Positions 1-50,557 of a stretch of 50,557 nucleotides of DNA are shown here, one piece after another. The position numbers and the translations under genes were made by a program. Each line of letters opens with the position of its first letter. The stretch's first letter is position 1. The notes beneath the pieces are model-generated. The model was not told the DNA's origin and did no database searches. It worked only from the letters and a program-made list of their open reading frames with translations. Origin of the DNA: an uncultured Bacteroidia bacterium (lineage in GTDB: Bacteria > Bacteroidota > Bacteroidia > Bacteroidales > Prolixibacteraceae); assembly GCA_903902325.1 (NCBI GenBank), contig CAIUUO010000181.1, positions 1-50,557 on the forward strand, written 5' to 3'.

Positions 1-573
1 AAAGAACTGAAAACAATTTTCAGTTACCTTCAGGCCGAAAACGTGGAAGTTCGGGTGGAACTAGACCTAACTTTAGCCCGTGGCCTCAATTATTATACAG
101 GTGCCATTTTTGAAGTGAAAGCCAACGATGTGCAGATTGGTTCAATAACAGGCGGAGGCCGGTATGATGACCTTACAGGCATTTTTGGCCTACCCGGTAT
201 CTCAGGAGTCGGGATCTCTTTTGGGGCTGACCGTATTTATGATGTCATGGAACAACTTGAACTTTTTCCAAAAGACCATTCGATTTCAACTGAAGTACTT
301 TTTGTCAATTTCGGCAAAAAAGAGGAGGAGTTTTGCCTTCCGATTCTCAACAAGCTCAGAAAAGCCGGTATTCCATCCGAAATATACCCTTCGGATGAAA
401 AGATGAAAAAGCAAATGAACTATGCAAACCGCAAAGGAGTCAAATACGTCATCCTTGCAGGTGAATCTGAAATTACTGAAGGGTGCGTGACCCTCAAGAA
501 TATGGAAAGCGGAGAACAGGTCAAAATAGAGGTTTTGATGCTGGTTGAGTACCTGTTAAAGGAAAAAGGATAA
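1..573 (+). CDS. hisS: Histidyl-tRNA synthetase, C-terminal part (5' truncated by window)
   Basis: The frame is open from the first base, so the gene enters from the left edge and 190 codons are visible. The enzyme charges tRNA-His with histidine in the cytoplasm. The histidine-specific [10 protein letters not shown] motif is near residue 27 of the visible part. GGGRYDDL and then class II motif 3 (GISFGADR) follow. The rest is the HisRS-type anticodon-binding domain (VLFVNFGK to the end). The first in-frame ATG at base 43 is internal, not a start. A hairpin and a 21-bp inverted repeat follow the stop codon and separate it from the convergent ECF operon. Confidence 0.95.
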
Positions 574-694
574 AGGCAAAAGGATAAAGTAAGATTTGAG
601 CAGAAATCAAATTATGTTCTTTTTTAATAAAGATTAAAAGAAAGAACGCCACAATCAAAAATTGCAGCGTTCTTTACTTTATCCTTTTGCCTTT
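572..694. repeat. 21-bp perfect inverted repeat of the GGATAAAG word family
   Basis: Bases 572-592 (core AAAGGCAAAAGGATAAAG) are the exact reverse complement of bases 674-694. The left arm begins inside the hisS stop region and continues an imperfect tandem of AAGGATAAAGG-like words. The arms enclose a separate hairpin. The same word family recurs at 26151-26176 and as an inverted pair at 42198-42361. No transposase or target duplication is visible. Confidence 0.75.
641..675. terminator. Probable bidirectional terminator between hisS and the ECF operon
   Basis: AAAGAACGC (641-649) pairs perfectly with GCGTTCTTT (667-675) around a 17-base loop. T-rich sequence lies on both sides. It sits between two convergent transcription units, which is where a shared terminator is expected. 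Confidence 0.6.
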
Positions 695-708
695 CAACTT
701 TAGCCTTT

Positions 709-1164
709 CTATTTCTTGCCCTTATCGTCATCCTTCTTCCGCATCTCCTGCATCAGGTAGGATCTGAATTTCCTTTCGGAACGATACAATTTGACCACCT
801 TTTCAGCAGGTAGGATTGAAAGGAATTTAACGTTATATTCCTCCAACATCTTACCCTCCCTGACATGGAAAGCCACTATTTCATTGGCAAGTTTACGGTA
901 ATAATCTTCAGATTTAATTGCTTTATCATCTGTCGACTCTTCAAGATCCCTTCTTTTATCCATCAGATCATAACGTTCCTTGTCCATCTGATTGTAAACA
1001 GGCCAAAATTTTTCACCTTCTTTGGATGTTATACCAACCTGGTCGGTCAGAAAGGCTACTTTTTTACTTTTGATCTCTTCGATCATTTTTTGATCCATCT
1101 GTCTCTGCGCATGAAGATGCAGAGAACAAAACAGGATCACAATTACAAATATGGTTGTTCTCAT
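709..1164 (-). CDS. Secreted Spy/CpxP-like protein of an ECF sigma operon
   Basis: A protein of 151 aa with a clear signal peptide (MRTTIFVIVILFCSLHLHAQ) and a charged helical body. The body contains KVAFLTDQVGITSKEGEKFWPVYNQ-like text and later KFLSILPAEKVVKLYRSERKF. This arrangement, a start-of-helix LT..E...F.P.Y..M segment and a second L..EK....Y..E.KF segment, resembles the periplasmic LTXXQ/Spy-type sensors that follow ECF sigma genes in Bacteroidota. The ATG at 1164 was chosen over the longer open frame because it gives the signal peptide and begins one base after the upstream gene's stop. It is third in a sigma, membrane protein, sensor unit. Binding partner and signal are unknown, so the sensor role is inferred from position. 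Confidence 0.75.
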   Translation of the reverse strand: MRTTIFVIVILFCSLHLHAQRQMDQKMIEEIKSKKVAFLTDQVGITSKEGEKFWPVYNQMDKERYDLMDKRRDLEESTDDKAIKSEDYYRKLANEIVAFHVREGKMLEEYNVKFLSILPAEKVVKLYRSERKFRSYLMQEMRKKDDDKGKK

Positions 1165-1165
1165 G

Positions 1166-1624
1166 TTATTTATTGGCATTAAGAATTTCAAAATCCGAAC
1201 AATTGGATGCCAGATAATCAGCCAGGTCTTCTTTTGGCATTTTTGAGGCATCGTATTCGTCCATTTCAGACAGTGCTGAGATAAACTGGCCATCCGTAAT
1301 CAAAGATGCATAGGTACTTGTCAACAATTCTGACTGATCATCAGATCCAATAGCAACATTGTTTACACTGGCAAGAGTGGAAGTCCGTTGATTTCCAGGA
1401 GGATAAATGTAAACTGTCAGCATGATGGCCAAACCTGCGGCAATACCCAACGCTGGCTTGAGATAGAAAATGATTTTTTTCCTGCGGGAAGAGAGATTTT
1501 CAGCTTCCATTCTCAGCCTGAGCCTTTCACCGAAAGAGTCAAAATATCCTTCCGGTACATCAAACCCTGTTTCCATCTTTGGAAAACCAGGCAATTCCTC
1601 AAAATGTTCGTTTTTTTGCTTCAT
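1166..1624 (-). CDS. Single-pass membrane protein, probable anti-sigma factor
   Basis: A 152-aa protein. The N-terminal 50 residues are cytoplasmic-looking and include VPEGYFDSFGERL, a phrase typical of small membrane proteins encoded beside Bacteroidota ECF sigma factors. A basic stretch (SSRRKK) then leads into one transmembrane helix (about residues 52-73, YLKPALGIAAGLAIMLTVYI), followed by an acidic extracytoplasmic tail ending in a DYLASNCSDFEIL segment. The ATG at 1624 is preferred to the longer open frame, which adds a hydrophobic run with no family support. It lies between the sigma gene and the Spy-like gene, with 1 base to the latter. Topology and position suggest it holds the sigma factor at the membrane. 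No zinc-binding HxxxCxxC motif is seen, so this is not a classic ZAS anti-sigma factor. Confidence 0.7.
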   Translation of the reverse strand: MKQKNEHFEELPGFPKMETGFDVPEGYFDSFGERLRLRMEAENLSSRRKKIIFYLKPALGIAAGLAIMLTVYIYPPGNQRTSTLASVNNVAIGSDDQSELLTSTYASLITDGQFISALSEMDEYDASKMPKEDLADYLASNCSDFEILNANK

Positions 1625-1759
1625 GACAAATAACTTTAGAAAAATTCGGACTAATGCATCCATGAAAAAAAACTCTCAATGCGGAGATCAGATCCTCTGT
1701 TTTTCATACTCATTACATTACTAAGACAGATCAAAAGATAAAAGGTTTAACAGGCAAAG

Positions 1760-2308
1760 TCAATTATCGCCCTCAAAATGAGCTTCAATTTTTTTTACTG
1801 CATGGTGGTAAGAGGCTTTTAAAGCACCTACCGATGTTTTTAATACTTCCGCCATTTCCTCATATTTCATTTCATCATAATATTTCATATTAAAAACGAT
1901 CCTTTGTTTTTCAGGAAGCTGCAATACAGCTAGTTGCAATCTTTTCTGAAGGTCATCACCTTCGAAGTGGGCATCAGATTCAAATGTTTCTACAAGATAA
2001 TCAGAAACACCATCAATGGACAATATATTTTTTCTCTTCTTTTGCTGTAGAAAACTGAGGGACTCATTGGTTGCTATACGGAATAACCAGGTAAATAAGG
2101 TAGAATCTTCCCGGAAATTGCCGATATTTTTCCACACCTTGATAAAAACATTTTGCATCAGATCGTCAGCATCATCATGGCTGATAACGATCTTGCGAAT
2201 ATGCCAATAAAGACGCTGCTGATAAGTATTTACCAGCAATTGGAATGCTTTGTCCTTGTTTTCTGCAATTTTTAATGCAGAAATTAAATTCTTGTCCTTA
2301 TCGACCAC
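1760..2308 (-). CDS. ECF-family RNA polymerase sigma factor
   Basis: A 182-aa sigma-70 family protein. Region 2 is at about residues 20-90, with DDADDLMQNVFIKVWKNIGNF (the core-binding and -10 recognition helix) and LFTWLFRIATNESLSFLQQKKRK. Region 4 is at about 125-178, with LPEKQRIVFNMKYYDEMKYEEMAEVLKTSVGALKASYHHAVKKI. The start is GTG, because no ATG occurs in frame before residue 51 and region 2 needs the N-terminal part. It heads the three-gene unit with a membrane protein and a secreted Spy-like protein, about 135 bases upstream of the next gene. It probably directs RNA polymerase to envelope-stress or growth-phase promoters; the regulon cannot be read here. Confidence 0.9.
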   Translation of the reverse strand: MVDKDKNLISALKIAENKDKAFQLLVNTYQQRLYWHIRKIVISHDDADDLMQNVFIKVWKNIGNFREDSTLFTWLFRIATNESLSFLQQKKRKNILSIDGVSDYLVETFESDAHFEGDDLQKRLQLAVLQLPEKQRIVFNMKYYDEMKYEEMAEVLKTSVGALKASYHHAVKKIEAHFEGDN

Positions 2309-2466
2309 AAATTTCCAAAATTATACAAATTAATCCCTGTCCAACCACAAATTTCACAAATTAACACAATTTATGCAGGAATGGAATTGATGATCTACCA
2401 GTCTCATTGCATTCTATCAGGATTTGCAATTTTTATTGTCTATTGTCAACTGTCAATTGTCAATTC
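2305..2466. repeat. AT-rich word repeats upstream of the ECF sigma gene and ychF
   Basis: The 233-base divergent gap between sigma gene and ychF holds an imperfect 40-bp duplication (CCACAAATTTC at 2305-2315 and again at 2345-2355, each followed by ACAAATT-like text). A run of TATTGTC/TGTCAATTG words lies at 2434-2466. No gene is seen. The ychF -7 box lies at the far end. Confidence 0.6.
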
Positions 2467-2508
2467 ACCAAAACTTCGACAAAGGTAACCACTCATGGTT
2501 TAAAATCG

Positions 2509-2516
2509 TACCTTTG
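2509..2516 (+). promoter_or_regulatory. Bacteroidota -7 box for ychF
   Basis: TACCTTTG matches the TAnnTTTG consensus 25 bases before the ychF ATG. No good TTTG -33 box is found about 20 bases upstream, so the call rests on the -7 element and position. Confidence 0.45.
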
Positions 2517-2541
2517 CAAAAATTTATCAACTTAGATTAAA

Positions 2542-3642
2542 ATGGCCTTACGATGCGGTATAGTCGGTCTTCCCAATGTAGGTAAATCGACCCTTTTTAA
2601 TTGCCTTTCCAATGCAAAGGCACAATCGGCAAATTTCCCTTTTTGCACCATTGAACCCAATTTGGGTGTGATCACAGTGCCCGACAGACGGCTGATCAGG
2701 CTTGAAGAGATTGATAAACCGAAAAAAGTTGTTCCAACCACCATTGAAATAGTTGATATTGCAGGATTGGTAAAAGGTGCGAGCAAAGGGGAAGGATTGG
2801 GAAACCAGTTTCTGGCGAATATCAGGGAAGTTGATGCCATCATCCACGTAATCAGGTGTTTCGAGAACGACAACATCATCCACGTGGATGGGTCGATCAA
2901 TCCCATTCGGGACAAGGAAGTGATTGACATCGAATTACAGCTGAAGGATCTTGAAACTGTTGAGAGCAGGATCTCCAAGTTACAGAAACAGGCAAAAGTT
3001 GGTCAGGATCGAATTGCATTGAAAACTGTAACCATCGCCGAACGTTTAAAGGAGGTTCTGATAACCGGAAAATCGGCCCGAACCCTGATATTGACCGAAG
3101 ATGAAGAGGAACTGATTCATGATTTTTTTCTGCTTACGCGAAAGCCGGTAGTATATGTTTGCAATGTTGATGAAGCGTCGGCAGCATCTGGAAATGCCAT
3201 GACTGAAGCTTTCAAAAATAGTGTAGCAGATGAAAATGCAGAAATCCTGGTGATTGCCGCAGCCACCGAAGCTGATATCGCCGAATTGGATAGTTACGAG
3301 GAGAAACAACTCTTCCTCGAAGATCTGGGACTGGATGAACCGGGGGTGAACAAACTGATCCATGCAGCCTACAGACTGCTCAATCTTCAAACCTATTTCA
3401 CAACAGGTGCCGACGAAAGCAGGGCATGGACTTTTGTGAAGGGGATCAAGGCCCCACAGGCAGCAGGTATTATCCACAGCGATTTTGAAAAGGGATTTAT
3501 CCGTGCGGAAGTGATCAAATACAATGATTATGTCACGCTTGAATCTGAGTCAGCCTGCCGTGAGATGGGCAAAATTGCGATCGAGGGCAAAGAGTATGCT
3601 GTGCAGGATGGCGATATCATGCATTTCCGATTTAATGTCTGA
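2542..3642 (+). CDS. ychF: Redox-regulated ATPase/GTPase YchF (Obg family)
   Basis: A 366-aa protein matching the full length of YchF/OLA1. The P-loop GLPNVGKST is at residues 9-17, the switch region follows with the DIAGLVKGASKGEGLGNQFL motif (about 73-92), and a coiled-coil insertion covers about 130-200. The C-terminal TGS domain starts near 283 (LQTYFTTGADESRAWTFVKG) and ends with the invariant-looking EYAVQDGDIMHFRFNV. YchF proteins hydrolyse ATP in preference to GTP and associate with ribosomes. The ATG at 2542 puts the P-loop in its usual place. The next gene is convergent and ends 9 bases beyond this stop, with no evident hairpin between them. Confidence 0.96.
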   Translation: MALRCGIVGLPNVGKSTLFNCLSNAKAQSANFPFCTIEPNLGVITVPDRRLIRLEEIDKPKKVVPTTIEIVDIAGLVKGASKGEGLGNQFLANIREVDAIIHVIRCFENDNIIHVDGSINPIRDKEVIDIELQLKDLETVESRISKLQKQAKVGQDRIALKTVTIAERLKEVLITGKSARTLILTEDEEELIHDFFLLTRKPVVYVCNVDEASAASGNAMTEAFKNSVADENAEILVIAAATEADIAELDSYEEKQLFLEDLGLDEPGVNKLIHAAYRLLNLQTYFTTGADESRAWTFVKGIKAPQAAGIIHSDFEKGFIRAEVIKYNDYVTLESESACREMGKIAIEGKEYAVQDGDIMHFRFNV

Positions 3643-3651
3643 TATTGAAAA

Positions 3652-4518
3652 TCATTTTGCCAACAAATCTTCGATAGCAGAAGCGACATCCGGATACTCA
3701 AACTTAAATCCGTAATCAAGCAGATGCTGCGGATAAACAAACTGGCCCTTCAGGAGGGTTACTGCAGCCTTACCGAAAACCAATTTAATCGCAAATTCCG
3801 GAACAGTGAAAAAAGCAGGCCTATGGCATGCCTTGGCCAGGACTTTTGTGAATGCGGCATTGTTTGAGAGTTCGGGTGAAGTCAGATTGAAAATGCCCCG
3901 GCATTCTTCATCTGCAATCAGAAACTCAACAGCCCTGCAAAAATCATGGTAATGAATAAATGAAAATCCCTGCTTGCCTGAACCGATCTTTCCACCAAGA
4001 CCAGCATTGAACAGGGGTAATAGTTTTTTCAACATCCCACCATCCTTACCAAGAACAATTCCAATACGAATAATGCATTTCCTCAGTTCCACTTCTTCAA
4101 GAGGTTTCAAACAATTCTCCCATTGCTGGCAAACAGTGGCAAGAAAATTATCATCGAAATCCATGGATTGCTCAGTGTGAACTCTCAGCGAATCATATAT
4201 TCCAATGGCAGAAGCAGATATAAATAACTTTGGCCTTTCGGACGCTGGCAAAGATTCAATGGAACCGACAAGCAGACTGGTTGTGACCACACGGCTGTCT
4301 CTGATATTCTTTCTATTTGCAGTAGTCCATCTTTTAATCACAGGAGAACCAGCCAAATTGATCAGAACATCGGAAGATTTGATTATTTTTGAAATTCGGT
4401 TCACTCCCAATTTTAGGTCTGACCTTTGTATCAGGACCAATTCATGTGCACTGGCTTGAAGATAGGAAGAAAGATGGTGGCCAATGAATCCGGTTCCTCC
4501 AGTAATGACAATTTTCAT
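3652..4518 (-). CDS. TIGR01777-type NAD-dependent epimerase/dehydratase-like protein
   Basis: A 288-aa Rossmann-fold extended SDR. It starts with the dinucleotide-binding GGTGFIGHHL motif (residues 7-16) and has the family phrases DVLINLAGSPV (49-59) and KLFISASAIGIYD. The C-terminal DUF1731-like tail contains VPEFAIKLVFGKAAVTLLKGQFVYPQHLLDYGFKFEYP. That tail and the length fit the SDR39U1/YfcH family, whose substrate is not settled. The classical YxxxK pair is not obvious; a Y is present in the SAIGIYD segment. It is convergent with ychF and divergent from the PBP1A gene, 50 bases away, and probably monocistronic. Confidence 0.88.
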   Translation of the reverse strand: MKIVITGGTGFIGHHLSSYLQASAHELVLIQRSDLKLGVNRISKIIKSSDVLINLAGSPVIKRWTTANRKNIRDSRVVTTSLLVGSIESLPASERPKLFISASAIGIYDSLRVHTEQSMDFDDNFLATVCQQWENCLKPLEEVELRKCIIRIGIVLGKDGGMLKKLLPLFNAGLGGKIGSGKQGFSFIHYHDFCRAVEFLIADEECRGIFNLTSPELSNNAAFTKVLAKACHRPAFFTVPEFAIKLVFGKAAVTLLKGQFVYPQHLLDYGFKFEYPDVASAIEDLLAK

Positions 4519-4568
4519 TCCATTTTTATTACTAACAATCGGATGTTAAATTATTGAATTTTCGTTAG

Positions 4569-7004
4569 ATGTCTGAAGTTAAAAAAAATAAAGCTACACA
4601 AGGAAAGAATAAAAAATCTTTATGGGAGAGCCTCCGCCGGAATGGAAATCAATCCACCTGGAAATTTATATTGTTATGGGGTCTTAAACTCGGGCTTTTC
4701 GGGCTTTTTTTAATGTCTGTCCTGTTTGTTTTGGTGTACATTGGTACCTTCGGAGAGCTTCCAGATGCGGAAACCCTTGTAAAAATCCAAGAGCCTGTCG
4801 GTACGGAAGTTCTGTCGCAGGACGGAAAAGTATTGGGCAGATATTACGTTGAGAACAGGAGCAGTGTCACGTTCAAAAACATTTCTCCCAATGTGGTCAA
4901 TGCACTGGTATGTACCGAAGATGCCCGTTTCTATGAACACAGGGGTATAGATGAATGGGCCGTTTTAAGGGTCTTTATAAAAACCATTTTCATGGCGAAC
5001 CGCAGTTCGGGAGGTGGGTCCACCCTTTCCCAGCAGATTGCCAAAAATATTTTCGGACGTGACAACTGGGGACCGCTAACCCTGCCTGTAAGTAAAATCA
5101 GGGAATCCATTATTGCCTATCGACTTGAAAAACTCTACGCGAAAAACGAGATTCTCACACTCTACCTCAATACCGTACCTTTCGGCGAAAACACTTATGG
5201 AATCGGCACTGCTGCTGAGCGCTATTTCAGTACCACTCCATCCAAACTCACCATACCCCAAGCTGCCACACTGGTAGGATTATTGAAGGCTAACAATGCT
5301 TACAACCCAAGGCTTTACCCAGAAAAATCGCTCCAGCGCAGGAATACGGTGATCAGGCAGATGCAAAAATACAACCACCTTTCTGAAACAGAGGCTAACC
5401 GGTTTTGTCAGGAACCTCTGAACCTGAAGTACAACTTTCTTGTTTACAACACAGGCCCGGCTCCCTATTTCCGCGAAATGATCCGACCCCAACTGGAGAA
5501 ATGGTGCGCCGAAAACAACAAGGAGGACGGTTCTCCATACAACCTGTATACAGATGGATTAAAGATTTATACCACCATCGATTTCAGGATGCAGAAATAC
5601 GCAGAAAATGCAATGAAGAACCAAATGAAAGAGCTACAGGCTACATTCAACAGCGAATGGAAAGGAGAAGCTCCCTGGGGAAAAAACAACGAGATTGTAT
5701 TGCGGGGAATGAAACGGTCGGTCAGATACAAGAGGTTGATAGAATCCGGGAAAAGTGACAAGGAGATTGCACTTATCTTCAAGACCCCCGCCAACATTAA
5801 ACTTTTTTCATGGGATGGTGATCAGACTGTCAGAATTAGTCCAATGGATTCGGTAAAAGCCTCCCTAAAACTTCTTCATTGCGGTTTTGTTGCCCTTGAT
5901 CCAAGAAACGGTAAAGTGAAAGTTTGGATCGGCGGCAATGATTTCCGATATTTCCAGTACGACCATGTTACTTCTGCAAGACAGGTTGGATCTGCCTTCA
6001 AACCATTCATTTATGCCGCCGCGCTGGAGAACGGGCTGCCGCCCAATAAATATTATGCGAATCAGCAAATAACCTACAGCGATTACCAGGATTGGTCACC
6101 TGGGAATGCCGACAATGAATACGGTGGCTACTATTCACTGGAGGGCGCCTTGTGCAAATCTGTTAATACCGTTTCGGTTCAGGTACTTCTTGAAACAGGC
6201 ATTTCCGAAACCATTCATTTGGCACAGAAGATGGGAATTCAGGCGGATATTCCCCGGTTCCCTTCCATCGCCCTTGGAGCCGTAGATGTGCCGCTTTTGC
6301 AAATGGCGAAGGCTTATTGCTGTTTTGCCAGTGAAGGAATGACCGTTGAGCCTTCCTACCTGGTGCGTATTGAAGACGGAAAAGGGAAAGTATTGAAGCA
6401 ATTCACCTCTGATTTTGTTCCGGAGCAGGTTTTATCTACCGAGAACGCCCGTATCATGAACCACTACCTCGAAGCGGTTGCAGTTGAAGGTACCGGTCAG
6501 GCCATCAAGTCCCGTTTCAATATTCCGGGTGCCTTTGCTGGAAAAACAGGTACGACCCAGAACTTTGCGGATGGATGGTTTATGGGCTATACACCTACTT
6601 TGGTGACGGGTTGCTGGGTCGGTGGTGAGGACCCTTTGGTCCATTTCAAATCACTTGCCCATGGACAAGGTGCATACATGGCACTTCCCATTGTTGGTGG
6701 TTTTTTCAAAAGCTATTACAATGATCCGGCTTTCGCTTCGAGTGCAAATATTGCATTCAATCCTCCTTCAGAAGAAAATTTGGTTTTATTGGATACTCCC
6801 CATTTTGCGGAAGAACTCAAAACAAGTAAACCTGGTTTCTGGGACGTCTTTAAAAGCGAGAAAAGAAAACAGGAAGATCTGAAGGAAAAGAGCATCGAAC
6901 AGGCTAAAAACAGTCAGAAGAAAGAAGAAGCCTCTCCTAAAAAAGAAGAGGAGAAACCATCTATCTGGAAAAAAATACGGGATGCCCTCAGCAATAAAAA
7001 TTAA
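4569..7004 (+). CDS. Penicillin-binding protein 1A (bifunctional transglycosylase/transpeptidase)
   Basis: An 811-aa class A PBP that polymerises and cross-links peptidoglycan in the periplasm. A basic cytoplasmic tail leads into a membrane anchor at about residues 34-58. The GT51 domain follows, with the catalytic Glu117 in TEDARFYEHRGI and the GGSTLSQQIAKN motif. The transpeptidase domain has the active-site SAFK (Ser475, Lys478), SVN (531-533) and KTG (659-661). The last 60 residues are a Lys/Glu-rich tail (QKKEEASPKKEEEKP) of unknown role. Length and motif order are normal for Bacteroidota PBP1A. It is divergent from the epimerase gene and 85 bases ahead of a methyltransferase gene. Confidence 0.95.
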   Translation: MSEVKKNKATQGKNKKSLWESLRRNGNQSTWKFILLWGLKLGLFGLFLMSVLFVLVYIGTFGELPDAETLVKIQEPVGTEVLSQDGKVLGRYYVENRSSVTFKNISPNVVNALVCTEDARFYEHRGIDEWAVLRVFIKTIFMANRSSGGGSTLSQQIAKNIFGRDNWGPLTLPVSKIRESIIAYRLEKLYAKNEILTLYLNTVPFGENTYGIGTAAERYFSTTPSKLTIPQAATLVGLLKANNAYNPRLYPEKSLQRRNTVIRQMQKYNHLSETEANRFCQEPLNLKYNFLVYNTGPAPYFREMIRPQLEKWCAENNKEDGSPYNLYTDGLKIYTTIDFRMQKYAENAMKNQMKELQATFNSEWKGEAPWGKNNEIVLRGMKRSVRYKRLIESGKSDKEIALIFKTPANIKLFSWDGDQTVRISPMDSVKASLKLLHCGFVALDPRNGKVKVWIGGNDFRYFQYDHVTSARQVGSAFKPFIYAAALENGLPPNKYYANQQITYSDYQDWSPGNADNEYGGYYSLEGALCKSVNTVSVQVLLETGISETIHLAQKMGIQADIPRFPSIALGAVDVPLLQMAKAYCCFASEGMTVEPSYLVRIEDGKGKVLKQFTSDFVPEQVLSTENARIMNHYLEAVAVEGTGQAIKSRFNIPGAFAGKTGTTQNFADGWFMGYTPTLVTGCWVGGEDPLVHFKSLAHGQGAYMALPIVGGFFKSYYNDPAFASSANIAFNPPSEENLVLLDTPHFAEELKTSKPGFWDVFKSEKRKQEDLKEKSIEQAKNSQKKEEASPKKEEEKPSIWKKIRDALSNKN

Positions 7005-7050
7005 CAGTAAACTCTTCTGCAAACTACGGGTAAACAGACCCATAAAATGA

Positions 7051-7084
7051 ATCCAAAATCCAAATTCGAAAATCGAAAATTATA
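7051..7084. repeat. AATCGAAAAT word repeat before the methyltransferase gene
   Basis: The gap 7005-7089 ends in near-tandem text (ATCCAAAATCC, then TTCGAAAATCGAAAATTAT). The same words recur at 14063-14089 and as an inverted pair at 43689-43824. No terminator hairpin is seen after the PBP1A stop. Confidence 0.5.
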
Positions 7085-7089
7085 ATTAA

Positions 7090-7815
7090 ATGTCTGTACT
7101 AAAAAAACACCAGGATCCTATCGGGAAGGCTGTTTATGACTATTTTCATGGCATTACAGGTGATCAGATACTTGTCAGAACCGATATAGCCGAGGATGAG
7201 ACGCTTTCGCCTGCTTACTTTTTCAGATCATATGAACAGATGCCAGTACAGGAACAGGAAGCTCTGAAACGCTGCAAAGGCAAGATACTCGATATCGGAG
7301 CCGGAGCCGGAGCCCATTCCATCTGGCTGAAAGAACACGGAATGGAGGTCACATCTGTCGATATATCTCCCCTTTCTTGCGAAACCATGCGACTGAGAGG
7401 ATTGTCTGACGTTTTATGCGGAAATATATACTCACTTTCCGAAAAAAAATATGATACCATCCTGTTACTGATGAATGGCGCCGGTGTTGCACAAACACTT
7501 CCGGGTCTGAATGTCCTGCTGAACCACCTGAAAAATCTCCTGAATCCCTGCGGACGTATCCTGGCCGACTCCTCAGACCTGCTGTACCTTTTTACCGATG
7601 AGAATGGCGAAAGCTGGGTAGATATTGCTTCAGATACCTATTACGGCGAGATGGAATATCAGCTTAGCTACAAAAATGTAAAAGGCAAAAAATTTCCATG
7701 GCTTTTTGTTGACCCTGAAACATTATGCGAATACGCTGAAAAAATAGGTTTCACGGTAGTGGATACGGTGAAGGGAGTTCATTACGATTACCTGGTTGAA
7801 CTTGCCATCCCATAA
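7090..7815 (+). CDS. Class I SAM-dependent methyltransferase
   Basis: A 241-aa protein with SAM-binding motif I ILDIGAGAGAHSIWLKEHG at about residues 66-84. This is followed by the acidic end of strand 2 (VTSVDISPLS), motif III around YDTILLLMNGAGV and strand 5 at LLNPCGRILADSSDLLYLF. The C-terminal part, with YGEMEYQLSYKN and WLFVDPETLCEYAEKIGF, suggests a small-molecule rather than an RNA substrate, but this is inference. It sits 11 bases upstream of a small BFD-like [2Fe-2S] gene and probably shares its transcript. The substrate is unknown. Confidence 0.85.
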   Translation: MSVLKKHQDPIGKAVYDYFHGITGDQILVRTDIAEDETLSPAYFFRSYEQMPVQEQEALKRCKGKILDIGAGAGAHSIWLKEHGMEVTSVDISPLSCETMRLRGLSDVLCGNIYSLSEKKYDTILLLMNGAGVAQTLPGLNVLLNHLKNLLNPCGRILADSSDLLYLFTDENGESWVDIASDTYYGEMEYQLSYKNVKGKKFPWLFVDPETLCEYAEKIGFTVVDTVKGVHYDYLVELAIP

Positions 7816-7826
7816 TTTTTTTATCC

Positions 7827-8045
7827 ATGACAAATAAAAAAAACAGGTTGGTTTGTATCTGTAATGGCGTCACGGAGACTGATATTTTACGGATTTTAAA
7901 GAAGGGTGCCAGGGATGTTGGAGATGTAAGGAAATTCACCCTTGCATCTACCGTTTGCGGAAGATGCAGGAGTGAAATTCAGACCATTGTAGACCAGTAT
8001 TTAAGCACAATAAAACCTGATTTACAGCAAAATATAAATTTTTGA
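7827..8045 (+). CDS. Small BFD-like [2Fe-2S]-binding protein
   Basis: A 72-aa protein consisting of one BFD-like domain. CIC (Cys-x-Cys) lies near residues 10-12, and a CxxC pair occurs in TVCGRCRSEIQTIVDQYL near residues 44-47. This is the four-cysteine pattern of bacterioferritin-associated ferredoxin, NirB and the GlpA C-terminal domain. Free-standing BFD proteins pass electrons or move iron-sulfur clusters, for instance releasing iron from bacterioferritin. No bacterioferritin gene is in the window; the upstream neighbour, 11 bases away, is a methyltransferase. The ATG at 7827 is the only start that keeps all four cysteines. Confidence 0.8.
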   Translation: MTNKKNRLVCICNGVTETDILRILKKGARDVGDVRKFTLASTVCGRCRSEIQTIVDQYLSTIKPDLQQNINF

Positions 8046-8129
8046 TTCTGATGGCCTTTCCCAATGTTTCTTTATTCTTAAATCTTAAATCAGAAATCGG
8101 ATTTTAAAACAATGTATTTAAAAAATTGA

Positions 8130-8137
8130 TAAATTTG
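8130..8137 (+). promoter_or_regulatory. Possible -7 box for maeB
   Basis: TAAATTTG fits TAnnTTTG and lies 45 bases before the maeB ATG, in an AT-rich gap of 137 bases. No clear -33 TTTG is present. Confidence 0.3.
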
Positions 8138-8182
8138 ATCCCACTTTAAAATCAGCACAATCAATATAAAAATCTTATTTAA

Positions 8183-10447
8183 ATGGCTAAATTGAACCAA
8201 GATGCGCTGGATTACCATAGCAATGGCAGACCAGGCAAAATTTCGGTTGTTCCAACCAAACCTCATGCGACGCAACGGGATTTAGGCCTTGCGTATACTC
8301 CGGGAGTTGCAAGTCCCTGTCTTGCCATCAAAGACAATCCGGATGATGTATACAAATATACAGCCAAAGGTAACCTCGTTGCGGTCATTTCCAATGGTAC
8401 CGCTGTTCTCGGACTGGGAAACATCGGTCCTGCTGCCGGAAAACCAGTGATGGAAGGCAAAGGTCTGCTGTTCAAAATCTATGCAGACATTGATGTATTT
8501 GACATAGAACTGGATGCACTCGATCCCGAACTTTTTATCCAAACCGTCAAAGCGCTGGCCCCAACCTTTGGTGGGATCAACCTTGAGGATATCAAGGCAC
8601 CTGAATGCTTCGAAATCGAAGAGCGTTTAAAGAAAGAGCTCGACATTCCAATCATGCACGACGATCAGCATGGTACGGCAATTATCTCATCAGCAGGTTT
8701 GCTCAATGCTGTTGAAATGGCCGGAAAAAAGATTGAGGATGTCAAAATCGTTGTCAACGGAGCCGGAGCTGCAGCCGTTTCCTGCACCAGACTCTATATT
8801 TCACTTGGCGCCAAGCGCGAAAATGTCCTGATGTGTGACAGCAAAGGCGTCCTTCACCATGAAAGGCCTGACCTCAACAGTTCCAAGATGGAATTTGTAC
8901 GCAACACTCCATGCCGTACACTAGCTGACACGCTAGTTGGAGCCGATGTTTTCATCGGATTGTCTGTGGCAGGAGTCCTGACCAAAGAGATGGTGCAAAC
9001 CATGGCCCCAAATCCAATCGTTTTCGCTCTTGCCAATCCCGATCCTGAGATTGCGTATGCAGATGCAAAAGCTTCGAGGGATGACCTGATTTTTGCAACA
9101 GGACGTTCTGACTATCCCAACCAGATCAACAACGTGCTGGGATTTCCATTTATCTTCAGGGGAGCTTTGGACGTAAGGGCCAGAGCCATTAATGAAGAGA
9201 TGAAAATCGCCTGTGTAAGGGCCCTGTCAGCGTTGGCCAAGGAAAAAGTACCAGAAGAAGTGTTGACTGCTTACAATGCACGCAATATCGTTTACGGCCG
9301 TGAATATTTCATCCCGAAACCGATGGATCCCCGTCTGATTACCCGCATCGCGCCAGCTGTTGCTAAAGCTGCGATGGAATCAGGTGTGGCCCGCATCGAC
9401 ATCACGGATTGGGATGCCTATGCATCTGAACTTGGACAAAGACTTGGTTCAGAAAATAAATTAATCTCCATGATCATCGATAAGGCAAAACAGGATCCCA
9501 AAAAAGTTGCCTTCCCCGATGCCAGTGATTATGAGGTATTGAAGGCTGCCAACATAGCTTATATGGACAAAATGGCAACGCCCGTTCTGATTGGAAATGA
9601 GGAGAAAATCAGGAAACTGATTGAAGAGAATGAACTTGATTTTGGTGACGTAGAGATCGTCGACTGCCGGAACCGTCCGAACGACCGATTGCGCCGCAAA
9701 TATGCCCAGGTATTTTTTGAAAAAAGAAGACGAAAAGGTGTAACACTTGAAGAAGCGGTCGACAAAATGTTCGACAAACATTATTTCGCGGCTATGATGC
9801 TTGAATGCGGAGACGTTGACGCAGTAGTTTCGGGTTATTCAACCCGTTACGCAGAAGCAATCAAACCGGCCCTGGAGATTATCGGAAAGAAACCCGATGT
9901 ATCCAAGATCTTCGGAATGCACTTGATCATCAGCCCAAAAGGCACCTTTTTCCTCGCTGATACGACCATGGATTCTGCTCCTGATGTAAATAACCTTGTT
10001 GACACGGCAGTACAGGCGTCCAAAGTTGTCAGGATGTTTAACATCGAACCCAATGTGGCCATGTTGTCCTATTCCAACTTTGGATCCAACCACGAACCAT
10101 CTCCGACCAAGGTTCGTGAAGCCGTTAAGATTCTTCACAGGGACTACCCGGATATGGTTGTAGATGGTGAAATGCAATTAAGTGTTGCCGTCAACAAGAA
10201 GATCCGCAAGGAGATGTATCCATTCAACAGACTAGCGGAGAAAGATGCCAATGTTTTGATTTTCCCGAACCTGAGCTCAGCCAATATTTCCATGCATAGT
10301 CTCCAGCACATCGCCGGATGCGAAACCTTGGGGCCAATCCTGGTAGGTAACAGGAAGTCCGTACAGGTCATGCAAATGCATTGTACCGTAAGAGACGTGG
10401 TCAACATGATTGCAATTGCAGTGGTTGATGCTCAGAACCTCGGCTAG
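8183..10447 (+). CDS. maeB: NADP-dependent malic enzyme with C-terminal phosphotransacetylase-like domain
   Basis: A 754-aa two-part protein of the MaeB type. The first 430 residues are the malic enzyme, which oxidatively decarboxylates malate to pyruvate with NAD(P)H formation. It has the [10 protein letters not shown] motif near residue 38, a metal-binding [11 protein letters not shown] segment, and the [10 protein letters not shown]-like dinucleotide fold ([16 protein letters not shown]). The C-terminal 320 residues resemble phosphate acetyltransferase ([48 protein letters not shown]). In known MaeB proteins this part binds acetyl-CoA and regulates activity rather than catalysing transfer. 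It is monocistronic, with a strong terminator 38 bases downstream. Confidence 0.95.
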
Positions 10448-10484
10448 GATTCGCCAGGTTTTTATCTAAATACCGGATTAAATT

Positions 10485-10521
10485 AAGAGAGGCTGTCCCA
10501 ATAGGTGACAGCCTCTCTTTT
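10485..10521 (+). terminator. Strong rho-independent terminator after maeB
   Basis: AGAGAGGCTGTC (10486-10497) pairs perfectly with GACAGCCTCTCT (10507-10518) around the loop CCAATAGGT, and TTTTA follows. The 12-bp perfect stem is the clearest terminator in the window. The rest of the 257-base gap to 10705 is AT-rich with no supported gene. Confidence 0.88.
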
Positions 10522-10704
10522 AAATTTGGCCTTTGAACAGAATTTCCAGCATATGAAAAATAAATTAAAAAATTCCAAACCCAATTTATTAAGTCATCAA
10601 AAGTTAAAACCGAAAATTAATTGGAATATTCGGTTTATACGTACGGCGATCTTAAAAAGAGTTCAAAAAGTAATATATTGGCGCAAAATCATGTAATTTC
10701 AATT

Positions 10705-12024
10705 ATGTCAAAAATTCTTTCTTTACTAATTTCCATACTTTTGTCTGTCAATTGTTTATCCCAAACCCACTGGCGGATACAGAACGAAAACGGTGAAGAA
10801 CTATTGTTAACCATTACCATCCACCCTGAAAATTCAACTTTTGAAGCACATACACGGAAAGATGCACTTCGGGAGATGGCAGGTACATTCACCTATATGC
10901 TGGCAAAAACGGCTGGAAAACTAAGATATCCTGAAATAGTTCACAGCGAAGGCAAAATAACTTTTCTGGGTGATACCACGTTCTATAACGGAAGTTTCGA
11001 TTACCTTGACAAATCATTTCCCTTGACGGCCAAAAGCTGGAAAAGTAGTTTTACAGGCATTCTCACTGATAAACGCAACAGGACTCACGCATTAAAAGGG
11101 ATAAAAGAAAGCAATGAACAACCACTGCGGGATTACTCCATCCTGATCACCAATGCCTTTGCTATAACAGAAAAATATTACTGGGATCGCAATTTGGTTA
11201 AATCATCAGACTGGCTCTCATTTAAAAGTAAGGTGAATGAATTGAAATCAAAAATATCTGATGATTATGAATTGGGTGCCACGCTTTTCTGGTTAAGCAA
11301 AAAACTCCCTGTAGCACCCTATGAAATAAAAAAAATTTCCCCTACTGAAAATGATCCGATAACGGAAAAAATATATGCAGCTCGTGAAGTGAAGTCAGGA
11401 ATTGCTTTTCTGGACCTATCTGACCTCCCTGCAGAAAAAGAAAAAATGGATCAGCTTTTCAAGGATATTCAAAAGAAAGGCTTTTCCGTCATGATTCTTG
11501 ATGCCAGAGGCCGTAAAAATCTACGATTGATTTCCGCAGCATTATTGGCCGACCACCTCACCACCCTCCCCGCAGACTGGGGAGTGTACCTTACCAGAAA
11601 ATGGCTGGATAACAATTCTGCCAACTTAAAGCCGACTGAATACAACCAGAAATTCAAAAATGCAGCGCTGCCCCCAGATGCTAACCAGAATTTATACCAG
11701 GAATCTGGACGTTACCTGAAACCTGACCCTGCAACGACAATTTTCAAGGGCAAAATTTTCGTTCTGACTGATCAAAAAACGTCCCGGATTGCAGAGGCAC
11801 TGGCAATCTGGCTAAAGAACGACAAACTTGCCACCATTGCAGGCCAGAAAAGTGCCGGTATGCCGATGCTTTTTGAGGGAATCAATATGGACAGTCAGTA
11901 CAGGATTACCATACCAACTGCACAATTTTTTGATAAACTGGGAAACAGCCATTTTGGCGCTGGTGTAGAACCGGATATTGCAACTGAGGAAGATGCGTTA
12001 AACGCAGTGCTTAAACGAATGTGA
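10705..12024 (+). CDS. Secreted S41-peptidase-like protein with degenerate active site
   Basis: A 439-aa protein with a signal peptide (MSKILSLLISILLSVNCLSQ). The ATG at 10705 was chosen because it gives that signal; the longer frame from 10621 adds an unlikely extension. The C-terminal half reads like the C-terminal processing protease (S41) fold: YAAREVKSGIAFLDLSDLP, FSVMILDARGRKN, then KIFVLTDQKTSRIAEALAIWL and ATIAGQKSAGMPM, and finally FFDKLGNSHFGAGVEPDI. In active S41 enzymes the helix start reads T-A/S-S-A-x-E with the nucleophilic serine; here the aligned text is T-S-R-I-A-E, so Arg appears to replace that serine. I infer a fold retained without normal protease chemistry. No PDZ domain is recognised. 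Neighbours give no functional hint. Confidence 0.6.
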   Translation: MSKILSLLISILLSVNCLSQTHWRIQNENGEELLLTITIHPENSTFEAHTRKDALREMAGTFTYMLAKTAGKLRYPEIVHSEGKITFLGDTTFYNGSFDYLDKSFPLTAKSWKSSFTGILTDKRNRTHALKGIKESNEQPLRDYSILITNAFAITEKYYWDRNLVKSSDWLSFKSKVNELKSKISDDYELGATLFWLSKKLPVAPYEIKKISPTENDPITEKIYAAREVKSGIAFLDLSDLPAEKEKMDQLFKDIQKKGFSVMILDARGRKNLRLISAALLADHLTTLPADWGVYLTRKWLDNNSANLKPTEYNQKFKNAALPPDANQNLYQESGRYLKPDPATTIFKGKIFVLTDQKTSRIAEALAIWLKNDKLATIAGQKSAGMPMLFEGINMDSQYRITIPTAQFFDKLGNSHFGAGVEPDIATEEDALNAVLKRM

Positions 12025-12043
12025 AAATTGGAAAATGGGAGGA

Positions 12044-12138
12044 TGTGCTGATTAGCTGATGTGTTAATGTGCTGATAATATATTGCCGGATTTTCACATT
12101 TCCGAATCAACTCATCAACTAATCAACTAATCAGCACA
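12044..12138. repeat. Inverted repeat of GCTGATTAG words between convergent genes
   Basis: TGTGCTGATTAG (12044-12055) is the exact reverse complement of CTAATCAGCACA (12127-12138). Both arms continue imperfectly with GTTGATTAGTTGAT-like text. It fills the 122-base gap between the convergent S41-like and GH31 genes and may act as a terminator stem. The same words recur at 13944-13968. Confidence 0.65.
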
Positions 12139-12146
12139 TTGGCAAT

Positions 12147-13937
12147 TCACCTCGAAATTAGAAGTACTCCATCTTTCACCTCCTTGATTCTTGCAATCAA
12201 TCTTAATTTTTGTGCATCATATTGATAATCCTCAGAATCTGCCAGTTCAACTCCATTGAAAGATATTTTAACCGGCTTTTTTTCCAAATGAACATTAAAT
12301 ATGGAAGGCTTTTTCATCTCCTTCAGGATGAGTTCCACCCGATCCGGGAAGTTGTTCATTGAGACTGTTGAACTTCCTGTTTTATCCGGATTGTGGACCG
12401 TAAACTTATTGTCAACACCTGGATAAATCAGCCATGTGAGTGAACCCTTGTTGGCTTCACTGCCCAAGCCCGTGTAACTTCTTTCAACATTCAACGGGAC
12501 AATGGCTCCTTCCCGAATATAGACAGGGTATTCATCCAAAGGATATTCCTTCTCGAAAGTGGTCGGATTTTTACCCTCCACCACCATTTTATCATTAAAA
12601 AAATAATACCACTTTCCGGCCGGAAGTGTTACCGCACATTTTAAATCGTCACGGTAGACTGGCGTTACTGCAAAATCTTCACCAAACATATATTGGTATT
12701 TTCCATCGATTGGTTTCTGCAGAACTCTCCCACCCTCATGTCCGGTTACGACATAACTGTACATGTAGGGCACCAATTCCGTATGCAGCCATGAGAATTT
12801 GCGGATTACCTCAAGTTCCTGAGGTGTGCGGTGCCATAAAGCCCGTTCTCCGTGTCCACCGTTGAGAAACAGGCCACAGAACGTGGAGAGCTGAGTCCAA
12901 CGCGTATACAAACGGGGTGGAATAGTATTTCCGGAGAATCCGGCCACATCAGAGCCAATGACATTGTACCTCAGTTTTGCAGCTGCCAGAATACTCCTGA
13001 TTGCAGCTTCAATTCCTTCAACTCCACCAAAGGCAAGATCCTTCGCTTGTTTACCTTCAGCAGTCATCCCGGGTTTCGATTCCCAGGCATGTATCTGGTC
13101 GCCAACCCAGGTGACAGGAGCGGCATCCAACGGGGCAAATCCCTCCGGATGGTACCAACGGTCTATAGATCTTGCAAGGGTAATAAATTCAGGGTTTTGT
13201 GTCAACCCATGCTGGTATTCATCCCTGTAATAATGATCCATATAGGTCCTTGTCGACATCAAACCTGATTTGGTAGATTTATAGGGAAAAGGAATTGGTC
13301 CCAGCATCGTATAGAACAAGGTTGCTGTTCCATCGAGTTTCCAACCGTCGATGCCAAGATCGAACATGGTTTGCTGACGCTCCCTCCACCATTTCATTGC
13401 TTCGGGGTTCGAATAATCGATGAATCCACCTTCACCCTGCCACCATTTGTTTTTTTCTCCGTGTCCGGCAAGGTAACCTTTGTCAAAAGCCTGCCTGAAA
13501 AAATCTTCCGACTCCCTGATTCTGGTGCTTTTACTGTAACTATTGACCATATTGGTAATCCAGCAGACAACCCTGTAGCCCCGGCCCTGAAGACCGAGGA
13601 ACCATTTCTTTGGATTCGGATATTTCAGTGTATCAATTTCATAATCATTGTACCGCAGACTCCAGGGACTGTCTATCAGTATAGTCCTTACCGGAATATC
13701 AAATTTTGCATAACCATTCAAAAGGGTATCGGCACGTTCAGCCGTGTTGACATCATCTTCCCATAACCAGCACTCCAGCGCCCATGCAGGAGTCAGGGGT
13801 GGATTAGCATGTCGCTGTTGATTGAAGAACATTCCCCGGAAGGGGTAAGCAAACCAGAAATAATAAACCAAGAATAAGATGATGGCTGTACCCAGAAGGA
13901 TTTTTTTCCAGCGACCTGCTTTTTTGTTAAAAGTCAT
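12147..13937 (-). CDS. Membrane-anchored glycoside hydrolase family 31 enzyme
   Basis: A 596-aa protein. An N-terminal basic stretch and one hydrophobic helix (about residues 12-31) act as an anchor or uncleaved signal. The GH31 (beta/alpha)8 barrel begins soon after, at PAWALECWLWEDDVN, with the presumed nucleophile Asp202 in GIDGWKLDGTAT and the presumed acid/base Asp280 in VTWVGDQIHAWE. SDVAGFSGN and the RWTQLSTFCGLFLNGGHGERALW segment are also family-like. A C-terminal beta-sandwich follows (GKWYYFFNDKMVVEG, YPVYIREGAIVPL). The usual N-terminal beta-sandwich of about 200 residues is missing. GH31 enzymes cleave alpha-glucosides, alpha-xylosides or sulfoquinovosides; the exact substrate is not readable. 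It is convergent with the S41-like gene. Confidence 0.88.
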   Translation of the reverse strand: MTFNKKAGRWKKILLGTAIILFLVYYFWFAYPFRGMFFNQQRHANPPLTPAWALECWLWEDDVNTAERADTLLNGYAKFDIPVRTILIDSPWSLRYNDYEIDTLKYPNPKKWFLGLQGRGYRVVCWITNMVNSYSKSTRIRESEDFFRQAFDKGYLAGHGEKNKWWQGEGGFIDYSNPEAMKWWRERQQTMFDLGIDGWKLDGTATLFYTMLGPIPFPYKSTKSGLMSTRTYMDHYYRDEYQHGLTQNPEFITLARSIDRWYHPEGFAPLDAAPVTWVGDQIHAWESKPGMTAEGKQAKDLAFGGVEGIEAAIRSILAAAKLRYNVIGSDVAGFSGNTIPPRLYTRWTQLSTFCGLFLNGGHGERALWHRTPQELEVIRKFSWLHTELVPYMYSYVVTGHEGGRVLQKPIDGKYQYMFGEDFAVTPVYRDDLKCAVTLPAGKWYYFFNDKMVVEGKNPTTFEKEYPLDEYPVYIREGAIVPLNVERSYTGLGSEANKGSLTWLIYPGVDNKFTVHNPDKTGSSTVSMNNFPDRVELILKEMKKPSIFNVHLEKKPVKISFNGVELADSEDYQYDAQKLRLIARIKEVKDGVLLISR

Positions 13938-13943
13938 TACGAA

Positions 13944-14089
13944 TGAGTTGATTAGTTGATGTGCTAATTTGTCGATGAAGTACTTCTCATTTTAGTTAAC
14001 TTGGATCGACTTCTTTATGTTATAAGCCTCATTATCAAACATTTTTAATTTATAAACCAACTCCAAAATCGAAAATCGAAAATGAAATT
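13944..14089. repeat. Intergenic word repeats between CPBP and GH31 genes
   Basis: The 152-base gap carries GAGTTGATTAGTTGATGTGC text at 13945-13964, the same family as at 12044-12138. It also carries AAAATCGAAAATCGAAAATG text at 14065-14084, the family also seen at 7051 and 43689. No hairpin strong enough to call a terminator was found. Confidence 0.5.
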
Positions 14090-15286
14090 TCATCTTATCA
14101 TTTTGAGTCCAAAGATGAGTACTCCAATGTTGACAAGGGTGTGAACCAATGCACTGTAGAAAACATTTTTGGTTTTGATGTAGGTATACCCATATGCCCA
14201 TCCTGCCAGACATGCCAGACCAATATAAATAATGGATTTGGCGTGGTAATGAACCAATCCGAAAGTGACACCTGTGATGGCCAGTGATGTATAAACTCCC
14301 ATGCCATATTTGCCTGATTTTTCAATCAGGTAAGCTGAACCAAACATAATGACAGTGATCATGGCAGGAAACCATTTCATTTTTCCTTCCAGGGTATAAC
14401 CGACTAAAAGGGCACCAATCACTAGTAATCCAAATCCTATTTGCCAGAAAATCAGCCAGGATTTTCCCTGTGCGATTCTTTTTGCCAGCATATTCTGGAG
14501 AATCCCTCGAAAGAACAACTCCTCGAAGAGTGCTGTATGTAAAAAAGTGCCAACCAATGTAAAAAGTATGGATTTCAAAACTACATCCAAGGTCTCACTA
14601 TAACCTGTAATGGCAATAAAATTAACTGAAGATCCGAAAACAAAAATCAAGAGATAATAGGCCGCCCATACAGACAAGGCTGTGAGAAGATATTTCCATT
14701 TCAATTCGGGTACAAAACCAACATCTTTAAGTCCTCTGACGATGGCAAAAGCATACACCCCGGTCAAAATAATTATCACATGGGATACGGAATCAAATCC
14801 GGCTCCATTGATAGGAATATCACTGTTCTGACTGATACTTGAAAAGGCTGTCGGCAAAAGTGCAAGTACAAAAACAGTAAAGTCAATCCAACTGATTTTT
14901 CGGTCAGGAACATGGACCAAACCAAACACGATGACAGGAAAATAAATGATATAAACAAGCAGCCATGGCTTGCCTTCCTGCATGTTCTGTCCGTTTATCA
15001 ACATCCAAATGGTATAAAATGCAAGCATTAAAGTCGGGAAAAGGAGGGTATTCGACCAGGTTTTCCTGAACCAATTCTGCATCGGGCTGATAAATGCTTC
15101 CCTTCCAATCGTGAACTGTGTAAAATAAAGAAGGATGAAGAATGGAAGTGCCAACCACAATTCTGCAGTAGAGCATTTTCCGGAAGTATACAGAAGAAAT
15201 AATAGCGTAAGGATAAGAGTTGCAAAAGCGCCTTTTAGCAAGGAATTTACGAAGTTGCTTTTAGCCCCGATACTTTTTTCAGTCAT
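14090..15286 (-). CDS. CPBP-family intramembrane glutamic endopeptidase-like protein
   Basis: A 398-aa protein with about ten hydrophobic segments. The CPBP (Abi) domain sits in the C-terminal half with its three catalytic motifs: EELFFRG (Glu255, Glu256, Arg260), FGLVH (Phe342, His346) and HTLVN (His382, Asn386). Family members are intramembrane proteases related to Rce1, used for prenyl-protein processing in eukaryotes and for bacteriocin immunity or unknown roles in bacteria. The N-terminal 200 residues are extra membrane helices not needed for the core. The ATG at 15286 is preferred because the longer frame adds an unsupported hydrophobic stretch. It is divergent from a secreted hydrolase gene, and no peptide toxin gene is nearby. 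Confidence 0.82.
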   Translation of the reverse strand: MTEKSIGAKSNFVNSLLKGAFATLILTLLFLLYTSGKCSTAELWLALPFFILLYFTQFTIGREAFISPMQNWFRKTWSNTLLFPTLMLAFYTIWMLINGQNMQEGKPWLLVYIIYFPVIVFGLVHVPDRKISWIDFTVFVLALLPTAFSSISQNSDIPINGAGFDSVSHVIIILTGVYAFAIVRGLKDVGFVPELKWKYLLTALSVWAAYYLLIFVFGSSVNFIAITGYSETLDVVLKSILFTLVGTFLHTALFEELFFRGILQNMLAKRIAQGKSWLIFWQIGFGLLVIGALLVGYTLEGKMKWFPAMITVIMFGSAYLIEKSGKYGMGVYTSLAITGVTFGLVHYHAKSIIYIGLACLAGWAYGYTYIKTKNVFYSALVHTLVNIGVLIFGLKMIR

Positions 15287-15461
15287 GGTCAAAGATGTTG
15301 TTAATAAAAAAGAAGTAGTAAAAGCCGATAATAGTTGATTGAACAAATATACAAATAGCCCGACAATATGAACGGATTGCAAGAATTTTTCAATGAATTA
15401 TCTGATTTAATTTGAGTACAAATTTGTAAATTGTCAAACTTTCAATAAATAGTAAAACATC

Positions 15462-16232
15462 ATGAAAAAAATCATTTCGTCCGGAATATTTATAGTCTTG
15501 TTGTTTGCCAATCAATCTATTTATGCACAAGCGACCCGTTTTGAATCGGGGAAATACATCAACAGCAAAGGGGATACACTCAACTACAGGATACTCACTC
15601 CCGATGCCAACCCTGCGCGCAAATATCCACTGGTTGTCTTTTTACATGGTTCAGGTGAGCGGGGCAATGACAATGAAAAACAGCTTCAGTGGGGAGTTCA
15701 GAATTTCGCGACCGACCAGATGATGATCGCTCATCCGGCATTTATTCTAGCACCCCAGTGTCCGGCCAAACAAACCTGGTCGAATATCGGTCGCAAAAGG
15801 GGAAGCAGGGAAATGAAGCTTACTCCTATTCCAGCCAAACCATTGGAATTGCTGTTTGAACTTATCAACCAGTTCATTCAGAAAAATCCTGTAGATACTG
15901 CGCGAATCTACATCACCGGATTATCCATGGGTGGTTTTGGAACCTACGAAGCTTTGGAGCGAAACCCTCATTTATTCGCTGCGGCAGTACCAGTCTGCGG
16001 TGCGGGAGATACGTCCAGGGCGCCTATCATTGCACATATTCCGATCTGGATTTTTCATGGTGCAGAAGATCCGACTGTTGATCCACTCTGTTCTTTGGAT
16101 ATGTTGGAGGCGTTGCTGAAAGCCGGAGCGCATCCAGGAATAACAATGTTACCTGAAGTCGGACACTTCTCATGGTTGGGTGCCTACAGCGATATGAATA
16201 TGATGGAATGGCTTTTCAGGCAGCACAAATAG
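15462..16232 (+). CDS. Secreted alpha/beta hydrolase (COG4099-like esterase/peptidase)
   Basis: A 256-aa protein with a signal peptide (about residues 1-22, ending SIYAQ). The mature part is an alpha/beta hydrolase of the predicted peptidase/phospholipase-carboxylesterase type. The oxyanion region is PLVVFLHGSGERGND, the nucleophile elbow GLSMGG has Ser155, the acid is likely Asp203 in FHGAEDPTVD, and the base is His235 in PEVGHFSWLG. Such enzymes often remove acetyl or feruloyl groups from polysaccharides, but the substrate is not shown here. Its stop codon abuts the stop of the convergent acyltransferase gene with no base between. Confidence 0.85.
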   Translation: MKKIISSGIFIVLLFANQSIYAQATRFESGKYINSKGDTLNYRILTPDANPARKYPLVVFLHGSGERGNDNEKQLQWGVQNFATDQMMIAHPAFILAPQCPAKQTWSNIGRKRGSREMKLTPIPAKPLELLFELINQFIQKNPVDTARIYITGLSMGGFGTYEALERNPHLFAAAVPVCGAGDTSRAPIIAHIPIWIFHGAEDPTVDPLCSLDMLEALLKAGAHPGITMLPEVGHFSWLGAYSDMNMMEWLFRQHK

Positions 16233-17564
16233 TTAGGAAATACTAAATTCTATGGCGTAGATAAAATCGGATCGTAAAATCTTGAGTCGTTTAAATGATT
16301 TTTGATTGAATATCCTGAGTTTAAAAACCTGCATTAAATCCTGGTAAAAAAGGAGCAGGTTGTATGCGATTTTCCCGGCAAATGGCATCAGAATCAACGA
16401 TAATGCACTATAAATCAAATAACCGGAGAAAAACCAAATCAATCCGAACTCGATCAAATAAAACAAGGGAAACAAAACCAACCCGAGTGCGAAATTAAAG
16501 GAACTCACAAATGCCTTGTCTTTTAGCTTTCTGGTAAATAAAATTCTTGGAATAAAATAGGGCAATGCATTGAACAGAAATCCAAAGAGAAAAATCGGAA
16601 TGGAAACCAATGCACCAACTAAACGAAAAATCAAGTTCAGAAAATGAGTCGATGAAGCTTTAACAACCTGATCATCAGATACACCCACCTTTCCGGTCTC
16701 ACGCACATAGCTGTCTAATTTCTTTTTAATGTGCTCAAAGACTTCAGGGTGATTTGCCTCAACTTGCTCTATTCTTGAAACAAGATCCTGCTCAGCTTGA
16801 AATATTTGCAGATCTGGATCCAAGTTGAAATTCGTTTTTTTTGCATATTCTTTGCCGGCGATCATCCGGATATCCTCATAATCTGAATAATGAGCCGTAC
16901 TATTGATTTGCATCAAAAGTGGAGTAAGTTGTCCATGAATTTCATCCCGCAATGTGAGCATGGCATTTTGTTGATTTTCAGCATAACGTTCCTTGTATGC
17001 ATCAATGTTTAATGGCTCTCCATACTGTACAATGAGCGTTCGGTTAAATTTCCAGTAATGGTCATAGAATATTCCGACGGGAACCAGTTTTAAATCAAGC
17101 TCGAAATTATTTTTTTCTTCCGTTTCGAATGCGATGCGAGGAATGGCCTTTTTATGCGACAGCATTTGTCTTTTCCCCGAATGGGCAGCTTCGGGAAAAA
17201 GGGCTACTGATTCTTTGTTTTCGAGAGTTTGAGTGACGTAGTTGAAAATTTCCTCGTTGTTCGATAGATTTTCCTTGCCATCGCGGATGCGGTAAATGGG
17301 TATCATTTTCATAAACTTCAGGAACGATTTCACTGCCTTGATTTTGAAAATATCGGCCCTTGTCAGCCACACTGTCTGCAAAGGATTGGTGCAAACCAAA
17401 GCCAAAGGATCCATCAGAGCATTCTGATGGTTGGCGGCAAAAATGATTGGCTTGTCTTTGGGTATATTCTTGAGTCCTGAAACAATGATACGCTTATGGG
17501 TCAGCCAAAAAGCAAACCGAACATAACACCGCAAATTCTCATATCCTCTCGACCACTTTGCCAT
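16233..17564 (-). CDS. PlsC-type 1-acylglycerol-3-phosphate acyltransferase-like membrane protein
   Basis: A 443-aa protein. The acyltransferase domain begins near residue 25 with NHQNALMDPL, an HX5D form of the catalytic His-Asp motif (His46, Asp52). It continues with AVKSFLKFMKMIPIYRIRDG, then VALFPEAAHSG, the usual FPEG-like block. A long central region and two hydrophobic hairpins at about 310-420 (ALVSIPIFLFGFLFNALPYF, FALGLVLFPLFYLIEFGLIW) extend it well beyond simple PlsC. The ATG at 17564 is chosen over TTG at 17573. It overlaps the upstream transporter gene by 26 bases, so the two are probably co-transcribed and translationally coupled. It likely acylates a lipid intermediate; the acceptor is uncertain. 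Confidence 0.82.
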   Translation of the reverse strand: MAKWSRGYENLRCYVRFAFWLTHKRIIVSGLKNIPKDKPIIFAANHQNALMDPLALVCTNPLQTVWLTRADIFKIKAVKSFLKFMKMIPIYRIRDGKENLSNNEEIFNYVTQTLENKESVALFPEAAHSGKRQMLSHKKAIPRIAFETEEKNNFELDLKLVPVGIFYDHYWKFNRTLIVQYGEPLNIDAYKERYAENQQNAMLTLRDEIHGQLTPLLMQINSTAHYSDYEDIRMIAGKEYAKKTNFNLDPDLQIFQAEQDLVSRIEQVEANHPEVFEHIKKKLDSYVRETGKVGVSDDQVVKASSTHFLNLIFRLVGALVSIPIFLFGFLFNALPYFIPRILFTRKLKDKAFVSSFNFALGLVLFPLFYLIEFGLIWFFSGYLIYSALSLILMPFAGKIAYNLLLFYQDLMQVFKLRIFNQKSFKRLKILRSDFIYAIEFSIS

Positions 17565-18513
17565 AATTGTCAATTAAAGGTTTTCGCGACCAGTACCATG
17601 CAATTCCTAACCCGCTAACAATATGCCAAATCCCCCACCAGGCAGCGATCACTGCCATTCCACCAAGTTCCATTTCAGGTGGAAATATCTTGGGATTGAA
17701 TAGAAGTGCCAGGGCCAAACCTGAATTGTGTATTCCGGTTTCGATGGCGATGGTACGCCTATCCCGTATGGAACGCTTAAAAAGCGCACTGAAGAAATAT
17801 CCTGTCAGCATGGCAAGACCATTTTGCAACAATACAAAAAAGAAGACGAGTTGGATACTGATCATAAACTGAGAAATATTAGCCATGAGCATTGATATAA
17901 CCATCACCACAAAGAAAATCAGCGATCCCTTGTTAATCGGTTTTTTGATTTTTTCTGTCAATTGCGGAAATTTATGTTGAACGATTAATCCCGTCACAAC
18001 TGGTATGCCCAGGAGAATAAAGACTGTTTGGAACATCTGGTAAATATCGATTTCCAGTGGCCTGACCAGTCCGGCAGCGCCATGTGCATTGTAAAACTGA
18101 ATATAATGGTTACCCCAGAAAGAAAAATTGAAAGGGGTGAAAAAAATTGCGGCCATGGTAGAAATAGCTGTCAGGCTCACCGCCAATGCAACATTCCCTT
18201 TGGCCATTGAACTGATAAAGTTGGAAATATTTCCGCCCGGACAGGCGGCTACCATAATCATCCCAAGGGCAATCGTTGGAGCCGGGTTGATTATAATAAC
18301 CAGCAGGAATGTAAATGCAGGCAATAAAAAAGTCTGGCTGACAAACCCGATGACGGCTGATTTTGGATTTTTTAAGAGATTGGTAAAATGATCCAACCTA
18401 ATATTCAAGGCTACCCCAAACATTACGAAGGATAGGGCAATATTGAGAAAAACCAGACCTGCTGGCGAAAAATTCAGCCGAATATGATCGATTACTTCGA
18501 GAGAGTTATTCAT
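17539..18513 (-). CDS. Bile acid:sodium symporter (BASS) family transporter
   Basis: A 324-aa polytopic membrane protein with nine or ten hydrophobic segments. The family's hallmark block is MVAACPGGNISNFISSMAKGNVALAVSLTA (about residues 87-116). A second crossover region is ETGIHNSGLALALLFNPKIF. These are the sodium-binding and crossover motifs of BASS/SLC10 transporters, which in bacteria carry bile acids, pantoate, 2-keto acids or sulfur compounds with sodium. The substrate cannot be read from sequence. The 3' end overlaps the acyltransferase gene by 26 bases. Promoter elements are not clear in the upstream gap, which contains GTAATCT word repeats. Confidence 0.88.
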   Translation of the reverse strand: MNNSLEVIDHIRLNFSPAGLVFLNIALSFVMFGVALNIRLDHFTNLLKNPKSAVIGFVSQTFLLPAFTFLLVIIINPAPTIALGMIMVAACPGGNISNFISSMAKGNVALAVSLTAISTMAAIFFTPFNFSFWGNHYIQFYNAHGAAGLVRPLEIDIYQMFQTVFILLGIPVVTGLIVQHKFPQLTEKIKKPINKGSLIFFVVMVISMLMANISQFMISIQLVFFFVLLQNGLAMLTGYFFSALFKRSIRDRRTIAIETGIHNSGLALALLFNPKIFPPEMELGGMAVIAAWWGIWHIVSGLGIAWYWSRKPLIDNYGKVVERI

Positions 18514-18581
18514 AGGCAGATTGAGAATGTGGAAATGTGAAAATTAGCATTTGTGTTAATTTGATATTACCCTTCTCCCTA

Positions 18582-18621
18582 AATTTGTAATTTTTAATCT
18601 GTAATCTGTAATCTGTAATTA
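18582..18621. repeat. Near-tandem GTAATTTTTAATCTGTAATC words
   Basis: The end of the 105-base gap between the Gfo/Idh/MocA and BASS genes is built of AATTTGTAATTTTTAATC followed by three GTAATCT-like units, reaching the oxidoreductase stop codon. Similar text is at 27301-27341. Confidence 0.5.
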
Positions 18622-20070
18622 AATATTCAGATTCCAGCCTTTCCTGTAATTTGTTTTAACGAGTTCAGCGGCATACTGTTTGGCATTGATCTCCAATTTC
18701 TTTGGTTCTGAGCCCGGAATCCCATTTGTAACTGTAATCTTATCATCATCCGAAAGATTTGTAAAAGTCATATTGGCAGCATCCCACATCAGTTTCTTGC
18801 TTAAACCCTGCATCCTGACGGCCAGATTGCCCATCACTACCATTTCATTGAGCGGACAGGCGTACTCAAAGTTGGATGCAGGCATGATTCTGTTTTCAGG
18901 AGATTCCTTACAGGCACGGACCCAATCCATTTCGTGGCTTGTACCGACTCTGCGCACAGTTTTGGGAGGCCGTACCATTTTGGTAAATTTTTCTTCCGGC
19001 AGTAGTCTATATTTGCTTCCGTAGTTTCCACAAACCAGATTCCCCTTTGAACCGTGAAAAACGACTCCGTTTTTTCCTTCTCCTAATTCAATCCCGTCAG
19101 GTAATCCTTCCGGACGGCCAGGCATTAATCCTCCGTCATACCAGCTTACCTGAACGGCTGGCATCTTCGTTTTACTCGTAATGATTCTTTCAGGAAACAT
19201 GTATCTTATCAGCGAAGTATTAGGTGCACTTTCGTTGTTAAACGTAGAGGATGAAGCTTCCACGGAGATGGGATGACCAAGTTTCAACGAAGCAAAAACA
19301 ATATCCAGAACGTGACAGGCCATATCGCCGAGCGCTCCTGTGCCAAAGTCCCACCAACCACGCCAGTTCCAGGGATGGTAGGCTTCATGGTAAGGCCTCA
19401 TTGGTGCAGGACCAATAAAAAGATCCCAGTTGAGTCCTTCAGGAAGCCACATTCCCATTGTCGGGCGTGTCAGTCCCTGTGGCCAAATCGGCCGATCTGT
19501 AAAGGCTTCGACATGCTCAACCGTTCCAATGGCACCGCTCCAGATCAATTCGCATACATCAGCCACATTGTCACTGCTGTGCCCCTCATTGCCCATCTGC
19601 GTCACAACCTTGTATTTTCTGGAAGCTTCCAAAAGTATCCTGGATTCGAAAACAGTATGGGTAAGTGGCTTTTGAACATATACATGCTTGCCATGCTGCA
19701 TGGCTGCGAGTGCACATACGGCATGGGTATGGTCGGGAGTGGCAATCAGAACGGCATCAATATCCTTGTTCATCTCCTCAAGCATGATACGAAAATCCTT
19801 GTAATGTTTTGCAGATTGGTATTCTTCAAATGTTTTGGAAGCATATTTCCAATCAATGTCACACAAGGCAACAATATTTTCTGATTTCATGTTTTTCAGG
19901 TTGGCATGCCCCTTCCCTCCAACACCAATTGCTGCGATATTTAATCTATCGCTTGGAGGTGTGTGGCCAAGTCCGCTTACGACCTGATTCGGAAGTATGG
20001 TTAATCCCACTGCCGTAGCTGCGGATGCTCCCACAAAATCCCTGCGAGTGAAGTTGTTTTTGTCTTCCAT
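18619..20070 (-). CDS. Tat-exported Gfo/Idh/MocA-family oxidoreductase
   Basis: A 483-aa protein. The N-terminus carries a twin-arginine signal (TRRDFVGASAATAVGLTILP, residues 7-26), so the folded enzyme with its NAD(P) cofactor is probably exported. The Rossmann part has LNIAAIGVGGKGHANL, then DAVLIATPDHTHAVCALAAM and the GKHVYVQKPLTHT motif with the family's catalytic-region Lys-Pro. The C-terminal alpha/beta domain holds NWRGWWDFGTGALGDMACHVLD. Related proteins include exported sugar dehydrogenases and the GH109 retaining glycosidases, which use NAD redox chemistry, so a glycosidase-like role is possible. ATG at 20070 was chosen because it directly precedes the Tat motif. It is monocistronic. 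Confidence 0.88.
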   Translation of the reverse strand: MEDKNNFTRRDFVGASAATAVGLTILPNQVVSGLGHTPPSDRLNIAAIGVGGKGHANLKNMKSENIVALCDIDWKYASKTFEEYQSAKHYKDFRIMLEEMNKDIDAVLIATPDHTHAVCALAAMQHGKHVYVQKPLTHTVFESRILLEASRKYKVVTQMGNEGHSSDNVADVCELIWSGAIGTVEHVEAFTDRPIWPQGLTRPTMGMWLPEGLNWDLFIGPAPMRPYHEAYHPWNWRGWWDFGTGALGDMACHVLDIVFASLKLGHPISVEASSSTFNNESAPNTSLIRYMFPERIITSKTKMPAVQVSWYDGGLMPGRPEGLPDGIELGEGKNGVVFHGSKGNLVCGNYGSKYRLLPEEKFTKMVRPPKTVRRVGTSHEMDWVRACKESPENRIMPASNFEYACPLNEMVVMGNLAVRMQGLSKKLMWDAANMTFTNLSDDDKITVTNGIPGSEPKKLEINAKQYAAELVKTNYRKGWNLNI

Positions 20071-20260
20071 AATTCGTAATTGTTTGGTTGAAAGTAAAAT
20101 CCGGATATTCAAATAATTTGATCAGGCTTTCAGACAAAAAACATGGTTTATCCATTTTCTTTGCCAAAATCAATGAATATTACCACTGAAATTTCAGATC
20201 AGATTAATCAAGGATAAAAATAAAAAAAATATCGATGTGATGTCTTCTGTCTGAGAGATG

Positions 20261-21559
20261 CTAAGGGAGCGCTTCCGCAACTACGAAAGTACTGCCACCT
20301 ACAAATATCAGGTCATCCTTGTCTGCATAGATTTTCGCATTGTATAAGGCAGAAGTAACATCTTCATAAGCAGCGCCATTCAACCCAAAAAACAGAGCCA
20401 TCTTCATCAACTGGTGCTCGGCCATGGCCCTCGGAATGGAGGCCTTGGTAAAATAATAGACTGCGTCTTTGGGTAAAAGCGTCAAGACACCGGCAATATC
20501 TTTGTCGCTGACCATTCCTATAATAAAATGAAGTTTCTTGTGGGGTGTCTGCCGTAGCTGGGTTACGACCTCCCTAATACCGGCTTCGTTATGGGCTGTA
20601 TCACAGATGATTCGCGGATTGAAACCAATCGTCTGCCAACGTCCGGCCAGACCGGTAGATCCTGCGACATTATCCAATCCTTTCCGGATATCGACCTCCG
20701 AAATCCTCCATCCCATTCGTCGCAATTCGTTTACAGTACACAGGAGTGTGCAAACATTTTTGGACTGGTATATACCAAGAAGGTCAAGTTGGAGATTTTC
20801 GAAAAGAATTCCATCCTTGTCTTTTATGTTGAAAAGTTGTTTCTGATCCATGGAATTCATTGCATATTCAGCATGAAGTAACTGGTCTGCAAATTGAATT
20901 TCAGCATGGTTTTCGTTTGCTTTTCCTTCAAAGATTATTGAAGTTTGCGGATGTGTTTCGCCAATGATGACAGGCACGGAAGGTTTGATAATTCCTGCTT
21001 TCTCAAGCGCAATCCGGCCCAGCGAATCCCCAAGCAAGGCCGTATGATCCAGACTGATGTTGGTGATTACGGATATCTCAGGCTTGATGATATTCGTTGA
21101 ATCAAGCCTTCCTCCAAGCCCCGTTTCGACCACGGCGACATCAATGTTTTGACAGGCAAAATAATCGAAGGCCATCAGTACGGTCAGTTCAAAAAAAGAA
21201 GGTTCCAGATTTGCGGTTTTGTTCATTTCCAAAAACCTTTCCACATAATCGATTACAAAAGCCTGAGGCACCATCTCACCATTGATCCTGATGCGTTCAC
21301 GAAAATCCTTCAAATGAGGGGATGTATACAATCCAGTCTTGTAACCTGCCTTTTCAAGAATACTCGCCAGCATATGTGAAACCGATCCTTTTCCATTTGT
21401 GCCTGCTACATGAATAGTGCGGAATTTAAGATGAGGATGCCCGAAGAGCCGGTCCAACGCCAACGTATTATCAAGGCTTCCCTTGTAAGCTGCCGGTCCT
21501 TTGCGCTGGTAATAAGGCAAATGTTCATATAAATATTCGAGAACCTCTTCGTATAGCAT
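20261..21559 (-). CDS. folC: Bifunctional folylpolyglutamate synthase/dihydrofolate synthase
   Basis: A 432-aa Mur-ligase family protein that adds glutamate to dihydropteroate and folates in the cytoplasm. The P-loop GTNGKGSVSHML is at residues 53-64, followed by LYTSPHLKDFRERIRING and the DVAVVETGLGGRLDSTN motif. SLDHTALLGDSLGRIALEKAGIIK holds the family's ligand-binding residues. The C-terminal domain includes PRIICDTAHNEAGI. The ATG at 21559 gives the standard N-terminus; the frame extends 75 codons upstream without family similarity. It is divergent from phoH, and the 206-base gap between them shows no gene. Confidence 0.93.
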   Translation of the reverse strand: MLYEEVLEYLYEHLPYYQRKGPAAYKGSLDNTLALDRLFGHPHLKFRTIHVAGTNGKGSVSHMLASILEKAGYKTGLYTSPHLKDFRERIRINGEMVPQAFVIDYVERFLEMNKTANLEPSFFELTVLMAFDYFACQNIDVAVVETGLGGRLDSTNIIKPEISVITNISLDHTALLGDSLGRIALEKAGIIKPSVPVIIGETHPQTSIIFEGKANENHAEIQFADQLLHAEYAMNSMDQKQLFNIKDKDGILFENLQLDLLGIYQSKNVCTLLCTVNELRRMGWRISEVDIRKGLDNVAGSTGLAGRWQTIGFNPRIICDTAHNEAGIREVVTQLRQTPHKKLHFIIGMVSDKDIAGVLTLLPKDAVYYFTKASIPRAMAEHQLMKMALFFGLNGAAYEDVTSALYNAKIYADKDDLIFVGGSTFVVAEALP

Positions 21560-21765
21560 ATTGACGACTTTACTAACAAATTGTAGATACAAAGATGTAA
21601 AAAACCTTTGGTCAAAACTACCATCGCATTGTTTAAGTATTATCTTTAAGCACAGCCACCGGTGCAGAAAATTCTGTCCTTTCTGATCTTTATCAGACTG
21701 AATTCTTTTCACGGTTACCGGATGCTTATAGCCTGAATATGTTTCAATTAAACACACTTGATAAG

Positions 21766-23088
21766 ATGAAGCGCCCAAAGACATTTATTCTTGATACCAA
21801 TGTAATTTTGCATGACAGTGAGTGCATTTATAACTTTGAAGATAATGATGTAGTGATTCCAATTACCGTTCTTGAAGAATTGGATAAATTCAAAAGAGGT
21901 GATGACCAGATAAATTTTCAGGCAAGACAGTTCGTCAGAATTCTGGATGAACTGGTTGGAAAGAGCCAGATTGACAAAGGAACACAACTGGGACAAGGCA
22001 AGGGAAAACTCTTCATTGAACTTGGCAAACCCTACTCAGAACAGCTCAGGGCATCCTTCAGGGAAGATATTCCGGATCACAGGATTCTTGCTATTGCGGA
22101 ATTTCTTCGTGATAAGCAAACAACGAGGAAGGTAATCCTGGTCAGTAAGGATGTCAACCTCAGAATAAAAGCCAAGTCGCTTCACATTGAAGCAGAAGAT
22201 TATAAGAACGACAAAGTCGAAGACATCGAAGTCTTGTATCAGGGTATCCGCGAAATAAAAGATTTTGAAGACCCACTGATTGCAAAATTATACGAAAACA
22301 ACTTTCTTTCGGTAGAAGAATCAGGGATTGAAAAAAAGCCCTTCCCCAATGAATTCTTCATTTTAAAAAGCCCACATGCCAGTGTCCTGGCGCATTACAA
22401 TGCATTTCGCTCCAGACTGGAACGGGTAGATAAAAAGGTTGCCTTTGGCATCAAACCCCGGAATGCCGAACAGACATTTTCCCTGCAGGCATTGCTGGAT
22501 CCCGAAATCAAGCTGGTAAGCCTGACAGGGAAAGCGGGTACCGGGAAAACGCTTCTGGCTCTGGCTGCCGCCATTGCTCAGCACAATATTTACGATCAGA
22601 TCATGCTGGCTCGCCCGATTGTGGCACTTAGCAATCGTGACATCGGTTTCCTGCCGGGAGATGCCCAGGAGAAAGTTTCTCCTTACATGCAACCTCTTTT
22701 CGACAACCTTGCAGTCATCAAGAGATGTTTCGATACACACACCCACGAACATCATGTCATTGAAGACCTGCAAAAAGATGACAGGCTTGTTATCTGTCCT
22801 CTTGCCTTTATCCGTGGACGCAGTCTTTCCAATTGTTACTTTATCATTGATGAAGCCCAGAATCTGACACCACACGAAGTAAAAACCATCATCACCAGAG
22901 CAGGGGAAGGTACAAAAATGGTGTTTACTGGTGATATACAGCAGATTGACTCCCCCTACCTGGATATGCAGTCGAACGGTCTGGCTTACCTCACCGACAG
23001 GATGAAAGGACAGGATATTTTCGCTCATATCAATCTGCTTAAAGGAGAAAGAAGTTATCTGGCTGAACTGGCAAGCGACCTGCTTTAA
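21766..23088 (+). CDS. PIN-PhoH fusion ATPase/ribonuclease
   Basis: A 440-aa protein with two domains. The N-terminal PIN nuclease domain starts at KTFILDTNVILHD and has the acidic ITVLEELDKFK and VILVSKDVNLRIKA segments. The C-terminal PhoH P-loop domain has Walker A GKAGTGKT near residue 255 and Walker B FIIDEAQNLTP, followed by KMVFTGDIQQID. This matches the PhoH2/YlaK type, an RNA helicase-ribonuclease acting in the cytoplasm. I chose ATG 21766 because the PIN domain starts directly after it; ATG 21739 would add nine residues. MtaB follows with 34 bases between stop and start, probably on the same transcript. Confidence 0.9.
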   Translation: MKRPKTFILDTNVILHDSECIYNFEDNDVVIPITVLEELDKFKRGDDQINFQARQFVRILDELVGKSQIDKGTQLGQGKGKLFIELGKPYSEQLRASFREDIPDHRILAIAEFLRDKQTTRKVILVSKDVNLRIKAKSLHIEAEDYKNDKVEDIEVLYQGIREIKDFEDPLIAKLYENNFLSVEESGIEKKPFPNEFFILKSPHASVLAHYNAFRSRLERVDKKVAFGIKPRNAEQTFSLQALLDPEIKLVSLTGKAGTGKTLLALAAAIAQHNIYDQIMLARPIVALSNRDIGFLPGDAQEKVSPYMQPLFDNLAVIKRCFDTHTHEHHVIEDLQKDDRLVICPLAFIRGRSLSNCYFIIDEAQNLTPHEVKTIITRAGEGTKMVFTGDIQQIDSPYLDMQSNGLAYLTDRMKGQDIFAHINLLKGERSYLAELASDLL

Positions 23089-23122
23089 AAATTCAGTATT
23101 TTTGCTGCCTAGAAACTTTAGA

Positions 23123-24424
23123 ATGAATTTCAAAGACAAAAAAGTTGCATTTGGCACGCTGGGGTGCAAACTCAATTTTTCAGAGACTTCAACCATAGCG
23201 CGTTCATTTCAGGAGCAGGGATTCACGAAAGTTGATTTCAGGGAGCATGCGGATGTTTATGTAATCAATACCTGTTCGGTTACCGACTCTGCCGATAAAA
23301 AAAGCCGTGCAATGATCCGTCAGGCAACACGTCTGAATCCAGCCGCCTTTGTGGTTGTGATTGGTTGTTTTGCCCAGCTGAAGCCGGAAGAAGCAGCATC
23401 CATAGATGGAGTGGACCTTATTCTGGGAGCCAATGACAAATTCAACATCACCAGATATCTTGAAAACCTTGAAAAGCATACGCACAGCGAAGTACATGGT
23501 TGTGCATTCAAGGAGATCAATGAATTCCAGCCTTCCGCTTCATTTGGTGACCGAACACGTAGTTTTCTGAAGGTTCAGGATGGCTGCAATTATTTCTGTA
23601 CCTATTGCACAATTCCTTTGGCCAGAGGGAAAAGCAGGAATCCTTCGATAAAAAGCATTGTTCAGGAAGCAAAAGATCTATCTTCCCGGGGAATTATGGA
23701 GATTAACCTCACAGGGGTGAATATTGGAGACTTTGGAAAAAGTACGGGCGAAACCTTTCTGGATCTTCTGAAAGCGCTGGATCAGACCGAGGAGATCTTT
23801 AGAATCAGAATGGGATCCGTTGAGCCCAACCTACTTACCAATGAGATGATTGCTTTAGTAGCCAATTCCAAAAGAATAGCACCCCATTTTCATATTCCAC
23901 TTCAGGCAGGTACGGATGAGGTGCTCTCCCTGATGAAAAGGCGGTACAGTACAACTCTGTTTAAACAGCGAGTCGAAGAAATCAGGAAATACCTGCCTTA
24001 TGCATTCATAGGAGTAGATTTGATTGCCGGGATGAATGGCGAGACGGATGAACTTTTTGAAAAAGCATATCAATTTGTTGAACATCTGAATGTATCACAA
24101 TTTCATGCATTCCCTTTTTCGGAACGGGCAAATACGAAAGCACTTGGCATAGCCGGGGTTGTACCTGTTGCGGAACGCAAACTAAGAACGCTAAAACTGA
24201 TTCGGCTCTCAGAAAAAAAACTCCTTCAGTTTTATCAAGACAATCTGGGAAGAACTGCGTCTGTACTCTTTGAAAGTACCGCAAACAAAAAAAACACCAG
24301 CGGCTGGACAGAAAATTATATCAAAGTTGAAATGCCTTATCGTTCTGATTTAATGAATACTACAAAATATGTCCGGTTAAAGCAGATCAACAGCAACGGA
24401 CATGTTTTAGTTGATTTACTCTGA
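23123..24424 (+). CDS. mtaB: tRNA t6A37 methylthiotransferase MtaB
   Basis: A 433-aa radical-SAM methylthiotransferase, which adds a methylthio group to t6A37 of ANN-decoding tRNAs. The N-terminal UPF0004 domain carries three cluster cysteines, in TLGCKLNFSE, INTCSVTDSADKK and VIGCFAQLKPEEA. The radical-SAM CxxxCxxC motif is in GCNYFCTYCTIPLARGKSRN. The C-terminus ends in a TRAM-like segment (SGWTENYIKVEMPY). The order and the short C-terminus point to MtaB rather than MiaB or RimO. The ATG at 23123 was used; an upstream TTG at 23102 lacks support. It is co-directional with phoH and the phosphatase gene, 56 bases further on. Confidence 0.92.
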   Translation: MNFKDKKVAFGTLGCKLNFSETSTIARSFQEQGFTKVDFREHADVYVINTCSVTDSADKKSRAMIRQATRLNPAAFVVVIGCFAQLKPEEAASIDGVDLILGANDKFNITRYLENLEKHTHSEVHGCAFKEINEFQPSASFGDRTRSFLKVQDGCNYFCTYCTIPLARGKSRNPSIKSIVQEAKDLSSRGIMEINLTGVNIGDFGKSTGETFLDLLKALDQTEEIFRIRMGSVEPNLLTNEMIALVANSKRIAPHFHIPLQAGTDEVLSLMKRRYSTTLFKQRVEEIRKYLPYAFIGVDLIAGMNGETDELFEKAYQFVEHLNVSQFHAFPFSERANTKALGIAGVVPVAERKLRTLKLIRLSEKKLLQFYQDNLGRTASVLFESTANKKNTSGWTENYIKVEMPYRSDLMNTTKYVRLKQINSNGHVLVDLL

Positions 24425-24480
24425 AATGGCCATTGCAACCCCCATGGATAATCGTTACTTTTACACCAAAATAAATTGAT

Positions 24481-25275
24481 TTGGAAAAAATTTGTCAGGA
24501 GGTAATCGCAATCGCAAAAACAGCCGGAGCATTCATTGAACACGAACGAACCAACTTTGACCTCAAAAGAGTTGAATTAAAAGGAAAAGCCAATTTTGTC
24601 TCCTATGTAGACAAGATGGCTGAGGAGATGATCGTGGAAGGACTCAGAAAAATCCTGCCCGGATCGGGATTTATTACAGAAGAAGGAACTGCTTTTGAAT
24701 CGGGCGAAAAGTACCGTTGGGTCATTGACCCTCTCGACGGAACTACCAATTTCATCCATGGTGCACCGCCCTATGCCGTAAGTATAGGTTTGCTCGAAGA
24801 CAATGACATCGTACTGGGAGTGGTTTACGAAATCTCCAGGGATGAATGTTTTTATGCATGGAAAGGAAGTAATGCCATGCTAAACGGAAAGGTGATCCAT
24901 GTTTCTGAAGCAACTCACACGGAAGAAGCATTAATTGTTACCGGATTCCCATACGGCGAAGTCAAGAATACAGATGAATTTATTGAAACCATTAAATATT
25001 TCATGGCACAATCTCATGGAGTAAGACGACTGGGCTCCGCAGCAACGGATCTGTCCTATGTGGCTGCAGGTAGGTTTGAAGCTTTTTGGGAGGTTGGTCT
25101 CAGCCCGTGGGACGTGGCTGCTGGAGCACTGATATTGCGACAAGCAGGAGGTATTATAACTGATTTTCGTGGAAACGATAATTTTCTTTTCAGCGGCGAA
25201 ATTGTCGCTGCCAACAAAAACTACCATAAGGAATTTCTGTCTGTTATTGAAAACAATTATTACAAGCCAAAATGA
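24481..25275 (+). CDS. Inositol-1-monophosphatase family protein
   Basis: A 264-aa magnesium-dependent phosphatase of the IMPase/SuhB family. It has the metal-binding GSGFITEEGT, WVIDPLDGTTNFIHGAPPYAVSIG (motif A), and SPWDVAAGALILRQAGG (motif B). Full length needs a TTG start, because the first in-frame ATG would remove 45 residues of the conserved N-terminal helix (EKICQEVIAIAKTAGAFI). It overlaps the acyltransferase gene by ATGA, so the two are translationally coupled. That pairing suggests envelope lipid or glycan metabolism, for example dephosphorylating a sugar or inositol phosphate. A SuhB-type transcription role is also possible. Confidence 0.9.
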   Translation: MEKICQEVIAIAKTAGAFIEHERTNFDLKRVELKGKANFVSYVDKMAEEMIVEGLRKILPGSGFITEEGTAFESGEKYRWVIDPLDGTTNFIHGAPPYAVSIGLLEDNDIVLGVVYEISRDECFYAWKGSNAMLNGKVIHVSEATHTEEALIVTGFPYGEVKNTDEFIETIKYFMAQSHGVRRLGSAATDLSYVAAGRFEAFWEVGLSPWDVAAGALILRQAGGIITDFRGNDNFLFSGEIVAANKNYHKEFLSVIENNYYKPK

Positions 25276-26153
25276 TTTTGAAAGCCAAGGCAGGATATTA
25301 CTTCTTAAGGACAGCCACGTGGATCATTCAACTCTTTCCGCTAAGGTTCCATTACGTGGTATCTGATCTCATCTTTCCGCTTATTTACTATGTTATTAGG
25401 TATCGCCGGCAAGTCGTATTCCATAACCTTTCCAACTCATTTCCCGAAAAATCAAAGAAGGAAATTACAGTGATCGCCAAAAAATTCTATCGGAATTTTC
25501 TCGACAGTTTCATTGAAACGCTCTACTTTGACAGGATATCTGAAAGAGAAATAAAAAAACGATTGACTTTACTCAACCAGGACTTACCTGAACATTATTT
25601 ATCTCAGAACAGACCTGTTATTCTGGCGCTCGGACATTTCAATAACTGGGAATGGAACTGTAGCTGGCCTTTGCACTCGAAATACAAGGGATATGTCATC
25701 TACAAAAAACTGACCAACAAAAGTTTTGACTTGTTTTATTACAATATGAGAGCCAGATTTGGTATAACTCCGCTCGAAAGAGCCGATACGTACCGACAAC
25801 TGATTTCAGATTCCATAGCAAACACTGCTAGTGCCAGTGCATTCTTAATGGATCAGACCCCACGCAAAAATGAAATCCAGTATTGGACTACATTTCTCAA
25901 CCAGGATACCCCTATTGTGACCGGAACTGAGAAGGTAGCCAGAAAGCTTGACGCAGCAGTACTATTTTGCAACCTCAGAAAAATAAAGAGAGGATATAAC
26001 AGGATGGAATTTTCAGTGATTGCCGAGCACGCAAGTGAGACTGTTCCGTTCGAAATCACAGAGAAAGCTACACGAAGAATCGAAGAGATGATCATTCAGA
26101 ACCCTGAATTATGGTTGTGGTCACACAAGAGATGGAAACATAAGCGGGAATAA
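25272..26153 (+). CDS. LpxL/HtrB-like lysophospholipid acyltransferase
   Basis: A 293-aa protein of the bacterial lipid A acyltransferase family. An N-terminal hydrophobic segment (about residues 8-40) fits inner-membrane attachment. Basic RYRRQVVFHNLSNSFPEKS follows, then the catalytic HX4(D/E) motif GHFNNWEW with His122 and Glu127. FLMDQTPRKNEIQYWTTFLNQDTPIVTG matches the family's conserved block after the active site, and it ends NPELWLWSHKRWKHKRE, also typical. LpxL enzymes add a secondary acyl chain to Kdo-lipid A; in Bacteroidota, related proteins also acylate ornithine or other aminolipids. The gene overlaps the upstream IMPase gene by 4 bases and precedes a glycosyltransferase gene. 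Confidence 0.9.
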   Translation: MILKAKAGYYFLRTATWIIQLFPLRFHYVVSDLIFPLIYYVIRYRRQVVFHNLSNSFPEKSKKEITVIAKKFYRNFLDSFIETLYFDRISEREIKKRLTLLNQDLPEHYLSQNRPVILALGHFNNWEWNCSWPLHSKYKGYVIYKKLTNKSFDLFYYNMRARFGITPLERADTYRQLISDSIANTASASAFLMDQTPRKNEIQYWTTFLNQDTPIVTGTEKVARKLDAAVLFCNLRKIKRGYNRMEFSVIAEHASETVPFEITEKATRRIEEMIIQNPELWLWSHKRWKHKRE

Positions 26154-26176
26154 GGATAAAGTTAAAGGATAAAGTT
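26151..26176. repeat. GGATAAAG word tandem
   Basis: TAAGGATAAAGTTAAAGGATAAAG begins at the stop codon of the LpxL-like gene. It is the same family as at 572-694 and 42198-42361, here without an inverted partner. Confidence 0.5.
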
Positions 26177-26219
26177 GGGGTCATTGTTGATGCAGGCCCA
26201 TTAAAGATTTGAATTAAAA

Positions 26220-27245
26220 ATGACAGGCAACAAGCGAATCTCCATTGTCATCCTGAACTGGAACGGGAGTGGATTCCTGAAAAGGTTTCTTCCCTCTGTT
26301 GTTGCCAGTTCCGCAGGCATTGCGCAGATCTTTGTGGCAGATAACGGATCGTCTGATGACAGCAGATCCGTTATTGAAACAGAATTCCCATCGGTTGAAT
26401 ACCTTCAACTTGAAAAAAATTTTGGATTTGCTGAAGGATACAACCAGGCACTCCGTCAACTTCATTCCGATTATTTTTTGCTACTTAATTCTGATGTGGA
26501 GGTAACTCCAGGATGGCTCATCCCGATGCTCCAACTGATGGATGCAGATTCCGTTATCGCTGTCTGTCAGCCTAAAATTCTTAGTCTGAACCATCCCGAT
26601 GAGTTTGAATATGCCGGGGCGGCAGGAGGTTTTATTGACCGATTTGGCTATCCGTTTTGCAGAGGCAGGATCTTGCAGGAGGTGGAGAAAGATTTCGGAC
26701 AATACAATCAATCTATTTCTGTCTCCTGGGCGTCGGGTGCATGCATGATGGTGAGGGCATCTGTCTGGAATGAATGTGGCGGTTTCGATGGTGATTTTTG
26801 GGCTCACATGGAAGAGATTGATTTCTGTTGGCGAGCAAATCACCTGGGGTACACAGCTTATGTTGTTCCCCATTCCGTCGTGTTTCATGTAGGTGGTGGC
26901 ACACTCAACTACAACAATCCCTTGAAAATTCATCTAAATTTTCGCAACAACCTATATCTGTTATTTAAAAACCTACCGGGAATACAGCTAGCCACAAAAT
27001 TGCCGGCTAGATTGTTACTCGATGGTTTAGCCGCATGTGCATTCCTCCTGAAAGGCGAGTTCGGATCATTCGTCAGGGTCTTTACCGCTCATCTGAAGTT
27101 TTACTTTAATTTGCCGCGACTTATAAAAAAGCGCAGAATTATCTTCAGAACGTCAAAAAATTGCTCTTCCACAATGATGTCAAAACAAAGTATCCTATGG
27201 AACTATTTTGTCCTGAAACGAAGGAAGTTCACAGAACTTAAATAA
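26220..27245 (+). CDS. Family 2 glycosyltransferase
   Basis: A 341-aa inverting glycosyltransferase of the rhamnosyltransferase-like GT2 group. The GT-A fold opens with ISIVILNWNGSGFLKRFLPS. The nucleotide-sugar-binding Asp lies in IFVADNGSSDDS and the metal-binding motif is YFLLLNSDVEV. SWASGACMMVRASVWNECGGFDGDFWAHMEEIDFCWRA contains the acceptor loop and catalytic ED. The C-terminal 90 residues are basic and partly hydrophobic. It likely adds a sugar to a surface glycan. It follows the IMPase and LpxL-like genes with a 66-base gap that contains GGATAAAG words, so co-transcription is likely but not certain. Confidence 0.9.
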   Translation: MTGNKRISIVILNWNGSGFLKRFLPSVVASSAGIAQIFVADNGSSDDSRSVIETEFPSVEYLQLEKNFGFAEGYNQALRQLHSDYFLLLNSDVEVTPGWLIPMLQLMDADSVIAVCQPKILSLNHPDEFEYAGAAGGFIDRFGYPFCRGRILQEVEKDFGQYNQSISVSWASGACMMVRASVWNECGGFDGDFWAHMEEIDFCWRANHLGYTAYVVPHSVVFHVGGGTLNYNNPLKIHLNFRNNLYLLFKNLPGIQLATKLPARLLLDGLAACAFLLKGEFGSFVRVFTAHLKFYFNLPRLIKKRRIIFRTSKNCSSTMMSKQSILWNYFVLKRRKFTELK

Positions 27246-27300
27246 ATGACGATACTGCACATCAAATTTGTTCTTGTCGGAGATGAAGTGGCGATCGACT

Positions 27301-27341
27301 TACTAATTTGTAATTTTTAATTTTTAATCTCTAATTTTTAC
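27301..27341. repeat. TAATTTTTAAT near-tandem words
   Basis: The gap of 106 bases before the isochorismatase-like gene ends in AATTTGTAATTTTTAATTTTTAATC-like text, closely matching 18582-18621. Confidence 0.45.
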
Positions 27342-27351
27342 TTCCCCAATT

Positions 27352-27894
27352 ATGCGTATTAAAAGAGAAAATTGCACCGGACTTGTTATAGATATACAGG
27401 AAAAACTTTACCCCATCATGGCAGAAAAAGAAGCTCTGCAAACCAACTGCATCAAATTGCTGGAAGGGCTCAGTTTACTCGGTATCCCAACAGTGTTTAC
27501 ACAGCAATATTCAAAAGGCCTGGGCGAAACCATCCAGGCAATAAGTATTCTTTATCAATCGTTTATCCATATTGAAAAAATTACTTTCAGTTGCATGGAC
27601 GAACCTGAATACGCTAACTATCTTGAACATTCCGGAAAATCAAACGTACTTATCTGCGGTATAGAATCGCACGTTTGTGTTCTTCAAACAGCATTGGATC
27701 TTCAGGAAAAAGGATATCATCCGGTCGTCATTTCTGACTGCATCAGTTCAAGGAATCTGACTGAAAAGCAGATTGCTATGAATCGTTTAAATCAGGAAGG
27801 AATCCGCATTTCAACCGTTGAATCCATACTTTTCGAACTTACCCGATCGGCGGCTGCAACTGAATTTAGAGCCATTTCAAAGATTGTCAAATAG
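27352..27894 (+). CDS. Isochorismatase-family cysteine hydrolase
   Basis: A 180-aa protein with the catalytic triad of the isochorismatase/nicotinamidase fold. Asp14 is in LVIDIQEKL, Lys76 is in HIEKITFSC and Cys109 is in ICGIESHVCVLQTALDL. The cis-peptide GIESHVC motif and a compact length fit the YcaC/ribonuclease-like subgroup that hydrolyses C-N bonds. No zinc-binding DxHxxxH is seen, so this is not a PncA nicotinamidase. It sits upstream of lysC with 127 bases between, containing a palindrome and a -7 box, so lysC likely has its own promoter. The substrate is unknown. Confidence 0.88.
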   Translation: MRIKRENCTGLVIDIQEKLYPIMAEKEALQTNCIKLLEGLSLLGIPTVFTQQYSKGLGETIQAISILYQSFIHIEKITFSCMDEPEYANYLEHSGKSNVLICGIESHVCVLQTALDLQEKGYHPVVISDCISSRNLTEKQIAMNRLNQEGIRISTVESILFELTRSAAATEFRAISKIVK

Positions 27895-27912
27895 TTATCC
27901 CGATTTAAACTA

Positions 27913-27927
27913 CTTACAAATTGTAAG
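27913..27927. promoter_or_regulatory. 15-bp palindrome upstream of lysC
   Basis: CTTACAA and TTGTAAG flank a single central A, and TTCATTTTTTT follows. It could be an operator, or a short terminator (5-bp stem, 5-base loop) for the preceding gene. The TTACAA/TTGTAA half-sites also occur, with wider spacing, at the purE promoter. Confidence 0.4.
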
Positions 27928-27979
27928 TTCATTTTTTTGCCAAAAAACTAAAAATAAGCACAATACCTTTTTTAATTCC

Positions 27980-27987
27980 TATTTTTG
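27980..27987 (+). promoter_or_regulatory. -7 box for lysC
   Basis: TATTTTTG fits TAnnTTTG and lies 34 bases before the lysC ATG. A TTTG at 27936-27939 is too far away to be its -33 partner. Confidence 0.4.
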
Positions 27988-28021
27988 CAGTCGTCCTGAA
28001 GGGACAGTAAAAGTAAATAGT

Positions 28022-29341
28022 ATGGAAGTATTTAAATTTGGAGGAACCTCCGTTGGTTCAATTGAAAATATGAGATCGGTAGTGAAACTAATTACCGATG
28101 GAAAACAAAAAATGATTGTCTTGTCTGCTATGTCAGGTACAACCAACAATCTGGTAGAAATATCCGATTATCTTATCAAGAAAAATAAGGAATCCGCCCT
28201 TGCACTGATCAGCTCGCTCGAGAAAAAATATTACAATGTTGTCTTTGAACTTTACAAAAGTAATGCAGTCAAAGATCAGGGTAAAAAGATTCTGGAGGAG
28301 CACTTCGATTTCATCAAGTCTTTCACGGTAGGGGCATTTACTGAGGTTGGAGAACGCGCAATACTTGCACAAGGTGAGTTGATTTCAACGGCTCTCTTTA
28401 CACTCTTACTTCAAGAGGAGGGGTTCGATGCAATCTTGCTGCCAGCCCTTGATTTCATGAAAATCGACTCTGATAAGATGCCTGACAGCCGATTTATTAA
28501 GCAAAAGCTGAATGAAGTCATATCCTCCAATCCCAGGGCGAACTATTACATCACACAAGGATTTATCTGCAGGAACGAACTCGGAGAAATTGACAACCTG
28601 CAGCGCGGAGGTTCTGATTATACTGCCACTTTAATCGGTGCGGCGCTCAATAGCAGTGAAGTCCAAATATGGACCGATATAGACGGTTTTCACAACAACG
28701 ACCCACGGTTTGTTGAAAACACAAAGCGTGTGGATGTATTGTCTTTCAATGAGGCTGCCGAGCTGGCCTATTTCGGAGCTAAAATACTTCACCCTCAAAC
28801 GGTTCTGCCTGCTAAAAACAACAACATCCCTGTTCGCCTGAAAAACACAATGAATCCTCCGGATCCGGGAACGCTGATTACGGCTGAAAGCAAAGGAGCA
28901 GGTATAAAGGCTGTTGCAGCAAAGGACGGAATCACCGCCATCAAGATTCGTTCGGGTAGAATGTTGAATGCATATGGTTTTATGAAGAATATTTTTGAAA
29001 TATTCGAGTATTTCAAGACTTCCATTGATATGGTTACAACTTCGGAGGTTGCAGTTTCCATTACCATCGATAATCCCAAACATCTGGACGATATTGTCAC
29101 CGAATTAAAGGAATATGGAGATGTTGAAGTTGACAAGAACCAGACTATCGTCTGTATTGTCGGTAACATGATTGCAGAGGAAAAAGGATTTGCCTCCAAA
29201 GTATTTCTTGCCCTGGAGAATATTCCGATCAGAATGATATCCTACGGAGGAAGCCGTCACAACATCTCGGTCCTGGTCAATACTAAAGACAAAAAGGAAA
29301 CCCTGGTTGCCCTAAGTGAAAAACTGCTAAATGTAGACTAA
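28022..29341 (+). CDS. lysC: Monofunctional aspartate kinase
   Basis: A 439-aa enzyme phosphorylating aspartate, the first step to lysine, threonine and methionine. The N-terminus is the kinase signature VFKFGGTSVGS. Later blocks are QRGGSDYTATLIGAAL, WTDIDGFHNNDPR and ELAYFGAKILHPQTVLPA. Two ACT-like regulatory segments occupy about residues 310-439 (ITAIKIRSGRMLNAYGFMKN, TIVCIVGNMIAEEKG). There is no homoserine dehydrogenase fusion. The ATG at 28022 directly precedes the signature; the open frame upstream runs antiparallel to family expectation and overlaps the previous gene. A small membrane protein gene follows after 6 bases. Confidence 0.94.
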   Translation: MEVFKFGGTSVGSIENMRSVVKLITDGKQKMIVLSAMSGTTNNLVEISDYLIKKNKESALALISSLEKKYYNVVFELYKSNAVKDQGKKILEEHFDFIKSFTVGAFTEVGERAILAQGELISTALFTLLLQEEGFDAILLPALDFMKIDSDKMPDSRFIKQKLNEVISSNPRANYYITQGFICRNELGEIDNLQRGGSDYTATLIGAALNSSEVQIWTDIDGFHNNDPRFVENTKRVDVLSFNEAAELAYFGAKILHPQTVLPAKNNNIPVRLKNTMNPPDPGTLITAESKGAGIKAVAAKDGITAIKIRSGRMLNAYGFMKNIFEIFEYFKTSIDMVTTSEVAVSITIDNPKHLDDIVTELKEYGDVEVDKNQTIVCIVGNMIAEEKGFASKVFLALENIPIRMISYGGSRHNISVLVNTKDKKETLVALSEKLLNVD

Positions 29342-29347
29342 AACAAT

Positions 29348-29545
29348 ATGGATGAGTTAAATGACCCTACCGGTGATTCCCGTAATTACAAATGGGGTGT
29401 GTTTTATTGCAATCGAAAGGACCCAAGGGTTTTCGTTCCAAAACGATTTGGGATCGGATATACCTTGAATTTTTGTAAACCTTATGTAACAATTGGATTT
29501 ATATTGATTCTGCTGATCATTGGCCTTAAGGTCTATTTCCATTAA
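29348..29545 (+). CDS. Small DUF5808-like membrane protein
   Basis: A 65-aa protein. Residues 15-43 (WGVFYCNRKDPRVFVPKRF, then GIGYTLNF) fit the DUF5808 pattern, in which a short conserved tip is followed by a membrane helix. Residues 46-63 form that single transmembrane segment (VTIGFILILLIIGLKVYF). It starts 6 bases after lysC and its stop codon overlaps, on the opposite strand, the stop of the acyltransferase gene by three bases. The family has no assigned function, and I cannot link it to aspartate metabolism beyond proximity. Confidence 0.75.
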   Translation: MDELNDPTGDSRNYKWGVFYCNRKDPRVFVPKRFGIGYTLNFCKPYVTIGFILILLIIGLKVYFH

Positions 29546-30714
29546 AGATCGGACATTCCTACTTCCCGCAATACAAATTTCTCATAATTGCACACAGGTG
29601 TGGCGTACATTTTCAGCCATAGTAACATTGAATCCTCAATGTCTTCGTTTACAAGTTGCAATCTTTTGTGCGTAAGTTCAAGGAAAGCTTCTTTGTCTGC
29701 TTCGGTATATTCACTTGTGAACTTGGAAGAATTAAAATACAGATCGTAGGCTATAAAATTATTGGGGAAAAGTTTGTAATTCTTATAAATTTCGGCATCA
29801 ACTTGCTCCGCCAGCAGTCTCATACGTTCGTTCATGGATGGTTCTTCTGCAATACGGAGAAGTGCATTATCCGTTATCTGTCTGCCAAATTGAATGTGAA
29901 TACGGCCTTTTTGATTTTTCAAACCGCTTACCATGCTTAGCAAATCGTCCCTTTCTGTTTTTTGAAAATTAGGATCAATCTGGCGTTTCTTCAGTTCTGC
30001 TACCTTTTCATTTCCGCATGGCTCAATCTCATAGGATATGGACATTGGCACAATTTTAAGCTCCCTGAATCCTTCGAAGAAACCGTCGGAATTTGACATG
30101 TTAAGCATTTTCAAAAGTGCCGGTTGGGTAATATCATTGCCATCCTTGGCTCTGCCCTCTCTTTGTGCAATCCATATAGAATCGCTTCCGCAGGTAATCA
30201 TATGACGGATGTACTGTGAAAGCAATTTTGACGAAGTAAGCATTTGTTTGACTGGAATATTCCGTTTCACGATGAATGAACGGTTAATGCGAACAAGATC
30301 ATTGATCCATGGAAAAATCAATAAATTGCTGCCAATAGCAATCTCGGTAGGACTAAAACCACTTGCATGCATCTCAACATTTAATAGGGCTGAATCCAAA
30401 ATAATATCCCTGTGGTTGGAAATAAACAAGTAACGTTGATTTTTATCTAGCTCCTCCAGTCCTGTCATGGATAAACCTTCTGAACTTAAAGAGAGAATTT
30501 GGTTGATCACGGGCACAATAAACTGATCCTGAAAAACTTCAATGCTCGTTGTTGCCCTCAAGCCTGCCTTCATGTTTTCCAATTCGACCTCCCCTTTATT
30601 CAAATTCCTCAACATGCTGTTAAATTGCGGATCATCCAATAAACGAGACATGACAGAAACGAATTCATCGTTCCTGTAAGGTCGGATTTCATCAAAATTG
30701 TGCACTGAAAGCAT
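29542..30714 (-). CDS. PlsC-like glycerolipid acyltransferase
   Basis: A 390-aa protein with an acyltransferase domain starting near residue 85. NHRDIILDSA provides an HX5D form of the catalytic motif, INRSFIVKRNIP is the second block and IWIAQREGRAKDGND is the substrate-binding block corresponding to FPEG in PlsC. The N-terminal 80 residues (FDEIRPYRNDEFVSVMSRLLDDPQF) and the C-terminal helical region are also seen in Bacteroidota proteins annotated as glycerol acyltransferases. No transmembrane helix is evident. ATG at 30714 was chosen over GTG at 30756. It probably acylates a phospholipid precursor. Confidence 0.8.
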   Translation of the reverse strand: MLSVHNFDEIRPYRNDEFVSVMSRLLDDPQFNSMLRNLNKGEVELENMKAGLRATTSIEVFQDQFIVPVINQILSLSSEGLSMTGLEELDKNQRYLFISNHRDIILDSALLNVEMHASGFSPTEIAIGSNLLIFPWINDLVRINRSFIVKRNIPVKQMLTSSKLLSQYIRHMITCGSDSIWIAQREGRAKDGNDITQPALLKMLNMSNSDGFFEGFRELKIVPMSISYEIEPCGNEKVAELKKRQIDPNFQKTERDDLLSMVSGLKNQKGRIHIQFGRQITDNALLRIAEEPSMNERMRLLAEQVDAEIYKNYKLFPNNFIAYDLYFNSSKFTSEYTEADKEAFLELTHKRLQLVNEDIEDSMLLWLKMYATPVCNYEKFVLREVGMSDL

Positions 30715-30835
30715 TTTCTTCCTTTTATAATTTTCGGTTACCCGCGATTGGGGCACGGCAAAGTTAAAAAATATAGCTTTATCGGTATTTTATTTAGATA
30801 ATTTTAACCTTTGGAAGTTCAGGTCAGGAGAAAAA

Positions 30836-32911
30836 TCAGAAGATCAGGCAGATCTGACCCCTTAATTCATATCTGGAATTTCCTGGAGTTGTGTCGTTGC
30901 CCGATCCCATAGAGATTGCATTCTGGCGCATGGTGTATCCGGCCTTCAGATAAAATGTCACAAAACGCACAGGTTGCCATTTAAAATTAAGATAGGTTCT
31001 CAATCCCGTTCCATAGAATTCGGGAATGGCAAAATAATACAGAAGATCGTTTTCGTAACTGAATACTCGCGAATTGTAACCATCCGTGTTGTACCAGGCA
31101 ACTCTCATCCAACATTTCAATTTTGGAGAGGGTGTATAAATAAAATCCTGAAAAACCAAAAATCCATTTTCTGCTTTTTCGTTGTAATGGTATCCAACAT
31201 GCTCTAACCTGCTCCTAAACTGAACCCGATTACTAATCTTCCAGTCGCAGTGAATTCTGCACTTGTCAGTAATTTCATCAAATTGTTCAGGAATCCCTGT
31301 TATACCAGTTGTTTTTAGTGGCTTACAGACGTATCTCGAATGGAAATATACTACAAGACCTGGATTCAGGGTGACCTCCGCCTGAAATGCCAGGGTACGG
31401 CCATGAGAGGGAGACATAGTCTGATACGTTATCCAGGGGAAATAATAGAGGTCGGCCTGACCGCTCAGTTTCAATTTTGCAATAGGGTCAAATTCAAAGG
31501 CAGTAAAGAATCCCTCTTCATTGCGTCCCCCGCTTCCTTCCGCAAAAGAGCCCGTATTAAACGACTGAAAAGCAGGGTCGTAATAGCGGTAAAGAAATGA
31601 GAGTGAAAGTCTGGGGTGTGCTTTCCAAACCAAACCATTTACCACGGCAGGCTTTCTGTTTTTCGATATTCCTGCTTCCCCGAATAAACTGATTTGATTC
31701 AAAATAAGATGGTAATCCAAGCCGAAATTAACATTCAAATCACCTTCAAAAGTTTTTGATTTATAGGGTGAATCACCTTTTGTAACAGGTAATCCATATT
31801 TCTGGCAGGAAGAAAGAATACCAAAGCGCCAGTTTTTGAAACGGAAATCAGCATAACTACCCAACATTCGTTCACTGACATTTTTTTCATCCTCCAATTC
31901 TGAAATAGTCCGATGAAATCCATCCATTCTGAATTAAGTGATGAAATTGTTTCCTGAGGAATCAGCTGATAAATTGGCATCCTTTTGTCTGTTTGAATAA
32001 AACAGGGACCATTTTACCAATTTCAAATTCAACAAGACTGCGATTCCTCTGAAAAACTGGTTTTCATCGGACGAACTGTACGGTCTGATCCCGTCAGCCG
32101 TCCTCATCAATGATGAAAGATCTGAAGCATAACTGACCCCGCCTCCCGACCAAAGATTTATTCCCTGACCAAATCGGAGGTGAAAATCGCCAATCACTGC
32201 TTTTCGGATAAGACCTTTCCCGTTCCAACATATAAATCCGGATAAAAAATCAAAGGTTTTGTTTGACTTGGAAAAGAATGTTTCACCCGCATCATTTTCA
32301 GCTGTAATTCCAACATCAAGCCATTGGCCTACTTCCCCCCTGTATCTGGCAAAGTATCCACAGGGGCTTCCGCCATATGCAGGCGATTTGCCTTTGGAAG
32401 AAAAATATCCGTCAGCAATGGGGTATGTAGATTTTACTCTTGCCAGAAAAGTTTGATGAATGTCCTTTTCTTTCCTTATCTGAAGGGAGTCAAGCTCCCG
32501 TTCGAAAACCATAAAAGGTTCTAATTTTTTAAGAAAATCTTCACTGAAATCCCCTAAAAGAGACAACTCATCCAGAGTTAAAATCTTTCCGCATTTTTCA
32601 CGATAGGCTATAATACTCCTAACCTGCTTGAAATTCATTAAATTAAGCCGCAACAGTTCTTCTTCAGTTGCTTTGTTAATTAATATCGGATGTGCGGCGT
32701 AATAACTCAAATCATCCAATAAGAGGGTGCTTTCCGTGCCAGCCTCATCCAATTCGGCCATGTTCTCAACCAATTCCTCCATTCGCTGTTCATTCTTTAA
32801 ATCCGTTTGCTGGCAGTACCCTGATACCGCAAACGTGAACGTGAACATTAACAAGAACATGAAGATTTTAAGACTCGAAGTTGTAACCGTGATAATGATT
32901 TTAGGTCCCAT
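30836..32911 (-). pseudogene. Helix-hairpin-helix outer-membrane protein gene interrupted by one in-frame TAA
   Basis: Two long open stretches lie in the same frame, separated only by a stop codon at 31934-31936. The first, 325 aa, has a signal peptide (ending SGYCQQ), a ComEA-like helix-hairpin-helix repeat (INKATEEELLRLNLMNFKQVRSIIAYREKCGKILTLDELSLL) and the start of a beta-barrel (RYRGEVGQWLDVGITAENDAGE, LRFGQGINLWSGGG). After TAA, the second part resumes with FRMDGFHRTISELE, the GYHRT-like phrase known inside this family, and runs 363 aa to a C-terminal barrel ending QICLIF. Together they make about 691 residues, the expected size of the Bacteroidota protein. Either the gene is dead, a short secreted fragment is made, or the base is a sequencing error. 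Confidence 0.8.
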
Positions 32912-32985
32912 AAAGTAATCTATTTGCGATTCTTAGCGAATGACTCAGTGTACTTTGCGGTTAATTTCTGGCATATTCCAAATGA

Positions 32986-33819
32986 TTACAAGCGGAAACT
33001 GAACGAAATAACAGGTGAATACCCAAGCAATTCATGGTGTACCATAGCAAAATCCAACTGGCAGATTCTCCATTCGTATCCAAAACCAAAAGAGTGTTGA
33101 AAGGGATTTGTTGATATGCCACCACGTACCGTGAAATTTTCTGTAAGCTTAACCTCTGTTCCCAGATGGATCCCTGTTCCGAATCCTTGTTCAAACAAAC
33201 CTTCGGTTGCAAGTAAAATCCTTTCGGTTAAGTAAAGTGAGGCTCCTCCCCTGATCACAAGCGGAAAAGAAAGGTTGTACTGGAAGGTTTCGATCCTCGA
33301 CCAAACCATATTTTTTACAATCAGTCCGACTGACAAGCTTTCGGAACACTTGTAGCTAACTCCACCATCGAAAATAGAGCAACCTTTGCGACTACCTGAT
33401 TCAGGAAAATTGAGGGTGAAATAATTAAACAGGACGCCTGCCGACAATCGTGCAGTCAGTTTTTTGGCGATTGAGATTCCAATGGTTGATTCCTTGTAAG
33501 CGTCTATTGAAGACTGTGTTATACCCAACGCAAAAACTGCAGCATTTGTTGGGTATACCACTGAAAGGGCACATTCATGGTATCCGGGGATAAAATAAGG
33601 CTGTCGGTAGGAGATAGCAACAATTGGGATTGTGTTTTCAGTCAAAAATGCCTGGTTATTGAAAACAGAGAATGGTCCAGGCACGGCAGCCATTGCCTGC
33701 GAAAGGCCAGACTCCCTGGCACCAACCCAGGTTACTCTTTCTATTGCAACTGCTTTTCCGGCAAGAAACAGCGCAGACGTTCCTATCAGCAGACCTATGA
33801 TGAGATCCCTTTTGCACAT
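32986..33819 (-). CDS. PorV-like outer-membrane beta-barrel protein
   Basis: A 277-aa protein with a signal peptide (about residues 1-25, ending GKAVA). The mature start, WVGARESGLSQAMAAVPGPFSVFNNQAFL, is like the GARAxGMGxAxxA....xxxNPA entry of PorV/UPF0164-type barrels. Alternating hydrophobic strands follow (SAGVLFNYFTLNF, LFEQGFGTGIHLGTEVKL), and it ends in the aromatic strand SPVISFSFRL typical of outer-membrane proteins. PorV is a shuttle of the type IX secretion system; this protein may be a paralogue. It sits 74 bases upstream of the interrupted helix-hairpin-helix gene on the same strand. Confidence 0.7.
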   Translation of the reverse strand: MCKRDLIIGLLIGTSALFLAGKAVAIERVTWVGARESGLSQAMAAVPGPFSVFNNQAFLTENTIPIVAISYRQPYFIPGYHECALSVVYPTNAAVFALGITQSSIDAYKESTIGISIAKKLTARLSAGVLFNYFTLNFPESGSRKGCSIFDGGVSYKCSESLSVGLIVKNMVWSRIETFQYNLSFPLVIRGGASLYLTERILLATEGLFEQGFGTGIHLGTEVKLTENFTVRGGISTNPFQHSFGFGYEWRICQLDFAMVHHELLGYSPVISFSFRL

Positions 33820-33873
33820 GGCTCTTAGATTTTATTGAGAAAAGAGCCCGGTCAACCCCACTGCGAGGGGAGA

Positions 33874-33903
33874 TAAAAAAAGGGAGCTGCTGACCGTGCT
33901 CCC
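33874..33903 (-). terminator. Rho-independent terminator after purE
   Basis: On the minus strand GGGAGC (33898-33903) pairs with GCTCCC (33882-33887) around a 10-base loop, followed by seven T. It ends the purE transcript before the PorV-like gene. Confidence 0.8.
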
Positions 33904-33939
33904 TACAAGTTACCGAAAAAATTTGAGAAAAAAGAATCT

Positions 33940-34458
33940 CTAGTTTGTTTTGAACGGGTATTTAACCTGCGCCAGTTCGTTGTTTGCCTCAACAATCTTA
34001 TTTTTAAGCTCTTCCTTAAAGGCAATTAATTTAGCCATCAACAGCTCGTCTCCGGTGGCAATCATCTGGGCAGCAAGTATGGCTGAATTTCTTGATCCAT
34101 TGAGTGCAACAGTCGCCACAGGAATTCCGGGAGGCATCTGGAGTATAGCCAGAATGGAATCCCAGCCCTCGAGCGATGCCTTGATCGGAACACCAATAAC
34201 AGGTACCGGTGTCATTGCGGCAATTACTCCGGGAAGATGTGCCGCCATTCCTGCCGCGGCAATAATGACTTTGATTCCGCGTGAATAAGCACCTTTGGCA
34301 AATTTTTCCACTTCGTCCGGAGTGCGGTGAGCAGACAATGCATTCATTTCAAAAGGAATTTCAAGCTGATTGAGTACTTCCGCAGCGCCAGTCATCACGG
34401 CGAGATCTGAAGTACTTCCCATGATGATACTTATTTTTGGTTTTAATCCTTGAGTCAT
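33940..34458 (-). CDS. purE: N5-carboxyaminoimidazole ribonucleotide mutase
   Basis: A 172-aa class I PurE, converting N5-CAIR to CAIR in purine synthesis. It has the family's MGSTSDLAVM phosphate-binding start (residues 13-22), the SAHRTPDEVEKF motif and the AAGMAAHLPGVIAAMTPVPVIGVPI block, followed by LAILQMPPGIPVATVALN. No purK gene is adjacent. A 9+9 bp perfect palindrome lies on its promoter, and a strong terminator follows, so it looks independently controlled. It is divergent from hpt, another purine gene, with 189 bases between. Confidence 0.95.
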   Translation of the reverse strand: MTQGLKPKISIIMGSTSDLAVMTGAAEVLNQLEIPFEMNALSAHRTPDEVEKFAKGAYSRGIKVIIAAAGMAAHLPGVIAAMTPVPVIGVPIKASLEGWDSILAILQMPPGIPVATVALNGSRNSAILAAQMIATGDELLMAKLIAFKEELKNKIVEANNELAQVKYPFKTN

Positions 34459-34479
34459 AGTAAATAATTTTTAATGGAT

Positions 34480-34487
34480 CAAAATTA
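34480..34487 (-). promoter_or_regulatory. -7 box for purE
   Basis: On the minus strand TAATTTTG fits TAnnTTTG exactly and lies 22 bases before the purE ATG. The palindrome at 34485-34507 overlaps it and fills the spacer to the expected -33 position, where no exact TTTG is present. Confidence 0.5.
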
Positions 34488-34507
34488 CAATATATTCGAT
34501 ATTGTAA
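34485..34507. promoter_or_regulatory. Candidate operator palindrome at the purE promoter
   Basis: TTACAATAT (34485-34493) and ATATTGTAA (34499-34507) are perfect 9-bp inverted arms around ATTCG. The site overlaps the purE -7 box and would occlude polymerase if bound. Neither a regulator gene nor a known PurR site of this sequence is at hand. Confidence 0.5.
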
Positions 34508-34536
34508 CCATTTAACTGCTCAGATGTGCTTTTTTT

Positions 34537-34568
34537 TTTGCCCCCCCCAAAAGAAAATTTTATATTTG
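34537..34568 (+). promoter_or_regulatory. hpt-adk promoter with an 8-C tract in the spacer
   Basis: TTTG (34537-34540) and TATATTTG (34561-34568) match the Bacteroidota -33 and -7 boxes with a 20-base spacer, the usual range. The spacer begins with eight C (34541-34548), and the -33 box ends a run of ten T. It predicts a start near 34575 and a leader of about 70 bases. Confidence 0.7.
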
Positions 34569-34599
34569 CCGAACCTTTAAGTAACACTTCCGTCACGAG

Positions 34600-34620
34600 T
34601 CCGGTTTGGCCTATACCGGA
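34600..34620 (+). promoter_or_regulatory. Leader hairpin of the hpt-adk transcript
   Basis: TCCGGT (34600-34605) pairs with ACCGGA (34615-34620) around a nine-base loop, within the predicted 5' leader. It has no U-run and is too simple to be a purine riboswitch. Confidence 0.4.
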
Positions 34621-34647
34621 ACAGTGGAACAATTAAAATATTTCTGA

Positions 34648-35187
34648 ATGAAGCGCGTCAAACTTTGGGACAAGGAATTTGAGATATCTCATCCGTTTGA
34701 GGAGATACAAGTGGCAATTAAAAAAATGGCAGCCAGGATGAGAACGGATCTCGAAGGGAAAAGTGCGCTATTTGTCTGTATTTTAAATGGTTCTTTCATG
34801 TTTGCTGCCGACTTGATGAAGGAACTCGAATTGAATGATGCCGAAATTTCATTCCTTAAGCTTGCTTCCTACTCCGGAACTTCCTCAACCGGTGAGATCA
34901 AGGAGCTGATCGGATTAAATGAAAATATCACAGACAGGACCGTTGTAATTCTGGAGGACATTGTCGATTCGGGGCACACCATTGAGGATGTGATCAAACA
35001 AATCTCCTCAAGAGGGGCCAAAGAGGTTAAAATTGCCACTTTGCTTTACAAGCCTGATGCCGTGAAAGTTAATATACACCTCGATTATGTTGGCATCGAG
35101 ATTCCCAATGATTTCATTGTAGGTTACGGCCTGGATTATGATCGCAGGGGTCGCAATTTAAAAGATATCTACACGTTAGTTAAATAA
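34648..35187 (+). CDS. hpt: Hypoxanthine phosphoribosyltransferase
   Basis: A 179-aa type I phosphoribosyltransferase that salvages hypoxanthine (and often guanine) to nucleotides using PRPP. The PRPP-binding motif VVILEDIVDSGHTIEDV is at about residues 91-107. Upstream are the flexible-loop region LKLASYSGTSSTGEIKEL and the N-terminal FVCILNGSFMFAADLMKEL, and the purine-specificity region near the end is IPNDFIVGYGLDYDRRGRNL. Only 5 bases separate it from adk, so the two nucleotide genes form an operon. They are driven by the promoter at 34537-34568 and stopped by the hairpin at 35772. Confidence 0.95.
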   Translation: MKRVKLWDKEFEISHPFEEIQVAIKKMAARMRTDLEGKSALFVCILNGSFMFAADLMKELELNDAEISFLKLASYSGTSSTGEIKELIGLNENITDRTVVILEDIVDSGHTIEDVIKQISSRGAKEVKIATLLYKPDAVKVNIHLDYVGIEIPNDFIVGYGLDYDRRGRNLKDIYTLVK

Positions 35188-35192
35188 ATTTC

Positions 35193-35792
35193 ATGATAAA
35201 TCTCGTTTTATTTGGTCCACCCGGAGCGGGGAAAGGGACTCAATCATCTTACCTCTCCAGGGCATACCAATTGGTTCATCTTTCAACAGGAGAAATCCTC
35301 AGGGATGAAATCGCAGCGGGAACAGAAATCGGGCACAAAGCCAAAGACATCATCGCGAGGGGTGAACTTGTTCCAGATACAATGGTTATAGACCTGATTC
35401 AGCTTAAACTGGACAAGAATCCGTCAGCCAAAGGTTTTCTTTTCGACGGATTTCCACGCACAGTACCTCAAGCTTTAGCTCTCGATAAATTACTGGTTCA
35501 CTATGGCCGGAATGTGAGTGCCATGCTTTCACTGGAAGTAACAAAAGAGGTTCTGATCGCCCGTTTGATGGGAAGAGGAACAACTTCCGGCAGAAGTGAC
35601 GATGCCGATCGCCGCATCATTGAAAACCGGATTGAAGTATACCGCGAAAAGACTGAACCGCTCATCAAATATTACAAGGATGCCGGAAAATACGAGGCAG
35701 TCAATGGTGAAGGTTCCGTTGAGGATATTACAGGAAGATTAAAGGAATGTATCGACAGACTTCCAAAAAATAAAAAAGAGACTTATTCCTAA
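35193..35792 (+). CDS. adk: Adenylate kinase (short form)
   Basis: A 199-aa enzyme interconverting ATP+AMP and ADP. The P-loop is GPPGAGKGT (residues 8-16), the AMP-binding region is VHLSTGEILRDEIAAG and the Asp-Gly-Phe-Pro-Arg motif is FDGFPRTVPQAL. The LID is short and lacks the zinc-binding cysteine insertion (RLMGRGTTSGRSDDADRRIIENRI), so this is the short type that is common in Bacteroidota. It is the second gene of the hpt-adk operon, and its stop codon lies inside the bidirectional terminator hairpin. Confidence 0.95.
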   Translation: MINLVLFGPPGAGKGTQSSYLSRAYQLVHLSTGEILRDEIAAGTEIGHKAKDIIARGELVPDTMVIDLIQLKLDKNPSAKGFLFDGFPRTVPQALALDKLLVHYGRNVSAMLSLEVTKEVLIARLMGRGTTSGRSDDADRRIIENRIEVYREKTEPLIKYYKDAGKYEAVNGEGSVEDITGRLKECIDRLPKNKKETYS

Positions 35793-35803
35793 GCCTCTTT
35801 TTT
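35772..35803. terminator. Bidirectional terminator between adk and the DUF3109 gene
   Basis: AAAAAAGAG (35772-35780) pairs with CTCTTTTTT (35795-35803) around a 14-base loop that holds the adk stop codon. The U-runs work on both strands for these convergent genes. The far end touches the DUF3109 stop codon. Confidence 0.75.
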
Positions 35804-36386
35804 ATTGTTCCAAATTCTTTTCCGGAAGGTTTTCTGAAATAAGTTTCAACTCCCCATACCATGCTTCACCATATTTTCGGATCAGCGGTTCTTTCAAATA
35901 CTGCCAGAGCGGAAGGTTATTTGATTTTCCACATGCCCTGCCGGGTTTACATATCTTTAATTTCTCGTAATTCACACCGTCGAACCTTTTGTATTCAGTA
36001 ATCCTGATTGGAAACAGGTGACAGGATACCGGTTTTCGGAAAGAGGTATTTTTAATAAAGAATGCCTTCTCTATGGCACACTTCGTGATCCTACTTTCAT
36101 CCACAAATGTGTAGACACACTCATTTTTCCCAACAATAGGAGTAACAAGGTCGCCATCGCTATCGATCAGGGAAAAGCCTTGCCTTGCAATCTCTTTCCT
36201 ATTCTCCTCTGATAGGTACTCTTCAAAAAGAGGAAACAATTCTTCAATGTATAAAGCTTCTTCCGGAGTCACAGGAGCACCGCTGTCGCCATCGACACAA
36301 CATGCACCCTTGCAATGATCCAGATCGCAGCAAAATTTTGATTCCAGCACATCCAGGCTGACGATGGTTTTCCCTATTTCGATCAT
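35802..36386 (-). CDS. DUF3109 cysteine-rich protein
   Basis: A 194-aa cytoplasmic protein. Clustered cysteines occur near the N-terminus (FCCDLDHCKGACCVDGDSG), then KNECVYTF, TKCAIEKAFF, PVSCHLFPIRI and CKPGRACG. This matches DUF3109, a Bacteroidota family related to the YkgJ-type CxxCxxxCC zinc or iron-sulfur proteins. Function is unknown; the cysteine spacing suggests metal or cluster binding. It overlaps gpmI by 4 bases (ATGA on the minus strand), so it is translationally coupled to a glycolytic gene. Confidence 0.85.
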   Translation of the reverse strand: MIEIGKTIVSLDVLESKFCCDLDHCKGACCVDGDSGAPVTPEEALYIEELFPLFEEYLSEENRKEIARQGFSLIDSDGDLVTPIVGKNECVYTFVDESRITKCAIEKAFFIKNTSFRKPVSCHLFPIRITEYKRFDGVNYEKLKICKPGRACGKSNNLPLWQYLKEPLIRKYGEAWYGELKLISENLPEKNLEQ

Positions 36387-37909
36387 ATCAACGCCTTACC
36401 AGTCATTTCAGCAGGAATATCCAATCCCATGATCTTCAAAATCGTTGGCGCAACGTCGGCCAGGATTCCATTTTGAATTTTGGCATTTTTATTATCCGTC
36501 ACCCATATACATGGAACAGGATTGAGTGAATGCGCTGTATTCGCACTTCCATCTTCGTTTATCGCAAAATCTGCATTACCATGATCGGCAATGACAATCA
36601 CATCATATCCGTTAGCTATGGCTGCTGCAACTACCTCATTGACACATTGGTCAACTGCCTTTACCGCCAGCTGTATCGCTGAGTAAACACCTGTATGACC
36701 CACCATATCACCATTGGCAAAGTTGAGGCAGATGAAATCGGCGCTCTTTTTGTTCAATTCGGCAACAATAGCCTCCTTAACCAACGGTGCAGACATTTCG
36801 GGTTGCAGATCGTAGGTGGCCACTTTGGGGGAAGGAATCAGAATTCGCTTTTCGCCATTAAATTCAATCTCCCTTCCTCCGGAAAAGAAAAAGGTTACGT
36901 GGGCATATTTCTCCGTTTCCGCGATCCTGATCTGGTTCAATCCGGCTTTGGAAACGACCTCACCAAGTGTATTGTACACATTATCCTTGTCGAAAATAAC
37001 ATGGATATTCTTAAAAGAAGATTTATAGTTGGTCATGGTGTACCATTCCAGTGGTATGGTATGCATCTCCTGCTCATGATGATTTTCCTGGGTAAAAGCG
37101 ATGGTCATCTCGCGCAGGCGGTCTGTACGATAATTGAAGCATATCACAACATCGCCTTCCTGAATGGTTGCAAGAGGTTTGTCATTCTCATCCGTCATAA
37201 CGATTGGCTTGATAAACTCATCAGTAACACCTTCGTCGTATGATTCCTGGATTGCTGCAAGCAGATCTTTGCTTTTGCGTCCAACCGATTTGGTTAACAT
37301 ATCGTAGGCAAGTTTCACCCTGTTCCAGTTGTTGTCGCGGTCCATGCCGTAATATCGACCGATTAGTGTGGCAAATTTAGCCTTGGTGCTGGAAAGATTC
37401 TTCAGGTCTTCCTCTACGAAGCCATAAGCTGAACGAGGGTCCGTATCACGGCCATCAGTCAATCCATGGATGAATATCTTGTCAAGACCCATGTCTGTGG
37501 CAATTTGCGCCAGTGCTACCATGTGATGGCTCAGGGCATGAACTCCCCCAGGTCCGATCAAACCAATCAGATGAACGGGTTTGTTGTTTTCCTTGGCGTG
37601 GGTAAACGCCTTTATAATTCTTGGATTATCCTTCAGTTTATTTTCGCGGATCGCCTTGTTGATTTTTACCAGATCCTGGTACAAAACGCGCCCGGCACCA
37701 ATATTCAGGTGACCTACTTCAGAGTTTCCCATCTGCCCGTCAGGCAGACCAACATCCTCGCCGGATGTAAGCAACTGACTATGCGGGTAGGTATTCCAAA
37801 GGTGATCTATAAATGTGGGATGAGTTGAATAAATGGCATCAGAGGTGCTTTTGTCGCCGATTCCCCAGCCATCAAGGATCATTAGGAGCGTACGCTTTAT
37901 ATCTGTCAT
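36383..37909 (-). CDS. gpmI: 2,3-bisphosphoglycerate-independent phosphoglycerate mutase
   Basis: A 508-aa manganese enzyme of the alkaline phosphatase superfamily, interconverting 3- and 2-phosphoglycerate. Asp13 in MILDGWG and Ser63 in QMGNSEVGHLNIGAGR are the metal ligand and phosphorylated nucleophile. HGLTDGRDTDPRSAYGF and CFNYRTDR hold substrate residues, NFANGDMVGHTG and IADHGNAD the second metal site, and THAHSLNPVP-like text (NTAHSLNPVPCIWV) the rest. The length is normal. It is the upstream gene of the pair with DUF3109; 45 bases separate it from the end of the GH18 gene. Confidence 0.96.
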   Translation of the reverse strand: MTDIKRTLLMILDGWGIGDKSTSDAIYSTHPTFIDHLWNTYPHSQLLTSGEDVGLPDGQMGNSEVGHLNIGAGRVLYQDLVKINKAIRENKLKDNPRIIKAFTHAKENNKPVHLIGLIGPGGVHALSHHMVALAQIATDMGLDKIFIHGLTDGRDTDPRSAYGFVEEDLKNLSSTKAKFATLIGRYYGMDRDNNWNRVKLAYDMLTKSVGRKSKDLLAAIQESYDEGVTDEFIKPIVMTDENDKPLATIQEGDVVICFNYRTDRLREMTIAFTQENHHEQEMHTIPLEWYTMTNYKSSFKNIHVIFDKDNVYNTLGEVVSKAGLNQIRIAETEKYAHVTFFFSGGREIEFNGEKRILIPSPKVATYDLQPEMSAPLVKEAIVAELNKKSADFICLNFANGDMVGHTGVYSAIQLAVKAVDQCVNEVVAAAIANGYDVIVIADHGNADFAINEDGSANTAHSLNPVPCIWVTDNKNAKIQNGILADVAPTILKIMGLDIPAEMTGKALI

Positions 37910-37954
37910 ATCTTAAAATTGTAAAATTGTAATTTTGCCGCAAAGGTACGGTTT

Positions 37955-39427
37955 TTAATTGTTTTCTACGACAAATTTGACAGTCATGTTTCCTTTACGG
38001 GTAGTGAAAACCAATAAATATAGCCCACTTTCAAGATGTGAACAATCCATGGAAATTGTGTAATCATCTGCTGACAATTCCTTGTTTAGCAGGAATAGTA
38101 ACGCCTTCCCATTCAAATCCACAACTTTTAAATCCACTACAAGAGGCTCCGAAAGGTTGAAATAAATGGATGCCAAATCCTTTACTGGATTTGGATATAG
38201 ATTGATCTTGTTAATGACCTGAGGTTTAGAAACATAATCATTGAGGCCCGTAGTAGTGAAAGCAGATCTGATACCATTCCAGATTTCTGCTTTTCCATTT
38301 TCATAACTAAGTGCCCAGATTCCAATTCCGGCGAGATTTTTACTATTAACCAGATCATATTTAACGTTGTAACTCACTAAATCGTCGTACCACACCTGGC
38401 GATACACTCCTGAAACATCCCTTAAACTTATCCAGGGTACTTTGGTCAGTATATCGAATACCTTGCCGTGGGAAAGGGATAGTGTTTCAGCCACTGGAAA
38501 GGTAACAGCCGTTGCCGCACCGGTGGCCGTTGCCTTGCGATCCATGGAGACGACCGGCCAGTTATAGCCATACCATGGAATTGCCAGCATCAATTTTTGG
38601 GATGGTACACCAGCTGAAATATAAGTTTCAAGCGTCCTTGTCACATTGTAACTCTCACCAAGGACAGGCGAAACAGGTCCGGCTGTAGAAGATCCACTGT
38701 AATAATAATCGTAACCCATCACAATCAGATAGTCACAAATTCCAGCCAGGACAGGTAAATCCCAGGATCCGTTCCAATCGACTGCCGGGGTTGCCATCGA
38801 AATTTCAGCACCCGGAATTTCGGCTTTGATTGCTTTCACAGCCCTGCGTACGAAAGAAACCAAGTTGGCACGGTAAGGAAGGCTAACAGATTCAAAATCA
38901 AAATTTACTCCATCTCCATTTCTCGATTTCAGGAGCAAAGTGACCGTTTGGATCATTTTTATCTGTTTTAGGGTATCCCTTAAAATGGCCTTATTTGACG
39001 CTGTACCAAAATTGGTCACAGTCAGCATAACTTTAACACCCCGCTGATGGGCATAATCGATGACAGGCGTCTGATCCCATCCATTGATGGTCTTGTATCC
39101 GCCTGTGACGGTATCCGTTTCATAGCTAAAATAGGAAAGATGCGTTAAAACGTCGTAATCATAGGATTGGTAGGCTGTCGATGATGCCCAGTAGGGATGC
39201 CATCCGAATACTTTCCTCGAAAGTTCCAGCTTTTTTGTGACCAACAAGGGGGATGGCTTGTTCAGGCTTGGTAACTGCTGTTTCAAGATTGAGTCACCTT
39301 TGTTTCTGAACAATGTGTTTTCTAATTGGTGAATGCCTATACGCACGGAATCTTGCTGAGCATATACAAAATTGCCAAGAAAGAGAAGGATAAGCAGCAA
39401 ATGGTATTTTTGATATTGCTTTTTCAA
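37955..39427 (-). CDS. Secreted GH18 (chitinase-like) protein with type IX sorting domain
   Basis: A 490-aa protein. The start must be TTG at 39427: a TAG lies directly upstream, and a signal peptide (KKQYQKYHLLLILLFLGNFVYAQQ) follows with no internal Met in it. The GH18 barrel begins at KVFGWHPYWA, and the active-site motif reads DGVNFDFE (172-179), with Asn in place of the first inner Asp but the catalytic Glu179 present. YLIVMGYDYYYSGS and AIPWYGYNW are typical family strands. The C-terminus (NLYPNPVKDLASIYFNL to FVVENN) is a type A T9SS sorting domain, so the enzyme is exported to the cell surface or medium. Chitin-like or endo-glucosaminidase substrates are both possible. Confidence 0.9.
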   Translation of the reverse strand: MKKQYQKYHLLLILLFLGNFVYAQQDSVRIGIHQLENTLFRNKGDSILKQQLPSLNKPSPLLVTKKLELSRKVFGWHPYWASSTAYQSYDYDVLTHLSYFSYETDTVTGGYKTINGWDQTPVIDYAHQRGVKVMLTVTNFGTASNKAILRDTLKQIKMIQTVTLLLKSRNGDGVNFDFESVSLPYRANLVSFVRRAVKAIKAEIPGAEISMATPAVDWNGSWDLPVLAGICDYLIVMGYDYYYSGSSTAGPVSPVLGESYNVTRTLETYISAGVPSQKLMLAIPWYGYNWPVVSMDRKATATGAATAVTFPVAETLSLSHGKVFDILTKVPWISLRDVSGVYRQVWYDDLVSYNVKYDLVNSKNLAGIGIWALSYENGKAEIWNGIRSAFTTTGLNDYVSKPQVINKINLYPNPVKDLASIYFNLSEPLVVDLKVVDLNGKALLFLLNKELSADDYTISMDCSHLESGLYLLVFTTRKGNMTVKFVVENN

Positions 39428-39466
39428 CTACGCTGGATTAGTCTTTCGAAAATACAACTTATTGCT

Positions 39467-39498
39467 CAAAAAAACAGCCGCCCAAATCGGGCAGCTGT
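39467..39498 (-). terminator. Strong terminator after gnd
   Basis: On the minus strand a 10-bp stem (39489-39498 with 39474-39483, one G-U pair) closes a five-base loop and is followed by seven T. A second hairpin (GAGACG 39521-39526 with CGTCTC 39537-39542) lies just at the gnd stop. Confidence 0.85.
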
Positions 39499-39541
39499 AA
39501 ATTTTACGATGATTTTGAAGGAGACGCCCTGTAGGTCGTCT

Positions 39542-40990
39542 CTACACGGTATAGGTAGAGGAAGCGGTATCTCCTCCCCGTCCGGTCCAGTTGGTATGGA
39601 AGAACTCGCCACGTGGTTTGTCAAGCCTTTCGTACGTATGCGCACCGAAGTAATCGCGCTGTGCCTGCAACAGATTGGCAGGAAGACGTTCGCTGCGGAA
39701 TCCGTCGAAATAGGTTAGTGCCGTGGCAAGACAAGGGATTGGAATTCCATTGGTAAAAGAAGCGGCAGCAACACGTCTCCAACCTGCCTGCGCCTTTTCG
39801 ATGGTATCAGTGAAGTATTTATCCAACAACAAATGTTCAAGTCCCGGGTTTTTGTCAAAAGCCTCTTTGATTTTCCCTAAGAATACAGAACGGATGATAC
39901 AGCCACCCCTCCACATCAAGGCGATGCCGCCGTTGTTCAGGTTCCATTTGTATTCCTTTGCAGCTTCTCCCATTAAGTCATAACCCTGTGCATAAGAGAT
40001 AATCTTGGCTCCAAACAGGGCATCTTTCAAATCATCCAGGAATTGTTTGCGATCGCCACTGAATTTTTTCTCTGGACCATGAAGAACCTTTGATGCCTTA
40101 ACCCTAAGATCTTTCTGGGCAGAAAGACACCTGGCAAAAACAGATTCTCCGATCAATGTGAGCGGAATGCCAAGATCAAGGGCAGCAACGCCAGTCCATT
40201 TTCCTGTACCTTTTTGTCCGGCTGTATCCAGGATTTTCTCAACAAGTGGTTCACCCTTTTCATCCTTGAATCCAAGAATATCACGGGTAATTTCAATCAG
40301 GTAACTGTCGAGGTCGCCTTTGTTCCACTCAACAAAAGTATCATGCATTTCATCTGCAGTCATTCCAAGCAGCTCTTTCATGATCTGGTAGGCTTCGCAA
40401 ATAATCTGCATATCACCATACTCGATGCCGTTGTGAACCATTTTCACAAAATGGCCAGCACCGTTTTCGCCAACCCAGTCACAGCAAGGTTCGCCATCAA
40501 CTTTTGCAGCAACTGCCTGGAAGATGGTTTTCACTGCCGGCCATGCAGCTGGTGAACCTCCGGGCATCATGGAGGGTCCCAACAGAGCGCCTTCTTCGCC
40601 ACCTGAAACACCGGTACCGATAAAGAGCAATCCCTTGCTTTCAACATATTTGGTGCGACGGATGGTGTCGGGGAAATGGGAATTTCCACCATCGATGATG
40701 ATATCTCCTGGTTCAAGGTGTGGAATGATCTGTTCAATAAAATCATCAACCGGTGATCCGGCCTTGACCAGCATCATCACTTTGCGAGGACGCTCCAGGT
40801 TTGCACACATCTCTGCAATGCTGTGGCATCCAATGAAATTTTTACCGGCACCGCGACCGGCGATAAATTTGTCGACTTTATCCACCGACCTGTTGTAAAC
40901 TGCCACAGTAAAGCCCTTGCTTTCCATGTTCAAAACGAGGTTCTCCCCCATTACTGCCAAACCGATTAACCCAATATCTGCCTTTTTCAT
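39542..40990 (-). CDS. gnd: 6-phosphogluconate dehydrogenase, decarboxylating
   Basis: A 482-aa enzyme converting 6-phosphogluconate to ribulose 5-phosphate with NAD(P)H and CO2. The dinucleotide motif is IGLIGLAVMGENLVLNM (residues 7-23), followed by GDIIIDGGNSHFPDT, SGGEEGALLGPSMMPGG and the catalytic GAGHFVKMVHNGIEYGDMQ. QKGTGKWTGVAALDLGIPLTLI and the C-terminal LLQAQRDYFGAHTYERLD complete a full-length long-form enzyme. It ends with a strong terminator. The upstream gene pdxB is 39 bases away on the same strand, so both may be read together. Its closeness to the aldonate genes further on may be functional. Confidence 0.96.
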   Translation of the reverse strand: MKKADIGLIGLAVMGENLVLNMESKGFTVAVYNRSVDKVDKFIAGRGAGKNFIGCHSIAEMCANLERPRKVMMLVKAGSPVDDFIEQIIPHLEPGDIIIDGGNSHFPDTIRRTKYVESKGLLFIGTGVSGGEEGALLGPSMMPGGSPAAWPAVKTIFQAVAAKVDGEPCCDWVGENGAGHFVKMVHNGIEYGDMQIICEAYQIMKELLGMTADEMHDTFVEWNKGDLDSYLIEITRDILGFKDEKGEPLVEKILDTAGQKGTGKWTGVAALDLGIPLTLIGESVFARCLSAQKDLRVKASKVLHGPEKKFSGDRKQFLDDLKDALFGAKIISYAQGYDLMGEAAKEYKWNLNNGGIALMWRGGCIIRSVFLGKIKEAFDKNPGLEHLLLDKYFTDTIEKAQAGWRRVAAASFTNGIPIPCLATALTYFDGFRSERLPANLLQAQRDYFGAHTYERLDKPRGEFFHTNWTGRGGDTASSTYTV

Positions 40991-41029
40991 TTTAAATTGT
41001 AATTTGTCATTTATAATTATCTGATTATC

Positions 41030-42151
41030 TTATAATTTAAATCCTAATTTTTTAAGCTTCTCAATTGCCTTTATCTGATTGATTTTCCCGTAAACCGTAA
41101 AAGAAGGAAACTCTCTCCTGACGGGATAATCACCTCTCTGCTTTTCAAAGGTGGCTGCGCTCTCTCTCAGGCGGGCATCATCTTCCCTGATGTTATAAGT
41201 TGCCAGGATAGCCTTTGAGAGAATCTCCTGAATGGACTTTCCGGTTCCATCGATGAGAATTTCAGTTGAAGCCGGCTTTTCCACATTGGTGGCTTTCCAG
41301 TTTTTGGAACCCAATCCAAGAAATTTACTTACTGCCTGAACGCTCATTTCTGTTCCCTTTGCCTTGCCATCCCTCGAATATCCGGCAATGTGAGGAGTTG
41401 CAAGGTCAACCAGATTAAGCAGTTCAAGGTCAATTTCCGGTTCATTTTCCCAGCAATCTACGATTGAACCCGAGACCTGGCCTGTAATTATTGCCTGTTT
41501 CAAGGCTGCGGTTTTTACCACCTCTCCCCTACAGCTATTAATGAATATAGGTTTCCGCGACATGCGGGAAAACAATGCCTCGTCTGCCAGGTGAAAAGTG
41601 TTGTCAACCCCCTCCATATTCAACGGAACATGCAGGGTGATGATGTCTGATTCTTCGAGTATCTTATCCAACCCAACAAATCCCTGTTCTCCTTCAACAC
41701 GCGCCCTTGGAGGGTCATTCAGTAATACCCGCATTCCCAAAATCTCCGCCAGCCTGGCAACCTTCGATCCAACATTTCCAACACCCACAATGCCAATGGT
41801 CATTCCAGCCAGTGACAAAGTCTTTTTTTCGGCCATTACCATGATGACCGAGGCGATGTATTGTTCCACTGATTTCGCGTTGCAACCCGGTGCATTGGTC
41901 CATTTGATCCCTGCACGATCGCAGTAATCCGTATCAATGTGATCATAACCGATGGTGGCTGTGGCGATGATTTTCACGGAAGACCCCGAAAGCAAAGCCT
42001 CGTTGCATTTGGTCCGGGTGCGGGTGATGATGGCATCTGCATCCCTGACCACTTCTGCTGTAGTCTTCGATCCCGGCAGGTAAACCACCTCCGCATAAGG
42101 CTCCAATGCTCCGTGGATGTATGGAATTTTGTCGTCGATGATGATCTTCAT
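41030..42151 (-). CDS. pdxB: Erythronate-4-phosphate dehydrogenase
   Basis: A 373-aa D-2-hydroxyacid dehydrogenase of the pyridoxal phosphate pathway. The N-terminus IIIDDKIPYIHGALEPYAEVVYLPGSKT is characteristic of PdxB. The NAD fold has TIGIVGVGNVGSKVARLAEILG, and catalysis uses the Arg in FINSCRGEVV, the Glu in DCWENEPEID and the His in ATPHIAGYSRDGKAKGTEM. The C-terminal DUF3410 dimerisation part (ILATYNIREDDARLRE, YPVRREFPSF) confirms PdxB over other members. The ATG at 42151 is standard. It is followed by gnd, and GGATAAAG repeats separate it from the LarA-like gene. Confidence 0.92.
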   Translation of the reverse strand: MKIIIDDKIPYIHGALEPYAEVVYLPGSKTTAEVVRDADAIITRTRTKCNEALLSGSSVKIIATATIGYDHIDTDYCDRAGIKWTNAPGCNAKSVEQYIASVIMVMAEKKTLSLAGMTIGIVGVGNVGSKVARLAEILGMRVLLNDPPRARVEGEQGFVGLDKILEESDIITLHVPLNMEGVDNTFHLADEALFSRMSRKPIFINSCRGEVVKTAALKQAIITGQVSGSIVDCWENEPEIDLELLNLVDLATPHIAGYSRDGKAKGTEMSVQAVSKFLGLGSKNWKATNVEKPASTEILIDGTGKSIQEILSKAILATYNIREDDARLRESAATFEKQRGDYPVRREFPSFTVYGKINQIKAIEKLKKLGFKL

Positions 42152-42197
42152 GCTATCCTTACTTGTTGAACTTTAAAATATACACTATTCTCATTGT

Positions 42198-42361
42198 AAA
42201 GGATAAAGGATAAAGTCAAAAGGATAAAGTACGCAACTAGCCTGATTTTAGCGTTTATTCTCGTGTTTCATGTCTTATCTCTTATATCTTCGAACCTACC
42301 GTTCTAATTTCCAGAGTCCCTCACTTTATCCTTTATCCTTTTTACTTTATCCTTTAGCCTT
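42198..42361. repeat. Inverted pair of GGATAAAG word tandems
   Basis: Left arm 42198-42230 is three AAAGGATAAAG-like units. Right arm 42322-42361 holds the reverse complement (ACTTTATCCTTTATCC and relatives) and reaches the LarA-like stop codon. The roughly 90-base spacer has no gene. The words match 572-694 and 26151-26176. Confidence 0.7.
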
Positions 42362-43651
42362 CTAGTACTTGAACCGTTCCCTGTACGCCCAAAGCCCCAG
42401 AGCCGGATTTGAGATGTAAAATACCTCTTCCCCGTTCGGCATGGTATTGAATCCATCTTTCAGCTTTTCGTGGTTGTATGTTTTTTCCATTTGCTCCAGG
42501 TTGGCATAATTGAAGCCAACGCTTTCAATCTCTGCTTCGGACAGGTTTTTGGGTTCACTGCCGGGGCAATAGGTAATATTGAACCGCCCTTCCGAGGATC
42601 CATGGATCAGATGCGCTGCTGCACTCAGGTTATTCCGGAGCTCCTCATGATCATCGCATGCCTTTAGGGTAGCCGGTGTTCCGAAATATCCATATTTCCT
42701 GATCAGGCGGTCAATTTCCTTGTCTTCGCCAAATTCGACCAGGGCCGGAGCCAGAATGATCAGTTCACCACCATCGGCAAGCGCCATCCGGGTACGGTAA
42801 ATGGATTTGTTGCCCAGCCAGGTACTTTTAAACTCTGTAGGATCTAGATATACCACGACTTTTTTCAGTGGTTTTTCGAGCATCTCGAAATTAACCTGCA
42901 AGGCCAATTTTGCTGCCAGGTCGAAAACTTCCATATCGTCGCCTATAAACAGACCACGGGTTTTGATTTTACCATCCGTTTTATCCAGTCCAACGACTGT
43001 CTGGACATAGATGATCGGCAAATCTTGGGTGAAATTGTCTGAGGCATAATTAAATACCCTGCGTACAGGTGTATCCGCATGACCCATCATTCTCTCCATG
43101 CCATAGGCTGCGCCGATAAAATGGCTTTTGTTGATACCTTCGACACCACCGGTTCCTACAAAAATATTCTTGTTGTAGTTGGCCATGCCCACCACTTCGT
43201 GAGGCACCACCTGACCCAGTGAAAGAATCAGATCAAACTTGCCTTCCAAAAGCAATTTATTCACCTGAGCAGGCCAAGGGAAACTCACGGCTCCTTCAGA
43301 TACCTTCTCAACGAATGCAGCAGGAACTTCACCAACAGTTACCACGTCGTTCCGCCAATCATGTTCCCGGATCAGGGTAGCAGGCAATGAACCGAACATA
43401 TGGGAGATCTGGTGAGCTGTCATCGGAGTGTGCGTACCCAGCGCCGGCAGTACATCCGTCAGCGCATCGCCATAATATTGCCAGGTCATTTCGGTCAGTT
43501 CACCAGCCCTGCTAGGCAGTCTGGTATAATCCGGCGGAATGGCAAGCACCTTCTTGCGTTTGCCCATTTTTTTAAATGCCTCAAAAAGACCTTTCTTCAG
43601 GTCTGAAGCGGAGAGTTCATGGGAGGTTGAACCAGTCTTGTAGTAAATCAT
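42362..43651 (-). CDS. LarA-family nickel-pincer hydroxyacid epimerase (probable aldonate epimerase)
   Basis: A 429-aa protein of the lactate-racemase (LarA, DUF2088) superfamily, which uses a nickel-pincer nucleotide cofactor to move a hydride at C2 of hydroxyacids. IPPDYTRLPSRAG matches the family's PDxTRP motif. His74 (LGTHTPMTAH) and the triplet His151-Lys161-His177 (VVPHEVVGMANYNKNIFVGTGG...SHFIG) repeat the 10- and 16-residue spacing of LarA His174-Lys184-His200, so cofactor binding looks intact. The neighbours are a mannonate-type SDR, a sugar kinase and a UxaE-like gene, so I infer mannonate/gluconate epimerisation rather than lactate racemisation. The cofactor genes larB, larC and larE are not in the window. 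Confidence 0.85.
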   Translation of the reverse strand: MIYYKTGSTSHELSASDLKKGLFEAFKKMGKRKKVLAIPPDYTRLPSRAGELTEMTWQYYGDALTDVLPALGTHTPMTAHQISHMFGSLPATLIREHDWRNDVVTVGEVPAAFVEKVSEGAVSFPWPAQVNKLLLEGKFDLILSLGQVVPHEVVGMANYNKNIFVGTGGVEGINKSHFIGAAYGMERMMGHADTPVRRVFNYASDNFTQDLPIIYVQTVVGLDKTDGKIKTRGLFIGDDMEVFDLAAKLALQVNFEMLEKPLKKVVVYLDPTEFKSTWLGNKSIYRTRMALADGGELIILAPALVEFGEDKEIDRLIRKYGYFGTPATLKACDDHEELRNNLSAAAHLIHGSSEGRFNITYCPGSEPKNLSEAEIESVGFNYANLEQMEKTYNHEKLKDGFNTMPNGEEVFYISNPALGLWAYRERFKY

Positions 43652-43688
43652 TTCGACTCAATTATTAATATGATGTAAAAGCAATCAA

Positions 43689-43824
43689 TTTTGGATTTTA
43701 GATTTTCGATTTTGGAATATGGAACTCCGAACATTTGATCTAAGGGTTCACCCATTGTGACCGTCAGAATTTTGAATGATCATGCCCCTTGAATCGAAAA
43801 TCCATAATCGAAAATCCAAAATTT
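43689..43824. repeat. Inverted AATCGAAAATC words between kinase and LarA-like genes
   Basis: GATTTTCGATT (43701-43711) is the reverse complement of AATCGAAAATC (43806-43816), which is itself repeated at 43792-43802. The flanks also match (TTTTGGATTTTAG versus AAAATCCAAAATTT). This fills most of the 178-base gap. Confidence 0.6.
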
Positions 43825-43829
43825 ACCTT

Positions 43830-44909
43830 TTAGCGTTTCACCCTGGCATTCCCCTTCCAGATGCTCCATACCATATCTTCATCGGCAGGTTGGGCATAGT
43901 CTGTGAGGAAGGTCGTGGCGAGTGCGCCGGAGGCCCAGCCGAACTGGATCCATTTGGCGGCTTCCCACCCTTTCAGGATTCCGTAAAGCAATCCGCCCAC
44001 GAAACCATCCCCTCCGCCAATACGGTCGAGAACATTGATTCTTCTGGGTTCGACTACATGCCAGTCTTCACCTTCGAGCATGATGGCACCCCAGAGGTGC
44101 TCGTTGGTACTGACAACTTGACGCAATGTGGTGGCAAATACCGATGCATTCGGGAATTTCGCCTTCACCCTGTAAATCATCTCCTTGAATCCGTCAATCT
44201 CGGATGAAATCTGCTTTCCGCCGGCTTCTGGACCTTTTATGCCGAGACACAACTGGAAATCTTCTTCATTACCGATCAGGATGTCGGCAACAGAAGCAAT
44301 CTCTTCGAAGATCGCGCTGAGTTCCGCCTCTCTTCCTTTCCAGAACGATGCACGGTAGTTCAGGTCGAATGCGATACGGGTTCCATGTTTTTTGGCGCTT
44401 CGAGCCAATTCGAGGCAGAATTTGCTGGTTTCGGGCGACAAGGCACCGATCAGTCCCGAAAGATGAACAATCTGGACACCTTCTTGCTTAAAGATGCGAT
44501 CAAGGTCAAAATCCTTCACGTTCAGTGTCCGACCAACTTCACCTGCCCGGTCATTCTGAACCCTTGGACCACGTGTTCCAAAACCGCTGTCGGCAATGTT
44601 GAACTGGTGACGGTAACCCCATGGATCCCCCTGTTCAACCTCTGGTCCTTCAAAAGTCATTCCGCGGGCCCACAGATTGCTTTTAATCATGCTGGCAATC
44701 GGACTGTCCTTGACAAAGGTTGTCAAAACCTTTACTGGAAGACCGAGATAGGAAGAGATACTGGCCACATTGGTTTCTGCACTCGAAACCTCCATCTGAA
44801 AGAGGCTGCTGCTGTGAACAGGTTGTCCATTCACGGGAGTGATACGAATCCCCATGCTGGTGGGAACCAGCAAGGAAGTCTTGCAATTGCTTTTGATTGT
44901 TAAGCTCAT
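43830..44909 (-). CDS. PfkB-family sugar kinase, probable 2-keto-3-deoxygluconate kinase
   Basis: A 359-aa ribokinase-fold kinase. The substrate region has SAETNVASISSYLGLPVKVLTTFVKDSP. The lid is followed by the long RHQFNIADSGFGTRGPRVQNDRAG, like KdgK proteins that carry a YYRxxSA or PxxxxNDRAG phrase. GTRIAFDLNYRASFW follows, then ILIGNEEDF and the catalytic DRIGGGDGFVGGLLYG. The anion-hole motif is GGGD, with Gly in place of the usual Ala of GAGD. The NDRAG block and FDLNYRASFW suit 2-keto-3-deoxygluconokinase; gluconokinase activity cannot be excluded and matters for the pathway model. It lies 136 bases from the SDR gene, a gap filled with tandem and inverted repeats. Confidence 0.82.
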   Translation of the reverse strand: MSLTIKSNCKTSLLVPTSMGIRITPVNGQPVHSSSLFQMEVSSAETNVASISSYLGLPVKVLTTFVKDSPIASMIKSNLWARGMTFEGPEVEQGDPWGYRHQFNIADSGFGTRGPRVQNDRAGEVGRTLNVKDFDLDRIFKQEGVQIVHLSGLIGALSPETSKFCLELARSAKKHGTRIAFDLNYRASFWKGREAELSAIFEEIASVADILIGNEEDFQLCLGIKGPEAGGKQISSEIDGFKEMIYRVKAKFPNASVFATTLRQVVSTNEHLWGAIMLEGEDWHVVEPRRINVLDRIGGGDGFVGGLLYGILKGWEAAKWIQFGWASGALATTFLTDYAQPADEDMVWSIWKGNARVKR

Positions 44910-44914
44910 ATGAA

Positions 44915-45034
44915 AATGTTTGAAGGGTTTGAAATGTTTGAAGGGTTTGAAATGTTTTAGTTCTTAAACGAAAGTCGAAGGGATAGCTATTGTTTAACTT
45001 TTCAAACCTTTTAAACAACGTAAACATTTCAAAC
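44915..45034. repeat. 18-bp tandem repeat with inverted copy upstream of the kinase gene
   Basis: AATGTTTGAAGGGTTTGA occurs at 44915-44932 and 44933-44950 with a third partial copy from 44951. GTTTGAAATGTTT (44927-44939) is the exact reverse complement of AAACATTTCAAAC (45022-45034). The arrangement could fold into a long hairpin in the kinase leader. Confidence 0.75.
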
Positions 45035-45045
45035 TTTTTGATTTC

Positions 45046-45897
45046 TCAGACTCCGCTATATGCATTGAAACCACCATCAATAGGGATCACAATACCCGTA
45101 ACGAAAGAAGAAATATCCGATAGCAAATAGAGTGTCGCACCCTGCAAATCGTCAGGATCGCCAAATTTTCCCATCGGGGTATTGGTAACAATCTTGTTTC
45201 CTCGGGCTGAATAACCACCGGTTTTTTCGTCCAGTACCAGGAAACGGTTCTGATTGGTAATGAAGAAACCCGGCGCGACGGAATTGACCCTTATGCCCAT
45301 TTTTGCGAGGTGAACGGCTAGCCATTCTGTGAAATTATTGACGGAAGCCTTGGCGGCAGAATAGGCAGGGATCTTGGTAAGGGGGTGGTAAGAGTTCATG
45401 GAAGAGATGTTCAGCACAGATCCTTTCTGGCTTTTCAGCATATCTTTGGTAAACACCATCGTGGGAAGGATAGTTCCTTTAAAATTCAGGGCAAAAACCT
45501 TGTCGAAACCCTCCATCTGAAGTCCGTAAAAGGTTTTTTCGAGATTATCCAGATCGGCTACTTCCATTTGCTCCACCTGGGTGGTTGCCTGCGGTGAATT
45601 TCCTCCGGCACCGTTAATCAGAAGTTCAATAGGGCCTAATTTCTCATTGATTATCAACTTGGCAGCTTCAAGCGATTCCTTGTCAAGAACATTGGCTTTT
45701 ACACCGATGCAGGTAGCACCAAACTCTTTGCTTATATCTGTAGCCACCTGCTGGGCCAATTCTTCGTTGATATCTACGATCGCCACTTTTACACCTACTG
45801 AAACGAGTGCCTTAACAAGTGAGATTCCGATCACACCGGCTCCACCGGTAATAACACATACTTTTCCGTTCAGGTCATCAAAAGAAATTTTCTTCAT
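45046..45897 (-). CDS. SDR oxidoreductase, probable D-mannonate (fructuronate) oxidoreductase
   Basis: A 283-aa classical short-chain dehydrogenase. The dinucleotide motif is VITGGAGVIGISLVKAL (15-31), LLINGAGGNSPQAT is the NAG-like segment and the catalytic Ser-Tyr-Lys is in SSMNSYHPLTKIPAYSAAKAS. The insertion PQATTQVEQMEVADLDNLEKTFY (about 101-123) and GFFITNQNRFLVLDEKTGGYSARGNKI fit the SDR group annotated as D-mannonate oxidoreductase, seen with hexuronate genes in Bacteroidota, Firmicutes and Thermotoga. That group would reduce fructuronate to mannonate with NAD(P)H. The gene is second after the LacI-type regulator (28-base gap), which supports a sugar-acid role. Gluconate 5-dehydrogenase is the alternative. 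Confidence 0.85.
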   Translation of the reverse strand: MKKISFDDLNGKVCVITGGAGVIGISLVKALVSVGVKVAIVDINEELAQQVATDISKEFGATCIGVKANVLDKESLEAAKLIINEKLGPIELLINGAGGNSPQATTQVEQMEVADLDNLEKTFYGLQMEGFDKVFALNFKGTILPTMVFTKDMLKSQKGSVLNISSMNSYHPLTKIPAYSAAKASVNNFTEWLAVHLAKMGIRVNSVAPGFFITNQNRFLVLDEKTGGYSARGNKIVTNTPMGKFGDPDDLQGATLYLLSDISSFVTGIVIPIDGGFNAYSGV

Positions 45898-45925
45898 TTT
45901 TTAAAATATTAAACTGTTTAGAATT

Positions 45926-46981
45926 TTAGATGGAATTATAAAAATCAATATTTTCTTTGGTAATCAAATCAATGGAGGTGTAATTCTCTTTTCTGATCTT
46001 CTCTTTTTTAACCAGGTGATCGAAGAGTAGATGAATGGCATGACTGCCCTGAAGTTCTGGCTTCTGGCAAATAAGGAAATCAATAACACCCTCTTTGAGC
46101 AATCCAATGTTCTCTGGTATAAGGTCATAGCCGACAATTTTCGGCGTGTAACATCTTGATTTGAAAAAGGATGCCGCACTGTGGACTTTGGAATTGGTTA
46201 CGAAAATCCCACTGACTTCGCACGGTTCGATTCCAATTACCTTCAAATGGGATAATATCTCCTGCTCTATGTTTCCTGATACCTCAATTTTAAATATTCT
46301 GTGTTTATCACTCTTTTTCAACTCAAAATAGCGAAAAAATCCTTTTTCGCGAAGTAAAAGGTGATTGGCATTGTCCAGCTCTTTGGCAACATGAATTAGC
46401 AGGATGATACCTTCCTCCCTGGTGCCCCAGTCAATCAGTTTGGCCGCCAAAAAACCGCTGTCAAATGAACTTTGCGCCACAAAACTAATCGGATGTGTAT
46501 CAGGAAGGATTGAATCAATGTATACATATGGAATAGTAAGCTCATCCAGCTTCCTTGTAAAACTAATTGCTTCTCTTTTGGCACAAGGTGCAAGCATCAC
46601 TGCATCAGGCTCACAAAGCAGTAATTTCGCAGCCTCTGTCGAGAAAGAAGAAGAGTCTTCCATTTCAAAAAAATACTGTTTGATTTGAACACCGTATTCT
46701 ATCAGCTGATTTCTTGCCTTTTCAACTCCTGAATGAGGTTTGGACCAGTAATTATCCTGATTGGATGCTTTAGGCATTAGCGTGGCAAATACGATGCTTT
46801 TTTTTGAGGCCAGACTGCTTGCCAGAAGATTTGGCCTGTAATCCAGTTCGTCAATGATATGTTGAATTTTCGATTTTGTATCATCCGATACTTCACCCCT
46901 GTCGTGCAGTACCCTGTCGACCGTTCCAATAGAAACGCCTGCCCTGAGTGCAATATCCTTGATCCGGATTTTCTTTTTCAT
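45926..46981 (-). CDS. LacI-family transcriptional regulator
   Basis: A 351-aa protein. The DNA-binding head is at residues 4-55 with helix-turn-helix IRIKDIALRAGVSIGTVDRVLHDRGEVSDDTK and hinge DELDYRPNLLASSLAS. The effector domain follows as a periplasmic-binding fold (IVFATLMPKASNQDNYW, AVMLAPCAKREAISF, IVGYDLIPENIGLLKEGVIDFLICQKPELQG). Such regulators usually release DNA when bound to a sugar or sugar acid. It is first in the minus-strand group and divergent from GH3. An inverted-repeat motif at 47027-47040 lies in its own promoter region and again before uxaE, so it is the likely local repressor. Confidence 0.92.
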   Translation of the reverse strand: MKKKIRIKDIALRAGVSIGTVDRVLHDRGEVSDDTKSKIQHIIDELDYRPNLLASSLASKKSIVFATLMPKASNQDNYWSKPHSGVEKARNQLIEYGVQIKQYFFEMEDSSSFSTEAAKLLLCEPDAVMLAPCAKREAISFTRKLDELTIPYVYIDSILPDTHPISFVAQSSFDSGFLAAKLIDWGTREEGIILLIHVAKELDNANHLLLREKGFFRYFELKKSDKHRIFKIEVSGNIEQEILSHLKVIGIEPCEVSGIFVTNSKVHSAASFFKSRCYTPKIVGYDLIPENIGLLKEGVIDFLICQKPELQGSHAIHLLFDHLVKKEKIRKENYTSIDLITKENIDFYNSI

Positions 46982-47002
46982 TTGATCTGGTTAAAATCGA
47001 AA

Positions 47003-47010
47003 CAAACTTA
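47003..47010 (-). promoter_or_regulatory. -7 box for the LacI-type regulator gene
   Basis: On the minus strand TAAGTTTG matches TAnnTTTG, 22 bases before the ATG. The operator candidate lies 17-30 bases upstream of it, covering the expected -33 region. Confidence 0.5.
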
Positions 47011-47026
47011 AACATTTTTTCAACAT

Positions 47027-47040
47027 CGTGTACGGACACG
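47027..47040. promoter_or_regulatory. Candidate operator, copy 1 (regulator/GH3 divergent region)
   Basis: CGTGTACGGACACG has 5-bp inverted arms (CGTGT, ACACG) and is followed by GAAA. Twelve of 14 bases plus the GAAA match the site at 49159-49172. It lies in the 151-base gap between the divergent regulator and GH3 genes. Confidence 0.6.
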
Positions 47041-47096
47041 GAAAAATATTTGCATGAAAAAAGAGAACGATTTCCATAGATCAAATAAAATTTGGG

Positions 47097-47104
47097 TATT
47101 TTTG
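47097..47104 (+). promoter_or_regulatory. -7 box for the GH3 gene
   Basis: TATTTTTG matches TAnnTTTG and lies 29 bases before the GH3 ATG at 47133. No exact -33 TTTG is found at the usual distance. Confidence 0.4.
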
Positions 47105-47132
47105 ATTGGAGGTTACCAAACAAGCCAGAAAC

Positions 47133-49097
47133 ATGAAAAAAATTTTGCGGGGATTATTCTATTTGTTGCTAGGAATCAGCGCTTTGATCATTTCGGGGAT
47201 TCTGATTTTCAATCTGTACTATGATTTGTTGAATTACAACGCAAAAAAACAACTTTTTGAAGTTAAGATACTGACGGAAAATGGTTTCACCTACCGAGAT
47301 CTGAATAAAAATGGTCGACTGGATCTTTACGAAGATTCCCGTGTCCCTTTGGAAGATCGTGTCAGTGATCTTTTGAAACAGATGAACCTGGAAGAAAAAG
47401 TGGGATTGATGTGGCATCCGCCCATTGGAGTCGGAAAAAAAGGTGAAATAGTCGGAAAACCGAGCATCGAGACCATGAGTTTCAGTTCAAACTATGATTT
47501 AGTGGTAACTAAGAAAATCTCTCATTTTAATCTGTTTACAATACCAAAATCTCCTCTGCTGGCAGCCTGGTACAATACCATTCAGAATATTGCCGGACAA
47601 ACAAGGCTGGGAATTCCGCTCACCATCAGTACAGATCCCCGTCATGGAATCGCAAATTTTCTTGATAACAAGCTACTGGAAAGTGATTTCTCCAAATGGC
47701 CTGAACCCATTGGACTTGCTGCTACAGGCGACTCTGATCTGGTGGCCGAATTCGGACGCATTGCCAATCAGGAATACCGTGCAGTTGGAATACGAACGGC
47801 CCTTCATCCCATGGCCGATCTGACTACTGAACCCAGGTGGGCCAGAATGAACGGAACATTTGGAGAGGATGCCGATTTTGCCTCAAAAATGATTGCAGCC
47901 TATATATATGGATTCCAGGGTGAAAAACTCGGACCCCAGTCGGTTGCCTGTATGACCAAACACTTTCCAGGAGGTGGTCCTCAGGGCGGCGGGAATGATG
48001 CCCATTTCCATTATGGCAAATTTCAAAAGTATCCGGGAAACAACTTTAAATACCACCTGATACCGTTCGAAGCAGCCTTTAAGGCAGGTGCTGCCATGAT
48101 CATGCCTTATTATGGGATACCTACCGACCAGACCAGTGAAAATGTGGGCATGAGTTTCAACAAGGAGATTATTACTGACCTTTTGCGCAATAAATATAAA
48201 TATGATGGAATCGTTTGCACGGATTGGGGTATTCTCCAGGGAATGTCATTTCTTGGCTACGAAATCGTTGAACCTAAAAACTGGGGTGTGGAAAAACTCA
48301 GTATCGGTGAACGTATTAAAAAAGCCATTGATGCCGGAGTTGATCAGTTTGGCGGGAACGACAATACGGACGAGTTGATTAAACTTGTGAAGGATGGTAA
48401 GATACCCGAAAGCAGGATCGACCAGTCTGTCAGGCGATTGCTGCGGGCCAAATTTACCATGGGATTATTTGACAATCCATTTGTGGATGAAAAGCAAGCC
48501 GCTCAGATCGTCGGCAAAAAAGAATTTGTGGATAAAGGGAAACTGGCTCAGAGAAAATCGATCGTTTTACTGAAAAACTATAGGAAACCCGACAGTAGCT
48601 ATGTTTTACCACTGAAAAAAGGATTAAAAATTTATGTGGAGAACATGGACAGGCAAATAGCCTCCACTTACGGAACAGTAGTGGATAGCGTCTGCGATGC
48701 CGATTTTGCGATTATCCGGACAAGAACTCCTTTTGTTCCGCGTAATGGTGACATGATCGAAAGGATGTTCCATCAGGGAGACCTTGATTTCAAGGATCCT
48801 GAAAAAAGCAGGCTACTTCTCATGATGAAATTAAAACCTACCATTGTTTGCATCTACCTTGATCGCGCTGCAGTAATTCCGGAAATCACCGCACATTCCT
48901 CCGGGCTGCTAGCCGATTTTGGTGCAGCTGACGATGCTGTGCTCGATGTAGTTTTTGGGAATTTTAACCCTAACGGGAAGATGCCATTCGAACTTCCCTC
49001 TTCCATGGAGGCAGTTACGAAACAAAAAGAGGATTTGCCTCACGATTCAGAGAATCCTTTGTTTCCTTTTGGATGGGGGCTGAGATACAGGAACTGA
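47133..49097 (+). CDS. Exported glycoside hydrolase family 3 enzyme
   Basis: A 654-aa GH3 protein. A short hydrophobic N-terminus (about residues 5-30, LFYLLLGISALIISGILIF) acts as signal or anchor. An EF-hand-like calcium loop (DLNKNGRLDLYED, about 52-64) precedes the catalytic barrel, a combination seen in other bacterial GH3 proteins. The barrel includes GIPLTISTDPRHGI, EPRWARMNGTFGED, MTKHFPGGGPQGGG and the nucleophile Asp364 in GIVCTDWG. A C-terminal sandwich follows (LAQRKSIVLLKN, LPSSMEAVTKQ, LFPFGWGLRY); no fibronectin III domain is present. ATG 47133 was chosen over a TTG at 47106. GH3 enzymes are mostly beta-glucosidases and beta-xylosidases; its place beside uronate genes suggests an oligosaccharide feeding that route. 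Confidence 0.88.
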   Translation: MKKILRGLFYLLLGISALIISGILIFNLYYDLLNYNAKKQLFEVKILTENGFTYRDLNKNGRLDLYEDSRVPLEDRVSDLLKQMNLEEKVGLMWHPPIGVGKKGEIVGKPSIETMSFSSNYDLVVTKKISHFNLFTIPKSPLLAAWYNTIQNIAGQTRLGIPLTISTDPRHGIANFLDNKLLESDFSKWPEPIGLAATGDSDLVAEFGRIANQEYRAVGIRTALHPMADLTTEPRWARMNGTFGEDADFASKMIAAYIYGFQGEKLGPQSVACMTKHFPGGGPQGGGNDAHFHYGKFQKYPGNNFKYHLIPFEAAFKAGAAMIMPYYGIPTDQTSENVGMSFNKEIITDLLRNKYKYDGIVCTDWGILQGMSFLGYEIVEPKNWGVEKLSIGERIKKAIDAGVDQFGGNDNTDELIKLVKDGKIPESRIDQSVRRLLRAKFTMGLFDNPFVDEKQAAQIVGKKEFVDKGKLAQRKSIVLLKNYRKPDSSYVLPLKKGLKIYVENMDRQIASTYGTVVDSVCDADFAIIRTRTPFVPRNGDMIERMFHQGDLDFKDPEKSRLLLMMKLKPTIVCIYLDRAAVIPEITAHSSGLLADFGAADDAVLDVVFGNFNPNGKMPFELPSSMEAVTKQKEDLPHDSENPLFPFGWGLRYRN

Positions 49098-49099
49098 GG

Positions 49100-49113
49100 G
49101 TGAAAATTTTCAC
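49100..49113. promoter_or_regulatory. 14-bp perfect palindrome after the GH3 gene
   Basis: GTGAAAATTTTCAC begins 3 bases after the GH3 stop and is followed by an A-rich run. It may be a site for a dimeric regulator or part of a weak terminator. Confidence 0.35.
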
Positions 49114-49158
49114 AAAAAATCTTTCTATGTTCGAATAAATACAAAAAATAATTACTTT

Positions 49159-49184
49159 CGTGAACGAACACGGAAACTTTTCCG
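49159..49184 (+). promoter_or_regulatory. Candidate operator, copy 2, at the uxaE promoter
   Basis: CGTGAACGAACACG (49159-49172) shares 12 of 14 bases with copy 1. It overlaps a -7-like TACTTTCG (49153-49160) that has TTCG (49130-49133) 19 bases upstream. Right behind it, CGGAAA and TTTCCG form another small palindrome (49171-49184). Binding here would block uxaE transcription. Confidence 0.55.
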
Positions 49185-49263
49185 TCGAAGAACTTATGCT
49201 TCGCGCAACTTGAAAAATAATGTACAATTCAATAAAAACCAGTAAGAAAAAATTTATATACCC

Positions 49264-50514
49264 ATGAAAAAATTAGGAAAATACAGTTTTGGAATTGGCG
49301 ACAGGTTCGCACATCAGGGAAATGCACAATTGAGAGCGTTGATGAAAGCACAAAATGGCGGAATTGAGGTAATACCCGTTTGGAACAAATCCAACAGGGA
49401 GCATGGCTATGTCCATTCATTGCCTCCTGATACCAGGAAAGAAGCAGACTCTGCCGTGAAAGATTTGGGCTACAAAGGCGATTATTGTGTAGATGCCGAC
49501 CATATCAACCTTGGGAATGTAGAGGGATTCATCCATTCATCCGATTTCTTCACCATCGATGTTGCCGGAAAAATTGGAATTCCTGCATCGAATGAGGATA
49601 TTCAGGCATTTATCGCTTCCTGCAAATCATACACAGGACAACTTAATATTCCCAACATCTCCCATCCTTTCCTGGTGGATGAGGATCTGTTGAAAAAAAT
49701 TGCAGGTAAATTTTTAACTGCCATCAACGAAGCCGGAAATATCTACAGGTTTATCACCGACAGAAAGGGTGCCGCTAATTTCGTTACTGAGATATCGATG
49801 GATGAAGTTGAATCTCCACAGTCTCCCGTGGAGTTATTCTTTATTTTGAAAATGATTGCCAACCAGAATATACCAGCCCAGACCATCGCACCCAAATTCA
49901 CTGGCAGGTTTAACAAAGGTGTTGATTATGTTGGTGAAGTATCCATGTTCGCTAAAGAATTCGAAGAGGATATCCTCGTTATCGATTATGCCATCAAGGA
50001 ATTCCATCTTATGGACAACCTAAAACTGAGTGTTCATTCCGGATCAGATAAATTTTCCATCTATCCAGAAATTCAGCGCATTCTTACCAAATACGACAAA
50101 GGAATCCATGTCAAAACAGCTGGTACGACCTGGCTGGAAGAGGTAATCGGATTGGCTGTTTCAGGTGGTGAAGCGCTTAAAGCCGCCAAATCAATTTATG
50201 CACAGGCATTGACACGTCAGGAAGAGTTGTGTGCCCCTTATGCCGATGTGATCGACATCAAGGCAGACCAGTTGCCTTCCGTAGCCGAAGTTGAAGGCTG
50301 GAGCAGTGAAAAATATGCCAATACGCTCAGGCACATTCCAGGCCACCCTGATTATAATCCAAATTTCAGGCAACTGATCCATGTTGGATACAAGATTGCC
50401 GCCGAGATGGGTGACTATTATACCGATTTACTGAAAGCAAACAAGGTTGTGATTGGTCAGTGCGTCGAAGAAAACCTTTACGACCGCCATCTCAAACGCC
50501 TCTTCAAACTTTAA
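49264..50514 (+). CDS. uxaE: Tagaturonate/fructuronate epimerase (UxaE family)
   Basis: A 416-aa protein starting KLGKYSFGIGDRFAHQGNAQLRA. It belongs to the UxaE family, whose Thermotoga maritima member converts D-tagaturonate to D-fructuronate and so joins the galacturonate and glucuronate routes. Family-like blocks include IIPVWNKSNREHGYVHSLPPDTR-like text (VIPVWNKSNREHGYVHSLP), DADHINLGNVEGFI with likely metal-binding Asp and His, IAPKFTGRFNKGVDYVGEV, LSVHSGSDKFSIYPEI and HVKTAGTTWLEEVIGL. HIPGHPDYNPNFRQLIHVGYKIAAEMG lies near the end. No signal peptide is present, so it is cytoplasmic. It follows GH3 by 166 bases, with its own promoter and candidate operator. The recognition is by recalled sequence features, not by a search. 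Confidence 0.86.
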   Translation: MKKLGKYSFGIGDRFAHQGNAQLRALMKAQNGGIEVIPVWNKSNREHGYVHSLPPDTRKEADSAVKDLGYKGDYCVDADHINLGNVEGFIHSSDFFTIDVAGKIGIPASNEDIQAFIASCKSYTGQLNIPNISHPFLVDEDLLKKIAGKFLTAINEAGNIYRFITDRKGAANFVTEISMDEVESPQSPVELFFILKMIANQNIPAQTIAPKFTGRFNKGVDYVGEVSMFAKEFEEDILVIDYAIKEFHLMDNLKLSVHSGSDKFSIYPEIQRILTKYDKGIHVKTAGTTWLEEVIGLAVSGGEALKAAKSIYAQALTRQEELCAPYADVIDIKADQLPSVAEVEGWSSEKYANTLRHIPGHPDYNPNFRQLIHVGYKIAAEMGDYYTDLLKANKVVIGQCVEENLYDRHLKRLFKL

Positions 50515-50515
50515 G

Positions 50516-50557
50516 AAAGTGCCTAAAGTGAACTAAAGTGACTAGAGTGCCTAAAGT
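50516..50557. repeat. CTAAAGTG near-tandem words at the right edge
   Basis: Two bases after the uxaE stop, words AAAGTGCCTAAAGTG, AACTAAAGTG, ACTAGAGTG and CCTAAAGT follow one another to the window edge. It is another member of the intergenic word-repeat class and probably continues beyond the window. Confidence 0.6.

Follow-up and report, generated by a model that had tools for sequence, protein, structure and literature searches.

In the lac and gal systems of E. coli, a LacI-family repressor has a pair of operators within a single control region. In the Bacteroidota, the closest described counterparts of the locus reported here are the predicted LacI-family uronate regulators of Bacteroides, UxaR (BT0824), UxuR (BT1434) and KdgR (BT0487) (Ravcheev et al., PMC3878776), which fall on one branch in a later survey of the LacI family (PMC4052901). 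According to the same survey, autoregulation occurs in 72% of cases, most sites lie 30-140 bp upstream of start codons, and the spacing between sites peaks at 13, 22 and 32 bp.

We analyzed a stretch of 50,557 nucleotides, referred to below as the window, from an uncultured bacterium of the family Prolixibacteraceae. Two palindromes in it, O1 and O2, are very probably docking sites of a sugar-acid repressor, one lying before the repressor's own gene and the other before the gene for a uronate enzyme. The genes under predicted control make up a hexuronate regulon of a LacI-family repressor. From its sequence, this regulon appears close in kind to the Bacteroides UxaR, UxuR and KdgR regulons, by regulator family and target genes. 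Those regulons likewise place glucuronate and galacturonate genes under LacI-family control (PMC3878776); here the control is predicted, with sites at uxaE, uxaE-uxaC and uxaB-uxaA. We rate the regulator as a new member among the known LacI-family uronate repressors.

Several features set the locus apart from these systems. Seven Bacteroides-labelled loci have paired palindromes, 82 bp apart, beside a homolog of the regulator, kdgK and a KDPG aldolase gene, and six of them are also beside uxaA; two other Bacteroides-labelled loci (L124 and L125) have one site. The seven homologs, however, are 34-37% identical to the window regulator, and the outer bases of the sites, CGTG..CACG in the window's family, are a mixture of CGTG/TGTG..CACA at the Bacteroides-labelled loci. 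The gene set also differs: uxaE, an uxuB-like SDR gene and a group-18 LarA gene distinguish the window from the Bacteroides loci. Compared with the lac and gal pairs, the window has two divergent promoters with one operator each, and its regulator has no evident tetramer tail. The 32-bp peak of the LacI-family survey matches twin sites spaced 32-34 bp apart before uxaB, whereas the 88-92 bp that separate the regulator and uxaE sites match none of the three peaks listed above. Among the articles that a literature search listed, we saw no published statement of the motif, which may all the same be in print.

Results

The regulator gene (45926-46981, minus strand) encodes a protein of 351 amino acids with a helix-turn-helix at residues 7-51 and a Peripla_BP_4 domain at residues 68-326. 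Matches to PF00356 (59.2 bits) and PF13407 (75 bits), both above cut-off, identify a LacI-type HTH and a sugar-binding core, and the best match among solved structures is 3gbv. A run of genes on the same strand follows downstream: a D-mannonate oxidoreductase (uxuB-like SDR; 45046-45897; NF006132, 373.7 bits against a cut-off of 281), a PfkB-family sugar kinase (43830-44909) and a nickel-dependent putative hexonate epimerase of LarA group 18 (42362-43651; NF052594, 654.8 bits against a cut-off of 500), with a PdxB-like dehydrogenase and a 6-phosphogluconate dehydrogenase further along. A GH3 glycoside hydrolase gene (47136-49097) and uxaE, for tagaturonate epimerase (49264-50514; PF16257), are on the plus strand. 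The extended loci of relatives hold largely the same gene run, without GH3. The window's own genome has no match to PF20629 (altronate dehydratase); uxaC is present in it, at the end of contig C122, and locus L313 has no exact site. The lack of PF20629 and the presence of uxaC fit a pathway by way of uxaE, the product of which would convert tagaturonate to fructuronate.

An earlier, sequence-only reading of this DNA had singled out two similar 14-mers and placed them correctly. The first, putative operator O1 (CGTGTACGGACACG; 47027-47040, plus strand), is 45 bp upstream of the regulator start codon and just upstream of a -7-like box of the regulator; the second, putative operator O2 (CGTGAACGAACACG; 49159-49172, plus strand), overlaps a -7-like box of uxaE. 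The two have 12 of 14 bases in common and GAAA after each. Both are even palindromes with a central CG, which is the general operator type of the LacI family, as is an operator at the regulator's own promoter (PMC4052901), a placement that the window shares as far as its sequence tells. When up to three mismatches to the O1 14-mer were allowed, the window yielded five matches, compared to a mean of 1.02 in shuffled sequence, and none of 100 shuffles reached five. These five are O1 and O2, each on both strands, and one weak place at 23546. The core CGTGNNCGNNCACG with two mismatches showed no excess in the window (7 found, 6.86 expected).

A scan of the genome with the motif had been suggested as a check. 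The exact core occurs at two places in the whole 4,788,520-base (4.79 Mb) genome, and these are O1 and O2; a reversed control pattern of the core also has two exact places, and in other genomes of the family, too, the reversed pattern is often as common as the core. Because the control is as frequent as the core in the genome, rarity alone is weak evidence, and we dropped it as an argument for operators, using conservation and placement instead. A tighter pattern with one mismatch allowed was rarer than its control (4 and 3, versus 9 and 11 for the reversed control). The own genome has four further places one mismatch off CGTGNRCGNACACG (L253, L255, L291 and L292), fewer than the reversed control, and no ORF at these four matched any of 20 reference proteins.

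The site is conserved upstream of the regulator throughout most of the family. Regulator matches with an E value of 1e-30 or better were found in 117 of 140 genomes. Upstream DNA was read in 109 stretches from 108 of them, G108 being counted twice for its two copies; the nine genomes left out (G007, G048, G052, G054, G057, G077, G078, G109 and G138) had a match that was partial, at a contig end or to a paralog only. The exact core lies within 300 bp upstream of the regulator ortholog in 107 of the 109 stretches, and the reversed pattern in none. G115 and G102, which have no exact site within 300 bp, each stand alone in the set for their genera (g18 and g14, respectively), which leaves 15 of its 17 genera with the site. 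Counted anywhere in the genome, at least one exact core is present in 114 of the 117 genomes with a regulator match, versus 8 of the 23 without (two listings compared by hand). Genome counts overstate independence because relatives share ancestry. This comparison of the same gaps in related genomes, another check that had been proposed, bears out the earlier claim that the pair exceeds chance. A chance resemblance of two palindromes might be argued from the core's expected frequency of about twice per genome (the reversed control also gave two), but the sites keep their places in 15 of 17 genera, which leaves that explanation with next to no probability.

The site also tracks the orthologs of the adjacent gene and not their paralogs. 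Upstream of 20 paralogous regulators, which are 34-40% identical to the query, the exact core was found in no case; ten have TGTG..CG..CACA, one has CGTG..CG..CACA and nine have neither. Though the genome has other LacI-like genes (three weaker matches), the 107 of 109 orthologs with the site and the lack of the exact core at all 20 paralogs make it very improbable that another LacI-family protein of the genome owns the sites. In the DNA-binding loop, RGEV is found in all 22 orthologs listed, and the residue at the E of RGEV is K or R in all 17 of the 20 paralogs whose read reaches it. In an alignment with E. coli LacI, this residue is presumably the equivalent of His29. Sites of the TGTG..CACA type pair with K-type paralogs; the R-type paralogs (n = 7) have no such upstream site. 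A link between the loop residue and the outer operator base is suggested by these sequences as a lead, not a proof, since the ortholog and paralog groups are clades. Position 10, left free in the search pattern, is A in 158 of 158 sites; the central CG is equally invariant by construction, because it is part of the pattern. Among 77 loci of more distant homologs (L116-L192), [CT]GTG..CG..CAC[AG] lies within 500 bp upstream in 16, and the 61 loci that do not have it are mostly Prevotella-type.

Placement relative to promoters supports the same assignment. The -7 box of the Bacteroidota is TAnnTTTG. A predicted regulator box of this type, TAAGTTTG, is at 47003-47010 on the minus strand, and a predicted uxaE box one base off TAnnTTTG, TACTTTCG, is at 49153-49160 on the plus strand, its last two bases being the first two of O2, the overlap that the sequence-only reading had perceived. 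Among the 107 stretches with a site, 106 have a TAnnTTTG box on the regulator strand between the regulator start and O1 (it is missing in G034), at a distance of 9-20 bp from O1 except in genera g17 (109 bp) and g20 (130 bp). At all 53 listed loci with two exact sites, O2 overlaps TAnnTTCG. From the positions of the boxes, O1 would occupy the upstream portion of the regulator's promoter, and O2 would extend over the uxaE -7 box.

Sites elsewhere in the genomes of relatives extend the predicted regulon. Eighteen off-locus sites, hand-picked as consensus-like, were read with their flanks; outside this set are a site in G112, sister of that in G111, and less typical ones in G027, G028, G062, G070, G071, G072, G085 and G115. 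Four of the 18 (L275, L278, L289 and L290) precede a relocated uxaE operon that has kept a single site, and unlinked uxaE-uxaC operons in relatives have the same sites. Behind seven others (L279, L280, L282, L283, L284, L285 and L287) are uxaB-uxaA, and one (L286) adjoins an SDR gene 68% identical to the uxuB-like gene of the window. Four belong to a group with a 3-keto-disaccharide hydrolase and/or a TIM-barrel isomerase, assigned by Pfam with one gene each at L274, L276 and L288, and by gene size and order only at L277. The remaining two (L273 and L281) are near genes with no uronate link. In genus g2, in a count that leaves out the pairs of G010, G013 (C43), G015 and G020, nine of 11 off-locus sites read are at uxaB, and five of these nine are twin sites spaced by 32-33 bp; the other two of the 11 precede an Fe-S protein cluster.

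These results give strong grounds for the conclusion that O1 and O2 serve as operators for the LacI-family regulator at 45926-46981, which would repress both promoters until a uronate metabolite intervenes, and that the pair was split by the insertion of GH3. Starting from the sites, their conservation, the promoter-like boxes, the target genes and the insertion, we infer binding, dimers, repression, an inducer and the extent of the operon. A dimer on O1 would cover the DNA just upstream of the regulator -7 box and repress the regulator and the genes behind it (the uxuB-like SDR, the kinase and the hexonate epimerase). A dimer on O2 would cover the uxaE -7 box and block transcription of uxaE. 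Some metabolite of hexuronate breakdown would release the repressor from O1 and O2. The insertion of about 2.07 kb with GH3 would have left each operator at its own promoter.

The distance between the two sites is nearly constant in relatives. In 58 stretches uxaE is within the fetched DNA, and 52 of these, including the window and G099, have two exact sites. Five, from G090 and four g17 genomes, have one exact site and another that is one mismatch off; G102, with uxaE nearby, has no exact site. By comparison, among 49 stretches that extend for 1000 bp or more and lack a nearby uxaE, 48 carry a single site within their first 400 bp and the other carries no site. The spacing was measured in 55 close pairs, counting the four from g17, and is 88 bp (5 pairs), 89 (23), 90 (19), 91 (4) or 92 (4). 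In the ancestral locus, a spacing of 88-92 bp placed O1 and O2 in a single compact, divergent control region. The exceptions are the window, at 2132 bp, and G099, at 970 bp, where the intervening gene belongs to the 2-oxoacid dehydrogenase acyltransferase family. The two sites of G024 fall on separate contigs and are bordered by 116 and 362 bp of other sequence, which means a distance of at least 478 bp or a relocation.

The window's exception can be traced to an insertion. In G025-G030, the six congeners whose two sites share a contig, GH3 is missing from this place and the sites are 88-89 bp apart. The stretch inserted in the window (47063-49134, about 2.07 kb, ends approximate) is bounded by flanks that resemble the congeners' operator spacer, with P of 0.003 or less for 47041-47062 and none of 300 shuffles as good for 49135-49158, the segment limits having been picked after the alignments had been seen. 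Further into the insertion the likeness is not clearly above that of shuffles (P of 0.07 and 0.5). The likeness ends near 47062 and begins again near 49135, so that some 30 bp were replaced by about 2.07 kb. It is only through the insertion that GH3 came to lie downstream of O1. A duplicate uxaE promoter to the left of GH3 (47063-47105) was considered and rejected, its likeness not being clearly above that of shuffles (P about 0.07).

Relatives of the GH3 gene offer no sign that it belonged to the regulon before the insertion. The best in the family, 64-73% identical (73% for one partial match), are in other genera, and the relative in congener G028 is about 50% identical. Among 11 loci of such relatives (L066-L076), mostly read for about 1.5 kb on each side and some for less, the core with at most one mismatch was found in none, and we therefore rejected GH3 as an ancestral regulon member; in the longer stretch of one GH3-relative locus, L103, a less typical core turns up 1.8 kb upstream, within another ORF. 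One relative (L099) is among starch/glycogen genes by Pfam and another (L098) among other genes, and at L097 and L100-L102 the neighbors are similar in size to those of L099. We conclude that GH3 is outside the ancestral regulon.

The sequence-only reading had taken the motif as marking the regulon of the LacI-type protein. For the regulator and uxaE this stands, by conservation, promoter-box placement and the unlinked uxaE-uxaC and uxaB-uxaA operons, but its extension to GH3, by way of O1, is unsupported: the gene was inserted between the operators, the loci of its relatives lack the site and it has a predicted -7 box of its own (TATTTTTG; 47097-47104, plus strand). GH3 might have been recruited afterward, O1 acting on its promoter as well as on the regulator's, for O1 is upstream of GH3 and the GH3 box begins 56 bp past it. 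At that distance O1 is too far upstream to cover the box, and it belongs ancestrally to the regulator promoter; with no site at the 11 loci at one mismatch or fewer and only the less typical core at L103, recruitment is quite improbable.

Discussion

Three arrangements could account for the set distance between O1 and O2: divergent promoters that are compact, a pair of operators that loop, or a third element in the spacer. In the second of these, the repressor bound at O1 and O2 would bend the 74-78 bp between them into a looping or cooperative unit that needs a fixed distance to repress fully, and the GH3 insertion would have broken that unit. The standard deviation of the spacing is indeed 1.0 bp, while that of the distance from regulator start to O1 (42-157 bp) is 29 and that from O2 to uxaE (measured to the start of the protein match) is 41. 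Bacteroides-type loci also have a set distance, 82 bp in seven of eight pairs and 78 bp in the other. However, at 10.5 bp for each helical turn, 88-92 bp corresponds to about 8.4-8.8 turns, which would put the sites on different faces of the helix unless the twist in vivo is looser. The tetramer tail of LacI-type proteins is C-terminal, beyond the core, and none is evident in the window regulator from its match to 3gbv, which reaches residue 350 of 351. Also, the pair is pulled apart in the window and in G099, the sites of G024 are on different contigs, and relocated uxaE keeps a single site at four loci. With no evident tail, a distance close to a half turn and sites separated in two or more genomes, looping is less likely, and we hold it to be an unlikely account of the locus.

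The distance may instead be set by a Cur-like element that precedes the uxaE promoter, and this too weighs against looping. The Crp/Cur (BT4338) consensus is wwwTATGTTnTAnAACATAwww (PMC3878776), and one such Cur site has been tested (PMC6989115). We scored the spacers of the 55 close pairs, the split spacer of the window being outside this set. Outside genus g1, the best-scoring match to the consensus begins 5-7 bp beyond O1 in 46 of 49 pairs, and does so in all six genera; a TATGTTnTAnAACATA-like element at this place is absent from all six pairs of g1. It is the constancy of the position that counts as evidence, since many of the matches, taken singly, score no higher than shuffled sequence (P up to 0.69), and the left half often reads TATT, not TGTT.

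Taken further, the arrangement might be a module of fixed geometry in which the two operators of a uronate repressor surround a Cur-like activator element; the module would be widespread in a single family of the Bacteroidota and have an echo in Bacteroides. It would be a switch of about 100 bp that joins repression by the pathway to activation under carbon limitation, with the outer operator base (C or T) read by one loop residue, E in the RGEV orthologs and K in the RGKV paralogs with TGTG..CACA. We put this forward tentatively, as a possible but rather doubtful generalization. If it is true, the GH3 insertion and the split pair of G099 are natural experiments that uncouple the module.

The preferred reading, that of two operators each at its own promoter and parted by an insertion, has several implications. 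It corrects a tempting error, since closeness to O1 does not put GH3 in the regulon, and a gene captured between an operator pair lets one ask whether the set distance matters. For 15 genera of the family, it provides a well supported operator of a uronate repressor that lends itself to direct tests. It also ties the LarA group-18 enzyme, the substrate class of which has so far been only a published hypothesis, to uronate catabolism.

Surroundings of the operator pair

The DNA between O1 and O2, the predicted operators at the regulator and at uxaE, respectively, contains a Crp/Cur-like palindrome (loci L011-L030, L086, L088, L090 and L104, among others); of the 49 operator pairs outside genus g1, 46 have it starting 5-7 bp beyond O1. 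In genome G099 a 2-oxoacid dehydrogenase acyltransferase-family gene (L092, 7770-8753) separates the two operators. In most g5 genomes, and also in genera g10 and g22, a homolog of this gene adjoins the regulator, and one operator is present. Regulator homologs labelled Bacteroides carry palindrome pairs with a spacing of exactly 82 bp, located between the regulator and the kdgK/KDPG aldolase genes (L121, L126, L127, L128, L144, L145 and L155).

The contig end (50520-50557) consists of short repeats of the AGTGCCTAAAGT type. The reverse complement of the last 20 bases recurs near the end of C122, a contig of the same genome that carries uxaC, and the gap in the assembly between uxaE and uxaC therefore probably arose at this repeat.

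Candidate genes of the predicted regulon

The core motif, the palindrome common to O1 and O2, is also present at a 3-keto-disaccharide hydrolase and/or TIM-barrel isomerase gene group in four genomes (L274, L276, L288 and L277, the last assigned to the group by gene size only), and this group may be a further regulon target. In two g2 genomes the motif lies upstream of an Fe-S protein cluster, at an identical position in both (L108:7533 and L109:6678).

A conserved gene run lies behind the regulator (39542-45897, minus strand; also loci L077-L105). Its order is regulator, mannonate oxidoreductase, PfkB kinase, group-18 nickel-dependent hexonate epimerase, PdxB-like gene and 6-phosphogluconate dehydrogenase; in the run of the relatives, a GFO/IDH/MocA oxidoreductase stands between the epimerase and the PdxB-like gene. 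The hexonate epimerase role of group 18 is put forward only as a hypothesis in PMC7583248. The run suggests a route from fructuronate through mannonate, gluconate and 6-phosphogluconate into the pentose phosphate pathway.
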